DNA of 64,000 nucleotides. It comes from Ruegeria profundi (GTDB taxonomy: Bacteria > Pseudomonadota > Alphaproteobacteria > Rhodobacterales > Rhodobacteraceae). The notes beneath the pieces are model-generated. The model worked only from the letters and a program-made list of their open reading frames with translations. It was not told the DNA's origin and searched no databases. The DNA lies in contig NZ_LQBP01000001.1 of the NCBI RefSeq assembly GCF_001507545.1, positions 434,001 through 498,000 of the forward strand. The letters run 5' to 3'. The translations under genes and the position numbers were made by a program. Below are positions 1 through 64,000 of the stretch, one piece after another (the first letter of the stretch is position 1; each line of letters starts with the position of its first letter).

Positions 1-593
1 TCCAACTCTTGCAGTGTTTTGTTGAAATAAGTCTGCGCAGCCGCTGTTACGCCATAGGAGTTCTGACCCAGAAAAATCTCGTTCATGTAGAGTTCGAGAA
101 TCTGTTCCTTATCCAGCGTATCCTCAAGCCGGGTGGCGAGGATGATCTCTTTGATCTTTCGCTCGGCGCGTCGATCACCAGACAACAGAAAGTTCTTCAT
201 GACCTGCTGCGTAATCGTCGAAGCACCGCGTACGTTTTCGCCCTTGGATTTCACTGCCTCGACACCAGCGGCAATGATCCCGCGCGGGTCATATCCCTGA
301 TGGGTGTAGAAATTCTTGTCTTCGGCCGAGATAAACGCCTGCTTCACCAGATCAGGTATCTCTTCCGACGGAGTAAAAAGGCGTCGTTCCTGCGCGAACT
401 CGTCAATCAGCTGCCCCTTGCCCGAATAAATCCGGCTGATCGTCGGCGGTTTGTACTGCGCCAGCGATTCATGGCTGGGCAGGTCGCGCCCATACATCCA
501 GAAGATCGCGCCGATCACCAGCGCGGCCATGAAAATACCCAAGGTAACGAGGCTGAAGATTGCCCCGAAAAACGAAAGAATGAAACGGATCAC
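1..593 (-). CDS. mrcA: Penicillin-binding protein 1A, N-terminal part (truncated by window edge)
   Basis: Bifunctional class A PBP that polymerises and cross-links peptidoglycan at the cytoplasmic membrane. About 197 codons are visible; the transpeptidase domain lies beyond base 1. The start is a GTG (codon 593-591). A membrane segment follows directly (residues about 3-33), then the glycosyltransferase 51 domain with the motif SAEDKNFYTHQG holding the catalytic Glu, and later GASTITQQ and KNFLL. The amiC-type gene upstream on the same strand ends about 95 bases before it, so the two wall genes may be co-transcribed. Family assignment is firm; the symbol follows the usual name for this architecture. 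Confidence 0.9.
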   Translation of the reverse strand, partial: MIRFILSFFGAIFSLVTLGIFMAALVIGAIFWMYGRDLPSHESLAQYKPPTISRIYSGKGQLIDEFAQERRLFTPSEEIPDLVKQAFISAEDKNFYTHQGYDPRGIIAAGVEAVKSKGENVRGASTITQQVMKNFLLSGDRRAERKIKEIILATRLEDTLDKEQILELYMNEIFLGQNSYGVTAAAQTYFNKTLQEL

Positions 594-688
594 GTCACTG
601 CCTTTTACTCGCGCTGCCGCCTATATAGTGATGCCCCGTTGCGAGGTCAAAACGTGGTGGCTTATATTAGCCGGTTTGCGCCGCAGGG

Positions 689-1909
689 TCACTGGCCAAT
701 CATGGACCTTTTTACCTGATCATCCCGGCGCCATTGCTCTAACCCGTGCAGAATCCCACGCGCCATGGCTTTGCGCCATTCGGGGTCCTTTATGTTTCTG
801 AGGTCTCTGGTGTTTGAGAGAAACCCAAGTTCCACCAAGACGGAAGGAATATCAGCAGCCTTGAGAACAGAGAAAGACGCCCTGCGGACTGGGTGGTTGT
901 TCATCGGCCCACCCTGCTGCGCCATCCCGCCCGCAAGCGCCCGAGCCAGGGCGTCGGTGCGGGGCTTGGTTTCCTGGCGGGCAATGTCCAGCAGCACATC
1001 GGCTACTTGGTCATCTGCCCCGCTTAGATCGATACCCGAAATCAGGTCGCCCCGGTCATGACGTTCAGCCAACTTGCGGCTGGCGATGTCCGACGCATCG
1101 TCGGACAGCGTGTAAATAGCTGCTCCGTGCGCTTGTCCTTCCGACAGGATATCTGCGTGCAACGAGATAAAAACATCCGCGCCCGCCCGGTGTGCCAAAG
1201 CAATGCGGCGTTCCAGACTAACAAAGTGGTCATCGTCACGCGTCAGCATCACCTGATAGCCACCGGCACGCAGCAGAGTTTCGCGCATCTCGCGTGCGAA
1301 GGTCAGCATCAGGGTTTTCTCATTCGTCCCGCCGGCCTCGGCACCCGGATCAATGCCACCGTGGCCGGGGTCCAGCATAACGAGTAATGGGCGCGTGCCA
1401 TCGCGCCCCGGCGCTGCAGGCCGGACTGCTGGTTCCGGCAAGTCCCAGTCCGGTTGGCGCGGTGCGCCGGCACTGGCGGCAAAACTGTCGAAATCAGTGC
1501 CGCGTAACCCCAGTGAAAGATGCGCTGTTCCGTTCACCTGATCAACGCGCATGTCCGCGGTATCCACGGCCAGCGGAGCACCAAGCTCTAACACCATCCG
1601 CGACCAACCCGGAACATACGCACCAAATTTCACGTCGCTGATCCGGTCAGTCTGCAAAAAACTGTCGACCTCAAGCCCTGTCCAATCAACTTCCTGGAAA
1701 TCCAGAACCATTCGATAGGGATCGCGAAGGGTGAAAACCCGGTATGGCACACCCTGGCTTAAACCAAGATCGACGCGAACACCCGCGCGACCGTGATCCG
1801 CAATACGGCTCTGATCGGGCAGAATGCGCGCAAGCGCACTGAAGTCGTGCGCAAGCGCAGTACCCGTCAGCGCCCAGATCAGGGCGATGGTGTAGAAAAT
1901 CCTGCTCAT
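689..1909 (-). CDS. amiC: N-acetylmuramoyl-L-alanine amidase, AMIN plus Amidase_3 domains
   Basis: Zinc amidase that cuts the bond between MurNAc and the stem peptide and helps separate daughter cells in the periplasm. The 406-residue protein begins with a signal peptide ending around ALA-HD, then an AMIN domain (about 25-140) that binds the envelope, then the Amidase_3 catalytic domain (about 175-395). Zinc ligands and catalytic residues are visible in LDPGHGG, the Glu of NEKTL, SLHAD and VELGFLSN. It precedes the PBP1A gene on the same strand. AmiA/B/C cannot be separated by eye, but the AMIN domain argues for the AmiB/AmiC type. Confidence 0.92.
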   Translation of the reverse strand: MSRIFYTIALIWALTGTALAHDFSALARILPDQSRIADHGRAGVRVDLGLSQGVPYRVFTLRDPYRMVLDFQEVDWTGLEVDSFLQTDRISDVKFGAYVPGWSRMVLELGAPLAVDTADMRVDQVNGTAHLSLGLRGTDFDSFAASAGAPRQPDWDLPEPAVRPAAPGRDGTRPLLVMLDPGHGGIDPGAEAGGTNEKTLMLTFAREMRETLLRAGGYQVMLTRDDDHFVSLERRIALAHRAGADVFISLHADILSEGQAHGAAIYTLSDDASDIASRKLAERHDRGDLISGIDLSGADDQVADVLLDIARQETKPRTDALARALAGGMAQQGGPMNNHPVRRASFSVLKAADIPSVLVELGFLSNTRDLRNIKDPEWRKAMARGILHGLEQWRRDDQVKRSMIGQ

Positions 1910-1975
1910 GGCTTCAAGTTTTCCCGAGATCGTTTGACCAACAGCCTAACCGACCCGCGCTGTTTTGTGAACGGG

Positions 1976-3139
1976 TTACGCTGGTGTTGTGCGCGCCGCA
2001 CGTTGCGCCATGAAACGCTGCAGGCGAAGCAACCCTTCTTCGATATCTTCGGACGCGCGGGCATAGGAAAACCGCAGCGTGTGATGGCCCCTCACCGGGT
2101 CGAAATCCAGCCCAGGCGTAACGGCCACCCCGGCCTTTTCGAGAATTTCAGCAGCAAAGGCGCGGCTATCATCGGTCAGGTCAGAGACATCGGCATAGAC
2201 GTAGAAAGCCCCGTCAGGCGGTGCAATATTGGTAAACCCTGCCTTCGGCAGACCATCCAGCATCAGCGCGCGATTGCGGCGATTTACGTCCAGGTTGGCC
2301 TGAAGCTCGTCTTCACAATCCATAGCCGCCAGCGCCGCGACCTGGCTGGCGTGCGGGGCGCAGATGAACATGTTCTGGGCAATGCGTTCGATCACGCGCA
2401 CCTGATCTTCAGGCACGACCAGCCATCCGACCCGCCAGCCTGTCATTGAAAAATACTTTGAGAATGAGTTGATGACGTAGCACTCATCCGTCACTTCCAG
2501 CGCGGTCACGGCTTTGGCCTCATATTCCAGACCGTGGTAAATCTCATCACTGATAAAGGACGCCCCCTGCCCGTGCGCCGCCTCGATCAGCGCGGACATG
2601 GCGGTGTGATCCAACATCGTGCCGGTGGGGTTGGCCGGGGACGCAACCATCAGACCTTGCAGGTCGAGCCCGGCAAAATCAGCAGGCACCGGCTGCAAAC
2701 GGTTTTCAGGCGCAGTCGGCAGATCGACCGGAACCAAACCCAGCGCCTTGAGGATCTGCCGGTAAGATGGATAGCCCGGCGCGCCGATGCCGACCCGGTC
2801 TCCGCTGTCGAACAGCGCCGTAAACGCAAGAAGGAATCCGCCCGACGAGCCCGGCGTAATCACCACCCGATCCGGATTCAGATCTAGGTTATACCACTCG
2901 CCGTAAAGCCGCGCGATCCGCTGGCGCAGCGCGGGCAGACCCAAAGCCACTGTGTATCCCAACGGGCCCTGCTCCATTGCTTGTGACAGCGCCTTGGTCG
3001 CCCCAGTGGGTGCGCCGGTTCCAGGCTGGCCCACCTCCATGTGGATAATGTGGCGCCCGGCTTCTTCGGCGCGGCGAGCGGCCTCCATCACGTCCATCAC
3101 GATAAAAGGATCGACCCCGGACCGGGTTGAGTTTTTCAT
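1976..3139 (-). CDS. Class I/II PLP-dependent aminotransferase
   Basis: Fold-type I aminotransferase of 387 residues, cytosolic. Visible motifs are the substrate-loop region MEVGQPGTGAP, SPANPTGT, the Asp-Tyr pair in SDEIYHG, the Schiff-base lysine in NSFSKYFSMTGWR, and the C-terminal Arg region TLRFSYA that binds the substrate carboxylate. I placed the start at the ATG giving MKNSTRSGVDPF; the open frame runs further upstream but the extension overlaps the divergent protease gene and does not look like protein. Only 22 bases separate the two divergent starts, so their promoters must lie within coding sequence. Substrate cannot be told; aspartate or aromatic amino acids are the usual ones. 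Confidence 0.88.
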   Translation of the reverse strand: MKNSTRSGVDPFIVMDVMEAARRAEEAGRHIIHMEVGQPGTGAPTGATKALSQAMEQGPLGYTVALGLPALRQRIARLYGEWYNLDLNPDRVVITPGSSGGFLLAFTALFDSGDRVGIGAPGYPSYRQILKALGLVPVDLPTAPENRLQPVPADFAGLDLQGLMVASPANPTGTMLDHTAMSALIEAAHGQGASFISDEIYHGLEYEAKAVTALEVTDECYVINSFSKYFSMTGWRVGWLVVPEDQVRVIERIAQNMFICAPHASQVAALAAMDCEDELQANLDVNRRNRALMLDGLPKAGFTNIAPPDGAFYVYADVSDLTDDSRAFAAEILEKAGVAVTPGLDFDPVRGHHTLRFSYARASEDIEEGLLRLQRFMAQRAARTTPA

Positions 3140-3161
3140 GCCCATCTCCCATGTTGCGACC

Positions 3162-4520
3162 ATGGCTTTTGAACGCTTATGCAGGGTGGCGTCAATCCCG
3201 GCCGTGTTGCTGGCAGCAGTGACATGGATGGCAAGCGTTGTTCCGGCATCCGCGCAAGGTTTGATTCGGGACCCCGATATCGAACACGGGTTGCGGGAAC
3301 TGGCCTTTCCGATACTGCGTGCCGCCGGTTTGAATACAAATCGGGTTAGAATTCTGGTTGTCAATGACGGCACATTCAACGCCTTTGTCATCGACTATGG
3401 TGCGATCTATTTGAATTACGGGCTGATTTTGTCGGTTGATAGCCCCGATATGCTGCAAGCGGTCATCGCGCACGAGGCCGCGCATATCGCCAATGGCCAT
3501 CTGGCCAGGCGCGTTGAGAACCTGGGGGCTGCGAACCGTAACGCCGGAATTGGCACTGCGCTGGCTCTGATTGCAGCAATTGCCGGCGGAGGCGAAGCCG
3601 CAGCAGGTATCGCTGCGGGCACCCAAAGCGCGGCTTTGCGCAGCTTTCTGAGCCACACGCGCACCGAAGAAGCCTCAGCCGATCGCAGCGCCGCCAGCTA
3701 TCTCAGGTCGGCGGGAGTTTCGCCCGCTGGTATGGTTGCGTTACATCGAAAATTCGCAGGGCAAGAACTGCTGAACCCGGTCAATCAAGACCCCTATATG
3801 CGTTCGCACCCCACCAGCCGCGAACGTCTGCGCGCGGCCGAGGCCTTTCTGGACCAATACGGCGACTGGTCGAAGACAGACCCAAATGCCGAGTACTGGT
3901 TCGCGCGTGTGAAAGGTAAATTATCCGCCTTCCTTCGGTCATCAACGTGGACTATGCGGCGCGCGAAAGAAGAAACCGCGCAGGACATACGCCTGATGCG
4001 CGAAGCAGCGGCCTTTCATCGAAACCGTAATCTGCCATCAGCCCGATCTGCGATAGATGGCGCATTGGCTATTCGTCCGGACGATCCGTTCTATTATGAG
4101 TTAAAGGGCCAGATCTTGCTGGAAAACCGCCAGTTGCAGGACGCAGTCACTGCCTATAGCAATGCTGTGGACAAAGCCCCGAATAACGCATTGATTCTTG
4201 CTGGCTACGGACGTGCCCTTTTAGCAAGCGGTCAAACGAAGAAAGCATTACAAGCGCTTGAAAAAGCAAGACAAAGAGACTACCTGAATGCCCGCCTGAT
4301 GCATGACCTTGGAATGGCGTATGCGAAGGTTGGAAACAACGGAATGGCTTCGGTCGTGACCGCAGAACGATATGCTTTGCAAGGCCAATTGGCCGACGCG
4401 GGTATTCATGCAAAACGCGCCTTGGGACAACTGCCCGAAGGCTCACCAGGTTGGCAACGGGCACAGGACGTGTTGATTGCCTCGGAACGCGCAAAGAAAG
4501 CGAAAAGGAAACTGAAATGA
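3162..4520 (+). CDS. M48-family metalloprotease with TPR repeats (BepA/YfgC-like)
   Basis: Periplasmic zinc protease of 452 residues that, in the BepA family, degrades or helps fold outer-membrane proteins. The first 32 residues are a signal peptide ending in ASAQG. The catalytic HEAAH motif is at residues 104-108 and the third ligand is in the EASAD segment near residue 170. The C-terminal third is helical with TPR-type repeats (e.g. the segment with LAIRPDDPFYYELKG and the following AVDKAPNN repeat). The start at 3162 was chosen because it gives a proper signal peptide; the frame is open further upstream. Its stop overlaps the next gene's ATG (ATGA), so the two are translationally coupled. 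Confidence 0.9.
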   Translation: MAFERLCRVASIPAVLLAAVTWMASVVPASAQGLIRDPDIEHGLRELAFPILRAAGLNTNRVRILVVNDGTFNAFVIDYGAIYLNYGLILSVDSPDMLQAVIAHEAAHIANGHLARRVENLGAANRNAGIGTALALIAAIAGGGEAAAGIAAGTQSAALRSFLSHTRTEEASADRSAASYLRSAGVSPAGMVALHRKFAGQELLNPVNQDPYMRSHPTSRERLRAAEAFLDQYGDWSKTDPNAEYWFARVKGKLSAFLRSSTWTMRRAKEETAQDIRLMREAAAFHRNRNLPSARSAIDGALAIRPDDPFYYELKGQILLENRQLQDAVTAYSNAVDKAPNNALILAGYGRALLASGQTKKALQALEKARQRDYLNARLMHDLGMAYAKVGNNGMASVVTAERYALQGQLADAGIHAKRALGQLPEGSPGWQRAQDVLIASERAKKAKRKLK

Positions 4521-5275
4521 TCCTCAGACGTGCAGCACCCGCCCTTGTCGGGCTTTCCCTTTTGACCGGCCCGGCCCTGGCGTTGGACCTGAACGCGCTC
4601 AGCGATGCTGAAAAAGCAGAGTTTGGCGCACAGGTGCGCGAATACCTGTTGGAGAACCCCGAAGTGATCCTTGAAGCGATCGACATCCTGGAACAGCGCA
4701 ATGCCGCGCTGGAAGTGGCGGCCGACAAAGAACTGGTCAAGGCAAATACGGATGAGTTGTTCAACGACGGCTATAGCTGGGTCGGCGGCAACCCCGAGGG
4801 CGACATTACCTTGGTCGAGTTCATGGATTACCGCTGTGGCTATTGCCGCCGCGCAGTGTCCGAGGTTGCCAGCCTGCTGGCCGAAGATGGCAATATCCGC
4901 TTTGTAATTAAGGAATTTCCGATCCTGGGTGAGGCCTCGGTCCTGTCCTCGCGCTTTGCCGTGGCTACCAAACACGTCGCCGGTGACGACGCGTATAAAC
5001 AGGTCCATGACGCCCTGATGGAATTCAACGGTGAACCGAATGAGATTTCTTTGCGCCGTATTTCTGACGGTTTGGGATTGGACAGCGACGCAATCATTGC
5101 GGCGATGGACAGTGACCAGGTGACTGACGAAATCTCCCGCACCCGTGCACTGGCCCAGCGTATGAATATCTCGGGAACGCCGTCTTTCGTCCTAGGTACC
5201 GAAATGCTGCGCGGCTTCCTGCCGGCCGAGCAAATGCAACAAATCGCCGACGGTGTACGCGCAAGTCGTAGCTAA
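4517..5275 (+). CDS. DsbA-family thiol oxidoreductase (Com1/ScsC-like)
   Basis: Periplasmic disulfide oxidoreductase of 252 residues. A signal peptide (about 1-22, ending TGPALA) is followed by a short helical segment (about 28-75) typical of Com1/ScsC-type proteins, then a thioredoxin-fold domain with the redox pair C107-G-Y-C110 and the cis-proline in SGTPSFV. The ATG overlaps the stop of the M48 protease gene by the ATGA arrangement, so protease and disulfide protein are made together, fitting a joint role in outer-membrane or periplasmic protein quality control. The exact client is unknown. Confidence 0.9.
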   Translation: MILRRAAPALVGLSLLTGPALALDLNALSDAEKAEFGAQVREYLLENPEVILEAIDILEQRNAALEVAADKELVKANTDELFNDGYSWVGGNPEGDITLVEFMDYRCGYCRRAVSEVASLLAEDGNIRFVIKEFPILGEASVLSSRFAVATKHVAGDDAYKQVHDALMEFNGEPNEISLRRISDGLGLDSDAIIAAMDSDQVTDEISRTRALAQRMNISGTPSFVLGTEMLRGFLPAEQMQQIADGVRASRS

Positions 5276-5581
5276 ACAATAGGGGCGGATAATCCGCCCC
5301 CTACCCGATTGAGGGGGCATCGGAGAAAAAAAAGCACATTCATTAAGCTCCGATTTGCCCTCTAGTCGCAAAACGCTGCAAAAGGGCTGCATCACCGATC
5401 AGCCACAGCTCTCTTAGCTGCGCCGGGAAGGACCACAGGCTGAATTAATTCCCCTCGCAACTGCTGAGGCGCAACTCATGACCGCTTTCCTTGGGTGTCG
5501 GAAAATTTCAAGTTCACAACCCGCGTTTTGAACGATATCTTTGAATATATCAAAGTCATTGACCTATAGGCCGGGGTGCGC
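5276..5581 (+). other. Intergenic stretch with a GC-rich hairpin
   Basis: No gene is recognised here. Just after the DsbA-like stop there is a perfect 8-bp hairpin (GGGGCGGA at 5282-5289, loop TAA, TCCGCCCC at 5293-5300), positioned where a terminator would be, but no T-run follows. The remainder is AT-richer and presumably carries the promoter for the FkbM gene. Confidence 0.45.
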
Positions 5582-6481
5582 ATGAGTAACAACAAGAACT
5601 CTGGACTTTCCCGCGCCGCGCGGCGTGTTCGTGATGCGGGACGAGTTCTTCGGGGAAAGAAAATAGCCTCCGATCCAGATGCTAATCGGCCGAAAGTCTC
5701 AAAAACGACCTCAGACGACACACCCCAATATCCAAAGGCGGATCAGGGTATCATTGTCGATGTCGGCATGAACGATGGTAAGGACACGCATTATTACCGA
5801 AAAAGAGGGTTTCATGTCATTGCTGTCGAGGCCATTCCGGACTTGTGCGCCACAGTGGCCAAACAGTTTGCAGATCTCGGCGTCGATGGGGTCGATATCC
5901 GAAATTTTGCTGTAACCGACGACACCACAGACGAAGTCGCGTTTTACGTGAATAAGCATATTTCAGCCTGGAGCTCAGTCGACGAAAGAATCGGCAGCCG
6001 GCTCAAAGGGGCCGAAAAGATCAGTGTCCCTGCGGTAGATTTGTCCAGTGAACTGAGCTCGGTTTCCGGGCAGATTCTTTATATTAAGATCGATATCGAA
6101 GGTTATGATAGTGTTGCGCTTTCACAAATCATGAAGCTTCCGAACCTGCCACGTTATGTTTCGGTCGAAAACGGCAGCTCGGACATGCTCAACATTCTGC
6201 ATGAGAACGGGTATGACGGGTTCAAATTTTCGAACCAGAAATACGTTGAAACCCAGACGGTTTCGCCCCATTCGCCGCACGGCAAGATCGTTAATCATAA
6301 GTTCAAATCAAGCGCGTCGGGCGTATTTGGCGAAGATCTGCCCGGAAAATGGATTTCTTACGAAGACGCTTTGAAAATTCAAAAGGCACTGAATCTGGCC
6401 ACTCAAACCGCGCCTAACAACCTCTTTGCTGAGATCATCGGGTGGTTTGATCTGCACGCAAAGCATTCATCTGCGAAGTAA
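5582..6481 (+). CDS. FkbM-family SAM-dependent methyltransferase
   Basis: Predicted O-methyltransferase of about 299 residues, cytosolic. The first 55 residues are basic and low-complexity. The FkbM core follows: SAM-binding IIVDVGMNDGKD with the acidic residue about 20 positions on (VIAVEAIP), the central FAVTDD segment, and the late motif YIKIDIEGYD characteristic of the family. Such enzymes methylate sugars or glycans of polysaccharides and antibiotics; the substrate here cannot be predicted and no polysaccharide genes are adjacent. A GTG six bases upstream (5576) is an alternative start; neither has a strong ribosome binding site. It stands alone between terminator-like sequences. Confidence 0.82.
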   Translation: MSNNKNSGLSRAARRVRDAGRVLRGKKIASDPDANRPKVSKTTSDDTPQYPKADQGIIVDVGMNDGKDTHYYRKRGFHVIAVEAIPDLCATVAKQFADLGVDGVDIRNFAVTDDTTDEVAFYVNKHISAWSSVDERIGSRLKGAEKISVPAVDLSSELSSVSGQILYIKIDIEGYDSVALSQIMKLPNLPRYVSVENGSSDMLNILHENGYDGFKFSNQKYVETQTVSPHSPHGKIVNHKFKSSASGVFGEDLPGKWISYEDALKIQKALNLATQTAPNNLFAEIIGWFDLHAKHSSAK

Positions 6482-6638
6482 AACTCATAGTTTGTCTGGC
6501 ACAAAACCCGAACCAAACACACACGTTTTCCCCAGACAGAGCTGGTATACCCAACGCTGCAACGGGTGACAGATATATACCACTTGCAATTGCCCTTCAG
6601 CGGCTTTTATATCATCCACGCTTACCCACCGAGGTGGT

Positions 6639-7760
6639 TTACTCGGCGGCTTCCTGCGCCGCGTCTAACTCAGCCGCCTTTTTCTCAACCTGTTCAACGA
6701 TGTGATCAATCATCTGATCGTTCGACATCTTATGGCTGGCCTTGCCCGCAAGATAGACCATACCTGACCCCGCACCGCCGCCTGTGAAGCCGACATCGGT
6801 CATCAGCGCCTCGCCCGGGCCGTTTACCACGCAGCCGATGATCGACAAGCTCATCGGCGTTTTGATATGTTCCAGCCGCTGCTCCAACGCCTCAACCGTC
6901 TTTATCACGTCGAACCCCTGCCGCGCGCAGGACGGGCACGAGATGATGTTTACGCCGCGGTGGCGCAGACCAAGAGATTTCAGGATTTCATAGCCAACCT
7001 TGATCTCTTCGACCGGATCGGCGGACAGGCTTACTCGGATCGTGTCGCCGATTCCCATCCACAGCAAATTACCCAGCCCGATAGCTGATTTGATAGTGCC
7101 TGAGACCAGCCCCCCAGCCTCGGTAATACCCAGATGGATCGGTGCGTCGGTTGCCTCGGCGATACCCTGATACGCAGCCGCCGACAGGAATACGTCGCTG
7201 GCCTTTACGCTTATTTTGAACTCGTGAAAGTCGTTATCCTGAAGGATACGGATATGCTCTAATCCGCTTTCAACCATCGCCTCGGGACAAGGCTCAGCGT
7301 ATTTTTCAAGCAAGTGCTTTTCCAGGCTGCCCGCATTCACCCCGATCCGGATCGAGCAATTGTGGTCTCGGGCCGCTTTGATGACCTCTTTCACCCGCGC
7401 TTCATCACCAATATTGCCCGGATTGATCCGCAAGCAGGCGGCACCGGCCTCGGCAGATTCAATCCCCCTTTTGTAGTGGAAGTGGATATCGGCAACGATC
7501 GGCACCGGGCTTTCGCGCACAATCTCTTTCAACGCCTTTGACGATGCCTCATCCGGGACCGAGACCCGCACGATATCCGCGCCCGCCTCAGCCGCAGCTT
7601 GCACCTGGGCCACGGTCGCAGCCACGTCGGTTGTCAGTGTGTTGGTCATCGTCTGAACGGCAATCGGCGCGTCGCCGCCGACGGGAACATTACCGACCAT
7701 GATCTGACGGGACTTGCGGCGATAGATATTGCGCCACGGACGAACATGATTGAGCGACAT
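6639..7760 (-). CDS. ispG: 4-hydroxy-3-methylbut-2-enyl diphosphate synthase
   Basis: [4Fe-4S] enzyme of the MEP isoprenoid pathway converting methylerythritol cyclodiphosphate to HMBPP. The 373-residue protein has the family start [20 protein letters not shown], a TIM barrel (about 15-265) with [11 protein letters not shown], and the C-terminal cluster-binding domain with cysteines in SCPSCARQ and [10 protein letters not shown]. Length is normal for the bacterial single-subunit form. A RodZ-like gene lies just upstream on the same strand (71-base gap), an arrangement common in proteobacteria, so the two are probably one transcript. Confidence 0.96.
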
Positions 7761-7831
7761 AAAGACAAATCCAAGGCTGGCTAGATTAGGTGTTTAAATA
7801 GTCCGCCTACCGGAGCATCGCAATGGCTAGA

Positions 7832-9043
7832 TCACTCTGCAGGGGCTTCGGCTGCTTGCGCCTGCAATTCGGCCACCAACTGTTTGAGGGCGCTGTTTTG
7901 CTCTGCCTCAAGATCAGCAACCGCATAGCTTTCAGCAACGGCATCCTTGGACAGCACTACACCTTTGGCAACTGTACCCGGCGCACCCGCAGGTCCGTAG
8001 TGTTCGCCATTCATCGAAAAGAACACCGATCCCGAAGCACCTGCACGCAGCAATGGTGGTTCTTCGGTCAGCGGAACCTCAAAAACACTGCCCTGTTCAA
8101 CTGTGCCAAGGGTGCCTTCGAAAATCACGCTGCCATCCGCAGCCGTTACCCGCATCCAGGATGGGTTCACCGCAACGATCTTTAGAGTAGTATCAATCTG
8201 TTCAACCACCTGCGGCAAAGCAGGGCGCTCAACTGTGTGAACCTCGGCAATCTCGACCTGCGGCAACTGCTGCGGCAGGAAGGTTCCGACAGTGCGCGGG
8301 TCCAGAGTTGAGATTGGCGCATCACGCGCCACCAAGACCGGCACGTCCAAAGCCTGTGGGCGATACAGGCGGTCCAATGCCTCGGTGCTGGGATTGTCTG
8401 CAACGTTGGCTTCGGTCGCGCCACCAGAGCGTGCGGTATCCAGCGGATCAAGATCAGACAGAACGACGGGTGCTTGCTCAACCGGGCTGACCTGCACTTG
8501 CTGAATCCGGTTCAGAACCGACCAGCCGCCATAGCCGATGCCGCAGATCACCGCGATCAGCACCAATGACGATCCAATAGCCCGCGGTTCAATCTGGCTG
8601 ACCAGCGATTCCCGACCCGGAAGGTACGGCGTATTGGGAGAGATGAATGGATCGCGGCCCATCGACCCTTGAGTACGCAGACCACCAGTTGGTTTCCGCA
8701 CAACCGACGCTTCGGCCGACATACCATGCGCGACCTCAAAACCGCTTTCTTCACAGAAGGCAGCAAATGTATCGTCCGGGTTCATCCCGAGATACCGCGC
8801 ATAGGAACGCACGTACCCGGCAATAAAGCCGGGTGTGTCGAACGCGTCTGGATCCGCGTCTTCGATTGCAGCTATGTAGTTGGCTTTGATGCGCAATTCC
8901 CGCTGAACATCGAGAAGGGACTTGCCCATTGTTGCGCGCTCACCCCGCATCCGGTCGCCAAGCCGAACTTCATAATCGTCATAACCCTTTGGCCTGACGT
9001 CAGTATCGCGTTCGGATTCGCGCTGAGATCTGCGCCCAATCAT
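7832..9043 (-). CDS. RodZ-like membrane protein: helix-turn-helix plus DUF4115 domain
   Basis: Bitopic membrane protein of 403 residues resembling RodZ, which links the MreB cytoskeleton to the membrane and sets rod shape. An N-terminal xenogeneic-type HTH_25 domain (about 25-95) contains GERATMGKSLLDVQ and the segment AIEDADPDAFDTPGF, typical of RodZ. A transmembrane helix follows near residues 170-190 (GSSLVLIAVICGIGYGG). The periplasmic part has a low-complexity linker and a C-terminal DUF4115 beta domain (about 295-375, AADGSVIFEGTL). It precedes ispG on the same strand as in many proteobacteria. Direct cytoskeletal function is inferred from the family. Confidence 0.87.
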   Translation of the reverse strand: MIGRRSQRESERDTDVRPKGYDDYEVRLGDRMRGERATMGKSLLDVQRELRIKANYIAAIEDADPDAFDTPGFIAGYVRSYARYLGMNPDDTFAAFCEESGFEVAHGMSAEASVVRKPTGGLRTQGSMGRDPFISPNTPYLPGRESLVSQIEPRAIGSSLVLIAVICGIGYGGWSVLNRIQQVQVSPVEQAPVVLSDLDPLDTARSGGATEANVADNPSTEALDRLYRPQALDVPVLVARDAPISTLDPRTVGTFLPQQLPQVEIAEVHTVERPALPQVVEQIDTTLKIVAVNPSWMRVTAADGSVIFEGTLGTVEQGSVFEVPLTEEPPLLRAGASGSVFFSMNGEHYGPAGAPGTVAKGVVLSKDAVAESYAVADLEAEQNSALKQLVAELQAQAAEAPAE

Positions 9044-9170
9044 CCCTGCTGCCCCATTTTGCCTTCGCGTGTTTCACGCTAACGGAGAATCGCTTTGTAA
9101 ATGATTCGCCCGCTAATTTTGTTAATTAACTCTAACACGCGACAAACCAGTTGCACACTTTCCCGTGAGG

Positions 9171-10394
9171 CTAACCTGCAAGTTCGGCGCGATTTAGCGC
9201 ACAATGTGACCAAAGTTCGTCCATGGCCTGAACCAAACGGTTCATTTCGTTGGGTCCGTGTACTGGGGATGGAGTAAAACGCAGCCGCTCTGTTCCACGC
9301 GGGACAGTCGGGAAATTAATCGGCTGCACGTAGATTCCAAAGTCATCAAGCAACCGGTCGCTGAGGATTTTGGTATGCACGGGGTCGCCGACGATCACAG
9401 GAACGATGTGGCTTCCATGGTCAATCAACGGCAAACCCAGGCCCTTAAGGCGCAGCTTCAGGATTTTGGCTTGCGTTTGATGTTGCTCACGCAGTTCAAC
9501 AGCTGTTTTCAAATGGGCGACGGATGCTGCCGCGCCCGCCGCAATCGCCGGCGGCAAAGACGTCGTAAAGATGAAGCCCGGCGCGTAAGAGCGCACAGCA
9601 TCGCACATTTTCTCGCTGGCTGCGATATAGCCCCCCATAACGCCAAATGCCTTGGCAAGCGTTCCGTTGATGATGTCGATGCGATGCGCCAGGCGATCAC
9701 GCTCAGTCACACCACCGCCGCGCGGGCCATACATACCAACAGCGTGCACTTCGTCGATATAAGTCAAGGCACCGAATTCGTCTGCCAGGTCGCAGATCGC
9801 TTCGATCGGACCAAAATCACCGTCCATCGAATAGATCGATTCGAAGGCGATCAACTTGGGCGCATCAGGATCATCTGCCTCAAGCAGTTCGCGCAGATGG
9901 GCTACATCATTGTGGCGGAAAATACGCTTGGCACCGCCATTACGGCGCACGCCTTCGATCATCGAGGCATGGTTCAGCGCATCAGAATAAATGATCAGGC
10001 CCGGAAACAGTTTCGGCAGGGTGCTGAGCGTGGCGTCATTGGCAATATACGCGCTGGTGAACAAAAGCGCGGCCTCTTTGCCATGCAGATCAGCCAGTTC
10101 AGCCTCAAGACGCTTGTGGTAAACCGTGGTGCCCGAGATATTGCGCGTACCACCCGAGCCTGCCCCGGCTGACTCAATAGCTTCGTGCATGGCATTCAGA
10201 ACAATAGGGTTCTGCCCCATGCCCAGATAGTCATTGCCACACCAAACCGTGACATTCTGCTGTGACCCGTCCGGGCGAGTCCGAACCGCATGTGGGAAAT
10301 GGCCGTTTCGGCGTTCGATATCGATAAAGGTCCGGTAACGTCCTTCATCATGTAGCCTGGCAATCGCTGTATCGAGCTGAGCAGTATAGTCCAC
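9171..10394 (-). CDS. hemA: 5-aminolevulinate synthase
   Basis: PLP enzyme condensing glycine with succinyl-CoA to make 5-aminolevulinate, the first step of tetrapyrrole synthesis by the Shemin route used by alphaproteobacteria. The 407-residue protein has GGTRNISGT, the PLP-contact Asp in YIDEVHAVG, and the Schiff-base lysine in [14 protein letters not shown] chose the GTG at 10394 because AAGGAG stands seven bases upstream; a longer frame to 10421 lacks such a site. A perfect FNR/FnrL box lies 137 bases upstream, so oxygen-dependent control of tetrapyrrole supply is likely, as is known for Rhodobacter hemA. Confidence 0.96.
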
Positions 10395-10714
10395 CGATGT
10401 CTCCTTACGTGCCCGACCCAAGACTTATTCGGCCCGGCGATGTTCCTGACGCCATGACCGGACAAAGCCGAGCGCGCGCCTGTGCGTTCCCTTGTAGCAA
10501 TTACGTATAAACGACATTGGGATCACATGTTTGATTTGCATCAAATATCCCGTCACATCAGCATGGACAAGTAAAGTTACTGCCCCCAGACGCGGGGAAA
10601 CGACGCAGGTGTTTCCAGGTGTTTCCGATATTGTACCAAATTCCGCCAAAGCGGACTGGACGGCGCTGGTGGCGCTGATAGGGTCGCGCCAAATTTTACA
10701 AGCAGGAGACCCCT
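10395..10714. other. Divergent regulatory region between hemA and the M20 peptidase gene
   Basis: These 320 bases hold no gene. They contain the hemA ribosome binding site (AAGGAG on the minus strand), the FNR box at 10531-10544, a perfect tandem repeat AGGTGTTTCC-AGGTGTTTCC at 10607-10626 of unknown role, and the AGCAGGAG ribosome binding site of the peptidase gene at 10701-10708. Confidence 0.6.
10531..10544 (-). promoter_or_regulatory. FNR/FnrL box upstream of hemA
   Basis: The 14-mer TTGATTTGCATCAA is an exact match to the FNR consensus TTGAT-N4-ATCAA. It lies 137 bases upstream of the hemA GTG in the divergent space with the M20 peptidase gene. In Rhodobacter sphaeroides hemA is activated by FnrL from such a site under low oxygen, so hemA is the likely target here. 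Confidence 0.85.
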
Positions 10715-12100
10715 ATGTCGCTGGACGACGTTTTGAACCGCATTGACGCTGATTTGCAGACCTCTATCGACCGACTTATGGAACTGCTGCGCATTCCGTC
10801 AATTTCGACGGACCCGGCCTATGACGCGCAGGTGGATCAGGCTGCCGATTGGCTGGTGGCTGATCTGCAAACGATTGGCATCGCGGCAGAAAAGCGCAAG
10901 ACAGCTGGTCATCCCATGGTCGTAGGCCATATCGGAGAAGACAGCAACGCGCCGCATGTCCTGTTTTACGGGCACTATGATGTGCAACCGGTGGACCCGT
11001 TGAACCTTTGGACGCGCGACCCGTTCGATCCGGCCATCGAAGAGACGGAAAACGGACCCGTCATCCGGGGCCGTGGATCGTCGGACGACAAGGGCCAATT
11101 GATGACATTTGTCGAGGCCTGCCGGGCGTGGAAAGCGGTGCATGGGTCCCTGCCCTGCCGCATCACCTTTTTCTTTGAGGGCGAAGAGGAATCTGGCTCT
11201 CCTTCACTGGTTCCGTTCCTTCGCGAAAACGCGGCCGAGTTGAAAGCCGATCTGGCGCTGGTGTGCGACACCGCTATGGTCTCGCGCGGTGTGCCATCGA
11301 TTGCCTCGCAATTGCGCGGTATGCTCAAGGACGAATTCACCATCATCGGCCCGCGGATCGACCTGCATTCGGGCCACTACGGCGGCCCCGGTTTGAACCC
11401 ACTGCGAGAGTTGTCGAAAATCGTCGCCTCATTCTATGACGATGAAACTGGTCGCGTCGCGGTCGAAGGGTTCTATGAAGGTGTCCACGAAGTGCCGGCC
11501 GAGCAGTTGAAGCAATGGGAAACCTGCGGCTTTGACGAAGACGACTACCTGAAGTCCGTCGGATACTCGCAGCCCCATGGTGAAAAGGGATACTCAACGC
11601 TGGAACAGCAATGGGCACGACCGACGCTTGAGGTTAACGGCCTGTGGGGTGGATATAACGGCGCCGGATCGAAAACGGTCATCCCGTCACAAGCGCATTG
11701 CAAGATCACCTGCCGGTTGGTCGGCGACATGGACCCTGACGCCCTGCGTGACAAAATTCGCAAACATGTCGAAGACCGCCTGTCACCCGATGCAAAGATC
11801 GAGTGGGACAATGATCTTGAGGGGTCTCCTGCTTCGGTCATGAACTTGGATCGTCCGGAATTCGAAGCGGCCCGTGGTGCCTTGTCAGATGAATGGGGCC
11901 GTGAGGCCGTGTTCACCGGAATGGGCGGATCGATTCCAGTTGTGGGGTATTTCAACACGGAACTCGGGCTGGATTCGATGTTGGTCGGTTTTGCGAATGA
12001 AGACGATGCCATCCACTCGCCAAATGAAAAGTATGACGTGAAAAGCTTTCACAAGGGCATCAGGTCCTGGGCGCGCATACTGGATGCCTTGACCCGCTAA
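10715..12100 (+). CDS. M20-family metallopeptidase (dipeptidase)
   Basis: Cytosolic di-zinc peptidase of 461 residues in the M20/ArgE/DapE family; members near this length hydrolyse dipeptides (CNDP-like). Metal-site motifs are FYGHYDVQPVDP, GRGSSDDKGQ with the bridging Asp, and the catalytic Glu in FEGEEESGS; a later His sits in IDLHSGHYGGPG, in the lid domain that separates the two halves of the catalytic domain. A strong AGCAGGAG ribosome binding site precedes the ATG. It is transcribed divergently from hemA. The actual substrate is unknown. Confidence 0.9.
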   Translation: MSLDDVLNRIDADLQTSIDRLMELLRIPSISTDPAYDAQVDQAADWLVADLQTIGIAAEKRKTAGHPMVVGHIGEDSNAPHVLFYGHYDVQPVDPLNLWTRDPFDPAIEETENGPVIRGRGSSDDKGQLMTFVEACRAWKAVHGSLPCRITFFFEGEEESGSPSLVPFLRENAAELKADLALVCDTAMVSRGVPSIASQLRGMLKDEFTIIGPRIDLHSGHYGGPGLNPLRELSKIVASFYDDETGRVAVEGFYEGVHEVPAEQLKQWETCGFDEDDYLKSVGYSQPHGEKGYSTLEQQWARPTLEVNGLWGGYNGAGSKTVIPSQAHCKITCRLVGDMDPDALRDKIRKHVEDRLSPDAKIEWDNDLEGSPASVMNLDRPEFEAARGALSDEWGREAVFTGMGGSIPVVGYFNTELGLDSMLVGFANEDDAIHSPNEKYDVKSFHKGIRSWARILDALTR

Positions 12101-12108
12101 AGAAAAAA

Positions 12109-12131
12109 GGCACCGCTTACCCAGCGGTGCC
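12109..12131 (-). terminator. Terminator between M20 peptidase and lpd
   Basis: GGCACCGCT (12109-12117), a five-base loop and AGCGGTGCC (12123-12131) form a perfect 9-bp hairpin. An A-rich run before it on the plus strand becomes a T-run on the minus strand, so it terminates lpd best and may also serve the convergent peptidase gene. Confidence 0.8.
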
Positions 12132-12154
12132 TTCAACTTGGTTTCAAGCCAAAC

Positions 12155-13549
12155 CTACATGTGAATGACTTGACCGTAAGCGTCCAACACGCTTTCGTGC
12201 ATCATTTCTGACAGCGTCGGGTGCGGGAACACCGTGTTCATCAGGTCTTCTTCCGTTGTTTCCAACTGCCGCCCCACGACATAGCCCTGAATCAATTCGG
12301 TCACTTCTGCACCAATCATGTGTGCGCCCAGCAACTCGCCTGTCTTGGCGTCAAACACGGTTTTGATCATACCCTCGGGCTCACCCAAGGCGATGGCTTT
12401 ACCGTTACCGATGAAGGGAAAACGGCCCACTTTGACTTCATGGCCAAGTTCTTTGGCCTTGGCTTCGGTGTATCCGACCGAGGCAACCTGCGGGTGGCAA
12501 TAGGTGCAGCCTGCGATGCTTTCGGGTTTGACCGGATGCGCGTGTTTGCCTGCGATCAACTCGGCCACCATGACGCCTTCATGGCTGGCCTTGTGCGCCA
12601 GCCAGGGCGCGCCCGCGATGTCACCGATGGCATAAAGGCCATCAACCCCGGTGCGGCAGAACTCATCAGTTACAACATGCGTCCGGTCAACCTTCACACC
12701 CAGCGCCTCAAGCCCGAGGTTTTCTACGTTGCCGACGATACCCACAGCCGAGATTACGGTGTCAAACTCGTGCTTCTCGACCTTGCCCTTCACTTCGATA
12801 TGCGCGGTGACTTTGCCCTTGGCGCGGTCCAGTTGTTTGACCATCGCCTTTTCCATGATGGTCATGCCTTGTTTGGTAAAGGCCTTCTTGGCAAAGGCGC
12901 TGATCTCGGCATCTTCGACCGGCAATACCCGATCCATCACTTCGACCACCGTCGTATCCGAGCCCAAAGTGTTGTAGAAACTGGCAAATTCAATGCCGAT
13001 CGCACCCGAACCAATGACCAGCAGTTTCTTAGGCATGCGCGGCGGCATCAGCGCATGTTTGTAGGTCCATACCAGATCGCCGTCAGCCTCAAGCCCCGGC
13101 AGCTCACGCGCCCGGGCACCCGTCGCAAGGACGATGTTCTTCGCGGTCAGCTCTTCGTTGCCCTTGTCGGTCTTGACGCTCACCTTGCCTTTTGCCGGGA
13201 TCGTTGCCTCACCCATGATCACGGTGACCTTGTTTTTCTTGAGAAGATGGCCAACGCCGCTGGTCAGTTGTTTCGCGACTCCGCGTGAGCGTTTGACGAC
13301 AGCATCCAGATCGTAGCCGAACTTGTCAGCGGTCAGGCCAAAATCTTTGGCGCGCTCCATCAGGTGAAACACTTCCGAAGACCTCAGCATTGCCTTGGTT
13401 GGGATACACCCCCAGTTCAGGCAAATGCCGCCCAGATGTTCACGCTCGACCACGGCTGTTTTTAAACCCAGCTGTGCCGCGCGAATGGCAGCCACATAGC
13501 CACCCGGACCAGCGCCGATTACGATCAGATCAAAAGATTGTGCAGCCAT
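12155..13549 (-). CDS. lpd: Dihydrolipoyl dehydrogenase (E3)
   Basis: FAD enzyme that reoxidises the dihydrolipoyl groups of 2-oxoacid dehydrogenase complexes, reducing NAD+. The 464-residue protein has the FAD motif VIGAGPGGYVAA, the redox disulfide in CLNWGCIPTK, the NAD-binding VIGSGAIGIEFASF, the second FAD motif LYAIGDIAGAPWLAHKA, and the C-terminal His-Glu pair in PHPTLSEMMHE. It stands apart from pdhABC by 15 kb but carries the same AGTTTA-N4-TAAACT palindrome 33 bases upstream of its start, so it is the likely E3 of that complex. A second E3 for 2-oxoglutarate dehydrogenase may exist elsewhere. Confidence 0.96.
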   Translation of the reverse strand: MAAQSFDLIVIGAGPGGYVAAIRAAQLGLKTAVVEREHLGGICLNWGCIPTKAMLRSSEVFHLMERAKDFGLTADKFGYDLDAVVKRSRGVAKQLTSGVGHLLKKNKVTVIMGEATIPAKGKVSVKTDKGNEELTAKNIVLATGARARELPGLEADGDLVWTYKHALMPPRMPKKLLVIGSGAIGIEFASFYNTLGSDTTVVEVMDRVLPVEDAEISAFAKKAFTKQGMTIMEKAMVKQLDRAKGKVTAHIEVKGKVEKHEFDTVISAVGIVGNVENLGLEALGVKVDRTHVVTDEFCRTGVDGLYAIGDIAGAPWLAHKASHEGVMVAELIAGKHAHPVKPESIAGCTYCHPQVASVGYTEAKAKELGHEVKVGRFPFIGNGKAIALGEPEGMIKTVFDAKTGELLGAHMIGAEVTELIQGYVVGRQLETTEEDLMNTVFPHPTLSEMMHESVLDAYGQVIHM

Positions 13550-13582
13550 GGTTCCCTCTCGGCGCAGGTCGGTTGTAAAATT

Positions 13583-13598
13583 AGTTTACCATTAAACT
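13583..13598 (-). promoter_or_regulatory. Palindromic operator-like site upstream of lpd
   Basis: AGTTTA-CCAT-TAAACT, a perfect 6-bp inverted repeat with a 4-base spacer, 33 bases upstream of the lpd ATG. The same arms and spacer length recur 28 bases upstream of pdhA (29225-29240). The position near the expected transcription start suggests a repressor or a regulator acting at the promoter; the factor is unknown. Confidence 0.65.
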
Positions 13599-13763
13599 AT
13601 ATCCCAGAACGCATCAATACACCTTTCCCGCGACATAACAGACGCGGGCGAAATGTAACGCTTCATGCGGATTTCAGCCTATACCGCACGAGTTTCAATG
13701 GCTAGAACATAGGTGCCGAATTAGACGTTCCGTCCTAAACGCAAGTTATTCGAGAGGCTTATC

Positions 13764-14198
13764 ATGGCCAAGACATTCAAAGATCTTTTGCTTGCCCTGC
13801 TCAATGCCACGCTTATCCTTGTGGCGCTTTGCCTTTTTCTTGGGTGGCGGCTGGCAACGACCGTAGAAGACATCACCACAGTCTTTTCAGAAAAAGTGCA
13901 GATTGTCGCGCCGCTAAAAGACGAAATTCGCGGTATCCGAGGTGAGATTGCAGCCCTGCGCAGCGATCTTACGAGCATTCAGGACAGCGGAACTGTCACG
14001 GATATTGCCGAGAAACTGCGCATTTCAACGGCTTTGGCAACGCTGGATAACATGGAGGCCAGGATGCAGGATTCGCAGGCCCGCATTGCTGAGATTACCG
14101 AGTCACCACAGACGTTGATCAACTCTGCCATAGAAAAATCGGCCGACGTGGTCGCCGACCGGATCATTGCTGTTCGTGGCTGCGTGCCCCAGTCCTAG
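13764..14198 (+). CDS. Hypothetical single-pass membrane protein with coiled coil
   Basis: A 144-residue protein I do not recognise as a named family. A transmembrane helix spans about residues 8-29 (LLALLNATLILVALCLFLGW), followed by a helical region rich in charged heptads (about 45-120) that looks like a coiled coil. GAGAGG precedes the ATG at good spacing. Its 3' end overlaps the tail of the convergent DUF924 gene by four bases. It may be a membrane-anchored scaffold; no function can be given. Confidence 0.7.
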   Translation: MAKTFKDLLLALLNATLILVALCLFLGWRLATTVEDITTVFSEKVQIVAPLKDEIRGIRGEIAALRSDLTSIQDSGTVTDIAEKLRISTALATLDNMEARMQDSQARIAEITESPQTLINSAIEKSADVVADRIIAVRGCVPQS

Positions 14199-14773
14199 CC
14201 GGTGGCCTGCAGTTCGCGAACCGTTGCACCATATCCGCCCATGTCGACATAGGCTGCTTCGTGTGCCGTCATCGGGCGCTTTAGGGCTTCGTTCCGGTAT
14301 GGAAACCGCCCAAACTTGCGGATCACTTCACGATGCGCACGTGCGTGCAACAGATTGCTTTGATCGCTGCTGGACATATTCTGACACATCAGACGGACAC
14401 AGCGTTCCTGATCGCAGAGGTTTTCCGAATGCATCAAAGGCAGGTAAAAGAACTGCCGCGCAGGTTCGTCAATCTTAAGATCCCAGCCTTTGTCTATCGC
14501 ACACTTGGCTGCCGACAGGGCAGCACGATCAGACGCGAATGCCTTGGCGCTGCCGCGGAACATGTTTCGCGGGAACTGGTCCATCAGTATGATGTAAGCC
14601 AAAGCCCCATTGGGATAAGTCAACCAAAGTGAAAACTTACCTTCATGCGCGGCTTCCCACGTAGTCAAGAACCGTTCGCGAATATCTGCATCCAAAGCGT
14701 CGTCTTGTAGATACCAACCCTTGGGACCAATTTCATCTAACCAAAAACTCAATACTTCTTCAGGCCCAACCAT
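14195..14773 (-). CDS. DUF924 family protein
   Basis: A 192-residue cytosolic, all-helical protein of the DUF924 family, whose function is unknown; the family is TPR-like in fold. Recognisable signatures are VLSFWLDEIGPKGWY at the start, ILMDQFPRNMFRG in the middle and FFYLPLMHSENL. The 3' end overlaps the convergent hypothetical gene by four bases. No operon partner is evident, since the MFS gene upstream on the same strand ends in its own right-hand context about 110 bases away. Confidence 0.85.
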   Translation of the reverse strand: MVGPEEVLSFWLDEIGPKGWYLQDDALDADIRERFLTTWEAAHEGKFSLWLTYPNGALAYIILMDQFPRNMFRGSAKAFASDRAALSAAKCAIDKGWDLKIDEPARQFFYLPLMHSENLCDQERCVRLMCQNMSSSDQSNLLHARAHREVIRKFGRFPYRNEALKRPMTAHEAAYVDMGGYGATVRELQATG

Positions 14774-14883
14774 TGCCCTAAACTCCGTCGTGTTGCCCTC
14801 CCCAGGGACGTAAGGTCATTAAATGCCTATTTACAGATTTGTTACAGTAAAAAATTGCAACACTTGCGTCATAATCTTGTGTT

Positions 14884-16155
14884 TCAGGCAACATCTTGCG
14901 TTTCAGCGTCGGCTTCGGCGGCTTCTATTGCGACCTCCTGTGCCAGTTCTACCGCAACAGGCGAAGCTGTCGCATAGACCGTGGACATGGTGCCTGTCTC
15001 GTCAACCGGGATCGCGGCACGCTGGGTCATGCGGTACAGCGCGTAAACAGCCGTAGTAACTAGAAGCGCGGCGATGAACAGGAAAAACCCTTGCGGGCCG
15101 AACACCCCATCGCCCATCAGCCACCCCGTAATCAGCGGGCCAGCAATAGCGCCAAGCCCGTTGATGAACAACAACCCGCCCGATGCAGCGGCCATGTCCT
15201 CATGCTGCAAAAAGTCGTTCGCGTGAGCGATGAGAAGGGAATACAGCGGGTTCGACATCCCACCGATCACGAAGGCCGAGACCAGCAGGATCGGGAAAGC
15301 CAAACCAAACAGCATTCCTGCAATCGCGCCGCATGCGCCAGTGACCGCGACCACCATGATCAGGACGCGGCGGTCCATACGGTCAGAAAACCAGCCCAGT
15401 GGGTATTGCAGCACCAAGGCGCCGACATAAAACGCGGCAACGAAGGTCGAGATTTCAGCCAACGAAAGATCTGCTCGCGCCCCGTAGACTGAGGCCATGC
15501 CAAACTGAGCCGAGAACACTCCGCCAAGCAAGAACATACCGACGCAGCCAAGCGGTGAATACCCGAACAATTCGCGCAGGGTCATGGGTTTGGTGGTGTC
15601 AAATGCGGGTGTCGGTGAAATCGACAACAGGATCGGCGCAAACGAAACCGAAACCAGGATCGAGGCGATCACGAACGTGTCGAACCCAGCAGGGTCGCCC
15701 AAAAGAACCAAGCCTTGGGCGCTGATGATGCCCACCATCTGAAAGATCATGTAAAGCGACAGGGCCTGTCCGCGGTTTTCGTTGCTGGCGGCATTATTCA
15801 ACCAACTCTCGGCCGTGACATACACGCCGGAAAAGCAGAACCCGATCAGAACGCGCCCCAGAATCCAGACCACGGGATTGGTCATCAACGGGTACAAAAT
15901 CATCACTGCCGAGATGAACGACGCCAGTGCCGCGAATACGCGCACATGTCCGACGCGTCTGATCATCTCGGGTGCCAGGCGCGAGCCGCCAAGAAAGCCG
16001 AGGAAATACGCCGACATCACAAACGACATCTCCAGGGTCGAAAACCCTTCGATTTCACCGCGAACACCAAGAATCGTACCTTGCAGGCCGTTGCCGACCA
16101 TCAGAAGCCCCATCCCCAGAAGAAGCGCCCATGCGCTGGAAAGAACCTGAAGCAT
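14884..16155 (-). CDS. MFS transporter (YcaD-like subgroup)
   Basis: Twelve-helix major facilitator of 423 residues in the inner membrane. The N-terminal domain has the MFS signature region GSRLAPEMIRRVGHVRVF between helices 2 and 3 and the segment VLIGFCFSGVYVTAESWLNNAA, which resembles YcaD-type carriers; the second half repeats the loop signature as WFSDRMDRRVLI. A hydrophilic, acidic tail of about 35 residues follows. I set the start at the ATG of MLQVLSSAW because GGAGG stands five bases upstream; a longer frame to 16167 overlaps that site. Substrate unknown; export of small molecules is likely. Confidence 0.86.
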   Translation of the reverse strand: MLQVLSSAWALLLGMGLLMVGNGLQGTILGVRGEIEGFSTLEMSFVMSAYFLGFLGGSRLAPEMIRRVGHVRVFAALASFISAVMILYPLMTNPVVWILGRVLIGFCFSGVYVTAESWLNNAASNENRGQALSLYMIFQMVGIISAQGLVLLGDPAGFDTFVIASILVSVSFAPILLSISPTPAFDTTKPMTLRELFGYSPLGCVGMFLLGGVFSAQFGMASVYGARADLSLAEISTFVAAFYVGALVLQYPLGWFSDRMDRRVLIMVVAVTGACGAIAGMLFGLAFPILLVSAFVIGGMSNPLYSLLIAHANDFLQHEDMAAASGGLLFINGLGAIAGPLITGWLMGDGVFGPQGFFLFIAALLVTTAVYALYRMTQRAAIPVDETGTMSTVYATASPVAVELAQEVAIEAAEADAETQDVA

Positions 16156-16272
16156 TCGCGCCTCCAAGAAATGTAATTTCGACCTGAACTGTGGAATCGC
16201 TTGTATAGGAAAAACGGCTCTGTTCGTGCTTGTCTACGACATTGCGGGCAAATGATCCCGACAACGCGCCTC

Positions 16273-17319
16273 TTACGGGATCAAAAGCGACGCGTCACCA
16301 TAGGAAAAGAATCGGTATTCCTGCTCGATGGCATGGGCGTAGACTTCGCGCATTCTGTCTTGTCCCATAAGTGCCGACACCAGCATCAAAAGTGTGGATT
16401 TTGGCAGGTGGAAATTGGTCATCAACGCGTCTGCCACATGGAATTTAAAGCCGGGGTAGATAAAAATATCCGTCTCACCTTCCCAAGGTTCAATCCGGCC
16501 AGAACGTCCCGCGCTTTCGATCAGGCGCAGGGCGGTTGTTCCGACTGGGATGATCCGACCGCCAGCCTCTTTCGTGGCGCGGATTTCCTCTGCGGCCTCA
16601 GCGCTGACCCGACCCCACTCTGCGTGCATTTTATGGGTGGTTACGTCTTCAACCTTTACCGGCAGAAAGGTGCCAGCGCCAACATGCAGTGTTACATGGC
16701 TAAGTTCGACGCCGCGCGCTGCAAGCGCCTGCATCAGGGGCTCATCAAAATGCAGCGAGGCTGTAGGAGCCGCAACCGCGCCAGAGTTTCGCGCCCAGAT
16801 CGTTTGGTAATCTGTCTTGTCCCGCTCGTCCGCCGGGCGTTTGGCGGCGATATACGGTGGCAGAGGCATCGCACCTGCCTGTTCCAATGCCGCGTCGAAA
16901 TCATCCCCTGTCAGGTTAAACCTCAGATAGGCCTGCCCACCTTCCGCGCGCTCAAGCGTCGCGCTGAGGTCATCGGAAAACTGGATGTCTTCCCCGAGCC
17001 TAACCTTTTTTAACGGCTTGATCAGTGCCCCCCATGTGCCATCGGCCTGCGGGTCCAACAAGGTTGCCTCAATTGCAGCTGAAACTGGTCCCTGAGCGCT
17101 GTCACGATGGCGGCGACCATTCAGGCGCGCGGGGATGACGCGAGTATCGTTTAGAACCAGCCGATCGCCGGGTTGCAGCAAACCGGGCAGATCGAACACG
17201 TGCGCATCCGACAGCGTATCCTTGCTTGCAACAAGCATCCGCGCCGATGAGCGCGGGCTGGCGGGTCGCGTTGCAATCAGGTCTTCGGGAAGGTGGAAAT
17301 CAAAATCGCTGAGTTTCAT
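16273..17319 (-). CDS. queA: S-adenosylmethionine:tRNA ribosyltransferase-isomerase
   Basis: Transfers and rearranges the ribosyl part of SAM onto 7-aminomethyl-7-deazaguanine in tRNA, giving epoxyqueuosine. The 348-residue protein starts with the family signature [19 protein letters not shown], then [15 protein letters not shown], the long central segment THVGAGTF-like region ([11 protein letters not shown]), and ends with [15 protein letters not shown] and RFFSYGDA. Length is typical. The giant AsmA-like gene lies 31 bases upstream on the same strand, so they may share a transcript, though their functions are unrelated. Confidence 0.96.
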
Positions 17320-17350
17320 GGCCGCGCCATACAGCGCCCGTCATTCCAAA

Positions 17351-20300
17351 TCAACGCTCCTCGGCTGATGATCCAAAAGTTCGTTTTGGCTCATCGGGCT
17401 TGATGGGCTGTGCGTTGGGTCCATCGGAAACTGTTGGGGCCGGGGCGCGCAGCAGGTTACGCAGAAACAGCGGTGCCAGACCAGAAAGCGGGTTCACCGA
17501 GACCTTCGGCTGCCGCAACGGCCCGGTCAGAGTATAGTTGAACCCTATGACGCCCTCACCTTTCCGGGTGAAAACGCTGCCAATTGCGTTGACCAGATAG
17601 ATAGGTGAGATCGCACCCCGCAAATCCAGAACGCCGGCCACCGTGTCGATGGTGCCGTCGAACGAAAGGCCCATTGACGGGCCAACGGCGCTGCCACTTA
17701 GAACTTTTACCTCGGTTGGCGTGATCCGCATGCGGCTGTCGATGCTGGCAAAAAAGATTCCTTGCCCCGCCATTTCATCCAGCAAGCCCACAAGGCTGAT
17801 TGCATTCAGTAGCGCAGCCATGGCAGGAGCGTCCTTGATGCGCGTGTTAGAAATATTGAGGATCACGTCGTAATTGCCCGGACCCGCCACCGGTTCCAGT
17901 TGTAAATCCAAATCTCCGCCACGTGCCTGCGTGATCATACCCGCCGACCGCAACACCGCCCCGGCATCCTCCGACCTGAGCGTTACCGCGCTGCGGCCCT
18001 CGCGCGGAGTGACCTGTCCGCGTACGGGGGCACCACCGTTCACAGCGGCTGTGAAAGCACCGTTAACACCGCCGCTGGTTTGAAACGCACCGTTAAACCC
18101 GGTCAAAGCAACGGTTTCAGTGACCTGAAGGCGATCCAAGGCCACATCAAGCCGGGGACCGGCGCCAGAGCCTCCACCGCCTCCACCACCGCTGCCGAAG
18201 GTCGCGCGCGCAAGGTTCATCACACCGCCCAGAACGCGGATATCGGGCACTGCCCCGCCGCTGTTGACCAGTTCGGCAGGTACCGCCAGCCAATCCCCCA
18301 GATCGAACGAGCTGAACTGCACACGGTCGAACCCCCCGTCATCAAAGGAAATGGAAGCCGAGGTGCGCAATCCAGCGGCGTCGAGTACCAGTTCATCAAC
18401 GCGTAGATTTTCATCCAGCGTGGCCTCAACCTTCATGGTTCCAGTTGAGCCCGGCCCCTTGCGCCAACCGAGTTCGGGAATGGCCAGGGAAACACCCGCC
18501 AGATCGGAGGACGCAGTTAGCTTTGGCGGTGTACCTGCCCCGATTTCAAGCGCAATATCCGCCGTGCCCTGCCCTGTCAGCATGCCTTGCGGCAGACCGG
18601 CCTTCAATTCAGTCATCAACCGGGGGGACAGTTCGATCTGGCCGGTGACCTCGCTGCGTTGTGGTTCCGTCCCACCGATAGGTTGCCGCCAAGTGGCCTG
18701 GATCGGAACATCACCGAACACCCCGTCGCCGGATACTGCAACCTCGGTCTCATTGCCCGTTACCTCAAGCCGGTCGGCGGCGACTGAGAAACCCGGAACC
18801 AGCCTGTCGCTTTGGACATCATCTATTTCGCCGAGGAAGTGGAACTGCGTTTCTTCGAACTTCAGTTTTTTCTTCAACGGCAGGAACAGCGTCCCGGAAA
18901 GGCCCACATGCCCTTCAGCCACGTTCACGGGCAGGTTCGCCTTGGTCAGCAATTCCAGCGGTGGTCTGTCAAGCAGCGACAAGGCAGCTGTTGTAGTGCC
19001 CTTTGCGGTGATCCGGGTGATTGATGGTGAGTCTTCCTTGATGCCTGTATCGGGGATGATGAAAGACGTGCCGGATGCGTCGATTGCACCCCCTTCATCC
19101 GCAAAGACCACGCCCGCCTCAGCCGTCGCGGTAAAGCGGCGATTAATCAGGCTGGCTTGGCCCTGCGCGTACTCAAGCGGCGGCAGGGTCTTTGCAAAGC
19201 GTATTTTCGCATCCTCGAACCCAAAATCCAGATAAATGTCCGGCTTGCTGTCAGGCCGGAAACGCAGCGCGAAATCAACGTCCGAAACCCTGCCTTCATA
19301 CAGGTTTGTCTCAACCCAAATCCGCGGCTTCGGTGCCAGTCGTTCAGGCCAGTAGTTGAGAAGCTCATCAGCGTTCATACCGTCAAGATGCGCGTCCAGA
19401 TCTGCTACCCAGCCATTGGCTTCACCAATCAAATTACCCGAGCCGAGCAGCTGGTAATTGGCGTCTTCGACCATGATCTGACCCAAGCGCAACCGGAACG
19501 GAGCCAGCTTCATCTGCATGTCCAGATCGGCGCGCGCTAAAGACAGCGGTACTGGAAACAGGTCGGCCGGATTGATGTTGATATTGCTGAGGCTGAGCTG
19601 CGAGGTCAGACTGTCCAGAGTGCCATTCTCGATACCCTCAAGATACGCCTTGCCTTCAGCCTGAAAAGAGCCCCAGGCCGAAACCACTGAAACCTCGTTA
19701 AAATCCAGTTCCTGTCGCTTGGGTTCATAGGTGAAGTAGGTTCGGGCGGACTCGAACGGGATCGGTTTGGTTTCTTGTGTCGGTTGCACCACCCCTGCCC
19801 CAAGATTGAGTGTGGCATAGAGCGGCCCAAGTGCCGTGGTTGCGTCGATGCTGCCGCGCAATGCGCCTGAAATCGGTGCCTTGAGGACCTGCAACCACGA
19901 CAGGGCCAGACTTTGGCTGGCGATGTCTTCCGCTGGCAGGTCAGTGATCGAAACCCCGAACTCAGCCTGTGATGACCCAAGAACGCTCGCGTAATTGGCC
20001 TCGATCGTGCTGGCATAGTCGCGCCCTGTCAGCACCGAGAACCCGGTGGCAAGACGCAACTCATCCTTGTTGCGCGTAACTGTGACGTGACCGCCATCGA
20101 ACACCCAAGCTCGGCCAAGGCGCAGATCCTGATAGTCCAGCGTCAAGGATTCCAATTCCACCGACCGAATGCCAGACAGGATCGGCGACAAGAACACGTC
20201 ATCCAATTGGTCGATCAGTTGTGCCAGATCCGGAGCTTCCTGAACCGGTGTACTTCCTGAGCCGACGGTCAGCGACAAGGCCCCATCCTGCCCTCGGGTC

Positions 20301-20719
20301 AGCGAGACTTGCGCATCCCGCACAATGATGCGGCGCGGACGGATTTGTCCCCTCAACAAGCCGCGCATAGAAAGGCGAGTCCGCAGGTCCGACATCTGCG
20401 CAATCTGTTGGCCTGACGCATCGCTGATTGTGACATCGGTTAGTCGCAGCCGTGGCCGCCATTCCTCGTTGACGATGAAACTGGCGTCGCCGAACCGGAA
20501 CTGAAGACCCCCAAGGCTTTCTTCCAGCCGCTGCTCGACCTTTTCGCGCACCCATTCGGGCGCGTGAAGGTTCTGGCCAAACAGGAAATACCAACCGGTA
20601 AAGGCCAAAACCCCGATAGACAGCACGGTCCAGCCAGAAAAATGCACAGCGATACGACGGCGCGACCGGCGGCGCGGAGGGGCCTCCGTCTGCGGCGCAC
20701 TTTCGTCTTCGTGCTGCAT
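17351..20719 (-). CDS. Large AsmA-like / DUF3971 (YhdP-type) envelope protein
   Basis: A protein of about 1122 residues with one N-terminal transmembrane helix (about residues 28-50, WTVLSIGVLAFTGWYFLFG) and a very long extracytoplasmic beta-rich part. This architecture matches AsmA-like proteins of the YhdP/TamB group, thought to bridge the periplasm and carry phospholipids to the outer membrane. The C-terminal 250 residues fit the AsmA_2 region (FASIDSRMRITPTEV, GFNYTLTGPLRQPKVSVNP). A glycine-rich stretch (GSGGGGGGGSG) interrupts the middle. The start is uncertain: the ATG at 20719 is preferred over a TTG 24 bases upstream. It lies divergent from bcp. Confidence 0.82.
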   Translation of the reverse strand: MQHEDESAPQTEAPPRRRSRRRIAVHFSGWTVLSIGVLAFTGWYFLFGQNLHAPEWVREKVEQRLEESLGGLQFRFGDASFIVNEEWRPRLRLTDVTISDASGQQIAQMSDLRTRLSMRGLLRGQIRPRRIIVRDAQVSLTRGQDGALSLTVGSGSTPVQEAPDLAQLIDQLDDVFLSPILSGIRSVELESLTLDYQDLRLGRAWVFDGGHVTVTRNKDELRLATGFSVLTGRDYASTIEANYASVLGSSQAEFGVSITDLPAEDIASQSLALSWLQVLKAPISGALRGSIDATTALGPLYATLNLGAGVVQPTQETKPIPFESARTYFTYEPKRQELDFNEVSVVSAWGSFQAEGKAYLEGIENGTLDSLTSQLSLSNININPADLFPVPLSLARADLDMQMKLAPFRLRLGQIMVEDANYQLLGSGNLIGEANGWVADLDAHLDGMNADELLNYWPERLAPKPRIWVETNLYEGRVSDVDFALRFRPDSKPDIYLDFGFEDAKIRFAKTLPPLEYAQGQASLINRRFTATAEAGVVFADEGGAIDASGTSFIIPDTGIKEDSPSITRITAKGTTTAALSLLDRPPLELLTKANLPVNVAEGHVGLSGTLFLPLKKKLKFEETQFHFLGEIDDVQSDRLVPGFSVAADRLEVTGNETEVAVSGDGVFGDVPIQATWRQPIGGTEPQRSEVTGQIELSPRLMTELKAGLPQGMLTGQGTADIALEIGAGTPPKLTASSDLAGVSLAIPELGWRKGPGSTGTMKVEATLDENLRVDELVLDAAGLRTSASISFDDGGFDRVQFSSFDLGDWLAVPAELVNSGGAVPDIRVLGGVMNLARATFGSGGGGGGGSGAGPRLDVALDRLQVTETVALTGFNGAFQTSGGVNGAFTAAVNGGAPVRGQVTPREGRSAVTLRSEDAGAVLRSAGMITQARGGDLDLQLEPVAGPGNYDVILNISNTRIKDAPAMAALLNAISLVGLLDEMAGQGIFFASIDSRMRITPTEVKVLSGSAVGPSMGLSFDGTIDTVAGVLDLRGAISPIYLVNAIGSVFTRKGEGVIGFNYTLTGPLRQPKVSVNPLSGLAPLFLRNLLRAPAPTVSDGPNAQPIKPDEPKRTFGSSAEER

Positions 20720-20802
20720 CAATTTTCCATCCACGTCTTTCAACCCGCTCGCAGCGCCCTATGATGACGGGCAGCCCTTAGAAAACTTTAACGGAGTTTC
20801 CA

Positions 20803-21264
20803 ATGCCCGACGTTTCAGACATCGCCCCGGATTTCACTTTGCCCCGCGACGGCGGCGGTGAGGTCAGCTTGTCAGCCATGCGCGGCGGCGTTGTTGTTCT
20901 GTTTTTCTATCCCCGCGATGATACGCCGGGCTGCACCAAGGAATCCATCGGTTTCTCGGAACAACTTCAAGCCTTTGCTGATGCGGGCGCTCACGTTTTC
21001 GGGATTTCGCGGGACAGCGTTGCCAAGCACGACAAGTTCGTTGCCAAGCACAACCTGACCACGCCTTTGCTGTCAGACGAAGGTTCAACCGTTTGTGAAG
21101 ACTACGGTGTTTGGGTCGAGAAAAACATGTACGGCAAAAAGTCTATGGGGATCGAGCGTTCGACCTTCATCATCGACGCCGAAGGCAAGATCGCCAAGGT
21201 TTGGCGCAAGGTCAAAGTACCCGGCCACGTGGATGAGGTGCTGGAAGCCGTGCGCGCGATGTGA
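20803..21264 (+). CDS. bcp: Thioredoxin-dependent thiol peroxidase (Bcp/PrxQ)
   Basis: Peroxiredoxin of 153 residues that reduces hydroperoxides at the expense of thioredoxin. The peroxidatic cysteine is in FYPRDDTPGCTKES; the usual resolving cysteine five residues on, present in the two-Cys PrxQ form, is replaced here (the stretch reads TPGCTKESIGF), so this is the one-Cys-like variant. AGVFGIS-type and RSTFIID segments complete the fold. CGGAG precedes the ATG. The DUF455 ferritin-like gene follows after 64 bases on the same strand, a pairing consistent with an oxidative-stress role for both. Confidence 0.93.
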   Translation: MPDVSDIAPDFTLPRDGGGEVSLSAMRGGVVVLFFYPRDDTPGCTKESIGFSEQLQAFADAGAHVFGISRDSVAKHDKFVAKHNLTTPLLSDEGSTVCEDYGVWVEKNMYGKKSMGIERSTFIIDAEGKIAKVWRKVKVPGHVDEVLEAVRAM

Positions 21265-21328
21265 ACGCTCTCGACCGCGGTCGCCAACCGGTCTAAGACC
21301 CGCGCAACTCAACAGGCGGAGATACCCG

Positions 21329-22165
21329 GTGTCCAAGACGTTAACTCAGATGGCGACCGAAATTCTGACCACGGCGGATGGGCGGGAAAAAACCGCCCTT
21401 TCCAAGCGCCACGCCGCAACATGGTTTGCCGCGCGCAAGGGTGAGTCACCCGCAATTGAAATCGGCACAGCGACACCTCCGTTGCAGCCTGCCCGCCCCG
21501 AGCGGCCCGAGCTTCTTTCTCCGCGCGAAGTTCCCAAACGCAAGCCCGGCTCCGAGGCTGGCCGCATCGCCTTGCTGCACGCAGTGGCGCATATCGAGTT
21601 GAACGCCGTCGACCTGCACTGGGACATCATCGCCCGGTTCGGGCACGTGCCCATGCCGATCGGGTTTTATGATGATTGGGTTAAATGCGCCGAGGAAGAG
21701 TCACGCCATTTCGAGATGGTCTGCGACTGCCTTGAAAACATGGGCAGTTATTATGGTGCCCTGCCCGCCCATGCCGGCATGTGGCGCGCGGCAGAGGACA
21801 CCGCCGACGATCTGATGGGCCGTTTGGCTGTCGTTCCCATGGTGCTTGAGGCGCGCGGGTTGGATGTGACACCCGGCATGATCAACATCTTCCGAAAGGC
21901 CAAGGACGAACAGGCCATCGCCGCGCTGGAAGTGATCTACGCCGAAGAGGTCGGGCATGTGGCCTATGGCTCGAAATGGTTTCACTTCTTGTGCGGGCGT
22001 GAAAATGCCGATCCCAAAGACGTGTTTCACCAATTGGTCCGGCGTTATTTCCACGGCGTTCTCAAACCTCCTTTCAATGAGGAGAAACGCGCCGAAGCCG
22101 GACTACCGCCTGACTTTTACTGGCCACTGACCGAGGATCTGCCGGCGCCCGGCAGCGCGGATTAG
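21329..22165 (+). CDS. DUF455 ferritin-like protein
   Basis: A 278-residue helical protein of the DUF455 family, which has a ferritin-like four-helix bundle. Probable metal ligands are visible in HAVAHIELNAVDLHWD (Glu and His), EEESRHFEMV (Glu and two residues on a His), and the later EVIYAEEVGHVAYG with EExxH. That pattern of two ExxH pairs is a di-iron site. The GTG at 21329 is taken as start, preceded by GGCGGAG at good spacing. It follows bcp closely and is likely in its operon. The reaction is unknown; iron or peroxide handling is an inference. No close functional relative has been recalled. Confidence 0.87.
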   Translation: MSKTLTQMATEILTTADGREKTALSKRHAATWFAARKGESPAIEIGTATPPLQPARPERPELLSPREVPKRKPGSEAGRIALLHAVAHIELNAVDLHWDIIARFGHVPMPIGFYDDWVKCAEEESRHFEMVCDCLENMGSYYGALPAHAGMWRAAEDTADDLMGRLAVVPMVLEARGLDVTPGMINIFRKAKDEQAIAALEVIYAEEVGHVAYGSKWFHFLCGRENADPKDVFHQLVRRYFHGVLKPPFNEEKRAEAGLPPDFYWPLTEDLPAPGSAD

Positions 22166-22343
22166 GTTTGCTCAAATCAGTGTTTTCGGCAATTTCCCGC
22201 CGAGAATTGGCGGGAAAAAGATGGTTTTAAGGGTGAACAGGTTAACAAACTTGCCCTAATCCAGTGCGCCATTTATGCAATGCGCCAAGGGACGGCGGAC
22301 GCTCACGACCGGTCCCGATCATGGGGATGAGAGGTATAGACGC

Positions 22344-23669
22344 GTGCGAACCCGTCTGGCAATAAAACTACACTCACTGTTCGAACGGTATTTCCCGGAG
22401 CGCCGGGTCTTTCTGAAATCTGATAACGATACGCGGTTTATCCGGCTCAGCTCGGAAACGCAGGTGGCCGCCGTTGCCGGGGTGTCCGTAATCATAGGAT
22501 GGACGGCCGTCGCGACAGCGATCCTGTTGATGGACAGCATCGGATCAGGCAATTTCCGCGAGCAGGCCAAACGGGATCAGGCAACCTATCAAGAGCGTCT
22601 GAACGTCCTGTCCGCCGAACGCGACGCCCGCGCGATTGAAGCGCTTGCCGCGCATGACCGGTTCAACGCAGCGCTTGAGCAGATATCAGCGATGCAATCC
22701 GAGCTTTTGGCGTCGGAAAACCGCCGCCGTGAGCTTGAAACCGGTATCGAGGTCATTCAGACCACCCTGCGCGCCACAATGAAGCAGCGCGAAGAGGCTC
22801 GCGCTGAGCTGGCCAGCCTGCAGGCAGAAGCCGGCGAGAGCGATACGTACGTGACCGCCTTGGCCGCGCCCGAACAGATGACCTTCATGACTGAGGCGCT
22901 GGCTCGCACCGCGCAGGAACGCGATCAGATCGCCTCAGACGCACAAAACGCGCTGGAACAGCGTGAAGAACTAGAGCTGGAAATCCAGCTGATGCAGGAA
23001 CGCAGCGACGAGATTTTCCGCCAGCTGGAAGAGGCGATGGTGATTTCGGTTGAGCCTCTGGACAAGATGTTCCGCCAGGCCGGCATGCCTACGGACCGCA
23101 TCATCGAAGAGATCCGCCGCGGGTACAGCGGCATGGGCGGCCCCCTGACACCCATTTCGTTCAGCACGCGCGGCGGGGAACTGACGCCGGACGAAATCCG
23201 CGCCAACGTGCTTCTGCAACAGATGGATCAGCTTAACCTGTACCGCATCGCCGCCGAAAAAGCCCCCTTTGCCAGCCCTGTGCACGCAGCTGTCCGTTAC
23301 ACCAGCGGATTCGGAAAGCGGCGCGATCCCAAAACGGGTGGTCGGCGCATGCATAACGGCGCAGATTTCGCTGGCGCGCATGGCACCGATATCTTTGCGA
23401 CGGCTGACGGAGTGGTCACCCAGGCAGGCTGGCAATCCGGTTTTGGACGCTTGGTGAAAATCAAACACGCCTTTGGAATTGAGACGCTTTACGCTCATAA
23501 TACCAAGATCCGCGTAAAGGTTGGTCAAAGGGTCTCGCGCGGGGATCATATTGCTGATATGGGTAGCACTGGACGGTCTACCGGAACGCATTTGCACTAT
23601 GAAGTGCGCGTTAATGGAAAACCTGTTAACCCAATGACTTACATCAAGGCTGCGAGAAATGTTTTCTAA
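22344..23669 (+). CDS. M23 (LytM) metallopeptidase, membrane-anchored with coiled coil
   Basis: Cell-wall peptidase of 441 residues. An N-terminal transmembrane helix (about 40-65, AAVAGVSVIIGWTAVATAILL) is followed by a long periplasmic coiled coil (about 70-245) and the C-terminal LytM domain (about 320-430) with the zinc ligands in HNGADFAG and HLHYEVRV plus the YAHNTK segment. The domain is complete, so it may be an active endopeptidase. The GTG at 22344 is preferred as start. The last 11 bases overlap the bactofilin gene; M23 peptidase-bactofilin pairs shape cells in several proteobacteria (the CcmA/Csd1-like pair of Helicobacter), so a morphology role is likely. Confidence 0.9.
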   Translation: MRTRLAIKLHSLFERYFPERRVFLKSDNDTRFIRLSSETQVAAVAGVSVIIGWTAVATAILLMDSIGSGNFREQAKRDQATYQERLNVLSAERDARAIEALAAHDRFNAALEQISAMQSELLASENRRRELETGIEVIQTTLRATMKQREEARAELASLQAEAGESDTYVTALAAPEQMTFMTEALARTAQERDQIASDAQNALEQREELELEIQLMQERSDEIFRQLEEAMVISVEPLDKMFRQAGMPTDRIIEEIRRGYSGMGGPLTPISFSTRGGELTPDEIRANVLLQQMDQLNLYRIAAEKAPFASPVHAAVRYTSGFGKRRDPKTGGRRMHNGADFAGAHGTDIFATADGVVTQAGWQSGFGRLVKIKHAFGIETLYAHNTKIRVKVGQRVSRGDHIADMGSTGRSTGTHLHYEVRVNGKPVNPMTYIKAARNVF

Positions 23670-24159
23670 AAGCAAAATCAACGAGCCCGCGTCCAACGCC
23701 CAAGAGGCGGCGAAACCCGCGGCACCGGCGAAACCGGCGGCACCTGCACCCGCAGAAAACAAGGCCAGTACCGCGCCAAAGCCCAAGCCTCCGGCATCAG
23801 TTCTGTCGTCTGACCTGCACATCACCGGCAACCTCAAGACATCGGGCGACATTCAGGTCGAAGGTACCGTAGAGGGCGACATCCGCGCGCATCTGCTGAC
23901 TATCGGCGAAACGGCGACCATCAAGGGTGAAGTCACCGCAGACGACGTCGTCGTGAACGGCCGCATCGTAGGCCGTGTGCGGGGCTTGAAAGTACGCCTA
24001 ACGTCAACTGCGCGGGTCGAGGGCGACATTATCCACAAGACCATTGCCATCGAAAGCGGCGCGCATTTCGAAGGCTCGGTGCAGCGTCAGGACGATCCAC
24101 TGAACCCTGGCCGCAGCGCAAAGCCGGGTGCAAACCCCGCGGCTGAGGTCAAACAGTAA
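23659..24159 (+). CDS. Bactofilin (polymer-forming cytoskeletal protein)
   Basis: A 166-residue bactofilin: a disordered, Ala/Pro/Lys-rich N-terminal tail (1-48), then a right-handed beta-helix domain (about 52-150) built from short repeats such as SSDLHITGNLKTSGDIQVEG, EGDIRAHLLTIGE and VVVNGRIVGRVRG, and a short tail. Bactofilins form nucleotide-free filaments at the membrane and recruit wall-modifying enzymes. It overlaps the upstream M23 peptidase gene by 11 bases, which indicates translational coupling and a shared task. A terminator follows. Confidence 0.95.
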   Translation: MFSKSKINEPASNAQEAAKPAAPAKPAAPAPAENKASTAPKPKPPASVLSSDLHITGNLKTSGDIQVEGTVEGDIRAHLLTIGETATIKGEVTADDVVVNGRIVGRVRGLKVRLTSTARVEGDIIHKTIAIESGAHFEGSVQRQDDPLNPGRSAKPGANPAAEVKQ

Positions 24160-24186
24160 CACTCTGCCTGTTGCAGAACGATTGAG

Positions 24187-24214
24187 CGCCGCAGGTTGCC
24201 CTGCGGCGTTTTTC
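24187..24214 (+). terminator. Rho-independent terminator after the bactofilin gene
   Basis: CGCCGCAGG (24187-24195), loop TTGC, CCTGCGGCG (24200-24208), then a TTTTTCTTT run. Perfect 9-bp stem; ends the M23-bactofilin transcript. Confidence 0.9.
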
Positions 24215-24255
24215 TTTGCTCTTGCTGAACGAAAAGGTCGGTATAAAGTCTCTCT

Positions 24256-25065
24256 ATGCTGATCTTTTTCTCTGTCCTGCTGCTGATTGTCGGCTTCTTC
24301 CTGTACCGCCATTGGTCAAAATCCCAAGCTCGGCAACGGCTGCTTTCGACATCACTGACCGACCATCAGCGCAAGGTTATCGAACAGCAAGTCCCGCTGA
24401 TCCGCCGACTGCCCTCTGACCTGCGCGCCAAGCTTGATGGCAAGGTAAACCTGTTTCTGGATCAGGTCCGCTTTTTTGGGTGCGATGGGCTTGAGGTCAC
24501 CGAAGAGATGGAGCTTGCCATCGCTGCGCAAGCCAGCCTGCTGCTGGTCAACAGTGACCAATGGTACGATCATCTGACCACCATCCTGATCTACCCAAAT
24601 GCGTTTAAGTCGCGGCAACGCAGGCAGGACGGCTATGTCGTGAGCGAAAAAGAAATCGTTCGCACCGGCGAAAGCTGGGATCGCGGACCCGTGATTCTAT
24701 CCTGGTCACACAGCCGCAAAGGCGCGGCAAATGACCATGACGGCCAGAACGTCGTTTTGCACGAGTTTGCACATCAGGTCGACGACATGTCCGGCGGAAC
24801 CAATGGCGTTCCGATCCTGAGCGACGGGCAAAGCTTTGCAGAGTGGGAACGCGTGTTTCTGACTGCCTATGACGCCCATGTAAACGCGGTCGAGCATGGC
24901 AGGCATACCGTCATTGACCCTTACGGAGCGGTAGGCCACGAAGAATTTTTTGCCGTTTCGGTCGAGGTCTTCTTTGAACAGCCAAAACAGTTGAAAGCTG
25001 CTGTGCCCGATGTCTATGCACAGCTTTCCAAACTGTTTCGACTCGACCCCGTCAGCTGGAATTAA
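24256..25065 (+). CDS. mtfA: MtfA-like zinc peptidase (M90 family)
   Basis: Zinc peptidase of 269 residues related to MtfA, which in E. coli binds the repressor Mlc and thereby influences glucose uptake. An N-terminal transmembrane segment (about 2-18) precedes the catalytic domain with the HEFAHQVDD motif (HExxH type) and the downstream Glu-rich segment GHEEFFAVSVEVFFEQP that supplies the third ligand. E. coli MtfA lacks such a leading helix, so the membrane anchor is typical of the longer alphaproteobacterial form. It stands alone between a terminator and the aquaporin gene. Confidence 0.87.
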   Translation: MLIFFSVLLLIVGFFLYRHWSKSQARQRLLSTSLTDHQRKVIEQQVPLIRRLPSDLRAKLDGKVNLFLDQVRFFGCDGLEVTEEMELAIAAQASLLLVNSDQWYDHLTTILIYPNAFKSRQRRQDGYVVSEKEIVRTGESWDRGPVILSWSHSRKGAANDHDGQNVVLHEFAHQVDDMSGGTNGVPILSDGQSFAEWERVFLTAYDAHVNAVEHGRHTVIDPYGAVGHEEFFAVSVEVFFEQPKQLKAAVPDVYAQLSKLFRLDPVSWN

Positions 25066-25154
25066 GCCGGTTCAATCTGTGTAGTTTTGCAAGTAGCTAT
25101 CAAATAGTAATAAATGAATTATAGTGAAACCCGTTGTTTTCGGGAGGACTTTTC

Positions 25155-25841
25155 ATGTTTCCAAAACTTATGGCCGAGTTTTTCGGTACGTTCTGGTTGG
25201 TACTCGGCGGCTGCGGGAGTGCAGTATTAGCGGCAGGCGTTGCTGATGTTGGCATCGGATGGCTGGGTGTTTCCTTTGCCTTTGGACTGACCGTTTTGAC
25301 GATGGCTTATGCTGTCGGGCATATCTCGGGCGGACATTTCAACCCGGCAGTCAGCCTCGGCCTGATGATAGGCGGCAGGTTCCCGGCAAGCGAACTGATT
25401 CCCTATTGGATCGCACAAGTAATCGGCGCGATTGCTGCCGCCGCAGTGCTATACCTGATCGTGAGTGGCGCGCCAGGCTTTGAGGGCGTCGGCAGTTTTG
25501 CCACAAACGGATACGGCGAGGCTTCACCCGAGGGATATTCGCTGACTTCGGCGCTGGTGATCGAGATCGTGATGACCGCATTCTTCGTCGTGGTCATTCT
25601 TGGCGCAACATCCAATTTTGCACCCGAAGGGTTTGCTCCGATCGCTATTGGGCTGTGCCTTACGCTGATCCACCTGATTTCCATCCCTGTAACGAACACA
25701 TCAGTAAATCCCGCGCGTTCGACTGGTGTGGCTCTATTTGCTGATGGACCAGCTTTGGCGCAGCTTTGGCTGTTCTGGGTTGCCCCATTAGTCGGTGCCG
25801 CTATTGGTGCGCTTATCTGGCAAGCGATGGGCGACGACTAA
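25155..25841 (+). CDS. aqpZ: Aquaporin Z
   Basis: Six-helix water channel of 228 residues in the inner membrane. Both half-helix motifs are intact: HFNPAVSLG near residue 62 and SVNPARSTG near residue 185. Arg follows the second NPA, as in water-selective aquaporins, and a His in the LIHLISIPV segment of helix 5 fits the selectivity filter, both pointing to a water rather than glycerol channel. The ATG at 25155 is chosen since GGGAGGA stands six bases before it; the frame begins further upstream. A terminator follows. Confidence 0.93.
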
Positions 25842-25855
25842 ACAATTGCAAGAGG

Positions 25856-25888
25856 AAAGCCCCGCAGCGATCAACTCCGGGGCTTTTC
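25856..25888. terminator. Bidirectional terminator between aqpZ and the cyclophilin pair
   Basis: AAAGCCCCG (25856-25864) pairs with CGGGGCTTT (25878-25886), followed by T-rich sequence on the plus strand; on the minus strand the stem is followed by TTTCCTCTT. It lies between the convergent stops at 25841 and 25892. Confidence 0.82.
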
Positions 25889-25891
25889 TAT

Positions 25892-26440
25892 TCATTCAGT
25901 TACGGTAACCGTTTTCATCACATCGGGCTGACCAATCACAGCACCGTTGGGTCCGTCGCCCCGCTTGATCATATCAACCACATCCATGCCGTCAGTAACC
26001 TGCCCAACAACCGTGTACTGGCCGTTCAGGAATGGACCCGGTTCAAACATGATGAAGAATTGCGAGTTCGCACTGTCCGGGTCCTGCGCCCGCGCCATGC
26101 CCACCACACCGCGGTCATAGTTGAAGTCCGAGAATTCGGCTGGCAAATCGGGTCGATCCGACCCGCCGGTGCCCGCCCGGCGCATGTCGCCTCCGATGCG
26201 ACCAAACTCAACATCCCCGGTCTGCGCCATGAAACCGTCGATCACGCGGTGGAACACGACGCCATCATACTTGCCCTCGGCGGCGAGGGTGCTGATCTGT
26301 TCAACATGCTTCGGGGCGAGATCTTCGAATAGATCGACGGTGACCGTCCCATTGGCTCCCTCACCTTCGATCTCGATCTGTAGGCCTGTAGCCAGCGCGG
26401 GACTGGCCAGCAGGACAAATGCTGCGGCCAGTTTATACAT
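25892..26440 (-). CDS. Periplasmic cyclophilin-type peptidylprolyl isomerase
   Basis: Cyclophilin of 182 residues that speeds cis-trans isomerisation of proline peptide bonds. An N-terminal signal peptide (about 1-17, VLLASPALA) directs it to the periplasm. Active-site motifs are VVFHRVIDGFMAQTGD (with the catalytic Arg) and NSQFFIMF, and later GQYTVVGQVTDGMDVVD. Its ATG overlaps the stop of the neighbouring upstream cyclophilin gene by eight bases, so the secreted and cytosolic copies are co-translated; they probably arose by tandem duplication. Confidence 0.93.
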   Translation of the reverse strand: MYKLAAAFVLLASPALATGLQIEIEGEGANGTVTVDLFEDLAPKHVEQISTLAAEGKYDGVVFHRVIDGFMAQTGDVEFGRIGGDMRRAGTGGSDRPDLPAEFSDFNYDRGVVGMARAQDPDSANSQFFIMFEPGPFLNGQYTVVGQVTDGMDVVDMIKRGDGPNGAVIGQPDVMKTVTVTE

Positions 26441-26939
26441 CTGCTGCCACCTTGACGCTGATCATGCGGTCCGGGTTCGCAGGCGGCTCACCACGTACGA
26501 TAGCGTCCACATGCTCCATTCCGTCGATCACACGGCCGTAAACGGTGTATTGGCCGTTCAGGAAGTGATTGTCCTTGAAGTTGATGAAGAATTGCGAGTT
26601 CGCCGAGTCTGGGTTCTGCGACCGCGCCGCGCCCAGAGTTCCGCGATCATGCGGAAGCTTTGAGAACTCTGCCGGTACGTTGGGCAGCGACGAGCCGCCA
26701 GTTCCCGCCATGCGAATGTTGAACCCGTCTTCCATATCGCCGTGCTGCACGTCACCAGTCTGCGCCATAAAACCATCGATCACACGGTGGAAAGCCACGT
26801 TGTCATATTCACCGCCGCGCGCCAGTTCCTTCATCCGGGCACTGTGCTGCGGTGCCACGTCGGGCAGCAGTTCAATGACGACCTTGCCATCTTTCAGTTC
26901 GATGATGATGGTGTTTTCGGGATCCTTGATCTCGGCCAT
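26433..26939 (-). CDS. ppiB: Cytoplasmic cyclophilin-type peptidylprolyl isomerase
   Basis: Cyclophilin of 168 residues without a signal peptide. Motifs are VAFHRVIDGFMAQTGD, GTLGAARSQNPDSANSQFFIN and FLNGQYTVYGRVIDGMEHVD, the same active-site set as the overlapping secreted paralogue. It is the promoter-proximal gene of the two-gene unit; the stop lies within the start region of the next gene. The symbol follows the usual name for cytosolic cyclophilin B. Confidence 0.92.
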   Translation of the reverse strand: MAEIKDPENTIIIELKDGKVVIELLPDVAPQHSARMKELARGGEYDNVAFHRVIDGFMAQTGDVQHGDMEDGFNIRMAGTGGSSLPNVPAEFSKLPHDRGTLGAARSQNPDSANSQFFINFKDNHFLNGQYTVYGRVIDGMEHVDAIVRGEPPANPDRMISVKVAADV

Positions 26940-27073
26940 GTGGCCCTCCTGTCGTTTGTCTTGCGCATTTACCTATTCGCCATGCGCCTGAATGCCAAGT
27001 GACGCATTGACCTGAGGACAAAATGCAGGAAAAGAACCGCCTAAATCTGTTTCAAAATACCAAGGATTGCGCG

Positions 27074-28264
27074 ATGGGCTGGAAAACTCTTGACGATATG
27101 GACCTGAACGGCAAACGCGTGCTGACACGTGTGGATATCAACGTACCGGTCGCTGACGGGGTGGTGACGGACGATACCCGCATTCAGCGCATCGTGCCGA
27201 CTGTTCGCGATGTTCTTGCAGCTGGCGGGAAGCCAATCCTGTTGGCTCATTTCGGTCGTCCCGGGGGCGAACGGAAAATGGACCTGTCATTGCAGCAATT
27301 GGTTCCTGCTCTTGAAACCGCCTTTGGTGCCGCTGTCCGTTTCGCCCCCGATTGCGTCGGTGCCGAGGCTGAACAGGCCGCGGACGCACTGCCATCGGGT
27401 CAGGTTCTGCTGTTGGAAAACACGCGTTTTCACGCAGCTGAAACGAAGAATGACGCCGAATTGGCCGCAGGTATGGCCAAGCTTGGTGAGGTTTACTGCA
27501 ACGATGCCTTCTCGGCCGCGCATCGCGCCCACAGCTCGACCGAGGCTATCGCCCGCCTGCTGCCCTCCTGCGCGGGTCGTTTGATGCAGGCCGAGCTTGA
27601 GGCGCTGGAGGGTGCTTTGGGTGATCCCAAGCGGCCCGTGACTGCCGTGGTTGGTGGGGCAAAAGTGTCGACTAAGCTGGAACTGCTGGGCAACCTGATC
27701 AACAAGGTGGATTTTCTGGTGATCGGCGGCGGTATGGCGAACACTTTCCTCGTCGCAAAGGGGTTGAATGTCGGCAAGTCGCTGGCCGAAACCGCGATGA
27801 AAGACACCGCAGCTGAAATTCTGGCCAAAGCCGAAAGCGCGGGCTGCACGATTGTCCTGCCTTCGGACGTGGTTGTTGCCGCAGAGTTTGCAGCCAACGC
27901 GGCGCACGAAGTGCTGCCTGCCAATCAATGCACCGATGACGGCATGATCCTTGATGCCGGTCCCGAAAGTGTCGCAGCCATCTCGGACATCTTTGCCAAA
28001 AGCCGGACCCTGATCTGGAATGGCCCGTTGGGTGCTTTTGAGATCGTACCGTTCAACGCCGCGACTGATGCCGCAGCGCTAAAGGCGGCGGAGCTTACCC
28101 GCGCGGGCAATTTGGTGTCCGTCGCAGGCGGGGGCGATACCGTGGCCGCGCTGAATGCGTCCGGTGCGGCAGCAGATTTCTCTTACATCTCAACAGCAGG
28201 TGGCGCATTTCTTGAGTGGATGGAGGGCAAAACCCTGCCGGGCGTCGCCGCGCTGGAAGGTTAA
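27074..28264 (+). CDS. pgk: Phosphoglycerate kinase
   Basis: Glycolytic kinase interconverting 1,3-bisphosphoglycerate and 3-phosphoglycerate with ATP, cytosolic. At 396 residues it has normal length. Motifs: [13 protein letters not shown] at the start, [43 protein letters not shown], and the C-terminal nucleotide loop [17 protein letters not shown] stands seven bases before the chosen ATG; the frame is open for 51 bases upstream but without a site. No gap or tpi gene is adjacent in the window. Confidence 0.97.
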
Positions 28265-28332
28265 TCATCTGGTCAATTTTGGGCAAATGGCACTGCTCAT
28301 GGTAGGATCGCCGTCCAAGCGGAGATTTTGCC

Positions 28333-28677
28333 ATGAGAGGCCTTGCATTTCTGATAGCTGCCTTGCTTCCACCGTCTGCTGTCGCGCAATCCAGTTGCAA
28401 TGGCCAAACCCAGTTCGACCTCAATTTCTGCGCCAAGGAAAAGTGGGAGATCGCGGACCGTGAACTCAACCGCATCTGGGGCGAAGTCAAACCTTTGGCA
28501 GACGCGCGCGGTGACGGACAAGCCCTGCTGGAGCAGCAGCGCGCGTGGTTGAAAACACGGGATGCGACCTGCGAGCCCAACCTATCGGCAGGTGGCAGCG
28601 CAGACGCGATGTTCTACTGGAGCTGCATGGAAGAACAGACGCTGGCGCGAAACGAGGTTCTGAAAACGTGGCAGTGA
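28333..28677 (+). CDS. LprI/DUF1311 family lysozyme-inhibitor-like protein
   Basis: Secreted protein of 114 residues: a signal peptide (about 1-18, ending SAVA) and a helical DUF1311 domain with four conserved cysteines (in SSCNGQTQFDLNFCAKE, RDATCEPN, YWSCMEEQT), which likely form disulfides. The family takes its name from M. tuberculosis LprI, which inhibits lysozyme, but most members are uncharacterised. The protein is not lipidated by sequence, since no lipobox is seen. Placed alone after pgk; GGAG lies about ten bases before the ATG. Confidence 0.8.
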   Translation: MRGLAFLIAALLPPSAVAQSSCNGQTQFDLNFCAKEKWEIADRELNRIWGEVKPLADARGDGQALLEQQRAWLKTRDATCEPNLSAGGSADAMFYWSCMEEQTLARNEVLKTWQ

Positions 28678-28805
28678 TTATCAACCACCTACACGTGAAA
28701 AAAACCAGGTAAGGGATTCACAACCCGAATCACCTGTGACATAGTGCTTTGAGATGCCCGAAAAGGGCACGTTATTGAGGCAAACTTCATACGGCGGTAA
28801 ACAGA

Positions 28806-29105
28806 GTGTCCCGTTCTCATCGACCCGGCTTGGGCGCAGTCGTCTTCTTCATGGTGGCATTTATGCTGGGTGTGTACTTCACCTTTGCCGCCGTGCAGGG
28901 TGACTATGGCCTGTTCAGACGGGTCGAAATTGCAGCAGAACGGGACGCCCTGTCGCGCGATCTTGCCAAGCTTGAGGCCGAGATCGCGGAAATGGAAAAC
29001 CTGACACGTCGTTTGTCCGACACCTATCTGGATCTTGATCTGCTGGACCAACAGGCGCGTTCAGTTCTCGGCATGATCCGCTCGGACGAAATCGTGATCC
29101 GCTGA
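28806..29105 (+). CDS. ftsB: FtsB/DivIC-family cell division protein
   Basis: Bitopic septum protein of 99 residues that joins FtsL and FtsQ in the divisome. An N-terminal transmembrane helix (about 12-31, VVFFMVAFMLGVYFTFA) is followed by a coiled coil (about 40-72) and the short FtsB tail region with LDLDLLDQQARSVLGMIRSDEIVI. Starts at GTG. Its location between pgk and the pdh operon matches other alphaproteobacteria, where ftsB/divIC is found near eno or pdhA. Confidence 0.87.
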   Translation: MSRSHRPGLGAVVFFMVAFMLGVYFTFAAVQGDYGLFRRVEIAAERDALSRDLAKLEAEIAEMENLTRRLSDTYLDLDLLDQQARSVLGMIRSDEIVIR

Positions 29106-29224
29106 ACCCAGCCTGACAACGCGTTTCAACCGCGAGCCTGGCCACAAGCCAAACGCCGGAATTCGCACATCCGACACCGCGTAACATTTACCCTCGCAAG
29201 ATTGACGGAAATGCTTTATGAAAT

Positions 29225-29240
29225 AGTTTAACGCTAAACT
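29225..29240 (+). promoter_or_regulatory. Palindromic operator-like site upstream of pdhA
   Basis: AGTTTA-ACGC-TAAACT, 28 bases upstream of the pdhA ATG. The arms extend by two more paired bases (AT...AT) to give 8-bp arms. Identical arms and spacer length occur upstream of lpd at 13583-13598. Likely the binding site for a common regulator of the pyruvate dehydrogenase genes. Confidence 0.65.
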
Positions 29241-29268
29241 ATCTGTCCGAAAGGGGGAGATCGCCACA

Positions 29269-30258
29269 ATGGCTGCGCGAAAAACCACAAAGAAACCAAA
29301 CGTTTCTGCGGAAGAACTCAAAACGTATTACCGCGAAATGCTGTTGATCCGCCGATTCGAAGAAAAGGCTGGTCAGCTGTATGGCATGGGTCTGATCGGT
29401 GGGTTCTGCCACCTCTACATCGGGCAGGAAGCCGTCGTCGTGGGCCTTGAGGCCGCCGCCAAAGAGGGCGACAAGCGCATCACGTCCTACCGGGACCACG
29501 GTCACATGCTTGCCTGCGGGATGGAGCCAGGCGGTGTGATGGCTGAACTGACCGGACGCATCGGCGGGCTGTCCAAAGGTAAGGGCGGCTCGATGCACAT
29601 GTTCTCGAAAGAAAAGCACTTTTACGGCGGTCACGGCATCGTCGCCGCGCAGGTACCGCTTGGAGCAGGGCTGGCCTTTGCCGACAAGTACAAGGAAAAC
29701 GGCGGTGTGACCTTCACCTATTTTGGGGACGGTGCTGCCAACCAGGGTCAGGTCTATGAGACGTTCAACATGGCCGCGATCTGGAGCCTGCCTGTGGTGT
29801 TCGTGATCGAGAATAACCAGTATGCGATGGGAACCTCTCAGGCCCGTTCGACTTCGACCAAGGATATCTACCACCGTGGTGAGGCGTTTGGCATTCCGGG
29901 TGAAATCGTCGACGGCATGGATGTGCTTGCGGTGAAAGCCGCTGGCGAAAAGGCCGTTGCCCATTGTCGCGCCGGAAAAGGTCCGTACATCCTGGAAATC
30001 AAGACGTATCGCTATCGCGGCCACTCGATGTCCGACCCGGCCAAGTACCGCACCCGCGAAGAGGTTCAGAAAGTCCGCGAACAAAGCGACCCGATCGAGC
30101 ACGTGCGCGAGCTGTTGCTGACCGGCAAACATGCAACCGAGGATGATCTGAAGGCGATCGACAAGGAAATCAAAGAGATCGTCAATCAGGCCGCCGAATT
30201 CTCGAAAGAAAGCCCCGAGCCTTCCGTCGAAGAGCTCTGGACCGATATCTACGCCTGA
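29269..30258 (+). CDS. pdhA: Pyruvate dehydrogenase E1 component, alpha subunit
   Basis: Thiamine-diphosphate-binding half of the alpha2beta2 E1 enzyme that decarboxylates pyruvate and loads acetyl groups on E2 lipoate. The 329-residue protein has MLLIRRFEEKAGQLYGMGLIGGF, the GLSKGKGGSMHMF segment with phosphorylation-site-like region of mitochondrial homologues, the ThDP motif GDGAANQGQ, and ENNQYAMGTS. AGGGGGAG precedes the ATG. First gene of pdhA-pdhB-pdhC, spaced by 15 and 14 bases, behind the AGTTTA palindrome. Confidence 0.97.
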   Translation: MAARKTTKKPNVSAEELKTYYREMLLIRRFEEKAGQLYGMGLIGGFCHLYIGQEAVVVGLEAAAKEGDKRITSYRDHGHMLACGMEPGGVMAELTGRIGGLSKGKGGSMHMFSKEKHFYGGHGIVAAQVPLGAGLAFADKYKENGGVTFTYFGDGAANQGQVYETFNMAAIWSLPVVFVIENNQYAMGTSQARSTSTKDIYHRGEAFGIPGEIVDGMDVLAVKAAGEKAVAHCRAGKGPYILEIKTYRYRGHSMSDPAKYRTREEVQKVREQSDPIEHVRELLLTGKHATEDDLKAIDKEIKEIVNQAAEFSKESPEPSVEELWTDIYA

Positions 30259-30273
30259 GAGGACGAATAAGAC

Positions 30274-31650
30274 ATGGCAACCGAAATTCTTATGCCCGCG
30301 CTCTCACCCACGATGGAAGAGGGCACGCTGGCCAAATGGCTGGTTAAAGAAGGCGATACCGTTTCCTCGGGCGACATCATGGCCGAGATCGAAACTGACA
30401 AGGCAACTATGGAATTCGAAGCAGTCGACGAAGGTATCGTTGGCAAAATCCTGATCGAAGAAGGCACTGAAGGGGTTAAGGTCAACACCCCCATCGCGAT
30501 CCTGGTCGAAGAAGGCGAAGACGCGTCCGCCCTGCCCGAGGCTGCGCCCGCAGCCGCAGCGGAGGCTGAGGCCGCCCCAGCGGCGGTTGAGGCCCCCGCT
30601 CCTGCCGCATCATCAGCCCCTGCCGCTCCGAAGGTCGATCTGTCGCCTGACTGGCCCGCCGACGCGGAAATGGCGCAGCAAACCGTGCGTGAAGCGTTGC
30701 GCGATGCGATGGCCGAAGAGATGCGCAGCGACGCAGATGTTTACCTGATGGGCGAAGAGGTCGCGGAGTACCAAGGCGCCTACAAAGTCTCTCAGGGTCT
30801 TCTGGACGAGTTCGGCAGCAAGCGCGTGATCGACACCCCGATCACCGAGCACGGCTTTGCCGGGATCGCCGTTGGCTCAGCCTTTGGCGGATTGAAGCCG
30901 ATTGTCGAGTTCATGACCTTCAACTTCGCCATGCAGGCGATTGACCAGATCATCAACTCTGCCGCCAAAACGCTGTATATGTCCGGTGGTCAGATGGGTT
31001 GCCCCATCGTTTTCCGTGGTCCTAATGGTGCTGCCGCCCGCGTGGCTGCTCAGCACAGTCAGGACTACGCCGCATGGTATATGCAAATCCCGGGTCTGAA
31101 GGTCGTTATGCCCTATTCGGCAGCCGATGCAAAAGGTCTGTTAAAATCGGCAATCCGTGACCCCAACCCGGTGGTCTTTCTGGAAAACGAGATCTTATAC
31201 GGTCGCTCGTCCGATGTGCCGCAAGTCGATGATCTGACCATCCCGCTGGGCAAGGCCCGCATCTGGCGCGAGGGATCGGATGTAACCATCGTCAGCTTTG
31301 GCATCGGTATGCAATACGCATTGGAAGCCGCCGACAAGCTGGCCGAGGAAGGCATCAACGCCGAGGTGCTCGACCTGCGCACCCTTCGTCCAATGGACAC
31401 CGGCGCAATCATCAACTCGGTTATGAAGACCAACCGCCTGGTAACCGTCGAAGAAGGTTGGCCGCAGGGTTCCGTCGGCAGCTACATCAGCTCGGTCGTG
31501 ATGCAGGAAGCGTTCGACTACCTTGATGCGCCCGTAATCAACTGCACCGGTAAGGATGTTCCGATGCCGTACGCAGCAAACCTTGAAAAGCTGGCCCTGA
31601 TTACCACCGATGAGGTGATCGCCGCCGTCAAACAAGTGACCTACCGGTAA
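30274..31650 (+). CDS. pdhB: Pyruvate dehydrogenase E1 component, beta subunit, with N-terminal lipoyl domain
   Basis: Beta half of E1 with, unusually outside alphaproteobacteria, a lipoyl domain on its N-terminus (1-80; lipoyl lysine in ETDKATMEF), an Ala/Pro-rich flexible linker (about 85-128) and then the transketolase-like catalytic domain (about 135-458; [42 protein letters not shown]). The lipoyl domain is nearly the same as that of the pdhC product, so the two may exchange by gene conversion. Length 458 residues matches this fused type. Positioned 15 bases after pdhA. Confidence 0.97.
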
Positions 31651-31907
31651 GGAGCGACAGACAGATGCCCACCGAAATTCTGATGCCCGCCCTTTCACCG
31701 ACGATGGAGGAAGGCACACTTGCAAAATGGCTGGTCAAGGAAGGCGATACCGTGTCCTCCGGCGACCTGCTGGCCGAGATTGAAACCGACAAGGCAACGA
31801 TGGAGTTCGAGGCTGTCGATGAAGGCACCATTGGCAAAATCCTGGTCCCCGAAGGCTCTGAAGGGGTAAAGGTCAACACCGCAATTGCGGTTCTGCTGGA
31901 AGAGGGT
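30274..31907 (+). repeat. Paralogous lipoyl-domain repeat in pdhB and pdhC
   Basis: The first about 80 codons of pdhB (30274-30516) and pdhC (31665-31907) encode almost the same lipoyl domain. Long blocks such as [20 protein letters not shown] and [17 protein letters not shown] are identical in protein, while third positions differ at many codons. The feature spans from the first to the second copy; the repeat units themselves are the two 243-base segments at the ends. Confidence 0.8.
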
Positions 31908-32969
31908 GAAAGCGCCGATGATATCGCTGCCACACCCACAGCAGCACCGGAGGCTTCGCCAGAAGCCTCCGCAGGCAACGAGGCCGCCGCTCCTGCGGCG
32001 CCCGAGGCGCCTGCCCCTGCCCCGGCTGCTCCGGTCAAGGCCGATGGCGGTCGCATTTTCGCGTCTCCGCTGGCCCGCAGGATTGCCGCTCAGAAAGGTC
32101 TTGACCTATCGCAGATCAAGGGGTCCGGGCCGCATGGCCGTATCGTCAAAGCAGACGTTGAAAGCGCGACCGCATCTGCTCCGGCGTCCGCACCTGCCTC
32201 GGCTCAGGCAGCACCTGCACCCGCAGCCGCCCCGGCAGGACCATCAGCGGATGCTGTCGCCAAGATGTACGAAGGTCGGGAATATGAGGAAATCAAACTC
32301 GACGGTATGCGCAAAACGATTGCCACACGCCTGTCCGAAGCCAAACAGACCATCCCGCATTTCTACCTGCGCCGCGACATCAAGCTGGACGCGCTGCTGA
32401 AATTCCGCGGCCAGTTGAACAAACAACTGGAAGGCCGTGGCGTAAAGCTCAGCGTTAACGACTTTATCATCAAAGCTGTCGCTAACGCTTTGCAGCAGGT
32501 CCCTGAATGCAACGCAGTTTGGGCCGGTGACCGCGTATTGCAGCTGAAACCTTCGGATGTGGCCGTTGCCGTCGCTATTGAGGGCGGCCTGTTCACCCCG
32601 GTCTTGCAGGATGCTGACACGAAATCTCTGTCAGCTCTGTCAACTGAGATGAAAGACCTTGCAGCCCGTGCGCGCGACCGCAAGCTGGCCCCGCATGAAT
32701 ACCAAGGCGGTACCTTCGCAGTCTCGAACCTGGGCATGTTCGGCATCGACAATTTCGACGCAATCGTGAACCCACCCCATGCCGGTATTCTTGCAGTCGG
32801 CACCGGCCTCAAAAAACCGGTGGTGGGCGATGACGGAGAGTTGACGGTTGCCACCGTGATGTCAGTCACAATGTCGGTCGATCACAGAGTCATTGACGGC
32901 GCGCTTGGCGCACAACTGCTACAAGCCATCGTCGATAACCTCGAAAACCCGATGGTCATGCTGGCCTGA
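31665..32969 (+). CDS. pdhC: Dihydrolipoamide acetyltransferase (E2 of pyruvate dehydrogenase)
   Basis: Core of the complex: accepts acetyl from E1 on lipoate and passes it to CoA. The 434-residue protein has one lipoyl domain (1-80), an Ala/Pro linker, the peripheral subunit-binding domain (about 127-162; [17 protein letters not shown] and [13 protein letters not shown]), a second linker, and the catalytic domain with the active-site His in [13 protein letters not shown] near the C-terminus. A hairpin terminator follows directly. With lpd elsewhere in the window the full complex is present. Confidence 0.97.
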
Positions 32970-32987
32970 AAACCGGACCGTGCATGA

Positions 32988-33024
32988 ATCGAAAAGCCCC
33001 ACCTTATTGGTTGGGCTTTTCGAT
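32988..33024 (+). terminator. Terminator of the pdh operon
   Basis: ATCGAAAAGCCC (32988-32999) pairs with GGGCTTTTCGAT (33013-33024), a 12-bp perfect stem 18 bases after the pdhC stop. U-rich residues are within the right arm. Confidence 0.85.
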
Positions 33025-33129
33025 TTGCCCTGCGGCACGTATAGATTTCCCCGTCCCGAAACGCCGGATGGTGTCACACTTTTGCAGGATACACTTCGTA
33101 TCCTCGGTGTTGACACATCAGAGCGAGAC

Positions 33130-33158
33130 AGAAAAAGCACGCCATGTGGGGCGCGCTT
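33130..33158 (-). terminator. Terminator of cysE
   Basis: On the minus strand AAGCGCGCC pairs with GGCGTGCTT (one G-T pair, six-base loop) and is followed by TTTTTC. It lies 17 bases past the cysE stop. Confidence 0.75.
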
Positions 33159-33174
33159 ATTTGGCTGGGCCTCG

Positions 33175-33984
33175 TTACCTGTCTTTGCCCAGCATGTGAT
33201 CCATCGAGATTGATGGCTGATCACAGCCTGCCTCACCAACGATCTTGGCTGGAATGCCAGCAACCGTTTTGCAGGCCGGCACGTCTTGCAAAACGACGGA
33301 GCCCGCAGCGATACGGCTACAACGGCCAACCGAAATATTACCAAGCACTTTGGCCCCGGCACCAATAAGCACGCCATTTCCTATTTTTGGATGGCGGTCT
33401 TCTTCTTCCTTACCTGTTCCGCCCAATGTAACGGAATGCAGCATCGAAACATTGTCCCCTACCACGGCCGTTTCACCAATGACGATGGAATGCGCGTGGT
33501 CGATCATGATGCCCTTGCCGATTTTTGCGGCGGGATGGATGTCGGTTCCGAAGATTTCGGACGAACGCATCTGGAAGAAATACGCCAAATCATGGCGCCC
33601 TTTCCGCCAAAGCCAATGCGCAACGCGGTAGGTCTGCATGGCCTGATAGCCTTTGAAATACAGGATCGGTTGCAACAAGCGGTGGCAGGCTGGATCACGT
33701 TCGTAAACGGCCATCAGGTCTGCACGCGCCGCCTCAATCAGCGTGGCGTCATCCGCATATGCTTCGTCCACGACCTCGCGCAGGACCATCATAGACATTT
33801 CGTTCGAACACAGCTTGGCCGAGATGCGATAGGACAGAGCCCGACCCAGGCTGCGATGGTGCAATATGCAGGCATGCACTAACCCGCCCATCAACGGCTC
33901 ATTTTCGACAGCCGCTTGGGCTTCGCTCGTAATACGTGTCCAGACCGGATCAACCGGTGTCACGTGACTGCGCTTTTCCAACAT
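33175..33984 (-). CDS. cysE: Serine O-acetyltransferase
   Basis: Makes O-acetylserine from serine and acetyl-CoA, the entry to cysteine synthesis, in the cytosol. The 269-residue protein has the SATase N-terminal helical domain (about 10-135) and a left-handed beta-helix of hexapeptide repeats (about 140-240) with the catalytic His region DIHPAAKIGKGIMIDHAHS and VSMLHSVTLGGTGK. The ATG at 33984 is chosen, with AAGGA upstream; the frame extends further without a site. It lies immediately next to the GTA remnant on the same strand; from memory, cysE often flanks GTA clusters in Rhodobacterales. Confidence 0.95.
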   Translation of the reverse strand: MLEKRSHVTPVDPVWTRITSEAQAAVENEPLMGGLVHACILHHRSLGRALSYRISAKLCSNEMSMMVLREVVDEAYADDATLIEAARADLMAVYERDPACHRLLQPILYFKGYQAMQTYRVAHWLWRKGRHDLAYFFQMRSSEIFGTDIHPAAKIGKGIMIDHAHSIVIGETAVVGDNVSMLHSVTLGGTGKEEEDRHPKIGNGVLIGAGAKVLGNISVGRCSRIAAGSVVLQDVPACKTVAGIPAKIVGEAGCDQPSISMDHMLGKDR

Positions 33985-34148
33985 AACTATTGTTCCTTTG
34001 CTGCGCTTAGCATGCCATTTAGTTGGTAAAACGCCAAACGCAAACCCGTGATCGGTATGGTAACAAAAAAATATGAAACGGAATAAACCGGCAGCAAGGT
34101 CCACAATTGTATCTGACTCTGCATACGATCGCGACAAATTCCCTTGCT

Positions 34149-34439
34149 TTAACGGCATGTTGCCAGAAACAGGCGCAGGTGGCGCAGGACCAGCTCAAAA
34201 CACCGGCAAAACTGTATGTCATCAAAGCAAGGCTCATCGGCTAGCCGTCTGTTGCGCGCGACGGCCATCAACGAGCCATTGCCGAACTCGGGGTGCAGTT
34301 GACCTGTCTGGGAAACATGTTTGTAGGCCAGTTGAGCTTCGCGGAACATGCGAGCACACAAGCTTTCACGATCTTCCAGCGGCGCGGCCAGCAAAGCCCG
34401 CGCCGCCGCGCTGACGTCCCCGTGTAATACAGGACGCAT
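34149..34439 (-). CDS. Conserved hypothetical protein downstream of the GTA locus
   Basis: A 96-residue, Ala/Arg-rich, helical protein. I recognise it only as the kind of small gene that follows g15 at Rhodobacterales GTA loci; it has no known role. It starts eight bases after the g15 remnant stop, so it was likely the last gene of the GTA transcript. Segments RALLAAPLEDRESLCARMF and FGNGSLMAVARNRRLADEP look protein-like with normal codon use. It shows no sign of decay. Confidence 0.65.
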   Translation of the reverse strand: MRPVLHGDVSAAARALLAAPLEDRESLCARMFREAQLAYKHVSQTGQLHPEFGNGSLMAVARNRRLADEPCFDDIQFCRCFELVLRHLRLFLATCR

Positions 34440-34447
34440 CGTTTGGC

Positions 34448-36955
34448 CTACCCAACTGTCAGGCTGGCGTACAAGCCCGACCCGTAGCTGGCCGATACCT
34501 GCGCAACCCGAACGCTGTACGCGCCGCTGACACCATCTGCCGCTTGCGCCGCGGTGGGGTAAAACAAGGTCGGCTCAGTTACGACCTGTTCCCGCACCAA
34601 AGCACCATTCACGCTTATTTGAACAAGATAGGATTCGTTCTCCTCTGCCAGCGGCACGTCCAGCCCTGCCCAATCATCTCCGTCCAGACGGGTTCGGCGT
34701 ATCCAGGACAATTGATCACCGGATGGCGTGTGCTTTGCGCATAGGTGAACCGGCGCGTATGGGCGCAATCCGTTTCCGTTGAATGCCTCGATCAAGTGTA
34801 CAAAAGACGGGTCTTCATAGCCACGTGTCGCGGGGCCAATGCGATAATGCTTGGTCACGCGCCGCTCGGATCGCAACAGATTGGTTTGGTATACGCGTTG
34901 ATCAAGCAAAACGAACATCGATCCTTCGGGCCAAACATCGGGAATGATTGCATCTGTTCCAAGCTGACCACGCAACCGGCTGGACAAGGCGTACATGCCC
35001 GCCTCTTGCAAATTTGCCTCGGCGAATTGAAAAACTTCCCAGTTTCCAGGCGTGCCATCCCCAATCGCAGCCAGATTGGCACCATTCAGCAGCGCCTCTT
35101 GGGTGCGGGATTCCAGCAAACCGTCGACAAGCCTAACACGCAGAGCCGCCCCTTCATCCCAGATGCCTGCGCTTGCGCGTTTAAGCGGCGTTTCAGTAAA
35201 GCCAATCACTGCCTGTCCGGGAATGACGTCTTGCAATGCATAGCCTTCGTCGCCTGATGCCGAATAGACCGCTACGCTGCCAGGCCACGGATTTGCCGAC
35301 GCGGCCAGATACGGGGCATGCGGTGTTTCCGACCCGGTGATCAGCGGAAGATCCATAAATACGGGTAAAACAGGCACTGGTGCAACGAAGGGTTTTTCGG
35401 AAACCGAGTCGTCCGGCAGATTCAATGGTGCATAGACATCCGGTTCAACCCGGACCGCCTCGACCAACTGCAAATCAGACTGTTCTACCCGGTCAATGCG
35501 ATAGCGCGCACTCTGCCCCTCATTGGTCAGGCTGACGACATCACCTGCACCCAAGTGCAGCATCGACGGCGGCAAGGCAAATCTGGCTGTCTCGCGCGCA
35601 GTACGCGCCTCACTCAACCACCGTTCGGCGGTCTGTCGACCTTCGGCTCGGGTCATCGACAGGGGAAACTCGTTCACCGATACTGAATGCGTCTCATTGT
35701 CCGGCAAGATGGCCTCTTCCGAAACGACGTCATGATCCGCATCGGATTGAACAAAGCTAACGCGCACACGGCCTGACATCTCGGCCTCTGCCTCACGGCG
35801 AAACTCGACCCGTCCAGTGATTTCAGAACTGTCAGCCAGAACGTCGCTGGCAAGCTCTTCGGCACCGTGACCGTCGCGCATCTGAAACCGCAATACACCG
35901 TCCCGCTCGATCGCATCGAAACCATAGCGCAGCATCAACGGCTGCAAAGCTGCCCGCGCAGTTGTGACATCCTCGACCATGTACCCTCTCACAACCCCGT
36001 AAAGGCGAGAAACATCAATATCCGTAACACCAGCGCCGTAGCAGATTTCCGCAACGACCGAGGCCAAAGTCCGCGTGCCCGATCGCCCGTTCAGCCAGTG
36101 ACCACGTGGATAGTTTTCCCCATCGCTCCACTGGCTTCGTAGATTTGGAAAAGCAGGAAAGGGACGCGCATCCCAAGCCCAAATGTAGGCGTTCGACATA
36201 TCCACCATCTGACCGCCATACTGATCGGAAACGGGGTTCACGTGGGGATCAGACCAGTAGCCAAGCATAGCCTTCAGGTACTGCACCTGCATAAAGTCGT
36301 CGCGTGCACCATTTGAATAGCGCGGAAGACTGGACTCCGACGACTTGGGGTCAAGAAACTTGTTTGGTTGATTGCTTCCCTTGTCGATCGCCGCGCAACC
36401 CAGTTCATCCACCCAGGCCGCATCGAACTGAGGACCGCGCAAGCCCTCGGGATCATGCGCCGAAAACGCCTGTGCCTCGGCCCCGTTGGGCCAGATCAGT
36501 TTGCGTTCCGACGCCTTCCACGCAGGTCGCCGGTCCGGCGGCGAACACTGCAAAATCCCGCTATCGCCAAAAATCATCACGTCGCGCACCTGATCAAAGG
36601 TTTCACCGACCAAAGCCACGCGACACGCCTCACCATTATCCAACGGCAATGACCCTTCAACCATCGACCGCACCCATTCCGCTCCGGCCCGCGTCTTGCC
36701 TGCGCCACGCCCGCCCATGATTACCCAAGATCGCCAATCGCCCTTGGGCGGAAGCTGATGTGGCAGCGCCCAGAACTCGAACAGGAAAGGGAGGGCACAT
36801 AGCCCCCCCTCCCCGATCTCACTCAGAAATCTTTCCCGAACCGCAGCATCGGCGGAGGCGAGCCAACCTGCACCCGATTTCAAATCGAGCGCGCTCAAGG
36901 TCGAGCGCATACCCCCCTTGGGCAATTCCGGCTTGTCTGTGATGTTGTTCGACAA
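34448..36955 (-). CDS. GTA remnant: large terminase N-terminus fused in frame to the C-terminal half of tail protein g15
   Basis: One intact frame of 835 codons made of two unrelated GTA proteins. Residues 1-185 are the ATPase start of the large terminase (Walker A GGRGAGKT at 81-88, VALVGETFDQVRDVM, GLRGPQFDAAWVDE). From residue 186 the protein is the late TIM-barrel part and the tail/Rcc01698-like domains of the g15 megatron host-interaction protein (GCAAIDKGSNQPNKFLDPKS, WAWDARPFPAFPNLRSQW, and a long beta-rich region to the end). The nuclease domain, g3-g14 and the first half of g15 are absent. The start is TTG (GGAG upstream) or the ATG at 36910. It cannot work as a packaging motor; whether the product is made is unknown. 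Confidence 0.88.
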   Translation of the reverse strand: MSNNITDKPELPKGGMRSTLSALDLKSGAGWLASADAAVRERFLSEIGEGGLCALPFLFEFWALPHQLPPKGDWRSWVIMGGRGAGKTRAGAEWVRSMVEGSLPLDNGEACRVALVGETFDQVRDVMIFGDSGILQCSPPDRRPAWKASERKLIWPNGAEAQAFSAHDPEGLRGPQFDAAWVDELGCAAIDKGSNQPNKFLDPKSSESSLPRYSNGARDDFMQVQYLKAMLGYWSDPHVNPVSDQYGGQMVDMSNAYIWAWDARPFPAFPNLRSQWSDGENYPRGHWLNGRSGTRTLASVVAEICYGAGVTDIDVSRLYGVVRGYMVEDVTTARAALQPLMLRYGFDAIERDGVLRFQMRDGHGAEELASDVLADSSEITGRVEFRREAEAEMSGRVRVSFVQSDADHDVVSEEAILPDNETHSVSVNEFPLSMTRAEGRQTAERWLSEARTARETARFALPPSMLHLGAGDVVSLTNEGQSARYRIDRVEQSDLQLVEAVRVEPDVYAPLNLPDDSVSEKPFVAPVPVLPVFMDLPLITGSETPHAPYLAASANPWPGSVAVYSASGDEGYALQDVIPGQAVIGFTETPLKRASAGIWDEGAALRVRLVDGLLESRTQEALLNGANLAAIGDGTPGNWEVFQFAEANLQEAGMYALSSRLRGQLGTDAIIPDVWPEGSMFVLLDQRVYQTNLLRSERRVTKHYRIGPATRGYEDPSFVHLIEAFNGNGLRPYAPVHLCAKHTPSGDQLSWIRRTRLDGDDWAGLDVPLAEENESYLVQISVNGALVREQVVTEPTLFYPTAAQAADGVSGAYSVRVAQVSASYGSGLYASLTVG
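36398..36412 (-). other. Deletion junction between terminase (g2) and g15 sequence
   Basis: On the minus strand the codons for V-D-E-L-G meet here. Terminases of this family continue AAW-x-DEL-AKW, whereas g15 proteins have WFTEL-GCAAIDKG, so the shared E-L codons mark the join. The loss removes what is normally more than 10 kb of structural genes. A short shared word around GAACTGG is the probable microhomology. Confidence 0.8.
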
Positions 36956-37136
36956 AGCTTGTCTCCACTTTCTGACAACTTCGGATCAGCCCCTCTAGCT
37001 GCCCGAGTTGTTTGGCTGCACCAGCCAAGTCTGCATCCTCCCCGGTGCCAATTTGCCTGCGCAGTTCTTCCGCTGCTTGGCGCAAACCGCGAATGGATGT
37101 CTCAAGTGACTGCAAAAGCTCCGCCGTTTGTGACAT
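36819..37136 (-). CDS. GTA small terminase-like protein (g1 homologue)
   Basis: A helical protein of about 105 residues corresponding to the first gene of the Rhodobacterales GTA cluster, whose Rhodobacter capsulatus homologue acts as small terminase. Visible are a coiled-coil start (AELLQSLETSIRGLRQAAEELRR), then LGQLEGLIRSCQKVE and RQAGIAQGGYALDLERARFEIGCRLARL. It overlaps the terminase frame by about 90-140 bases, as expected for these genes. Start taken at the ATG with GGAAGAG upstream; ATGs at 37163 and 37178 are alternatives. It looks intact although its partner has lost most of its length. Confidence 0.75.
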   Translation of the reverse strand: MSQTAELLQSLETSIRGLRQAAEELRRQIGTGEDADLAGAAKQLGQLEGLIRSCQKVETSFVEQHHRQAGIAQGGYALDLERARFEIGCRLARLRRCCGSGKISE

Positions 37137-37210
37137 CCGCTCTTCCGGGGTAATCAAAGTCATGTTTGCCTGTGACCTCATGCGTGAGTTATTCCGCACG
37201 AGAGAAACGG

Positions 37211-37243
37211 AAAAACGGCCACCGGGTTGCCCCGGGGCCGTTT
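37211..37243 (-). terminator. Terminator-like hairpin in the leader of the GTA transcript
   Basis: On the minus strand AAACGGCC pairs with GGCCGTTT, with additional CCGGGG/CCCGG pairs in the loop, and TTTTTCC follows. It stands only 75-107 bases upstream of the g1 start and just after a promoter-like pair, so it may act as an attenuator. Confidence 0.6.
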
Positions 37244-37268
37244 GCCCACTTCTTCTAGCATGACACAA

Positions 37269-37297
37269 TTCGTACGGGAAAAAGCACGCAAAGTCAA
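37269..37297 (-). promoter_or_regulatory. Candidate sigma70-type promoter for the GTA remnant
   Basis: TTGACT (37297-37292), a 17-base spacer and TACGAA (37274-37269) on the minus strand. The -35 is good and the -10 weak. A transcript from here would run into the hairpin at 37243-37211 after about 20 bases. Confidence 0.35.
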
Positions 37298-37829
37298 TGT
37301 CTTGTGCAACAGGGGCGCAACGGGCACCGTACTTGGCACCTTAACATTTCGTAATCGTTGGTTGCATCGGCGGCTGTTTGTGACTTGGCGCAACCCGAGG
37401 GACCGCCAAGCCGCACCTGCACCGGTTGACGCGCTCCACGCAATTCCACCAACTCGCTGCAGGCTCTTTTCGATACAGACGATACTATCGTAGTTCAGTG
37501 CGTGATTTTTAACGGCGGCATGGCTGACTAGTCCACTCACCCCCGGCCATTATCAGAAAAACCATCGCTTGACATTCCAGCGACAAACCCGCATGTGCCC
37601 TTTAATCAAAGCGCTGCCGCGTGAGCATTACGGGCTGTATTGGCCCGAACAGCGCACCACGATACTCCAGTTCCCCATCACGCAGGGTTCTTGACGCGTC
37701 GACCGGACACCATAGGAAGCGCCTGTGTGTCCCGAGGTTACGCGAAACCCTTGCCGGTCACGTCTTGAACGTGGCCAAACGCGCTCGTCCGTGACTGATA
37801 AATCGGCGCGGATCATAAAGGAATGACAC

Positions 37830-39086
37830 TTGTTCGATTTTGACATGCTGGGCCTTGCCCCGGCCCTGAATGACGCGCTGAAACGCGCCAATTTTTCCCA
37901 GCCCACGCCGATCCAAAACAAGGCGATCCCGCTGGCACTTGAAGGCCATGATATTCTTGGACTGGCCCAAACCGGCACCGGCAAGACATTGGCTTTCGGT
38001 CTGCCGCTGATTGATCATCTGCTGGCACAGCCCGGCAAACCCGCGCCTAAGACGGCCAAGGCCCTGATCCTGGCTCCTACCCGGGAATTGGTTAATCAGA
38101 TCGCCGAAAGCCTCCGCAATCTGACCAAAAAAACAAGGCTCCGCGTTGCCACCGTTGTGGGTGGGCAATCCATCGGCAAGCAAATCTCATTCCTGTCGCG
38201 CGGCACCGACATTTTGGTCGCCACGCCGGGCCGCCTGATCGATTTGATGGAGCGCGGCGCCGTTGATCTCAGCTCAGTGCGCCACCTTGTTCTGGACGAA
38301 GCTGATCAGATGTTGGACATGGGCTTTATCCACGCTCTGCGTCGGATTGCGCCGGAACTGGGCACCCCGCGCCAGACAATGTTGTTTTCAGCGACTATGC
38401 CCAAGCAGATGGAAGAACTCAGCCAAGCATACCTGTCCAACCCACAAAGGGTGCAGGTTTCACCTCCGGGCAAAGCCGCAGACAAGATCACGCAATCCGT
38501 GCATTTCCTCAGCCGAGCGGAAAAGCCCGGCAAACTGCGCGACATCCTTTCAAGAGACACGGATGCCCTGACGCTGGTTTTCGCCCGTACGAAGCATGGC
38601 GCGGAAAAACTTATGAAAGGTCTTGTGGAGGACGGCTTTAATGCTGCTTCGATCCACGGGAACAAAAGCCAAGGTCAAAGAGACCGCGCGATCAAGGCAT
38701 TCCGAGCCGGAGAGATCACGATTTTGGTCGCCACCGACGTTGCTGCACGGGGTATCGATATTCCCGGCGTTGCCTATGTGATCAACTACGACTTACCTGA
38801 AGTGCCTGACAATTATGTCCACCGCATTGGCCGAACGGCGCGCGCAGGACGTGAAGGCGAAGGCATCGCCTTTTGCGCGCCTGATGAAGTGGACCAGCTG
38901 CGCCAGATACAAAAGCTGATGAAGATTGAGATTCCGGTCGCCAGCGGCTCGATGCCCGAAGTTGCAGAACCCAAAGCCCCGCGCAAACGCGGAGGGTTCC
39001 GGGGCCGCCGCCCTCAGGGAACCAACACGGGAAGGAAGCCCCAAGGGTCCAAGCAGCGCCGTCCGCGCAGACGGTCAGCCGCGTAG
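37830..39086 (+). CDS. DEAD-box ATP-dependent RNA helicase (RhlE-like)
   Basis: Cytosolic RNA helicase of 418 residues acting in ribosome assembly or RNA decay. All motifs are present: Q-motif PTPIQNKAIP, Walker A AQTGTGKT, PTRELVNQIA, VATPGRLID, DEAD in VLDEADQMLDMGF, FSATMP, the second RecA domain with ATDVAARGID and HRIGRTARAGREGEG. The C-terminal 55 residues are basic and Arg/Gly-rich (KRGGFRGRRP...KQRRPRRR), fitting non-specific RNA binding. Start is TTG at 37830 with AAAGGA upstream; no in-frame ATG lies near. Next to the GTA locus but not part of it. Confidence 0.93.
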   Translation: MFDFDMLGLAPALNDALKRANFSQPTPIQNKAIPLALEGHDILGLAQTGTGKTLAFGLPLIDHLLAQPGKPAPKTAKALILAPTRELVNQIAESLRNLTKKTRLRVATVVGGQSIGKQISFLSRGTDILVATPGRLIDLMERGAVDLSSVRHLVLDEADQMLDMGFIHALRRIAPELGTPRQTMLFSATMPKQMEELSQAYLSNPQRVQVSPPGKAADKITQSVHFLSRAEKPGKLRDILSRDTDALTLVFARTKHGAEKLMKGLVEDGFNAASIHGNKSQGQRDRAIKAFRAGEITILVATDVAARGIDIPGVAYVINYDLPEVPDNYVHRIGRTARAGREGEGIAFCAPDEVDQLRQIQKLMKIEIPVASGSMPEVAEPKAPRKRGGFRGRRPQGTNTGRKPQGSKQRRPRRRSAA

Positions 39087-39097
39087 GCAAAAGAAAA

Positions 39098-39121
39098 GGG
39101 CCGCGTTGCGAAACGCGGCCC
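39098..39121 (-). terminator. Terminator of mltG (also faces the helicase gene)
   Basis: GGGCCGCGTT (39098-39107) pairs with AACGCGGCCC (39112-39121), a perfect 10-bp stem. A-rich sequence on the plus-strand left side gives TTTTCTTT on the minus strand, so it ends the minus-strand mltG transcript and lies between the convergent genes. Confidence 0.85.
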
Positions 39122-39126
39122 GTGTT

Positions 39127-40287
39127 CTAGTTGTTGGAGCCGTTTCTCTCCGCTTCGATCTCGCGCCATTTGGCAACGTTGCGGTTATGCTCATCCAGAG
39201 TTTCCGCAAAAGCGTGTCCACCTGTTCCATCTGCGACAAAGAACACATACTGGGTCTCTTCCGGGGCCACCGCTGCCTGAAGGCTGGCCAAACCGGGATT
39301 GGCAATCGGCGTCGGAGGCAAACCGTCAATCACATATGTATTCCAAGGTGTTGCGCGGCGAAGTTCACTCTGACGCAAACCACGGCCAAGTACGCCTTGC
39401 CCTTTTGTAACGCCATAGATCACGGTCGGGTCCGTTTGAAGTCTCATACCCTTTTCAAGACGATTTACGAAGACGCTGGCAACCTGTCCCCGCTCATGCG
39501 GGACACCGGTTTCCTTTTCGATGATGGAGGCAAGGATCAGCATCTCTTCCGGGCTGGAAATCGGTAAGCCGTCCTGACGGCTTTCCCAAACCGCGTTGAT
39601 GCGAAGCTGCTGTTTCTCCTGCATATTCTGAAGCAGGGCTACGCGGTCATCTCCGGGCCTCACGTCATAACTGTCCGGTGCCAGCATTCCCTCGGCCGGG
39701 ACTTCGGTGACATCACCAGTAAGCGCATCCACCCCCTTCAAGGCTTCAACCACCTGCCACGAGGTCACCCCCTCGGCAAGGGAAACACGATACCGGGTGT
39801 CGGCATCCTGACGCTTTTCGGTATATTCCGCAGGGGTTTCATCTACGCCGACTTCAAAATTGGCGATCTCGACGAAGTCCAGTGTCGCCGGGTCCAGTTC
39901 GCGTACCCGCGTTTGCAGGCGGGTTACCCCAATCCGATACTCGATCTCGGAACCGCATGTGCTGGCACCGCTACTGGTGATCTTGTCGATGATTTGCTCC
40001 ATCGACGAACCTTCGTGTACCAGAAAGCTTCCCGCTTTCAACTGCCCAGCCTTGTCGGTGTAATCCGCACCCATCCTGAAGATAACCGCGCTGCTGATGG
40101 CGCCGTCCTCCTCAAGCTGTTGGCTGACCTCGGTCATGTTTGAGCCACGCTTGACCTGCAAGCAAATGGCGGTTTCCAGCGGGCCTTCACTTTTAAACTG
40201 CGACTGTCCCCACAGGATCACGCCGCCCGTCAGGAACAGGCCGACCACAAGGATGGTCAACGCATTCGACGCCAAAGCCCGCCACAT
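39127..40287 (-). CDS. mltG: Endolytic murein transglycosylase MltG
   Basis: Membrane-anchored enzyme of 386 residues that cuts nascent glycan strands and may end their synthesis. A transmembrane helix (about 8-27, ALTILVVGLFLTGGVILW) precedes a LysM-like subdomain and the YceG catalytic domain with the catalytic Glu in ILASIIEKETGVPHERGQVASVF and the later IYGVTKGQG and NTYVIDGLPPTPIANPG. The ATG abuts the stop of fabF (TAA at 40290-40288, ATG ending at 40285), so the pair is co-translated. The fabF-mltG pairing is common in alphaproteobacteria. Confidence 0.95.
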   Translation of the reverse strand: MWRALASNALTILVVGLFLTGGVILWGQSQFKSEGPLETAICLQVKRGSNMTEVSQQLEEDGAISSAVIFRMGADYTDKAGQLKAGSFLVHEGSSMEQIIDKITSSGASTCGSEIEYRIGVTRLQTRVRELDPATLDFVEIANFEVGVDETPAEYTEKRQDADTRYRVSLAEGVTSWQVVEALKGVDALTGDVTEVPAEGMLAPDSYDVRPGDDRVALLQNMQEKQQLRINAVWESRQDGLPISSPEEMLILASIIEKETGVPHERGQVASVFVNRLEKGMRLQTDPTVIYGVTKGQGVLGRGLRQSELRRATPWNTYVIDGLPPTPIANPGLASLQAAVAPEETQYVFFVADGTGGHAFAETLDEHNRNVAKWREIEAERNGSNN

Positions 40288-41553
40288 TTAACCAACCTTC
40301 CCGAAGATCACGCTAGCGTTGGTGCCACCAAAGCCAAACGAGTTCGATAGGGCCACGTTGATTTCCCGCTCACGTTTTGCGTTCGGAGCAAGGTCGATCG
40401 GAGTTTCGACTGCGGGGTTATCCAGGTTGATCGTCGGCGGAGCCACCTGATCCCGGATCGCCAGGATCGAAAAGATCGCCTCGATCGCGCCGGCCGCACC
40501 CAGCAGGTGACCAGTGGCCGACTTGGTCGAGGTCATCGTCGCACTACCCGCATGTTCGCCCAGCAGGCGCTCCACCGCACCCAGTTCAATCGTATCTGCC
40601 ATGGTCGAGGTGCCGTGCGCGTTAATATAGTCCAGATCTTTCGGCTCCAATCCGGCACTGCGCAGCGCAGCCCGCATCGCGCGTTCGGCACCGTCGCCAT
40701 CTTCGGACGGCGCCGTAATATGGTACGCGTCACCGGACATGCCATAGCCCAAGACTTCGGCATAAATCTTAGCGCCGCGTGCCTTGGCGTGTTCGTATTC
40801 CTCCAGAACCACGATACCCGCGCCTTCGCCCATCACGAAACCATCACGGTCCACGTCATAGGGCCGGCTGGCTTTCTTAGGGTCGTCAGCGTATTTGGTC
40901 GACAGCGCCTTGCACGCGTTAAAGCCCGCAATGCCAATCTCGCAAATGCAGCCTTCGCCGCCGCCCGCAACCATAACGTCCGCGTCACCCGCACGGATAA
41001 TGCGGCTGGCATCGCCAATGGCATGCGCCCCGGTCGAACAGGCCGTCACGACCGAATGGTTCGGGCCTTTAAAGCCGTGTCGTATCGAAACCTGGCCCGA
41101 GGCCAGGTTGATCAGCGCGCCCGGAATAAAGAACGGCGACACACGGCGCGGGCCCTTGTCCCTGATGAGGTTGGCCGTGTTCGCAATGGAGCCGAGGCCA
41201 CCGATACCAGAGCCAATCAGGACACCTGTCCGCAGGCGATCCTCTTCGTCTTCTGGCAACCAGTTCGCATCCTGACACGCCATATCGGCCGCCGCGATGG
41301 AATAGAGAATAAAGTCCTCGATCTTACGCTGCTCTTTTGGCGGCAACCAATCGTCCGGATTGAAGGTCCCATTCGACCCGTCTCCACGTGGAACTTCACA
41401 GGCATAGGTCGTGGTGACCCCGCTTGCCTCGGCGTCGAACTGAGTGATCGGGCCTGCACCGGATTCTCCGTCCAGCAGCCGCGACCAGGTTTCCTCAACC
41501 CCACTGGCCAACGGCGTGACCAATCCCAGACCGGTTACAACGACTCTGCGCAT
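40288..41553 (-). CDS. fabF: 3-oxoacyl-[ACP] synthase II
   Basis: Elongating ketosynthase of fatty-acid synthesis, 421 residues. Catalytic triad: Cys in VTACSTGAHAIG, His in YINAHGTSTMADTIEL, His in SATGHLLGAAGAIEA. The N-terminus MRRVVVTGLGLVTPLASG and the C-terminus NSFGFGGTNASVIF are typical. Usually acpP sits just upstream, but here about 1.7 kb with a HisA-like gene, a GNAT gene and a terminator intervene between acpP and fabF. mltG follows with no gap. Confidence 0.96.
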   Translation of the reverse strand: MRRVVVTGLGLVTPLASGVEETWSRLLDGESGAGPITQFDAEASGVTTTYACEVPRGDGSNGTFNPDDWLPPKEQRKIEDFILYSIAAADMACQDANWLPEDEEDRLRTGVLIGSGIGGLGSIANTANLIRDKGPRRVSPFFIPGALINLASGQVSIRHGFKGPNHSVVTACSTGAHAIGDASRIIRAGDADVMVAGGGEGCICEIGIAGFNACKALSTKYADDPKKASRPYDVDRDGFVMGEGAGIVVLEEYEHAKARGAKIYAEVLGYGMSGDAYHITAPSEDGDGAERAMRAALRSAGLEPKDLDYINAHGTSTMADTIELGAVERLLGEHAGSATMTSTKSATGHLLGAAGAIEAIFSILAIRDQVAPPTINLDNPAVETPIDLAPNAKREREINVALSNSFGFGGTNASVIFGKVG

Positions 41554-41693
41554 GAAATGCCTCTTGCCTGCTTCCTATTTGAGAACCGCTCTTACCCCGG
41601 CCCGGGGTCCGGGGGCAAGAGCCACGGCAGATTCCCCTCCGGCACGATTTCGCCACACGAAGCAAAAGCTTGGCGATATAATCGGTTCTTTCG

Positions 41694-41737
41694 ACAAAAA
41701 AACCGCCGGTCAATCGGTAGCGACAACTGGCGGTTTT
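41694..41737 (-). terminator. Terminator after the HisA-like gene
   Basis: On the minus strand AAAACCGCC (41737-41729) pairs with GGCGGTTTT (41707-41699) around a 21-base loop, followed by TTTGTCG. It sits 15 bases past the HisA-like stop and separates it from fabF, whose own promoter must lie between 41554 and 41690. Confidence 0.72.
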
Positions 41738-41751
41738 GAATTGCAGTTGGC

Positions 41752-42495
41752 TTACTGAAACTGTGCCACCGGCTCATGCGCCGTTTTAGCCACTTCCAGC
41801 GCATCCGCCAGGCCAAGTGTCTTGCGGAACAACGCACGCCCAACAATCGCGCCTGAGATGTTGGGGATATACGCCAATCTGGAAATGTCGTCCGCCGTAC
41901 GCACCACACCGCTGGCGATGATTGGCGTTCGGGACTTTTCCGCAAGTCCTGCGATGAGTCCCAGCTGCGCCTCGACATCTTCCATATCGCTGTCGATATC
42001 GGTCACAACAATACCGGCAAACGGAGTATTCTCGAAGGCTTGGATAAACGCTTCCGGAGTGAATGCACTCTGACTGCGCCAGCCGTCGGTCATTACAAAC
42101 CCCCGCCAAACGTCAACCGCCAGAACGATCTGATCGGGGTATAACTTGGCCAGCTCTTTCACCAGATTGGGATCTCGCGCAGCAAGCGTGCCGATCACGA
42201 CCCGCCCTGCACCTTTGTCGATCCAATGCGCAACTTGCTCACGGCTGCGCATGCCACCAGCCAGCTGCACAGGCATCTCGGCCGAGCGAATGATCTCTTC
42301 AACCAACCCAAAGTTGGTATCCCGTCCTTCGATCGCATCAAAGTCCGTCAGCTGCATCCACTCAGCCCCGGCGGCCGACCACCCGCGCGCCGTTTCAATG
42401 GGGTCCACATGCCAGATCATGGCATTGTCCAGACGGCCCTTGTCCAGCGTGACACACCGGCCGTTCTGCAGTTCCATTGTAGGATAAATTCTCAT
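41752..42495 (-). CDS. HisA-like TIM-barrel protein (divergent HisA paralogue)
   Basis: A 247-residue beta-alpha barrel clearly related to HisA, the Amadori isomerase of histidine synthesis: MRIYPTMELQNGRCVTLDKG, LAGGMRSREQV, VVIGTLAARDP, IASGVVRTADDI, GAIVGRALF. Two positions are unusual. The catalytic Asp8 of HisA is Glu here (PTMEL), and the second phosphate loop reads SGVV where HisA has SGGV; the Asp127 equivalent is kept (LAVDVWRG). The true hisA is expected in a his operon elsewhere, so this copy may have another substrate or weak activity. It lies between fabF and a GNAT gene, flanked by a terminator. Confidence 0.8.
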   Translation of the reverse strand: MRIYPTMELQNGRCVTLDKGRLDNAMIWHVDPIETARGWSAAGAEWMQLTDFDAIEGRDTNFGLVEEIIRSAEMPVQLAGGMRSREQVAHWIDKGAGRVVIGTLAARDPNLVKELAKLYPDQIVLAVDVWRGFVMTDGWRSQSAFTPEAFIQAFENTPFAGIVVTDIDSDMEDVEAQLGLIAGLAEKSRTPIIASGVVRTADDISRLAYIPNISGAIVGRALFRKTLGLADALEVAKTAHEPVAQFQ

Positions 42496-42613
42496 GAGCC
42501 CGCTCCCTCTCCCAGTCGCGTTGCAATCCAGCGCACTATACACGCGGGATGAAACCCGGAGAATACTGGTTTCGGCAAACTGAGGGTGTTTTGCGGCATG
42601 ATTGCCGGTCGCA

Positions 42614-43153
42614 TCACATCCGTGTCGGTGGACCGTTCCGTCGCAACAGAACGACCGGAGTACTGTTGTATTCGCAGCTTCGCATTGGGACATATCCCAG
42701 CTTGTCAGCCAGCTTTTGCGACACGGTATTGGCCGAATTTACCATTGCAACCAATGGTCCAGGCATAACGCGGTCAAACCAGTCATGGGCGGCTTGCGCA
42801 GCTTCCAGTCCCAATCCCTGGCCCTGTGCCTCGGGCACCAGAACCCATCCAGCCTCGGGGTAGCAGTCAAAATCGTCGCCCAGCGCACGATTGCCGTAGA
42901 AAAAACCAGCCTGACCGATCAACAACCGATTCGATTGCTGCAAGACAGCCCACTGCCCGAATCCGGCCATCTGCCAATGCCCCGCATTCCGAAGAAACGA
43001 ATCCCACGCCTCGCCTCGTGACCGCGGCTTGCCGCCAATATGGTGCACGATGCAAGGGTTGCGCCAGATCTCGGCGAACCGGTTGAAGTCTTCGGGCCGC
43101 ATTGCGCATAGCATCAAGCGCGCCGTGTTTATGGTCGGGGTGGATCGTATCAT
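42614..43153 (-). CDS. GNAT-family N-acetyltransferase (RimJ/RimL type)
   Basis: Predicted acetyltransferase of 179 residues. The N-terminal TARLMLCAMRPEDFNRFAEIW is typical of the RimJ/RimL subgroup, and the acetyl-CoA loop is in VPEAQGQGLGLEAAQAAHDWF; GYVPMRS near the C-terminus is the usual late beta strand. Substrate unknown; protein N-termini, amino acids or antibiotics are common in the family. It lies between acpP and the HisA-like gene on the same strand, with a terminator upstream, so it likely has its own promoter. Confidence 0.85.
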   Translation of the reverse strand: MIRSTPTINTARLMLCAMRPEDFNRFAEIWRNPCIVHHIGGKPRSRGEAWDSFLRNAGHWQMAGFGQWAVLQQSNRLLIGQAGFFYGNRALGDDFDCYPEAGWVLVPEAQGQGLGLEAAQAAHDWFDRVMPGPLVAMVNSANTVSQKLADKLGYVPMRSCEYNSTPVVLLRRNGPPTRM

Positions 43154-43237
43154 GCCCTGCCCGCTCGGATATTTGCCTCAGGCCTAACAGTGCTTAGCGA
43201 ATTGGCACCTAGCAAGGATGAATTTGGGCAAACACAA

Positions 43238-43274
43238 AAAAACGGCGCCTCCGTTGCCCGGAAACGCCGTTTTT
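43238..43274 (-). terminator. Terminator of acpP
   Basis: AAAAACGGCG (43238-43247) and CGCCGTTTTT (43265-43274) pair perfectly around a 17-base loop, with T-runs on both strands. It lies 17 bases past the acpP stop and separates it from the GNAT gene. Confidence 0.88.
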
Positions 43275-43290
43275 TATCTGTTCGAAGCGC

Positions 43291-43524
43291 TTAAGAAGCT
43301 TCCGAGATGAATTTTACGGCGTCGCCGAAAGTCTGGATTGTCTCGGCTGCGTCATCCGGAATCTCGATGCCAAACTCTTCTTCGAAAGCCATAACCAGCT
43401 CAACTGTGTCCAAGCTGTCTGCGCCCAGATCGTCGATGAACGAAGCGTTCTCTGCTACTTTGTCTTCTTCAACACCCAGGTGCTCAACAACGATCTTTTT
43501 AACGCGATCTGCGACGTCGCTCAT
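43291..43524 (-). CDS. acpP: Acyl carrier protein
   Basis: Small acidic carrier of 77 residues for acyl chains in fatty-acid and lipid synthesis. The 4'-phosphopantetheine attachment Ser is in [20 protein letters not shown]. Sequence is nearly canonical ([20 protein letters not shown]). Last gene of fabD-fabG-acpP on this strand, with about 210 bases before it containing two hairpins, and a strong terminator behind. Confidence 0.98.
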
Positions 43525-43732
43525 GTCTATTCCTCATTCCATTTCAGGGCGTATTGCCCGGTTCAGCCCTTGCCCGCTCAGGCTGGCTTTGATGTGCCCG
43601 GTCCGGGCGGTTGGGTCCCGGAAGACCGGGAAAGTAGAAGGCCGACCAATCGGTCGACCTCTGCATGTATGCGCCGCCTATAGCACAGACAACGCCCAAG
43701 GCAAACGCTTTCGCGCCCGGCCTTGTTGGCGC
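43525..43732 (-). other. acpP leader with two hairpins
   Basis: Between fabG and acpP. On the minus strand AGGTCGACC/GGTCGGCCT (43660-43639; one G-T pair) and a CCCGG/CCGGG hairpin (about 43617-43630) lie in tandem. No gene. They may set the ratio of the abundant acpP message to fabDG by partial termination or RNA processing, a guess from position. Confidence 0.4.
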
Positions 43733-44470
43733 TCACAACATGGCCATACCACCATTCACATGCAAGGTTGTTCCTGTGACATAGCCCGCCTCGGGGCTGG
43801 CAAGGTACAGAACTGCTGCAGCAATTTCCGCTGGTTCGCCCATACGTCCGGCGGGAACCTGGCCCAGGATGCCGGATTTTTGATCGTCGGTCAGCTTATC
43901 TGTCATCGCAGTTGTGATGAAGCCGGGGGCGACTGCGTTGGCCGTGATTCCGCGGCTTGCGACCTCATAAGCCAGCGATTTTGTCATGCCGACCATACCC
44001 GCCTTGGACGCGGCATAGTTTGCCTGCCCGGGGTTGCCAGTTGCGCCAACAACGGACGAGATATTGATGATCCGGCCCCAGCGCGCCTTCATCATGCCGC
44101 GTAAAACGCCTTTGCACAGCTTGGCGGTGGCTGTCAGGTTCACGTCAATCACGCTCTGCCATTCGTCGTCCGACATGCGCATGAACAGGTTGTCCCGCGT
44201 AATGCCTGCATTGTTGACCAGAATGTCGACTGATCCCATCGCATCCGCCGCCTGCTTTGGCAGCGCTGCAACGGCTTCGGCATCTCCCAGATTACAAGGC
44301 AGTACATGCGCACGTTCACCCAGCTCGTCGGCCAGTGCTTGCAGCGGCTCAACCCGAGTGCCGGACAGCCCGACAGTGGCCCCCGCGTCATGCAGCGCGC
44401 GCGCGATGTCGCCCCCAATTCCACCCGAAGCGCCAGTGATCAGCGCGTTCTTACCTGTCAAATCAAACAT
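43733..44470 (-). CDS. fabG: 3-oxoacyl-[ACP] reductase
   Basis: NADPH-dependent short-chain dehydrogenase of 245 residues, second step of fatty-acid elongation. Nucleotide motif LITGASGGIGGDIARAL, NNAGITRDNLFM, catalytic Ser in INISSVVGATG and Tyr-Lys in YAASKAGMVGMTK, then GFITTAMTDKL. Follows fabD by 39 bases and precedes acpP. The VNPN-like NADP-specific features and context make FabG the clear choice among SDRs. Confidence 0.96.
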   Translation of the reverse strand: MFDLTGKNALITGASGGIGGDIARALHDAGATVGLSGTRVEPLQALADELGERAHVLPCNLGDAEAVAALPKQAADAMGSVDILVNNAGITRDNLFMRMSDDEWQSVIDVNLTATAKLCKGVLRGMMKARWGRIINISSVVGATGNPGQANYAASKAGMVGMTKSLAYEVASRGITANAVAPGFITTAMTDKLTDDQKSGILGQVPAGRMGEPAEIAAAVLYLASPEAGYVTGTTLHVNGGMAML

Positions 44471-44509
44471 TCGGTTTCCCTCTTGGTGCGTCCTTCGGGA
44501 CGTTTATTC

Positions 44510-45448
44510 TTACGACTCGGCCTCAAGGACCTTTTGCACATCTTCCGGTGTACCAACGGCTTTGCCCGCGATGTCGCGGTCAATCTTTCGGATCATACCG
44601 GACAGGGCTTTGCCTGCGCCGATCTCCCATGTCTCGGTCACGCCTTGTGCCGCCATGTATTGCACGCTTTCACGCCAGCGAACCGAGCCGGTGACCTGTT
44701 CGACAAGTAATTGGCGAATCAGATCAGGGTCGGCAACCGCCTCGGCGCACACATTAGCAACCAGCGGCACAGACGGCGCCTTGATTGAGACCGATGCCAA
44801 AGCTTCGGCCATCACGTCGGCAGCAGGCTGCATCAGCGCACAGTGAAACGGCGCGCTAACTGGCAGCATCACAGCGCGTTTCGCACCTTTTTCCTTGGCG
44901 ATCTCAGCGGCGCGTTCTACTGCGGCCTTGGAACCAGATACCACGACCTGTGTCGGATCGTTGTCGTTCGCGGCCTGACAAACCTCGCCCTGTGCGGCCT
45001 CTTCGGCCACGGATCGCACAGCATCCAAATCCAAACCGAGTATAGCGGCCATCGCACCTTCACCCACTGGCACCGCGCTTTGCATGGCTTGACCACGTGT
45101 GCGCAAAAGGCGCGCCGTATCTGCAACGGACAACGCACCAGCAGCGGCCAAAGCAGAATATTCACCAAGCGAGTGACCCGCGACAAAAGCCGCATCCGTG
45201 ACCGCAACGCCCTCGGCCTCAAGTGCGCGCATCGCCGCCATCGACGTGGCCATCAATGCGGGTTGCGCGTTTTGCGTCAGCGTAAGGTCCGCGATATCAC
45301 CGTCCCAGATCAGGTCGCTCAGTTTTTCACCCAGCGCCTCGTCAACCTCATCAAAAACAGCCCGAGCAGCCGGATAGGCCTCGGCCAGAGCTTTGCCCAT
45401 CCCGATGGTTTGGGCGCCCTGCCCGGGAAAAACGAATGCGCGTGTCAT
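44510..45448 (-). CDS. fabD: Malonyl-CoA:ACP transacylase
   Basis: Loads malonyl groups from CoA to ACP; 312 residues. Catalytic Ser in VAGHSLGEYSAL, the Arg in LRTRGQAMQSAVP, the His in PVSAPFHCALMQPA, and the start AFVFPGQGAQTIGMG. The ATG at 45448 is preceded by AAGAGGT; a longer frame to 45514 has no site. First gene of the fabD-fabG-acpP run. Confidence 0.96.
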   Translation of the reverse strand: MTRAFVFPGQGAQTIGMGKALAEAYPAARAVFDEVDEALGEKLSDLIWDGDIADLTLTQNAQPALMATSMAAMRALEAEGVAVTDAAFVAGHSLGEYSALAAAGALSVADTARLLRTRGQAMQSAVPVGEGAMAAILGLDLDAVRSVAEEAAQGEVCQAANDNDPTQVVVSGSKAAVERAAEIAKEKGAKRAVMLPVSAPFHCALMQPAADVMAEALASVSIKAPSVPLVANVCAEAVADPDLIRQLLVEQVTGSVRWRESVQYMAAQGVTETWEIGAGKALSGMIRKIDRDIAGKAVGTPEDVQKVLEAES

Positions 45449-45618
45449 TGCGACCTCTTGGATGACGTTAGGTTGTCGCGGGGTGTAAACCGACTGCGGG
45501 CGCGGCACAAGCATTGCCTGACTTCTGCATCATGGCACCTTGACTGTGCGCATCACGCTATTGAGTCCTGTTCCCATGGCCTTAGGTTTAGGCCAGCCAC
45601 ACCAGTCCGGAGCCCCTG

Positions 45619-46845
45619 ATGCCCTCGACAAACTCTTTCTCTGCATATGGCAGCGTGACCAAAACGTTCCACTGGCTGACCGCCCTGCTAATCTTTGCCG
45701 CCCTGCCGCTGGGCTGGATCGCCAATGACATGGCCTACGCAATCCGCGACCCTTCGGTCCCAACAACTGAGGAAGACATTGCACGGGCTGCGCAACTGTT
45801 TTCCCTGCACAAAACGGTTGGTGTCACAGTGTTTTTCGTCGCCCTTGCCCGTATCCTCTGGGCCGTGACGCAAACGAAGCCCGGATTGCTGAACGCCGAT
45901 AACAAGCCCGAGGCCTTCGCGGCCGAGACCGTGCACTGGATGCTCTACGCCTCTTTGGTTTTGGTGCCTCTGACGGGCTGGGTGCACCACGCCGCGGCCG
46001 AGGGGTACGCCCCAATCCTGTGGCCGTTTGGGCAAACCCTGCCGTTTGTCCCCAAGTCGCCCTATGTCGCCGAGGTTACGGCCAACCTGCACTGGCTGTT
46101 CATCTGGGTTTTGGCCGGATCGTTGGCGCTGCACATCGCAGGAGCCCTCAAACATCACGTGATCGATAAGGACAGCACCCTGCGTCGCATGTTGCCCGGT
46201 CGGTCGGATGCGCCCAAGCCGCCTGCGCAACACCACTCGATCGCGCCGGTGTTTACGGCTTTGACGGTCTGGGGCGCGGTTTTGGTTGGCGGCTGGTCCA
46301 TCGGTGTATTCTCGGACCACTCTGCCGCTGCAAGCGACACGGCTCAACTGACCGAAGTGCAATCTGATTGGCAGGTGCAAAATGGAAACCTGGCGATCAC
46401 CATCACCCAACTGGGCAGCCCGGTAACCGGCAGTTTCGCTGACTGGACCGCCGCAATTACCTTTGAAGACCCGGCTGCACCGGGGTTAGCTGGCAACGTG
46501 GATGTCACGGTCTCTATCACATCGCTGAGCCTGGGGACGGTCACAGACCAAGCTATGGGCGCAGATTTCTTTGACAGCGCGCAGTTTCCCACCGCCCAAT
46601 TCAAAGCCGACCTTTATAAAACGGATACCGGATACGAGGCGCGTGGTCCGCTGACAATACGTGACAAGTCCGTAGACGTCGTACTTCCTTTTGCGCTGGA
46701 TTTGCAGGACAACACCGCCACCATGTCTGGTGAGCTGGAATTGAACCGGATGGATTTTGATGTCGGCACGTCGCAACCGACCGAGGGGTCTCTGGGTTTC
46801 GATGTGTTGGTGTCAGTCAACCTGACAGCGCAGCGCGGGACATAA
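45619..46845 (+). CDS. Cytochrome b561 domain fused to a YceI lipocalin-like domain
   Basis: Two-part protein of 408 residues. The N-terminal half (about 8-205) is a four-helix cytochrome b561 with heme-ligand candidates in TKTFHWLTALL, LFSLHKTVG, TVHWMLYAS and ANLHWLFIW. A linker and a fifth helix (about 212-235) lead to a YceI domain in the periplasm (about 250-405; MGADFFDSAQFPTAQFKAD, GPLTIRDKSVDV, FDVGTSQPTEGSLG). YceI proteins bind polyisoprenoids such as quinones, so the fused protein may deliver quinone to the b561 heme pair. A free-standing YceI gene lies convergent just downstream. Confidence 0.93.
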   Translation: MPSTNSFSAYGSVTKTFHWLTALLIFAALPLGWIANDMAYAIRDPSVPTTEEDIARAAQLFSLHKTVGVTVFFVALARILWAVTQTKPGLLNADNKPEAFAAETVHWMLYASLVLVPLTGWVHHAAAEGYAPILWPFGQTLPFVPKSPYVAEVTANLHWLFIWVLAGSLALHIAGALKHHVIDKDSTLRRMLPGRSDAPKPPAQHHSIAPVFTALTVWGAVLVGGWSIGVFSDHSAAASDTAQLTEVQSDWQVQNGNLAITITQLGSPVTGSFADWTAAITFEDPAAPGLAGNVDVTVSITSLSLGTVTDQAMGADFFDSAQFPTAQFKADLYKTDTGYEARGPLTIRDKSVDVVLPFALDLQDNTATMSGELELNRMDFDVGTSQPTEGSLGFDVLVSVNLTAQRGT

Positions 46846-46847
46846 GA

Positions 46848-46876
46848 AAACCGCCGGGGCAGACCCCCGGCGGTTT
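46848..46876. terminator. Bidirectional terminator between the two YceI genes
   Basis: AAACCGCCGGGG (46848-46859), loop CAGAC, CCCCGGCGGTTT (46865-46876): a perfect 12-bp stem between convergent stops at 46845 and 46903. Confidence 0.85.
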
Positions 46877-46902
46877 CGTCCAACAAATTCGGTCAGACGT
46901 AC

Positions 46903-47487
46903 TCAGCCTTCTGGAGTTTCGGCCTTCTGGGCTTCGACAGAAATCCGAACTTCGACTTCGTCGCTAACAAAAGGTGCGAATTGGCCAAGGTCGAATTCGC
47001 TGCGCACCAGTGTCGTAGTCGCATCGAAACCTGCCCAAGGCTTGTTTGCCATCGGATGGTCTGCTGCTTGGTTCAGCTTAGCGTCCAGAACGACGGATTT
47101 TGTAACGCCGTTCATGGTCAGATCACCGGTGATGTTGGCGGTGTCCTCGCCAGTGACCTCGATGTCGGTCGAGGTAAACGTGATCATATCACCCTCAGAC
47201 GCGCCAAAGAAATCCTCGGTCATGAAGTGATCTTCGCGCGGTTTCCAACCGGTGATCATCTCAAGCACGGGTATCGAAACGGTGACGCTGGATGCCGCCG
47301 GATCTTCTTGATTGAACATGATCTCGCCCTCAAAGCCCGAGAACATGCCATACGTGGTCGAAAACCCAAGGTGGTCATAACTGAAGACGACCTGACTGTG
47401 GCTGGGGTCCAGAACGTATTTTTCAGCGCTGGCAAGTGCAGTTGTCGCTGAAACAGCGAGTGCGGCGGCTAGTAGGGTGGGTTTCAT
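46903..47487 (-). CDS. YceI-family periplasmic protein
   Basis: Secreted lipocalin-like isoprenoid-binding protein of 194 residues. Signal peptide about 1-20 (LAAALAVSATTALA), then the YceI barrel with YVLDPSHSQVVFSYDHLGFSTTYG, HFMTEDFFGASEGDMITF, DLTMNGVTKSVVLDA and KPWAGFDATTTLVRSEFDLG. It is a separate copy of the same domain that is fused to cytochrome b561 in the convergent neighbour. GGAG precedes the ATG. Likely role: carrying quinone or another isoprenoid; proof is lacking. Confidence 0.93.
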   Translation of the reverse strand: MKPTLLAAALAVSATTALASAEKYVLDPSHSQVVFSYDHLGFSTTYGMFSGFEGEIMFNQEDPAASSVTVSIPVLEMITGWKPREDHFMTEDFFGASEGDMITFTSTDIEVTGEDTANITGDLTMNGVTKSVVLDAKLNQAADHPMANKPWAGFDATTTLVRSEFDLGQFAPFVSDEVEVRISVEAQKAETPEG

Positions 47488-47614
47488 AATTCACTCCGCG
47501 ATTGTGTGGATGCAATCCAAAGGGGTTGCTTAGAAACTTAAATGTGCTGCCCGAAGCCAGCACATCAAGTCGTATCCATTCACAATAGCTGTTCCTATAT
47601 GAACAGAATAAACT

Positions 47615-48133
47615 TCACGCGAAGATTGTTACACTTCCACTCAACTGTCCTTTTAGCGCATGGCTGACATCCGCCGATTGCAGCGGCAGTTTCATCAGCA
47701 GACTGCCGTCGACGTCATAAAGCTCAACTTGGTCTTCGACAAAGCGCGCGCCGCCCAGCGTGTCATAGCTGCGGCGAAGGACGGTTTGCGGGCGACCGTT
47801 TTCATTCTTTTGCAACACGCGAACCTCGCGGCGGATCGGATCAAAATACGCATCGGGACGCGCATCCAGCAGTTGAATTGTCATCAGGCTGACCCCGACC
47901 AGCAGGAACATCAATGACGCAGCCAGCTTGATGGGCCACACCTCGGCCGCCATGACCGAACCAGCCACCAGCCACATCGAAAAGGCCATGACGATCAAAA
48001 TGGCACCCACAATGCGGGCCAGAACCATCCTGACTTTCCAATTTGGCGCGAAAGCGATCAGAACTGGTACCGATTTCTCATAGTTCGCGGAACTCGCGGA
48101 CTCCTGGAGTGTATTCGTATTCATCGCGGTCAT
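47615..48133 (-). CDS. Hypothetical two-helix membrane protein
   Basis: Unrecognised protein of 172 residues. Two transmembrane helices lie at about 42-63 and 70-88 (RIVGAILIVMAFSMWLVAG and LAASLMFLLVGVSLMTIQLL), followed by a cytosolic beta-rich part of about 80 residues with DAYFDPIRREVRVLQKNENGRP, reminiscent of PH-like or DUF-type domains. The start is the ATG at 48133; one nine bases further in is also possible. Stands alone upstream of a YceI gene, and divergent from rpsF. Confidence 0.6.
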   Translation of the reverse strand: MTAMNTNTLQESASSANYEKSVPVLIAFAPNWKVRMVLARIVGAILIVMAFSMWLVAGSVMAAEVWPIKLAASLMFLLVGVSLMTIQLLDARPDAYFDPIRREVRVLQKNENGRPQTVLRRSYDTLGGARFVEDQVELYDVDGSLLMKLPLQSADVSHALKGQLSGSVTIFA

Positions 48134-48418
48134 ATCTCTCACCCTGTTTCTCAGGTTGCCGTCTTGGGTCCGGTGTGTCCGGATATTCCCCGGTATGAAA
48201 AACAACTTTGAGCCGAAAAGCGTCAGGAATTGGGCAGTGCAAAGGAATTAGCACGGCTTCACCAAGGCATCTAAGGCGGGGCTTGCCCCCCACGCTTAAA
48301 CGTGTATACGAGGCCATCCTTCGCTAAACACATGAATCGCGCAGCCTCTCGTGGCAGGGTCGCGAAGGTGAAAATGGCCCCGCCTATGAAATGCGCCTTG
48401 ATAGAAACAGGAGTGCAC
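48134..48418. other. Divergent intergenic region before rpsF
   Basis: 285 bases between the hypothetical membrane gene and rpsF. A small GC hairpin (GGGGC-TT-GCCCC, 48278-48289) lies in the rpsF leader. Such leaders can carry S6-S18 autoregulation, but I see no matching motif. No gene. Confidence 0.35.
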
Positions 48419-48772
48419 ATGCCACTTTATGAGCATGTAATGATCGCGCGTCAGGACCTGTCCAACGCGCAGGCAGAAAGCCTTGTCGAACATTTCGGCA
48501 CCGTTCTGGCGGACAACGGCGGTAACGTCGTCGAAAGCGAGTACTGGGGCGTCAAGACGATGGCTTACAAGATCAACAAAAACCGCAAGGGCCACTATGC
48601 CTTCCTTAAAACCGATGCCCCTTCGGGTGCGGTTCAGGAAATGGAACGCCTGATGCGCCTGCATGACGACGTTATGCGCGTTCTGACCATCAAGGTCGAC
48701 GAGCATGCCGAGGGCCCCTCGGTCCAGATGCAGAAGCGCGATGAGCGCGAAGGCCGCCGCGAGCGCCGCTGA
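48419..48772 (+). CDS. rpsF: 30S ribosomal protein S6
   Basis: Small-subunit protein of 117 residues that pairs with S18 on the central domain of 16S rRNA. Sequence starts MPLYEHVMIARQDLS, with VVESEYWGVKTMAYKINKN in the middle and a basic tail (QKRDEREGRRERR). The ATG at 48419 is chosen; the frame runs further up without homology. First gene of rpsF-rpsR-rplI. Confidence 0.97.
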   Translation: MPLYEHVMIARQDLSNAQAESLVEHFGTVLADNGGNVVESEYWGVKTMAYKINKNRKGHYAFLKTDAPSGAVQEMERLMRLHDDVMRVLTIKVDEHAEGPSVQMQKRDEREGRRERR

Positions 48773-48799
48773 TCAACGCCTGACGAAAGGACATAAACC

Positions 48800-49027
48800 A
48801 TGGCCGCAAAACCATTTTTCCGCCGCCGCAAGGTCTGCCCGTTCTCGGGCGACAACGCGCCGAAGATCGACTATAAAGACACCCGTCTGCTGCAGCGCTA
48901 CATCTCTGAGCGCGGCAAGATCGTACCTTCCCGCATCACCGCCGTTTCGGCAAAAAAGCAGCGTGAACTGGCCCGTGCTATCAAGCGCGCCCGCTTCCTC
49001 GCCCTGCTGCCCTACGCCGTGAAGTAA
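48800..49027 (+). CDS. rpsR: 30S ribosomal protein S18
   Basis: A 75-residue ribosomal protein, partner of S6. [17 protein letters not shown] at the start and [25 protein letters not shown] in the middle, ending RALLPY-like [10 protein letters not shown]. Follows rpsF by 27 bases and precedes rplI by 12 bases. Confidence 0.98.
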
Positions 49028-49039
49028 GGAGAGACTGAC

Positions 49040-49663
49040 ATGCAAGTTATCCTTCTGGAACGCGTTGCGAAACTGGGTCAGATGGGCGACGTCGTTGACG
49101 TCAAGCCCGGCTTTGCCCGCAACTTCCTGCTGCCACAAGGCAAAGCGCTGAGCGCATCGGACGCCAACATCGCGTCGTTCGAAGCCCAGAAAGCGCAGCT
49201 TGAGGCCCGCAACCTGGAAACCAAGAAAGAAGCTGAAGCACTGGCTGAAAAGCTGAACGGTCAGCAGTTCATCGTGATTCGCTCGGCGTCGGATGCCGGT
49301 GCCCTGTACGGCTCGGTCACCCCGCGTGACGCCGCAGACGCCGCAACCGAAGCTGGTTTCACTGTCGACAAGAAACAGATCGTTTTGATCGCACCGATCA
49401 AAGAACTGGGTCTGCACTCGCTGGCAGTCAAACTGCACCCCGAGGTCGAAGTCGAGATCAAGATGAACGTCGCTCGTTCGCAAGAAGAGGCTGAGCTTCA
49501 GGCTTCGGGCAAGTCAATCCAGGAACTGGCAGCCGAAGAAGAGGCAGCCGCAGAATTCGAGATCGCCGAACTGTTCGACGATATTGGGTCCGCGGCTTCG
49601 GAAGACGAAGAGCTCGTCGCATCCGAAGAAGCCCCGGCTGACGAAGGCGAAGCCAAAGCCTAA
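49040..49663 (+). CDS. rplI: 50S ribosomal protein L9, with acidic C-terminal extension
   Basis: Large-subunit protein that limits frameshifting, 207 residues against 149 in E. coli. Standard L9 start [32 protein letters not shown] and the long connecting helix, then the C-terminal domain ([36 protein letters not shown]). About 50 extra residues at the end are dominated by Glu, Asp and Ala. Such tails occur in other Rhodobacteraceae L9 proteins; their role is unknown. Terminator follows. Confidence 0.96.
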
Positions 49664-49683
49664 GCGGGCTTAATCGAATTTTG

Positions 49684-49714
49684 AAAGGCCGCATGTTTCA
49701 TGCGGCCTTTTTTC
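49684..49714 (+). terminator. Terminator of the rpsF-rpsR-rplI operon
   Basis: AAAGGCCGCAT (49684-49694), loop GTTTC, ATGCGGCCTTT (49700-49710), then TTT. Perfect 11-bp stem 21 bases past the rplI stop. Confidence 0.92.
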
Positions 49715-49814
49715 TTGCACATGCATAACGAGCAAAATTTAGCCCATTTCTTTATCTAAGCTTGCGACCATCCGACCAATCCATATCATCCCCAAGCGTT
49801 CATTGGAGATCAAA

Positions 49815-50297
49815 ATGTCAAAACGTACCCGTCGCTTTTGCATGGCTTTATTGCTAATGATCCCCCTCGCCGCCTGCGGTGGCGGCGAAGTTTCAAAGGC
49901 AGAGAAAAGTACTTTTGCCCCCCCGCTTCATCCGAATGAAACACCAGAACTTCGGGCCTCAATCAATAAATGGGCGGATCACTACGAACTGCCGCGCGAA
50001 CTTGTCCACAAACTGGCGATCCGTGAAAGCACCCACCGTCCTTGGGCCGTGAACAAGCCGTATTACGGGCTGTTGCAAATTCTTCCTGCAACTGCGCGTT
50101 CGATGGGGTATTCGGGAAACGCTCAGGGGCTATTGGATGCAGATACCAATCTTAAGTTCGCCGGAAAATACCTGCGCGGCGCTTGGATGTTGTCCGACGG
50201 CGATCAAAAAAGGGCGATTTATCTCTACGCCAAGGGGTACTATCCGGAAGCCAAGGCGCGCGGAATGCTAGTCGAAACCGGATTGCGAACCGAGTAG
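49815..50297 (+). CDS. Lytic transglycosylase-like lipoprotein (SLT domain)
   Basis: Lipoprotein of 160 residues with a lipobox (LLMIPLAAC) at about residues 12-20; the +2 residue is Gly. The rest is a compact SLT-type lysozyme fold (about 45-155): the catalytic Glu is in LAIRESTHRPWAVN, followed by YYGLLQILPATARSMGYSG and NLKFAGKYLRGAW, and an AIYLYAKGYY segment. TTGGAGA stands before the ATG. The likely task is limited cutting of glycan strands at the outer membrane; it is just upstream of the quorum-sensing pair but separated by 227 bases. Confidence 0.88.
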   Translation: MSKRTRRFCMALLLMIPLAACGGGEVSKAEKSTFAPPLHPNETPELRASINKWADHYELPRELVHKLAIRESTHRPWAVNKPYYGLLQILPATARSMGYSGNAQGLLDADTNLKFAGKYLRGAWMLSDGDQKRAIYLYAKGYYPEAKARGMLVETGLRTE

Positions 50298-50482
50298 AAG
50301 CCGACACACCAAGCGCCGAACCAAAAACAATCCGACGCGACCATGACATGTAGTCTTGTGAAAATGGCGTCTTTTTGCATATTTTACTCGCCACAACTGC
50401 GCATTGTGCGTGTGGGATACAAACTATTCGCTTGCGTTTAATACCTTGCTTGACGCAACGTAGTTGGAACTAAGAACAACAA

Positions 50483-50507
50483 GGCGCCCTAGGGGATGAA
50501 GGGCGCC
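50483..50507 (+). promoter_or_regulatory. Hairpin in the luxR leader
   Basis: GGCGCCCT (50483-50490), 9-base loop, AGGGCGCC (50500-50507): a perfect 8-bp GC-rich stem 17 bases before the luxR GTG. It could control luxR translation or serve as an inverted-repeat operator. Confidence 0.45.
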
Positions 50508-50524
50508 AAGTAAAGGTTGGACAG

Positions 50525-51226
50525 GTGAAACTCATAGACTTGGCCGCAATAGACCACAACGATAAGTCGGCCGCCGACATCATTAATGCTGTCTGTGACG
50601 AACTTGGTTTTGACTATGCCTCTTACGCAACCATGAATCCGGTCAAAGGGGATATACAAGGCTATGCCAACTATCCGGACGAATGGAAAATCCACTACGG
50701 GAGCCACGGCTTTCACCACTTTGACCCGACCCTTTACAAGTCAGCGCTCAGCATTGCGCCAGTAGATTGGGCCAGATTCGAGAAGGATAACAAGTTTAAT
50801 ACCGTGTTCCGGGATGCGCACGACTTTGGCATTACATCCCGCGGTTTGACTGTTCCTGTTCGGGGTCCCTACGGGGAATGCGGGTTGCTGAATGTCACTC
50901 GTGACTGTTCGGATGAGGAATGGGAAAAGCTGAAGAGGCACGTAATGGGCGATCTTCAGCTGGCCGCCGTGCAAGCCCATGACACTGTCATGCAGTCCGG
51001 CCTGTTGGCCAAAGCATTGTATCTGCCGGCCCTCTCCACGCGCGAAAAAGAGATCCTGCAGTGGGTTGCCGAAGGTAAATCTCAGCAGGACATCGGCGAT
51101 ATTTTGTCCATTTCCCACCGAACCGTCGAAGTTCACATGCGGTCAGGTCGTGAAAAGCTCGGCGCGTTAACCACGCCTCAAGCCATCGGGCGAGCAATTG
51201 GTCTAGGTCTAATCGCGCCCGGGTAG
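50525..51226 (+). CDS. luxR: LuxR-family quorum-sensing transcriptional regulator
   Basis: Autoinducer-responsive activator of 233 residues. The acyl-homoserine-lactone domain (about 15-160) keeps the usual ligand-pocket residues: W and Y in YPDEWKIHYG, D-P in HFDPTLY, W in APVDWARF, G in SRGLTVPV. The HTH (about 170-230) reads LSTREKEILQWVAEGKSQQDIGDIL and ISHRTVEVHMRSGREKLGA. Starts at GTG. It is 97 bases upstream of luxI on the same strand, the classic tandem arrangement. Symbol used generically; the species name would differ. Confidence 0.94.
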   Translation: MKLIDLAAIDHNDKSAADIINAVCDELGFDYASYATMNPVKGDIQGYANYPDEWKIHYGSHGFHHFDPTLYKSALSIAPVDWARFEKDNKFNTVFRDAHDFGITSRGLTVPVRGPYGECGLLNVTRDCSDEEWEKLKRHVMGDLQLAAVQAHDTVMQSGLLAKALYLPALSTREKEILQWVAEGKSQQDIGDILSISHRTVEVHMRSGREKLGALTTPQAIGRAIGLGLIAPG

Positions 51227-51252
51227 GCGAAAAATCCGAAAAATACGGGATA

Positions 51253-51316
51253 CCCCCAATAGTCTATGGTTACTGTTTGGTTAACCTTAACCCCACGGTA
51301 ACCAGACTGTAGGGGG
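51253..51316 (+). promoter_or_regulatory. Imperfect long inverted repeat covering the luxI ribosome binding site
   Basis: The left arm (51253-51273) and right arm (51298-51316) pair over about 19 bases with two mismatches and a two-base bulge: CCCCC, AGTCT and GGTTAC on the left match GGGGG, AGACT and GTAACC on the right. The right arm holds AGGGGG, the ribosome binding site seven bases before the luxI ATG. It could be a protein-binding site or an RNA hairpin hiding luxI from ribosomes on read-through transcripts. A palindrome GGTTAACC lies in the loop. Confidence 0.6.
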
Positions 51317-51323
51317 ATGGAAA

Positions 51324-52172
51324 ATGATCATCGTAATTGATGGTATTAACCAACATATGTTTAGTGATGTCCTGGACGAAATGTTCAAACTTCGAGCGCG
51401 CGTGTTCGGGGATCGTTTAGGATGGGAAGTCAACATCGTGGACGGGCGCGAGCGTGATATGTTCGACGACCTAAATCCGGCGCATGTCGTCAGCATCGAC
51501 GACGAAGGGGAAGTCGTCGGATGTATGCGCCTGTTGCAGACCACGGGTCCACACATGCTTGCGGACGTCTTCAATTCGATCCTTGATGGCGAACCACCGG
51601 TACGCAGCTCACAGGTTTGGGAAGCAACCCGGTTCTGTGTCGACACTAAGCGCCTGGGGCGTGGGCGCGGCAAGAACTCGGTGTCTTATGTGACAAGCGA
51701 AGTCATGATCGGTTCGTTCGAATATGCAAAAGCCGCCGGTGTTCTGGACTCGATCGCCGTGATTGATCCCGTGATGAACCGGGTTCTGCAACGTTCGGGC
51801 AATGCGCCGTATGACTATCTTGGCACGGCCAAGCCAATGGGCAAGGTGGTTGCAATGGCGGCTTTGATGGATTGCTCGGATGAACGGATTTCCGGAATTC
51901 GGAAATATGCCGGCATCGAGCATGATGTCTTCCTGACCGACGAACAGGCGCTAGAGCGCTTTGAACTCCGCAAGGCCAGAAAACCCGCCAATATAGATCA
52001 TCAACCGCTGACCGAGCTTGAAAGATACTTCGTCGAACAGATGCACGCAGCAAAGACACAAGACGAAGTCAACGACGTATTGAGGTTGATTGAATCCCTT
52101 TCGGACCGCTTCACGCCAGAGCAAAAGACAGCTCTGCTAAATACCCCCCGTGCTTTTGTTCATGAGGCCTGA
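51324..52172 (+). CDS. luxI: LuxI-family acyl-homoserine-lactone synthase with C-terminal extension
   Basis: Makes an acyl-homoserine lactone from SAM and acyl-ACP. The core (about 1-200) has the invariant R24, F28, W34, D45, D48, R69, F83, E100 and R103 (offset by one after residue 50 from the usual numbering). At 282 residues it is about 70 longer than typical LuxI proteins; the tail from about residue 205 is helical and charged (KARKPANIDHQPLTELERYF, KTQDEVNDVLRLIESLSDRF). The gene follows luxR and ends at a strong terminator. Confidence 0.94.
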   Translation: MIIVIDGINQHMFSDVLDEMFKLRARVFGDRLGWEVNIVDGRERDMFDDLNPAHVVSIDDEGEVVGCMRLLQTTGPHMLADVFNSILDGEPPVRSSQVWEATRFCVDTKRLGRGRGKNSVSYVTSEVMIGSFEYAKAAGVLDSIAVIDPVMNRVLQRSGNAPYDYLGTAKPMGKVVAMAALMDCSDERISGIRKYAGIEHDVFLTDEQALERFELRKARKPANIDHQPLTELERYFVEQMHAAKTQDEVNDVLRLIESLSDRFTPEQKTALLNTPRAFVHEA

Positions 52173-52205
52173 CCCCCTCACCTCATAAGTTCAAAAGCCA
52201 CCCAC

Positions 52206-52243
52206 CGGAGCCGTCTAACTTCAGACGGCTCCGACTTTTTTTT
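52206..52243 (+). terminator. Terminator of luxI
   Basis: CGGAGCCGTCT (52206-52216), loop AACTTC, AGACGGCTCCG (52223-52233), then ACTTTTTTTT. Perfect 11-bp stem, 34 bases past the stop. Confidence 0.92.
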
Positions 52244-52271
52244 GACTGCGCGGAACGCAGGTGAAAGAGGA

Positions 52272-53603
52272 TTATTCCTCTTCCAGTGCCTCAACGGCTT
52301 TTTGCAGATCGTCCTTGTTGACCTCTTTGTCAGAAACCTGGGCCAGTTCGAACACGTAGTCGATAACTTTGTCTTCGAAGATCGGTGCGCGCAGCTGTTG
52401 CTGCATCTGCGCATTCTGCTGCACGAATTCAAAGAACTGACGCTCCTGACCGGGGTACTGACGCGCCTGGTTCATGATCGCCTGGGTCATCTCGGCATCA
52501 GAAACTTCAACCTCGGCTTTCTGGCCCAGTTCGGCCAAAAGCAAGCCCAGACGCACGCGGCGTTCCGCCAGTTTGTTGTGCTCGTCCGTCGGCTCAATCT
52601 CACCGTGGTCGTGCCCTTCCACATCGGGGTTTTCCTCGTGGAACAACTGATGTGCGATCTGCTTCGCTTCGGCTTCGACCAGCGACGGCGGCAGGTCAAA
52701 CGAGACCAGTTCATCCAGCGCGTCCAGCAGGGCACGCTTCATCACGGCGCGCGACGCACCTGCGTATTCCGCCTCCAGACGCTCGGCAATCTGAGTTTTC
52801 AGAGCAGCCAGATCTTCGGCACCAAATTTTGTTGCCAGTTCATCATTAATCTCAGCGGCGACGGGCTCTTTCACCTCTTTGACGGTGCAGGTGAACACCG
52901 CGTCTTTGCCTGCCAGATGTTCCGCACCGTATTCTTCGGGGAAGGTGACGTTGACGTCCTTTTCTTCTTCGGCCTTCACGCCAACCAGTTGTTCTTCAAA
53001 GCCCGGAATGAAGCTGTTGGAGCCCAGAACCAGCGGATAGTCTTCAGCCGAACCGCCTTCGAACTCTTCGCCGTCCACTTTGCCAACAAAATCGATCACC
53101 ACCTGATCGCCGTCTTTCGCCTTGGACCCTTTACGGCGGGCTTTGAAATCCTGCGCGGTTTCGGCTAGGCTTTTCAGCGCTTCTTCGATGGCGGCATCGT
53201 CGGCTTTGACGACCAGCTTTTCCAGCTCGACTGACTTCAGATCAACTTCCGGAATCTCGGGCAGCGCCTCATAGGACATCTCAACGTGAACGTCGTCGCC
53301 TTCTTTCCAGTCTTCATTGGTCATCTTGACCTGCGGTTGCAGCGCAGGACGATCGCCGCTGTCCTCGAAGTGTTTGTTCATGGCACCATCGATGCTTTCC
53401 TGCATTGCCTCGCCCAGCAGGCGTTGACCAAACTGCTTTTTCAGCAACGCCATCGGCACCTTGCCTTTGCGGAAACCCTTCATCTCGACTTCGGGCTGTG
53501 CTTCAACCAGTTTCTCGTTGACTTTGTCATCCAGCTCAGATGCGGAAACGACAATATTGTAGCCGCGTTTCAGACCTTCGTTCAGCGTCTCGGTAACCTG
53601 CAT
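52272..53603 (-). CDS. tig: Trigger factor
   Basis: Ribosome-bound chaperone with prolyl isomerase activity, 443 residues. The N-terminal ribosome-binding domain ([33 protein letters not shown], the signature of trigger factor), the FKBP-type isomerase domain (about 155-240, [27 protein letters not shown]), and a long helical C-terminal chaperone domain with a terminal Glu-rich stretch. The ATG at 53603 is clear from homology; the frame is open well upstream. Its upstream neighbour porin lies on the same strand but is separated by a terminator. Confidence 0.96.
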
Positions 53604-53733
53604 TATGGTAGTCCCCATAGGATTCGGGGCGCGCAAAACGGCGCGCCGGGCAAATTTGACGCCTTCTATTTGTCCAGCCCCGCGCGTGCAAGGGGCAAAG
53701 CCCGGATCAGCCTTGTTTTGGCATCGATTTGAA

Positions 53734-53768
53734 CAAAAAAACGCCCCGTAATTCAGCGAGGCGCTTTT
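53734..53768 (-). terminator. Terminator of the porin gene
   Basis: On the minus strand CGCCTCG (53763-53757) pairs with CGGGGCG (53748-53742) with one G-T pair, followed by TTTTTTTG. It lies about 20 bases past the porin stop. Confidence 0.7.
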
Positions 53769-53786
53769 TCTCATTGGGTAGGCTTG

Positions 53787-54911
53787 TCAGAATTGCCAGA
53801 GCGCGCCCAGAACCCAGGCTTCGTTCCTATCGAAATCAACCGTGTCGTCGAAATCATGGTTCCGATACTTCAGGTATGCATCCGTGTTAATGCTATCGAT
53901 CCGTTGAACCACGGCAATGCCCCAGGACTTGGTGCTTGACCCTTCGCTGTCGAAATCCGACCCGTCAAAATAGTCGATGCCTATTCCTGTTTTCCCCCAG
54001 GGTATCCAGTCGCCTTCATAGGCCAGCTTGGTGTACCAATAGTCCGGATCGCTAGCACCCTCGGCTGAGTCGTCTCGCGTGCCAAGAGCGGCCGTAAAAC
54101 TCAGCCCATTGGGCAGCAGCACCGAACCAGACGCGATCGTGTCTTTGCGCTCACCGGAACTGTCGTCGAAATCACGCACCGCGTATGCCACGCTTGCGGC
54201 AAATTCCACGCCGTTCGCAAACGTGTTGCCGTAAGAAATCGCGATGTCGTAGTAGTCGTCGTCATCGCTGCTGGACAGGATGTTTTGTCCGTAAGCGATC
54301 GAGGCAGAAAAGCCATTGAGATCAGGCGTGTCATAACGGATACGCCCGCGCCGGGCCCCATCAAAGTTATCGGCTGAGTCCCCGACGGTGATATCGCTTA
54401 GGATACCGTCCGATCCGCGATAGAAAAAAGCGCCATTTTCATCGTTTGTGAAGGAATACAAAGCTGTTCCGACATAAGAAAGATCGGTTTCGGCAGCCCC
54501 GTCCGAGGCCATGCTGCCCTGACCGGCGGAAAACTTGCCGTACCCACCTTCAAGTGAGAAATCGACATGCCGGATGTCCTCTCGTGACCACCCTTCCGTG
54601 TTGGTTCCATCCTGGTTGGCTGTTGCGGTGCTTGGCAGGCCCAAACCAGTTTCAAAACGAAACATAAACTCGTTACTGCCATAAGGCTGCATCAAGCGCA
54701 GACCTACGCGGCTGTTGGACATGTCATTGTCGAGCAGCCGTGTCTCGGTCTCTTCGCCGTCGTCAACGGACACAATCACCGGGTCAAATTGCCCATAAAG
54801 CAGAACATAGCCACCACTGTTGTTTTCGTACTTCAGTTCCGCCATTGCCGGTATGGCCGTTGTCGCGGCTAAAATCGCCGCTGTTGAAAGCCATTTAAAC
54901 TGTTTGGTCAT
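53787..54911 (-). CDS. Outer-membrane porin
   Basis: Beta-barrel porin of 374 residues. Signal peptide about 1-25 (LSTAAILAATTAIPAMA), then alternating amphipathic strands typical of Rhodobacter-type porins (YGQFDPVIVSVD, LRLMQPYGSNEFMFRFETGLGL, FSAGQGSMASDG), an acidic eyelet-like region, and a terminal strand ending in aromatic Phe (WVLGALWQF), the BAM signal. ATG at 54911 has AAGGTGAG upstream; a GTG nine bases earlier is possible. Selectivity cannot be inferred. Same strand as nnrDE but no operon evidence. Confidence 0.9.
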   Translation of the reverse strand: MTKQFKWLSTAAILAATTAIPAMAELKYENNSGGYVLLYGQFDPVIVSVDDGEETETRLLDNDMSNSRVGLRLMQPYGSNEFMFRFETGLGLPSTATANQDGTNTEGWSREDIRHVDFSLEGGYGKFSAGQGSMASDGAAETDLSYVGTALYSFTNDENGAFFYRGSDGILSDITVGDSADNFDGARRGRIRYDTPDLNGFSASIAYGQNILSSSDDDDYYDIAISYGNTFANGVEFAASVAYAVRDFDDSSGERKDTIASGSVLLPNGLSFTAALGTRDDSAEGASDPDYWYTKLAYEGDWIPWGKTGIGIDYFDGSDFDSEGSSTKSWGIAVVQRIDSINTDAYLKYRNHDFDDTVDFDRNEAWVLGALWQF

Positions 54912-55206
54912 TTCGCTCACCTTTACTATCCCTGCCTTTCACAATCTCCGCGCGCGGTGATCCCGCCACCAGATCGGCAGCCCTCTGCGCGAGCTTGCCA
55001 ATCCCGCTCACCTGTCCTTCAGAGCGCATAGCTGTTTAAAATTTTTTAAAGAACTACCGCGAATTACACTGTGGACAGAAGCCAAACCCCGTGAAATTTT
55101 GCGCCCAGTCATAACGCATAGCAAATGCTCCTTCTTTTTGCTTGGCGACGCTGTCGGCTGAATGCCGCCGAAAACAAAACGGATCAGCCATATCCCGCTT
55201 AGACAA
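54912..55206 (-). other. Porin upstream region
   Basis: Nearly 300 bases without a gene between nnrDE and the porin gene. It includes an AT-rich run around 55032-55050 (TTTAAAATTTTTTAAAG) that could belong to the porin promoter. I see no well-formed hairpin or known operator. Confidence 0.4.
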
Positions 55207-56787
55207 TCAAAAATTCAAACTCTTTAGAACCAACGGCAGTTGCTCGGGCAAGTCTTCAGCGATCAATCCCGGACCGAATATGCGCGCGCATTCGACATGC
55301 AGCCAGGCCGCGACCCCTGCCGCTTGCATCGGGGTCAGTCCTCGCGCAAGCAATCCGGTGACGAAACCCGCCAACACATCCCCGGCCCCAGCCGTTGCCA
55401 ACCAAGGGGCTGTACGCGCATAGAGCGCCGCATTGATTGCACATTGTCCGTCTGGCGCAGCAATCACAGTATCCGGCCCCTTGAAAAGAATGACACAGCC
55501 CGCCCGCATCGCGGCTTCCTGCGTAGCGTCGACCTTGGAAAACGCCGGGCCTTTTTCGGGCATGGCTGTCAATTTCTCGGCAATATCTGGGAACAAACGC
55601 GCGAATTCGCCCGCATGCGGGGTAAGAACACAATTCTCATGCAAATTCGTAAAAAGGACCGAGGGGTCATCGGCAAATGGCGTCAATGCATCCGCGTCCA
55701 ACACTGTTGCACGTTTGGCCTGCAAGGTCGCGGGCACCAAATCACGCGCACGCTCAACCCCCAATCCGGGACCAAGACACACAGCATTCAGCCGCTCGTC
55801 CTGCAACACTTCCGACAGGTGATCCGCGCCCTCAACCCGTTTTAACATGATGGCGGTCACCTGCGAAGCAACCTCCATCTGGGCCGCTGGTGGCACACCC
55901 AGTGTCACCAGCCCCGCACCGATACGGAGCGCCCCGCGCGCCGCCAGCCGGGCCGCACCGGTTTTGCCTGCACCACCGCTCAGGATCAGCGCGTGCCCGT
56001 ACGAGTACTTGTGGGTCTGAGTTGTTTTGCCGACCGACTGCGGAACGCCCTGCGCAAGCTCCACTATTGGCCCTTCGGCCCTTTCATTCCAAATCTCATC
56101 CAGCCCGATCGGCTTTACAAGCAGTCGGCCCGACTTTTCGGCACCGCAATTGAGGTAATGGCCCCGCTTGGCGCTATGAAACGCGACTGTCAGATCAGCC
56201 CCCGAGTAGGTGCCGAGTGACTTGCCGCTATCCGCACACAGGCCCGAGGGCGTGTCGATTGCAACAACCCTGACCGCTTTTCGCAAGATCAATGCGTCAA
56301 GTGACTGCAACACCTGTGCCAGCACTCCCTCAATGCGCCGCACCAAACCGGTTCCAAAAATCGCGTCAATGATCAAGTCCGGTTCTGCAATACCGCCAAG
56401 CGCATCTTTTGCTGTCAGATCGCCGACAGGCCCCAACTGCCTCCATTTCTCGTAATTCACGCGCGCGTCCGGTGGCAGCTTGTCTGGGTCACCGAATAAG
56501 AAAACCTTAACCGTCCATCCCTGCGCCTTCAGCAGACGCGCCACAACTAACCCGTCACCCCCGTTGTTACCCGGTCCGCACAAAACGACAGCGCCAAAAG
56601 AGCCCTTTGCCTTTTGCCCCGACGCGTTACTGACCCCGATCTTGCCCAGCTCTGGCCATTCCTCGAGAATCGCATCGACAACGCCCTGCCCTGCGCACTC
56701 CATCAGTTGCAGCCCCGTCACAGCACCCGAGTCAATCGCGGCCCCTTCGATTGCTTTCATCTGCCCGGCTGTCAGTAGTCTTGTCAT
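55207..56787 (-). CDS. nnrDE: Bifunctional NAD(P)H-hydrate epimerase / ADP-dependent dehydratase
   Basis: Repairs damaged NAD(P)H: one domain epimerises the hydrate, the other removes water with ADP. The 526-residue fusion has the YjeF-N domain (about 1-215, GPGNNGGDGLVVARLL, DAIFGTGL) and the YjeF-C kinase-like domain (about 235-520, HKYSYGHALILSGGAGKTGAA, VCLGPGLG, NCVLTPHAGEFARLF, LATAGAGDVLAGF with the catalytic Asp). This is the usual alphaproteobacterial fusion. Upstream of glnB on the opposite strand, with a 171-base divergent gap; no shared role. Confidence 0.96.
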   Translation of the reverse strand: MTRLLTAGQMKAIEGAAIDSGAVTGLQLMECAGQGVVDAILEEWPELGKIGVSNASGQKAKGSFGAVVLCGPGNNGGDGLVVARLLKAQGWTVKVFLFGDPDKLPPDARVNYEKWRQLGPVGDLTAKDALGGIAEPDLIIDAIFGTGLVRRIEGVLAQVLQSLDALILRKAVRVVAIDTPSGLCADSGKSLGTYSGADLTVAFHSAKRGHYLNCGAEKSGRLLVKPIGLDEIWNERAEGPIVELAQGVPQSVGKTTQTHKYSYGHALILSGGAGKTGAARLAARGALRIGAGLVTLGVPPAAQMEVASQVTAIMLKRVEGADHLSEVLQDERLNAVCLGPGLGVERARDLVPATLQAKRATVLDADALTPFADDPSVLFTNLHENCVLTPHAGEFARLFPDIAEKLTAMPEKGPAFSKVDATQEAAMRAGCVILFKGPDTVIAAPDGQCAINAALYARTAPWLATAGAGDVLAGFVTGLLARGLTPMQAAGVAAWLHVECARIFGPGLIAEDLPEQLPLVLKSLNF

Positions 56788-56817
56788 TCCAAACCCCCCA
56801 AAGCGATTCCATTGTGA

Positions 56818-57297
<480 letters not shown>

Positions 57298-57329
57298 TCG
57301 AACACACCTAAACCAGAGGAATAGTGAGT

Positions 57330-58736
57330 ATGAGCAAGGACGCAGTTCTTCAGCTGATCAAAGAAGAAGACGCCGAATACGTCGATATCCGCTTTACCGA
57401 CCCGCGCGGCAAGCTTCAGCACGTCACCATCATGGCCGATCAGGTCGACGAAGACTTTCTGGAAGAAGGCTTTATGTTCGACGGATCGTCCATCGCGGGC
57501 TGGAAATCGATCGAAGCATCGGACATGAAACTGATGCCGGACACCGCAAGCGCCTATGTCGATCCGTTTTATGCAGAGAAAACAATCTGCATTCATTGCT
57601 CGGTTGTTGAGCCTGACACTGGTGAAGCCTACGAGCGTGACCCGCGCGGAACCGCACAGAAAGCCGAAGCCTACCTGAAGTCGTCTGGTATCGGCGATGC
57701 GGCCTTCTTTGGCCCCGAGGCAGAATTCTTCCTGTTCGACGATGTTCGTTTTTCGAATTCTATCAACAAAGTATCCTACGAAGTTGATGCAACCGACGCA
57801 TCGTGGAACACCGACACCGAATACGAAATGGGCAACATGGGCCACCGTCCGGGCGTGAAAGGCGGGTATTTCCCTGTAAACCCCATCGATGAAAGCCAGG
57901 ACCTGCGTTCGGAAATGCTGTCGACCATGAAGCGCCTGGGCATGAAGGTCGACAAGCACCACCACGAAGTGGCCTCGTGCCAGCATGAGTTGGGCTTGAT
58001 CTTTGACAGCCTGACCAAGCAAGCCGATGAACTGCAAAAGTACAAGTATGTCATCCACAATGTCGCGCATGCTTACGGCAAATCGGCCACCTTCATGCCG
58101 AAGCCGATTGCCGGTGACAACGGCACTGGCATGCACGTGAACATGTCGATCTGGAAAGACGGCAAGCCGCTGTTTGCGGGCGACAAATACGCCGATCTGT
58201 CGGACGAAGCGCTGTGGTTTATTGGTGGTGTCCTCAAGCACGCCAAGACCCTGAACGCCTTCACCAACCCATCCACCAACAGCTACAAACGCCTGATCCC
58301 GGGCTTTGAAGCTCCGGTTCTGCGTGCATACTCTGCCCGCAACCGTTCGGGTTGTGTCCGTATTCCGTGGACCGAAAGCCCGAAAGCCAAACGCGTTGAG
58401 GCCCGCTTCCCCGATCCGGCCGCAAACCCCTACCTGGCATTTGCTGCCCTGCTGATGGCCGGTCTTGACGGCATCAAGAACAAGATCGATCCGGGCGAAG
58501 CGATGGACAAGAACCTGTACGATCTGCCTGCCGAGGAACTGGCCGACATCCCGACCGTTTGCGGCTCGCTGCGTGAGGCTCTGGAAGCTCTGGCAGCCGA
58601 TCACGACTTCCTGCTGCAGGGCGACGTGTTCACCAAGGACCAGATCGACGGCTACATTGCGCTGAAGATGGAAGAGGTCGAAACCTACGAGCACACACCG
58701 CACCCGGTTGAATACGGCATGTACTACAGCTGCTAA
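57330..58736 (+). CDS. glnA: Glutamine synthetase type I
   Basis: Makes glutamine from glutamate and ammonia; dodecamer of 468-residue subunits. Motifs: [31 protein letters not shown], the metal-binding [12 protein letters not shown], the ammonia-site [21 protein letters not shown], and the adenylylation Tyr in [11 protein letters not shown]. The ATG at 57330 is preferred over a GTG six bases upstream; CAGAGGA precedes. Second gene after glnB; a terminator follows. Confidence 0.98.
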
Positions 58737-58757
58737 TTAGGCTTTTGCAGAAAAAAT

Positions 58758-58787
58758 AGGGCGTCCCTTATGGGGCGCCTTTTTTTG
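58758..58787 (+). terminator. Terminator of glnBA
   Basis: AGGGCGTCCC (58758-58767), loop TTAT, GGGGCGCCT (58772-58780; one G-T pair), then a seven-base T-run. Confidence 0.88.
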
Positions 58788-58947
58788 TTCAGGCACTTTC
58801 ATTACAAACCAGAGCCCTCTGGTTTAGGGCGAACCGAAAATAGACACGTTGCACGCAAGAAGCACCCGCCTGCGCATTTTACTTCTGTGTATTAACCAAG
58901 GCGGCTATCCTTTACAAAGTTGTCTTTTGAACAAAAGTGAGTGTTTC

Positions 58948-59745
58948 ATGAAACTCTTCCTTGGTTGTACTGCAGCTTTAATCATTTCTGTCGCCTCGAC
59001 CGGTTTCGCGGCATCCTGTGGGAATACAAGCGCGGGGTTCGAAACCTGGAAGCAAAGCTTCGCGAAACAGGCCAGAAAAGCCGGTGTAAAGAAAAAGGGG
59101 CTTCAAGCTCTTGCGCAGACTCAATACGCCAGCCGCACGATCACGGCAGATCGGAACCAGAAAAGCTTTAAATACTCGCTGGACAAATTCATGCAAATCC
59201 GCGGCGCAGACACCATCGTTGCACAGGGGCGCAAGCGCAAAGCCCGCAACCCGGACTTTTACGCGGCGCTTGAAAGACAATACGGCGTCCCCAGCGGCGT
59301 GCTGATCGCGATCCACGGAATGGAAACGGGGTTCGGAAATTTCATGGGCGACAGCCAGGTTGTCTCTGCGATCACGACGCTGGCCTATGATTGCCGCCGG
59401 TCCGAGTTCTTTATTCCCCACGCCATCGGTGCACTGAAACTGATCGATCAAGGCAGCATTACGACCGCAACCAAGGGTGCCAAGCATGGTGAATTGGGGC
59501 ACACGCAGTTCCTGCCGGGCAATGCTCTGACCTATGGGGTCGATGCGACCGGCGACGGCCGTGTCGATTTCTACAACATGACGGACGCGCTGGCCTCGAC
59601 CGCCAACTTTCTGCGTCAAAAGGGTTGGAAACCTGGGCGCGGCTATCAGCCTGGCCAACCAAATTTCGCGGTGATTGAACAGTGGAACGCCGCCACCGTT
59701 TATCAGCAATCCATCGCGATTATGGCCGCTCGAATCGATGGCTAA
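58948..59745 (+). CDS. Lytic murein transglycosylase (MltB-like)
   Basis: Secreted peptidoglycan lyase of 265 residues in the MltB family. A signal peptide (about 1-21, ending GFA) without lipobox, then the SLT_2 domain: FMQIRGADTIV-like start, catalytic Glu in AIHGMETGFGNFMG, SAITTLAYDCRR, and the GHTQFLPGNALTYGVDATGDGRVDFYNMTDALASTANFLRQKGW region, which is typical of the family (shown here in part). Shorter than E. coli MltB and without the membrane lipid, so it is probably soluble. Lies 200 bases after the glnA terminator as its own unit. Confidence 0.9.
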   Translation: MKLFLGCTAALIISVASTGFAASCGNTSAGFETWKQSFAKQARKAGVKKKGLQALAQTQYASRTITADRNQKSFKYSLDKFMQIRGADTIVAQGRKRKARNPDFYAALERQYGVPSGVLIAIHGMETGFGNFMGDSQVVSAITTLAYDCRRSEFFIPHAIGALKLIDQGSITTATKGAKHGELGHTQFLPGNALTYGVDATGDGRVDFYNMTDALASTANFLRQKGWKPGRGYQPGQPNFAVIEQWNAATVYQQSIAIMAARIDG

Positions 59746-59944
59746 GACGCGCCATGAAGCTGGCCCAACTCTTCCCATTGCGGCCACATTTTTGCCACAG
59801 ACATTAAGTGGTCGCTAAAATGTCTAAGTTTCCAAAGAGTAATCAATCCTAACGATTAGTCATTTTTTTCCATTCTTGCCAAAATCTGCCCCATATCCGT
59901 TGGTACCGTAGTTGCTGAAACGGGATGCGACAAAGGAATGCGCG

Positions 59945-60856
59945 GTGAAACCGAAGCACAGCTATCACGGTGGTCTGCAGTTCAACGGTGAAGCCGAAGG
60001 CGCAATCGAGCGTTTTGGAAGAATTGTTGCCGCGACGCTGGAAGACTACGGCCACCTGATTGAACGCAAGTCGGTCCTGAGTTCAACCGAGGCCAGCATC
60101 GTATCCAGCCAATACCTCGTGTCCCTGACCCTGGATGTTCAGCAGCCTGCAAAAGAAGACCGGTTCGAGCGCATGGACCGTGCCGCCGGCCTAAAGACGG
60201 CGGAAAGACCGACCACAGTCCTTCCGGAAAACCGTTTGACGATCACCATCACGCCTGTGTCCGCGTTGCTGGATGACAGCGAAATCTCTGAACTTATGCT
60301 GGTGGTCATCCTGTACCGGATGGTCGATATCTGCGCGACGCAGCGGGTCGAGTGGTTGTCGCCCAACACAGTCTTGACCGTCGAACAATTTATGAGCGCT
60401 TTTAATACACTGACCCCCTCGAAACCTCGAAAAAGAAAACAGATCTTTGAGGCAGTGACAGGTCCGTTCGCGGGGCTGGACATTGCGGAAGAAGACTTGG
60501 ACGAGCCACAAAAAAAGGCGCTGTCACCAGCAGCCCGGCCGATCCAGCTGTCGGATGAGCAATTGCTTAGCATTGCTTTTCGGACAGAACCCATCGAGCA
60601 GCCTACTGATGGGAACGAAGACACGCCCCCCCTCAACCACGAGCACCCCAGCGATATCCTGCGACTGACCAGTTGGGGATTAACCGGGGCCGTGGCCAGC
60701 GTGTCCGTTCCAATCGCGGTCTCTCTGGCCGCCGTAAACCTGATCAAAGGCGAAGACTTCCGCCTGAACACGCAGGTTCTAGCCTACACCGTCGCTATCT
60801 CCGCTATCAGCACAAGCGGGGCAATCGCCGGTGTCGCGAACGCGTTGGGCATGTAG
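59945..60856 (+). CDS. Hypothetical protein with C-terminal transmembrane helices
   Basis: A 303-residue protein I do not recognise. The body (about 1-240) is soluble, with TLEDYGHLIERKSVLSSTEAS and a helical/beta mix; two hydrophobic stretches near the end (about 243-265 and 276-298, VASVSVPIAVSLAAVN and LAYTVAISAISTSGAIAGV) are likely transmembrane helices. The GTG start at 59945 is favoured, with AAAGGA upstream; a TTG 33 bases earlier is alternative. Alone on its strand between MltB-like and DUF3445 genes. Could be a membrane-associated scaffold; no function proposed. Confidence 0.65.
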   Translation: MKPKHSYHGGLQFNGEAEGAIERFGRIVAATLEDYGHLIERKSVLSSTEASIVSSQYLVSLTLDVQQPAKEDRFERMDRAAGLKTAERPTTVLPENRLTITITPVSALLDDSEISELMLVVILYRMVDICATQRVEWLSPNTVLTVEQFMSAFNTLTPSKPRKRKQIFEAVTGPFAGLDIAEEDLDEPQKKALSPAARPIQLSDEQLLSIAFRTEPIEQPTDGNEDTPPLNHEHPSDILRLTSWGLTGAVASVSVPIAVSLAAVNLIKGEDFRLNTQVLAYTVAISAISTSGAIAGVANALGM

Positions 60857-60883
60857 CACTAACCTAAAGACCCTCCTAGGAGG

Positions 60884-60906
60884 CCCCGCCATCAGGCGGG
60901 GTTTTC
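60884..60906 (+). terminator. Terminator after the hypothetical membrane gene
   Basis: CCCCGCC (60884-60890), loop ATCA, GGCGGGG (60895-60901), then TTTTCC. It overlaps the last codons of the convergent DUF3445 gene. Confidence 0.8.
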
Positions 60907-61632
60907 CATTTTGCGCAGGCGGTCCGCCAGCAGGACATATGTGTGGATCGAAAAGACAACCGCGCGTGTTTGCGGCAAACGCAACAAGGTCTGACGTTCA
61001 CTGCGCAAAAATCGTGCAGCTTCGGGATCCATGATGTGACGCGGCTCGGTTGCACTGCGGGGTTGGTACAGCTCTGCATCCGCGTACCATAAGGCGTTGA
61101 ACCGCCACAGCGGTCGCCCTGGCTGTATTCCGTCGAACAGGCGTTGAACCCGACGCGCGATGTTCGCGTCATAGCTGGCGACCGGAATGTGAATATCGAC
61201 CAACGGGCGCATGAACTTTTCCGACAAGCGCCAACTAGCCGGGAAACACAGGATCGCCCCTGTCAGAACATGTTCATCCCCACGTTTTTGCAGGATGCAG
61301 AAATCCTCTTGCACCAAACGACAGAGCGTCTCCAACGGGCGTGTCCGGTCGATTTCGACAATCTGACCATCAGGGCGCGTCGCATGATCCAAGCAGCCCG
61401 GATAGGCGTGATGCAAGACCAGGTTCAAAAGCTCTTGCGCTGCAGGTTCCGCGCTGTGGTCAAGCGCCAGAACGTCATCCCGCCGTTCGTCCAACAACGC
61501 CGCGCGTCTTTGCATCTGGGCAGAAAACGCATCGTCAAACTGCAACCAGTCATCCATGGCAAGCGGCTGGATACCCGGCAGGGGTCGTGGTGTCAGCGGA
61601 TCATAAGGAATTGAGGTCTGAAGGATCGTCAT
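60892..61632 (-). CDS. DUF3445 / heme-dependent oxidative N-demethylase family protein
   Basis: A 246-residue protein of the DUF3445 family, whose studied member HODM is a heme- and flavin-dependent enzyme that removes methyl groups from dimethylamine. Segments WLQFDDAFSAQMQRRAALL, QEDFCILQK, AILCFPASWRLSEKFMRPLVDIHIPV and LWRFNALWYADAELYQP are family-like. It is divergent from dddP (123-base gap). Loss of methylated compounds would fit a DMSP-using marine bacterium, but the substrate here is not known. Its start has GGGAG directly before the ATG. Confidence 0.82.
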   Translation of the reverse strand: MTILQTSIPYDPLTPRPLPGIQPLAMDDWLQFDDAFSAQMQRRAALLDERRDDVLALDHSAEPAAQELLNLVLHHAYPGCLDHATRPDGQIVEIDRTRPLETLCRLVQEDFCILQKRGDEHVLTGAILCFPASWRLSEKFMRPLVDIHIPVASYDANIARRVQRLFDGIQPGRPLWRFNALWYADAELYQPRSATEPRHIMDPEAARFLRSERQTLLRLPQTRAVVFSIHTYVLLADRLRKMENPA

Positions 61633-61755
61633 CTCCCTGACCTAACATCTGTTTCTGGGCTTGTCGGTCAAAAAGCGACGGCTGAACCGTCGCAAACTTT
61701 CAAGACTGTGCGGAAATGACCCCTCAGGCTTCATACTCAGGCAGGGAGGCCCACC

Positions 61756-63099
61756 ATGAACCAGCACTACCGCGATACCCGCAAGATTGACCCTTCAAAA
61801 GGCGCGACACTTGGCGACGGCACCCCGAACCAGAATGACCGGATCGAGATTGGCCCGACGCAACTGGCCTTTGCGGAATGGGAGGCCGCCGGCCTGACCC
61901 TGCCTAACCTTGCTCAGATGCGCGAATATCGGTGGAAACGCCTGACCAAGGCCATTGTCGATCGCGGCTATGGCGGGCTGCTGATGTTCGATCCGCTCAA
62001 CATCCGCTACGCCACCGACAGCACCAACATGCAGCTTTGGAACACGCACAACCCTTTCCGCGCCGTTCTTTTGTCTGCCGATGGCTACATGGTGATCTGG
62101 GACTACAAGAACTCGCCCTTCCTGTCGAAATTCAACCCGCTGGTGCGTGAACAGCGCTCGGGCGCGGACCTGTTCTACTTTGATCGGGGCGACAAGGTCG
62201 ATGTTGCGGCTGACGTATTTTCAAACGAAGTCCGCGTGCTGATCGACGAACATGGCGGCGGCAATAAACGTCTGGCCGTGGACAAGATCATGCTGCACGG
62301 GTTGCGCGCGCTTGAGGCGCAGGGATTCGAAATCATGGAGGGCGAAGAGGTCACCGAAAAGACCCGTGCGATCAAAGGCCCGGATGAGATTCTGGCCATG
62401 CGCTGCGCCAATCATGCCTGTGAAACAGCCGTTGCGGCGATGGAGAACTTCGCACGAGCCAATGTGGGTGACGGTAAGACCTCTGAGGATGATATCTGGG
62501 CCGTTCTGCATGCCGAAAACATCCGGCGCGGCGGGGAATGGATCGAAACCCGTCTGCTCGCCTCGGGCCAGAGGACCAATCCTTGGTTTCAGGAATGCGG
62601 GCCACGGATCACGCAAAAGAATGAAATCATCGCCTTCGACACCGATCTGATCGGGTCTTACGGCATATGCATCGACATCTCACGCACTTGGTGGATCGGG
62701 GACGAGAAACCCCGCCCTGACATGATATATGCCATGCAGCACGCGCATGAGCATATCATGACCAATATGGAAATGCTGAAGCCCGGCGTCATGATCCCCG
62801 AACTTACTGAAAACGCGCATAAACTGGACGACAAGTATCAGGCGCAGAAATACGGCTGCCTGATGCATGGGGTTGGCCTGTGTGATGAATGGCCGCTGGT
62901 CGCCTACCCGGACAAAGCGGTTGCGGGCTCATACGACTATCCGCTTGAGCCCGGCATGGTTCTATGTGTCGAAGCCGCCGTTGGTGAGGTTGGGGGCGAC
63001 TTTTCAATCAAGCTGGAAGATCAGGTTTTGATCACCGAGGATGGGTACGAAAATCTTAGCACCTACCCGTTCGATCCACAGCTTATGGGCCTTGCGTAA
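61756..63099 (+). CDS. dddP: DMSP lyase DddP (M24 metallopeptidase-like)
   Basis: Cleaves dimethylsulfoniopropionate to dimethyl sulfide and acrylate in marine bacteria. The 447-residue protein matches DddP in length, and all six metal ligands known from the Ruegeria lacuscaerulensis enzyme are at the same numbers: D295, D297, D307, H371, E406, E421. Other family words: KIDPSKGATLGDG, MREYRWKRLTKAIV, SFNPL-like SKFNPLVRE, MQLWNTHNPFRAVLL, and the C-terminal SIKLEDQVLITEDGYENLSTYPFDP. GAGG precedes the ATG. It is a creatinase-fold enzyme, not a peptidase. Divergent from a DUF3445 gene. Confidence 0.97.
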   Translation: MNQHYRDTRKIDPSKGATLGDGTPNQNDRIEIGPTQLAFAEWEAAGLTLPNLAQMREYRWKRLTKAIVDRGYGGLLMFDPLNIRYATDSTNMQLWNTHNPFRAVLLSADGYMVIWDYKNSPFLSKFNPLVREQRSGADLFYFDRGDKVDVAADVFSNEVRVLIDEHGGGNKRLAVDKIMLHGLRALEAQGFEIMEGEEVTEKTRAIKGPDEILAMRCANHACETAVAAMENFARANVGDGKTSEDDIWAVLHAENIRRGGEWIETRLLASGQRTNPWFQECGPRITQKNEIIAFDTDLIGSYGICIDISRTWWIGDEKPRPDMIYAMQHAHEHIMTNMEMLKPGVMIPELTENAHKLDDKYQAQKYGCLMHGVGLCDEWPLVAYPDKAVAGSYDYPLEPGMVLCVEAAVGEVGGDFSIKLEDQVLITEDGYENLSTYPFDPQLMGLA

Positions 63100-63103
63100 A
63101 AAC

Positions 63104-63295
63104 CTAGTCTGGCCAGGTTGAGCGCCGGACATTGCCATGCCAGTCCTCGGATGGGATGGCAGCTTCGGTGATTGCGGGCGAGTCCGGCTTCCAGTTTTGC
63201 CCCAGTGTAAATCCCAGAACGCCGGTCAAGGCGATGACGATCAATAGACCGGGGTGGATTACTGCTTTTTGCGAAGAAGATGCGGTAAGTGCCAT
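63104..63295 (-). CDS. Small single-pass membrane protein
   Basis: A 63-residue protein with one transmembrane helix (about 14-32, PGLLIVIALTGVLGFTLG) and a short, acidic, Trp-containing tail (EDWHGNVRRSTWPD). A perfect AGGAGG stands five bases before the ATG, which supports real translation. It lies on the opposite strand just past dddP, convergent with it by four bases. No family recognised; related small proteins may exist in Roseobacters. Confidence 0.65.
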   Translation of the reverse strand: MALTASSSQKAVIHPGLLIVIALTGVLGFTLGQNWKPDSPAITEAAIPSEDWHGNVRRSTWPD

Positions 63296-63526
63296 GTCTG
63301 CCTCCTGGGCTGAGTATCTGATAACCGCAAGATGGGCATTCGCCTAAAATAAACAAAACGAATATTTGATGGGTCACTAATCACTATTCATGATATTTTA
63401 TACGACCGCCCAGCATCCGGGCTTCGAATGCGTTCCTCACCTTCCCGTGACGCGTCTTACATTGGGGTTGAGCGTCCAGACCGAAGCACACAGTATAAGT
63501 GTCAACCCGATACGTAAGGAAGTCTC

Positions 63527-64000
63527 ATGCCCACCGAACGCATTACCTTTGCCGGTCACGACGGCGATCAACTGGCTGCGCGCCTTGATCTGCCAGATGG
63601 ACCCGTGCTGGCGACCGCATTGTTTGCACATTGTTTTACCTGCTCGAAAGACATTCCTGCCGCCCGCCGCATCGCTGCTCGTCTGGCAGCCATGGGCATT
63701 GCCGTCCTTAGGTTTGACTTCACAGGGCTGGGTCATTCGGGCGGTGAGTTTGCGAACACCACCTTCACCTCGAATGTGGAAGACCTTATCTCCGCCTCGC
63801 ACTATCTGGCGGGGCGGGACATGGCCCCTTCACTGCTTATTGGCCACTCATTGGGCGGTGCTGCTGTTCTGCGCGCGCGCGCTGGTATTCCAAGCGTCAA
63901 GGCGGTGGTCACGCTGGGTGCACCCGCTGACCCGGGCCATGTCGCGCATCATTTTGAAGACGCGCTGCCGCAGATCAATCAAGACGGTTCAGCCGTGGTC
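63527..64000 (+). CDS. Alpha/beta hydrolase, N-terminal part (cut by window edge)
   Basis: About 158 residues of a hydrolase, open at the window end. The oxyanion region FAHCFTCSKD, VLRFDFTGLGHSGGEF and the nucleophile elbow LIGHSLGGAAVL (Ser) place it in the alpha/beta fold. Proteins with this start, about 400 residues long, usually continue into an OsmC domain (bifunctional hydrolase-OsmC); whether this one does cannot be seen. TAAGGA precedes the ATG. Confidence 0.85.
   Translation, partial: MPTERITFAGHDGDQLAARLDLPDGPVLATALFAHCFTCSKDIPAARRIAARLAAMGIAVLRFDFTGLGHSGGEFANTTFTSNVEDLISASHYLAGRDMAPSLLIGHSLGGAAVLRARAGIPSVKAVVTLGAPADPGHVAHHFEDALPQINQDGSAVV

Follow-up and report, generated by a model that had tools for sequence, protein, structure and literature searches.

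How did the terminase gene and the tail "megatron" gene of a gene transfer agent (GTA) come to be read as one protein in Ruegeria profundi, and is the resulting gene a fresh scar or a gene in use? The window, i.e., the whole stretch of 64,000 nucleotides that was analyzed (contig NZ_LQBP01000001.1, positions 434,001 to 498,000), contained one such frame, 835 codons long if read from the TTG start at 36955; an alternative ATG start (36910) gives 820 aa (Table 1). The frame consisted of g2 codons 1-184, followed by g15 from 672 on. When the two parts were aligned separately to L132, the locus of a cluster-bearing relative (genome G003), g2 matched over 1-185 and g15 over 669-1323, and the g2 alignment stopped at residue 184-186 of 471. 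A preliminary description had proposed that a GTA large terminase runs into the C-terminal half of g15, and that a deletion of more than 10 kb left g1, half of g2, half of g15, and the flanking gene. The open frame, the Pfam matches, and the alignment bear out this composition, and the g2-g15 stretch that corresponds to the deletion measured 11.7-14.1 kb (median 12.1 kb) in 33 cluster-bearing Ruegeria. We lean toward the view that a deletion of about 12 kb collapsed the GTA cluster into a chimera, which arose repeatedly in Rhodobacteraceae and has been kept by purifying selection.

Table 1. Features of the fusion locus, with positions in the window
Feature	Position	Strand	Basis or remark
Fusion gene: GTA TerL N-terminal half and megatron C-terminal half	34448..36955	-	ORF, Pfam, alignment
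Terminase-derived part, ATG to joining Glu	36404..36910	-	Walker A GGRGAGKT, Walker-B-like FDAAWVDE
Junction codons D-E-L (GAT GAA CTG)	36401..36409	-	Glu codon common to g2 and g15
Megatron-derived part: end of peripheral/TIM domain, complete central and fibre-binding domains	34451..36406	-	Pfam, structure alignment, borders from the available part of PMC7296036
g1, small terminase (TerS) homologue, 120 aa from ATG	36819..37181	-	Overlaps the fusion-gene start; TerS role from the available part of PMC6854486
DUF7742, g16 of RcGTA by position	34149..34439	-	Pfam; available part of PMC9552610
cysE serine acetyltransferase frame, flanking gene	33175..34158	-	cysE1 in R. capsulatus
Leader hairpin followed by a T run, terminator-like	37200..37249	-	Upstream of g1; -29.5 kcal/mol, z -4.5

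Pfam placed Terminase_6N on aa 79-185 of the fusion and GTA_TIM on aa 175-270 (profile positions 204-299 of 299), and also matched Phage-tail_3 and Rcc01698_C in the megatron-derived part; PHROG 4271 (tail protein) covered aa 153-833. GGRGAGKT was present in 26 of the 27 fusions described below (GGREAGKT in L105), as was FDxAWxDE (L178 deviates), and we take these to be the Walker A and Walker B motifs of the large terminase. The remainder of g2, including its nuclease half, was absent, which leaves the ATPase core incomplete and the C-terminal nuclease missing. According to the available text of PMC7296036, the RcGTA megatron is composed of iris (1-46), adhesin-like (47-229), peripheral (230-744), central (745-984), and fibre-binding (985-1304) domains. 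With these borders, alignment to 6tba chain 8A indicated that the iris, the adhesin-like domain, and most of the peripheral domain were lost from the fusion, and that the central and fibre-binding domains were wholly kept. The two retained domains were modelled with high confidence by AlphaFold from 90 rows (aa 279-820 mostly above 80, with dips to 52-55); the ATPase half (aa 71-150) reached 63-89, and the junction and TIM remnant (aa 161-280) had a pLDDT of 33-66. An earlier model from 24 rows had a mean of 62. A natural fold chimera, in which a terminase strand would continue into the TIM-barrel unit, was unsupported, both models being of low confidence at the junction. The C-terminal central and fibre-binding domains are shared with the GTA megatron (NF048004; 6tba chain 8A) and with 8gtc chain M, the megatron of roseophage R4C. 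In contrast to these megatrons, the fusion has the ATPase half of a terminase as its N-terminal half, and it scored 790.8 bits against the GTA megatron equivalog NF048004 (profile positions 639-1298 of 1299), below the cut-off of 800.

The locus has the same flanks as RcGTA, with g1 upstream and g16 and cysE downstream (PMC9552610, available part). It resembles the RcGTA head-tail cluster (g1-g15) in its position, flanks, g2 and g15 sequences, and leader region, but differs from it in the absence of g3-g14, the nuclease half of g2, and the N-terminal half of g15. Genes g3-g14 were absent from the window. The whole R. profundi genome (33 contigs, 4.26 Mb) contained a single match to the fusion and, in keeping with the loss first proposed, no match to Phage_portal (PF04860) or Phage_capsid (PF05065). 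No GTA capsid was detected in any of the 15 fusion genomes that were searched whole, both controls being positive; G025 gave only a 35% capsid match, comparable to the second, 33% match in control G003. Around the remaining 12 fusions, no g3-g14 were found within the surrounding 11-22 kb. Judged from these sequences, no GTA particle should be built from the locus. The Ruegeria fusion loci retained g1 and its leader; the g1 gene of L108 was frameshifted near its end, and g1 went undetected in 11 of the 27 fusions with a Ruegeria query; L041 was cut by its contig. The region of ~130-150 bp upstream of g1 was equally conserved in 10 fusion and 33 other Ruegeria, and the leader hairpin also folded in the unfused L132 (-23.6) and in the fusion locus L101 (-25.8). 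This conserved region and the terminator-like hairpin suggest that GTA-type control of the fusion locus may persist. A consensus scan did not list the leader hairpin.

Among 54 Ruegeria genomes, 10 carried the fusion in full or nearly full length (G000, G007, G025, G038, G042, G039, G051, G031, G028, and G037, the last with a stop), 33 had a full-looking cluster, nine had decayed otherwise (G002, G004, G005, G008, G022, G027, G029, G032, and G048), and in two (G036 and G046) the cluster was split across contigs. A cluster was taken as full-looking when each of the 15 genes had a match spanning 70% or more of its query. In 28 of these 33 clusters a stop fell within the match to g1, g4, g6, g9, g10, or g12, for which mechanical frames served as queries, their N-termini probably being too long; no stops were found in g2, g3, g5, g7, g8, g11, g13, g14, or g15 of the 33 clusters. 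Outside Ruegeria, at least 17 genomes from other genera had the fusion. Carriers among the best 80 of 228 relatives were Roseobacter sp. (L031), Tateyamaria sp. (L033), Sulfitobacter sp. (L034), a Planktotalea metagenome-assembled genome (L041), and Rhodobacter sp. Har01 (L042), as well as L092. A family survey of 394 genomes, about one per genus, found it in at least 12 of 392 other genera (among the matches listed, G159, G204, G137, G308, G311, G207, G380, G211, G445, G146, G284, and G171); as G207 is the same record as L092, the distinct fusions total 27. The fusion thus recurs and is not unique to one strain. Although most of the assemblies are drafts, an assembly or sequencing artefact has a negligible probability, since the fusions come from separate records of several collections with species-level sequence divergence, and those of G039 and R. 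profundi lie in the interior of long contigs (3.64 Mb and 726 kb, respectively), the latter not at a contig end.

All 27 fusions were joined at the same codon, with AWxDE followed directly by [LMYIF]GC. In R. profundi the joining codon is GAA (36406-36404) in the context D-E-L-G-C, and its Glu is present both in TerL (WVDEL) and in g15 (WFTELG). Nine other deletions, seven in Ruegeria and two in other genera, had nine different junctions (g3 225/g15 778; g2 108/g14 27; g2 261/g15 19; g2 142/g15 1235; g2 212/g15 1222; g5/g15 948; g6 144/g15 1024; g2 375/g15 304; g2 471/g15 518), of which two were in frame by coordinates (G004 and G027); no junction was obtainable for G005 (without g1 and g2), G022 and G081 (broken otherwise), or G433 (contig end). 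Odd frames in G081, G433, G071, and G263 were considered as cases of the same g15 codon joined to other partners and turned out to be ordinary decays or contig ends. The preliminary description had held the deletion to be probably at microhomology around shared Glu-Leu codons. The shared codon exists, but exact repeats at the junction were only 2-8 nt in the 33 cluster-bearing Ruegeria, longer in-frame g2/g15 repeats (at least 7 nt) numbered 31-409 per locus (33 loci), and the local similarity at the junction (score 4-7) was exceeded on 285-1580 of ~1780 in-frame diagonals (ten loci). A microhomology hotspot is therefore rejected as a sufficient cause, and ordinary homology does not account for the choice of junction. 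Because the junction lies in a stretch of low pLDDT, structure offers no reason for this exact codon either, which favors common inheritance of the junction or a cryptic hotspot.

The shared codon is the reason why the main rival explanation, unlikely in our judgement, keeps weight. A single ancient fusion allele would have spread through Rhodobacteraceae by homologous recombination, with a short piece bearing the fused ends replacing the whole cluster and crossovers near the junction making the two halves look local. That all 27 fusions are joined at one codon would then need no further explanation. Conservation is high in the block directly behind the junction, which suits crossovers, and g2 seems to recombine in Ruegeria (distance correlation with cysE of 0.34, vs. 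0.74 for g15C and cysE); in L101, divergence from the nearest relative is raised on both sides of the junction (1.16 and 1.02 vs. ~0.5). On the other hand, the fusions were dispersed in the trees of either half, lying next to intact genes from the same subclade or genus. In parsimony counts, which are blind to gain versus loss, the C-half trees (both quick, with SH-aLRT only and some long branches) gave 15 changes for 16 fusions with 111 rows and 22 changes for 27 fusions with 143 rows, and the N-half protein tree (52 rows) gave 17 changes for 27 fusions. For the 10 Ruegeria fusions, nine changes were counted in the cysE tree, nine in the N-part DNA tree, eight in the C-part DNA tree, and seven when only the initial 130 codons of that part were used. 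The counts are read as repeated loss because the fused parts are pieces of g2 and g15. The cysE tree placed L101 beside L111/L132 (support 100/99), L106 beside L145 (99/91), L108 beside L153 (99/91), and L103 with L105 (100/98); the locus in the window was unplaced.

A single clade of the ten Ruegeria fusions was rejected on the 84 codons before the junction (codons 100-183, p 3e-71), on the 70 codons after it (190-259, p 0.0002), and on codons 190-837 (p 3e-39), which argues against the spread of one allele. The nearest neighbor of a fusion was itself a fusion in 0.0 of 10 cases over codons 165-183 (expected 1.8) and 190-205 (expected 1.95), a comparison of low power; a fusion-specific junction haplotype in Ruegeria was accordingly rejected, with a very short foreign tract being inseparable from a local one. 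In both halves, the Planktotalea fusion grouped with P. frisia and the Tateyamaria fusion with Tateyamaria. The Planktotalea fusion also had the residues FDG and YGCAS of its own genus 1-10 codons from the junction, with limited power, and the Sulfitobacter fusion had its own-genus Y and GAN at the same distance, the Y being found elsewhere too. Frequent reacquisition of whole clusters was rejected as well: g9-g15 and cysE distances agreed (0.70-0.91) in 33 Ruegeria, making it unlikely that the 3' part was often replaced.

If the chimera arose repeatedly, the next question is whether it is also maintained. The dN/dS between the C half of the fusion and the nearest unfused g15 was 0.02-0.145, the lowest value being saturated, and the bin means of unfused pairs were 0.06-0.11. 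In triplets, fusion branches had 0.041-0.168 (nine of ten usable; L104 unusable) and sister branches 0.037-0.138. The fusion branch exceeded its sister in dN/dS in five of nine triplets and in missense changes in nine of ten C-part triplets; some relaxation on these branches is therefore possible. The N part had a dN/dS of 0.027-0.127 (nine rows), and 25 of the 27 fusions had no stop in the aligned stretch, the other two having one. The preliminary description had taken the open frame and undamaged g1 to suggest a recent event, or a remnant that is tolerated or used, and the scar to date a natural loss of gene transfer. A recent, single scar is not supported, since the same fusion at the same codon occurs in 10 of 54 Ruegeria and at least 17 genomes from other genera, with dN/dS values close to those of intact g15. 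From its recurrence and mostly unbroken frame, the fusion looks more like a used gene than a fresh scar. Like the degraded GTA clusters and "cheater" lineages described in the available text of PMC10883770, these genomes would have lost GTA production by deletion, but the fusion differs in having one precise junction and a mostly open, apparently constrained frame.

Low dN/dS on tip branches is equally expected if all fusions are very young. The fusions might then be useless scars, i.e., GTA-loss mutants (cheaters) that keep arising at a mutational hotspot and, in the sampled cases, have been too short-lived to decay, an explanation that we regard as improbable. It fits the position of most fusions at single tree tips, the closeness of their dN/dS to that of intact genes, and the GTA loss and pseudogenization discussed for many lineages in the available part of PMC10883770. 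It also fits the state of the DUF2793 gene, which lies unlinked to the cluster and corresponds to the RcGTA tail fibre (PMC10883770, same part); its frame was complete in all ten Ruegeria fusion genomes. The gene was broken in three of the nine other decayed genomes (G032, G048, and G027), the other six being seen as open frames only, and also in G013, a genome with a full-looking main cluster; the difference between 10/10 fusion and 6/9 other decayed genomes was not significant (p 0.087). However, no hotspot sequence accompanies the 2-8 nt of junction microhomology, with its longer repeats and better diagonals elsewhere, and the 25 stop-free fusions and two deep fusion pairs are not expected of young scars. 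L213/L214 and L211/L212 are pairs from different genera that were sisters in both trees, without stops, and shared 64% identity in the C half and 86% in the N half (L213/L214), and 58% and 80% (L211/L212). Their sequences fit old, shared, maintained fusions, with independent fusion in sisters as a possible alternative. Furthermore, L041 is metagenome-assembled (a 3.9-kb contig, coverage 1.6 by title), and thus not all fusions need be laboratory losses.

The fused protein may well be expressed from the former GTA promoter, and it may be useful. It keeps a TerL half with Walker motifs beside a TerS gene. TerS of RcGTA binds the TerL ATPase domain (residues 27-258; PMC6854486, available part), of which the fusion retains the first part, and the central domain of the RcGTA megatron contacts distal tail proteins and the hub. 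Possible partners of the fused protein would be TerS, the hub, the distal tail, and the fibre, and both DNA packaging and DNA gating would be beyond it; nuclease and iris/pore are lost. It might titrate TerS and fibres, which is a guess, and it could enter baseplates that would then lack the DNA-gate part. Such trans-dominant interference would poison the assembly of phages, or of incoming GTA genes, whose baseplate and packaging are of the same type, and a role in interference with GTA-like phages or in anti-phage defence can be proposed on these grounds only as conjecture. A stronger version, in which a selected or site-directed deletion reached the same chimera repeatedly and the product was domesticated against phages with GTA-type baseplates, i.e., convergent exaptation with single-codon precision, appears rather doubtful. 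Megatron-like genes of 36-40% identity with adjoining DUF2793 genes were observed in G021, G026, and G014, as possible targets within the genus.

The fusion was not reported in the literature covered, including the available parts of PMC9836097, PMC9552610, PMC10883770, PMC6854486, PMC7296036, and PMC13420450, with subscription papers largely outside this scope. Its parts are ordinary; its recurrence at one codon is striking. The recurrence bears on why GTAs persist and on what becomes of lineages that stop making them. If loss repeatedly ends in one conserved chimera, either GTA parts would be useful outside the particle, or an unknown deletion process would act at a single codon. Both possibilities are open to testing in Ruegeria isolates, since some carry the fusion and close relatives carry the full cluster.

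Decay of the GTA cluster has also produced in-frame fusions other than the g2-g15 fusion of the window, in two Ruegeria genomes with decayed clusters. The leader ahead of g1, the TerS homologue, contains a hairpin that was found in loci both with and without the fusion, and that could function in antitermination control of the GTA genes.

Short in-frame fusions and leader hairpin
Feature	Position	Genome	Reading
g2(1-108)::g14(27-), in-frame, short	L111 8156-8836	G004	product of GTA decay
g2(1-142)::g15(1235-), in-frame, short	L115 7006-7689	G027	product of GTA decay
Strong terminator-like hairpin	window 37200-37249 (-)	R. profundi	

Additional megatron-like genes (36-40% identity), adjoined by DUF2793 genes, were identified in Ruegeria genomes G021, G026, and G014; these loci are probable prophages with GTA-type baseplates. 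The frame of the DUF2793 gene, the unlinked tail fibre of RcGTA, was broken in G013 (L238), yet the main GTA cluster looked full. A Rhodobacteraceae GTA cluster also occurred in a record titled Enemella evansiae (Actinomycetota; L049), an assembly that is probably mislabelled or contaminated.

Among 33 Ruegeria clusters (L121-L153), g2 and g3 distances did not track those of the flanking cysE (correlation only 0.23-0.34), whereas g9-g13 and g15 distances did (0.70-0.75). By these sequence distances, the 5' end of the cluster therefore seems to recombine among Ruegeria species, whereas the 3' part looks vertically inherited.
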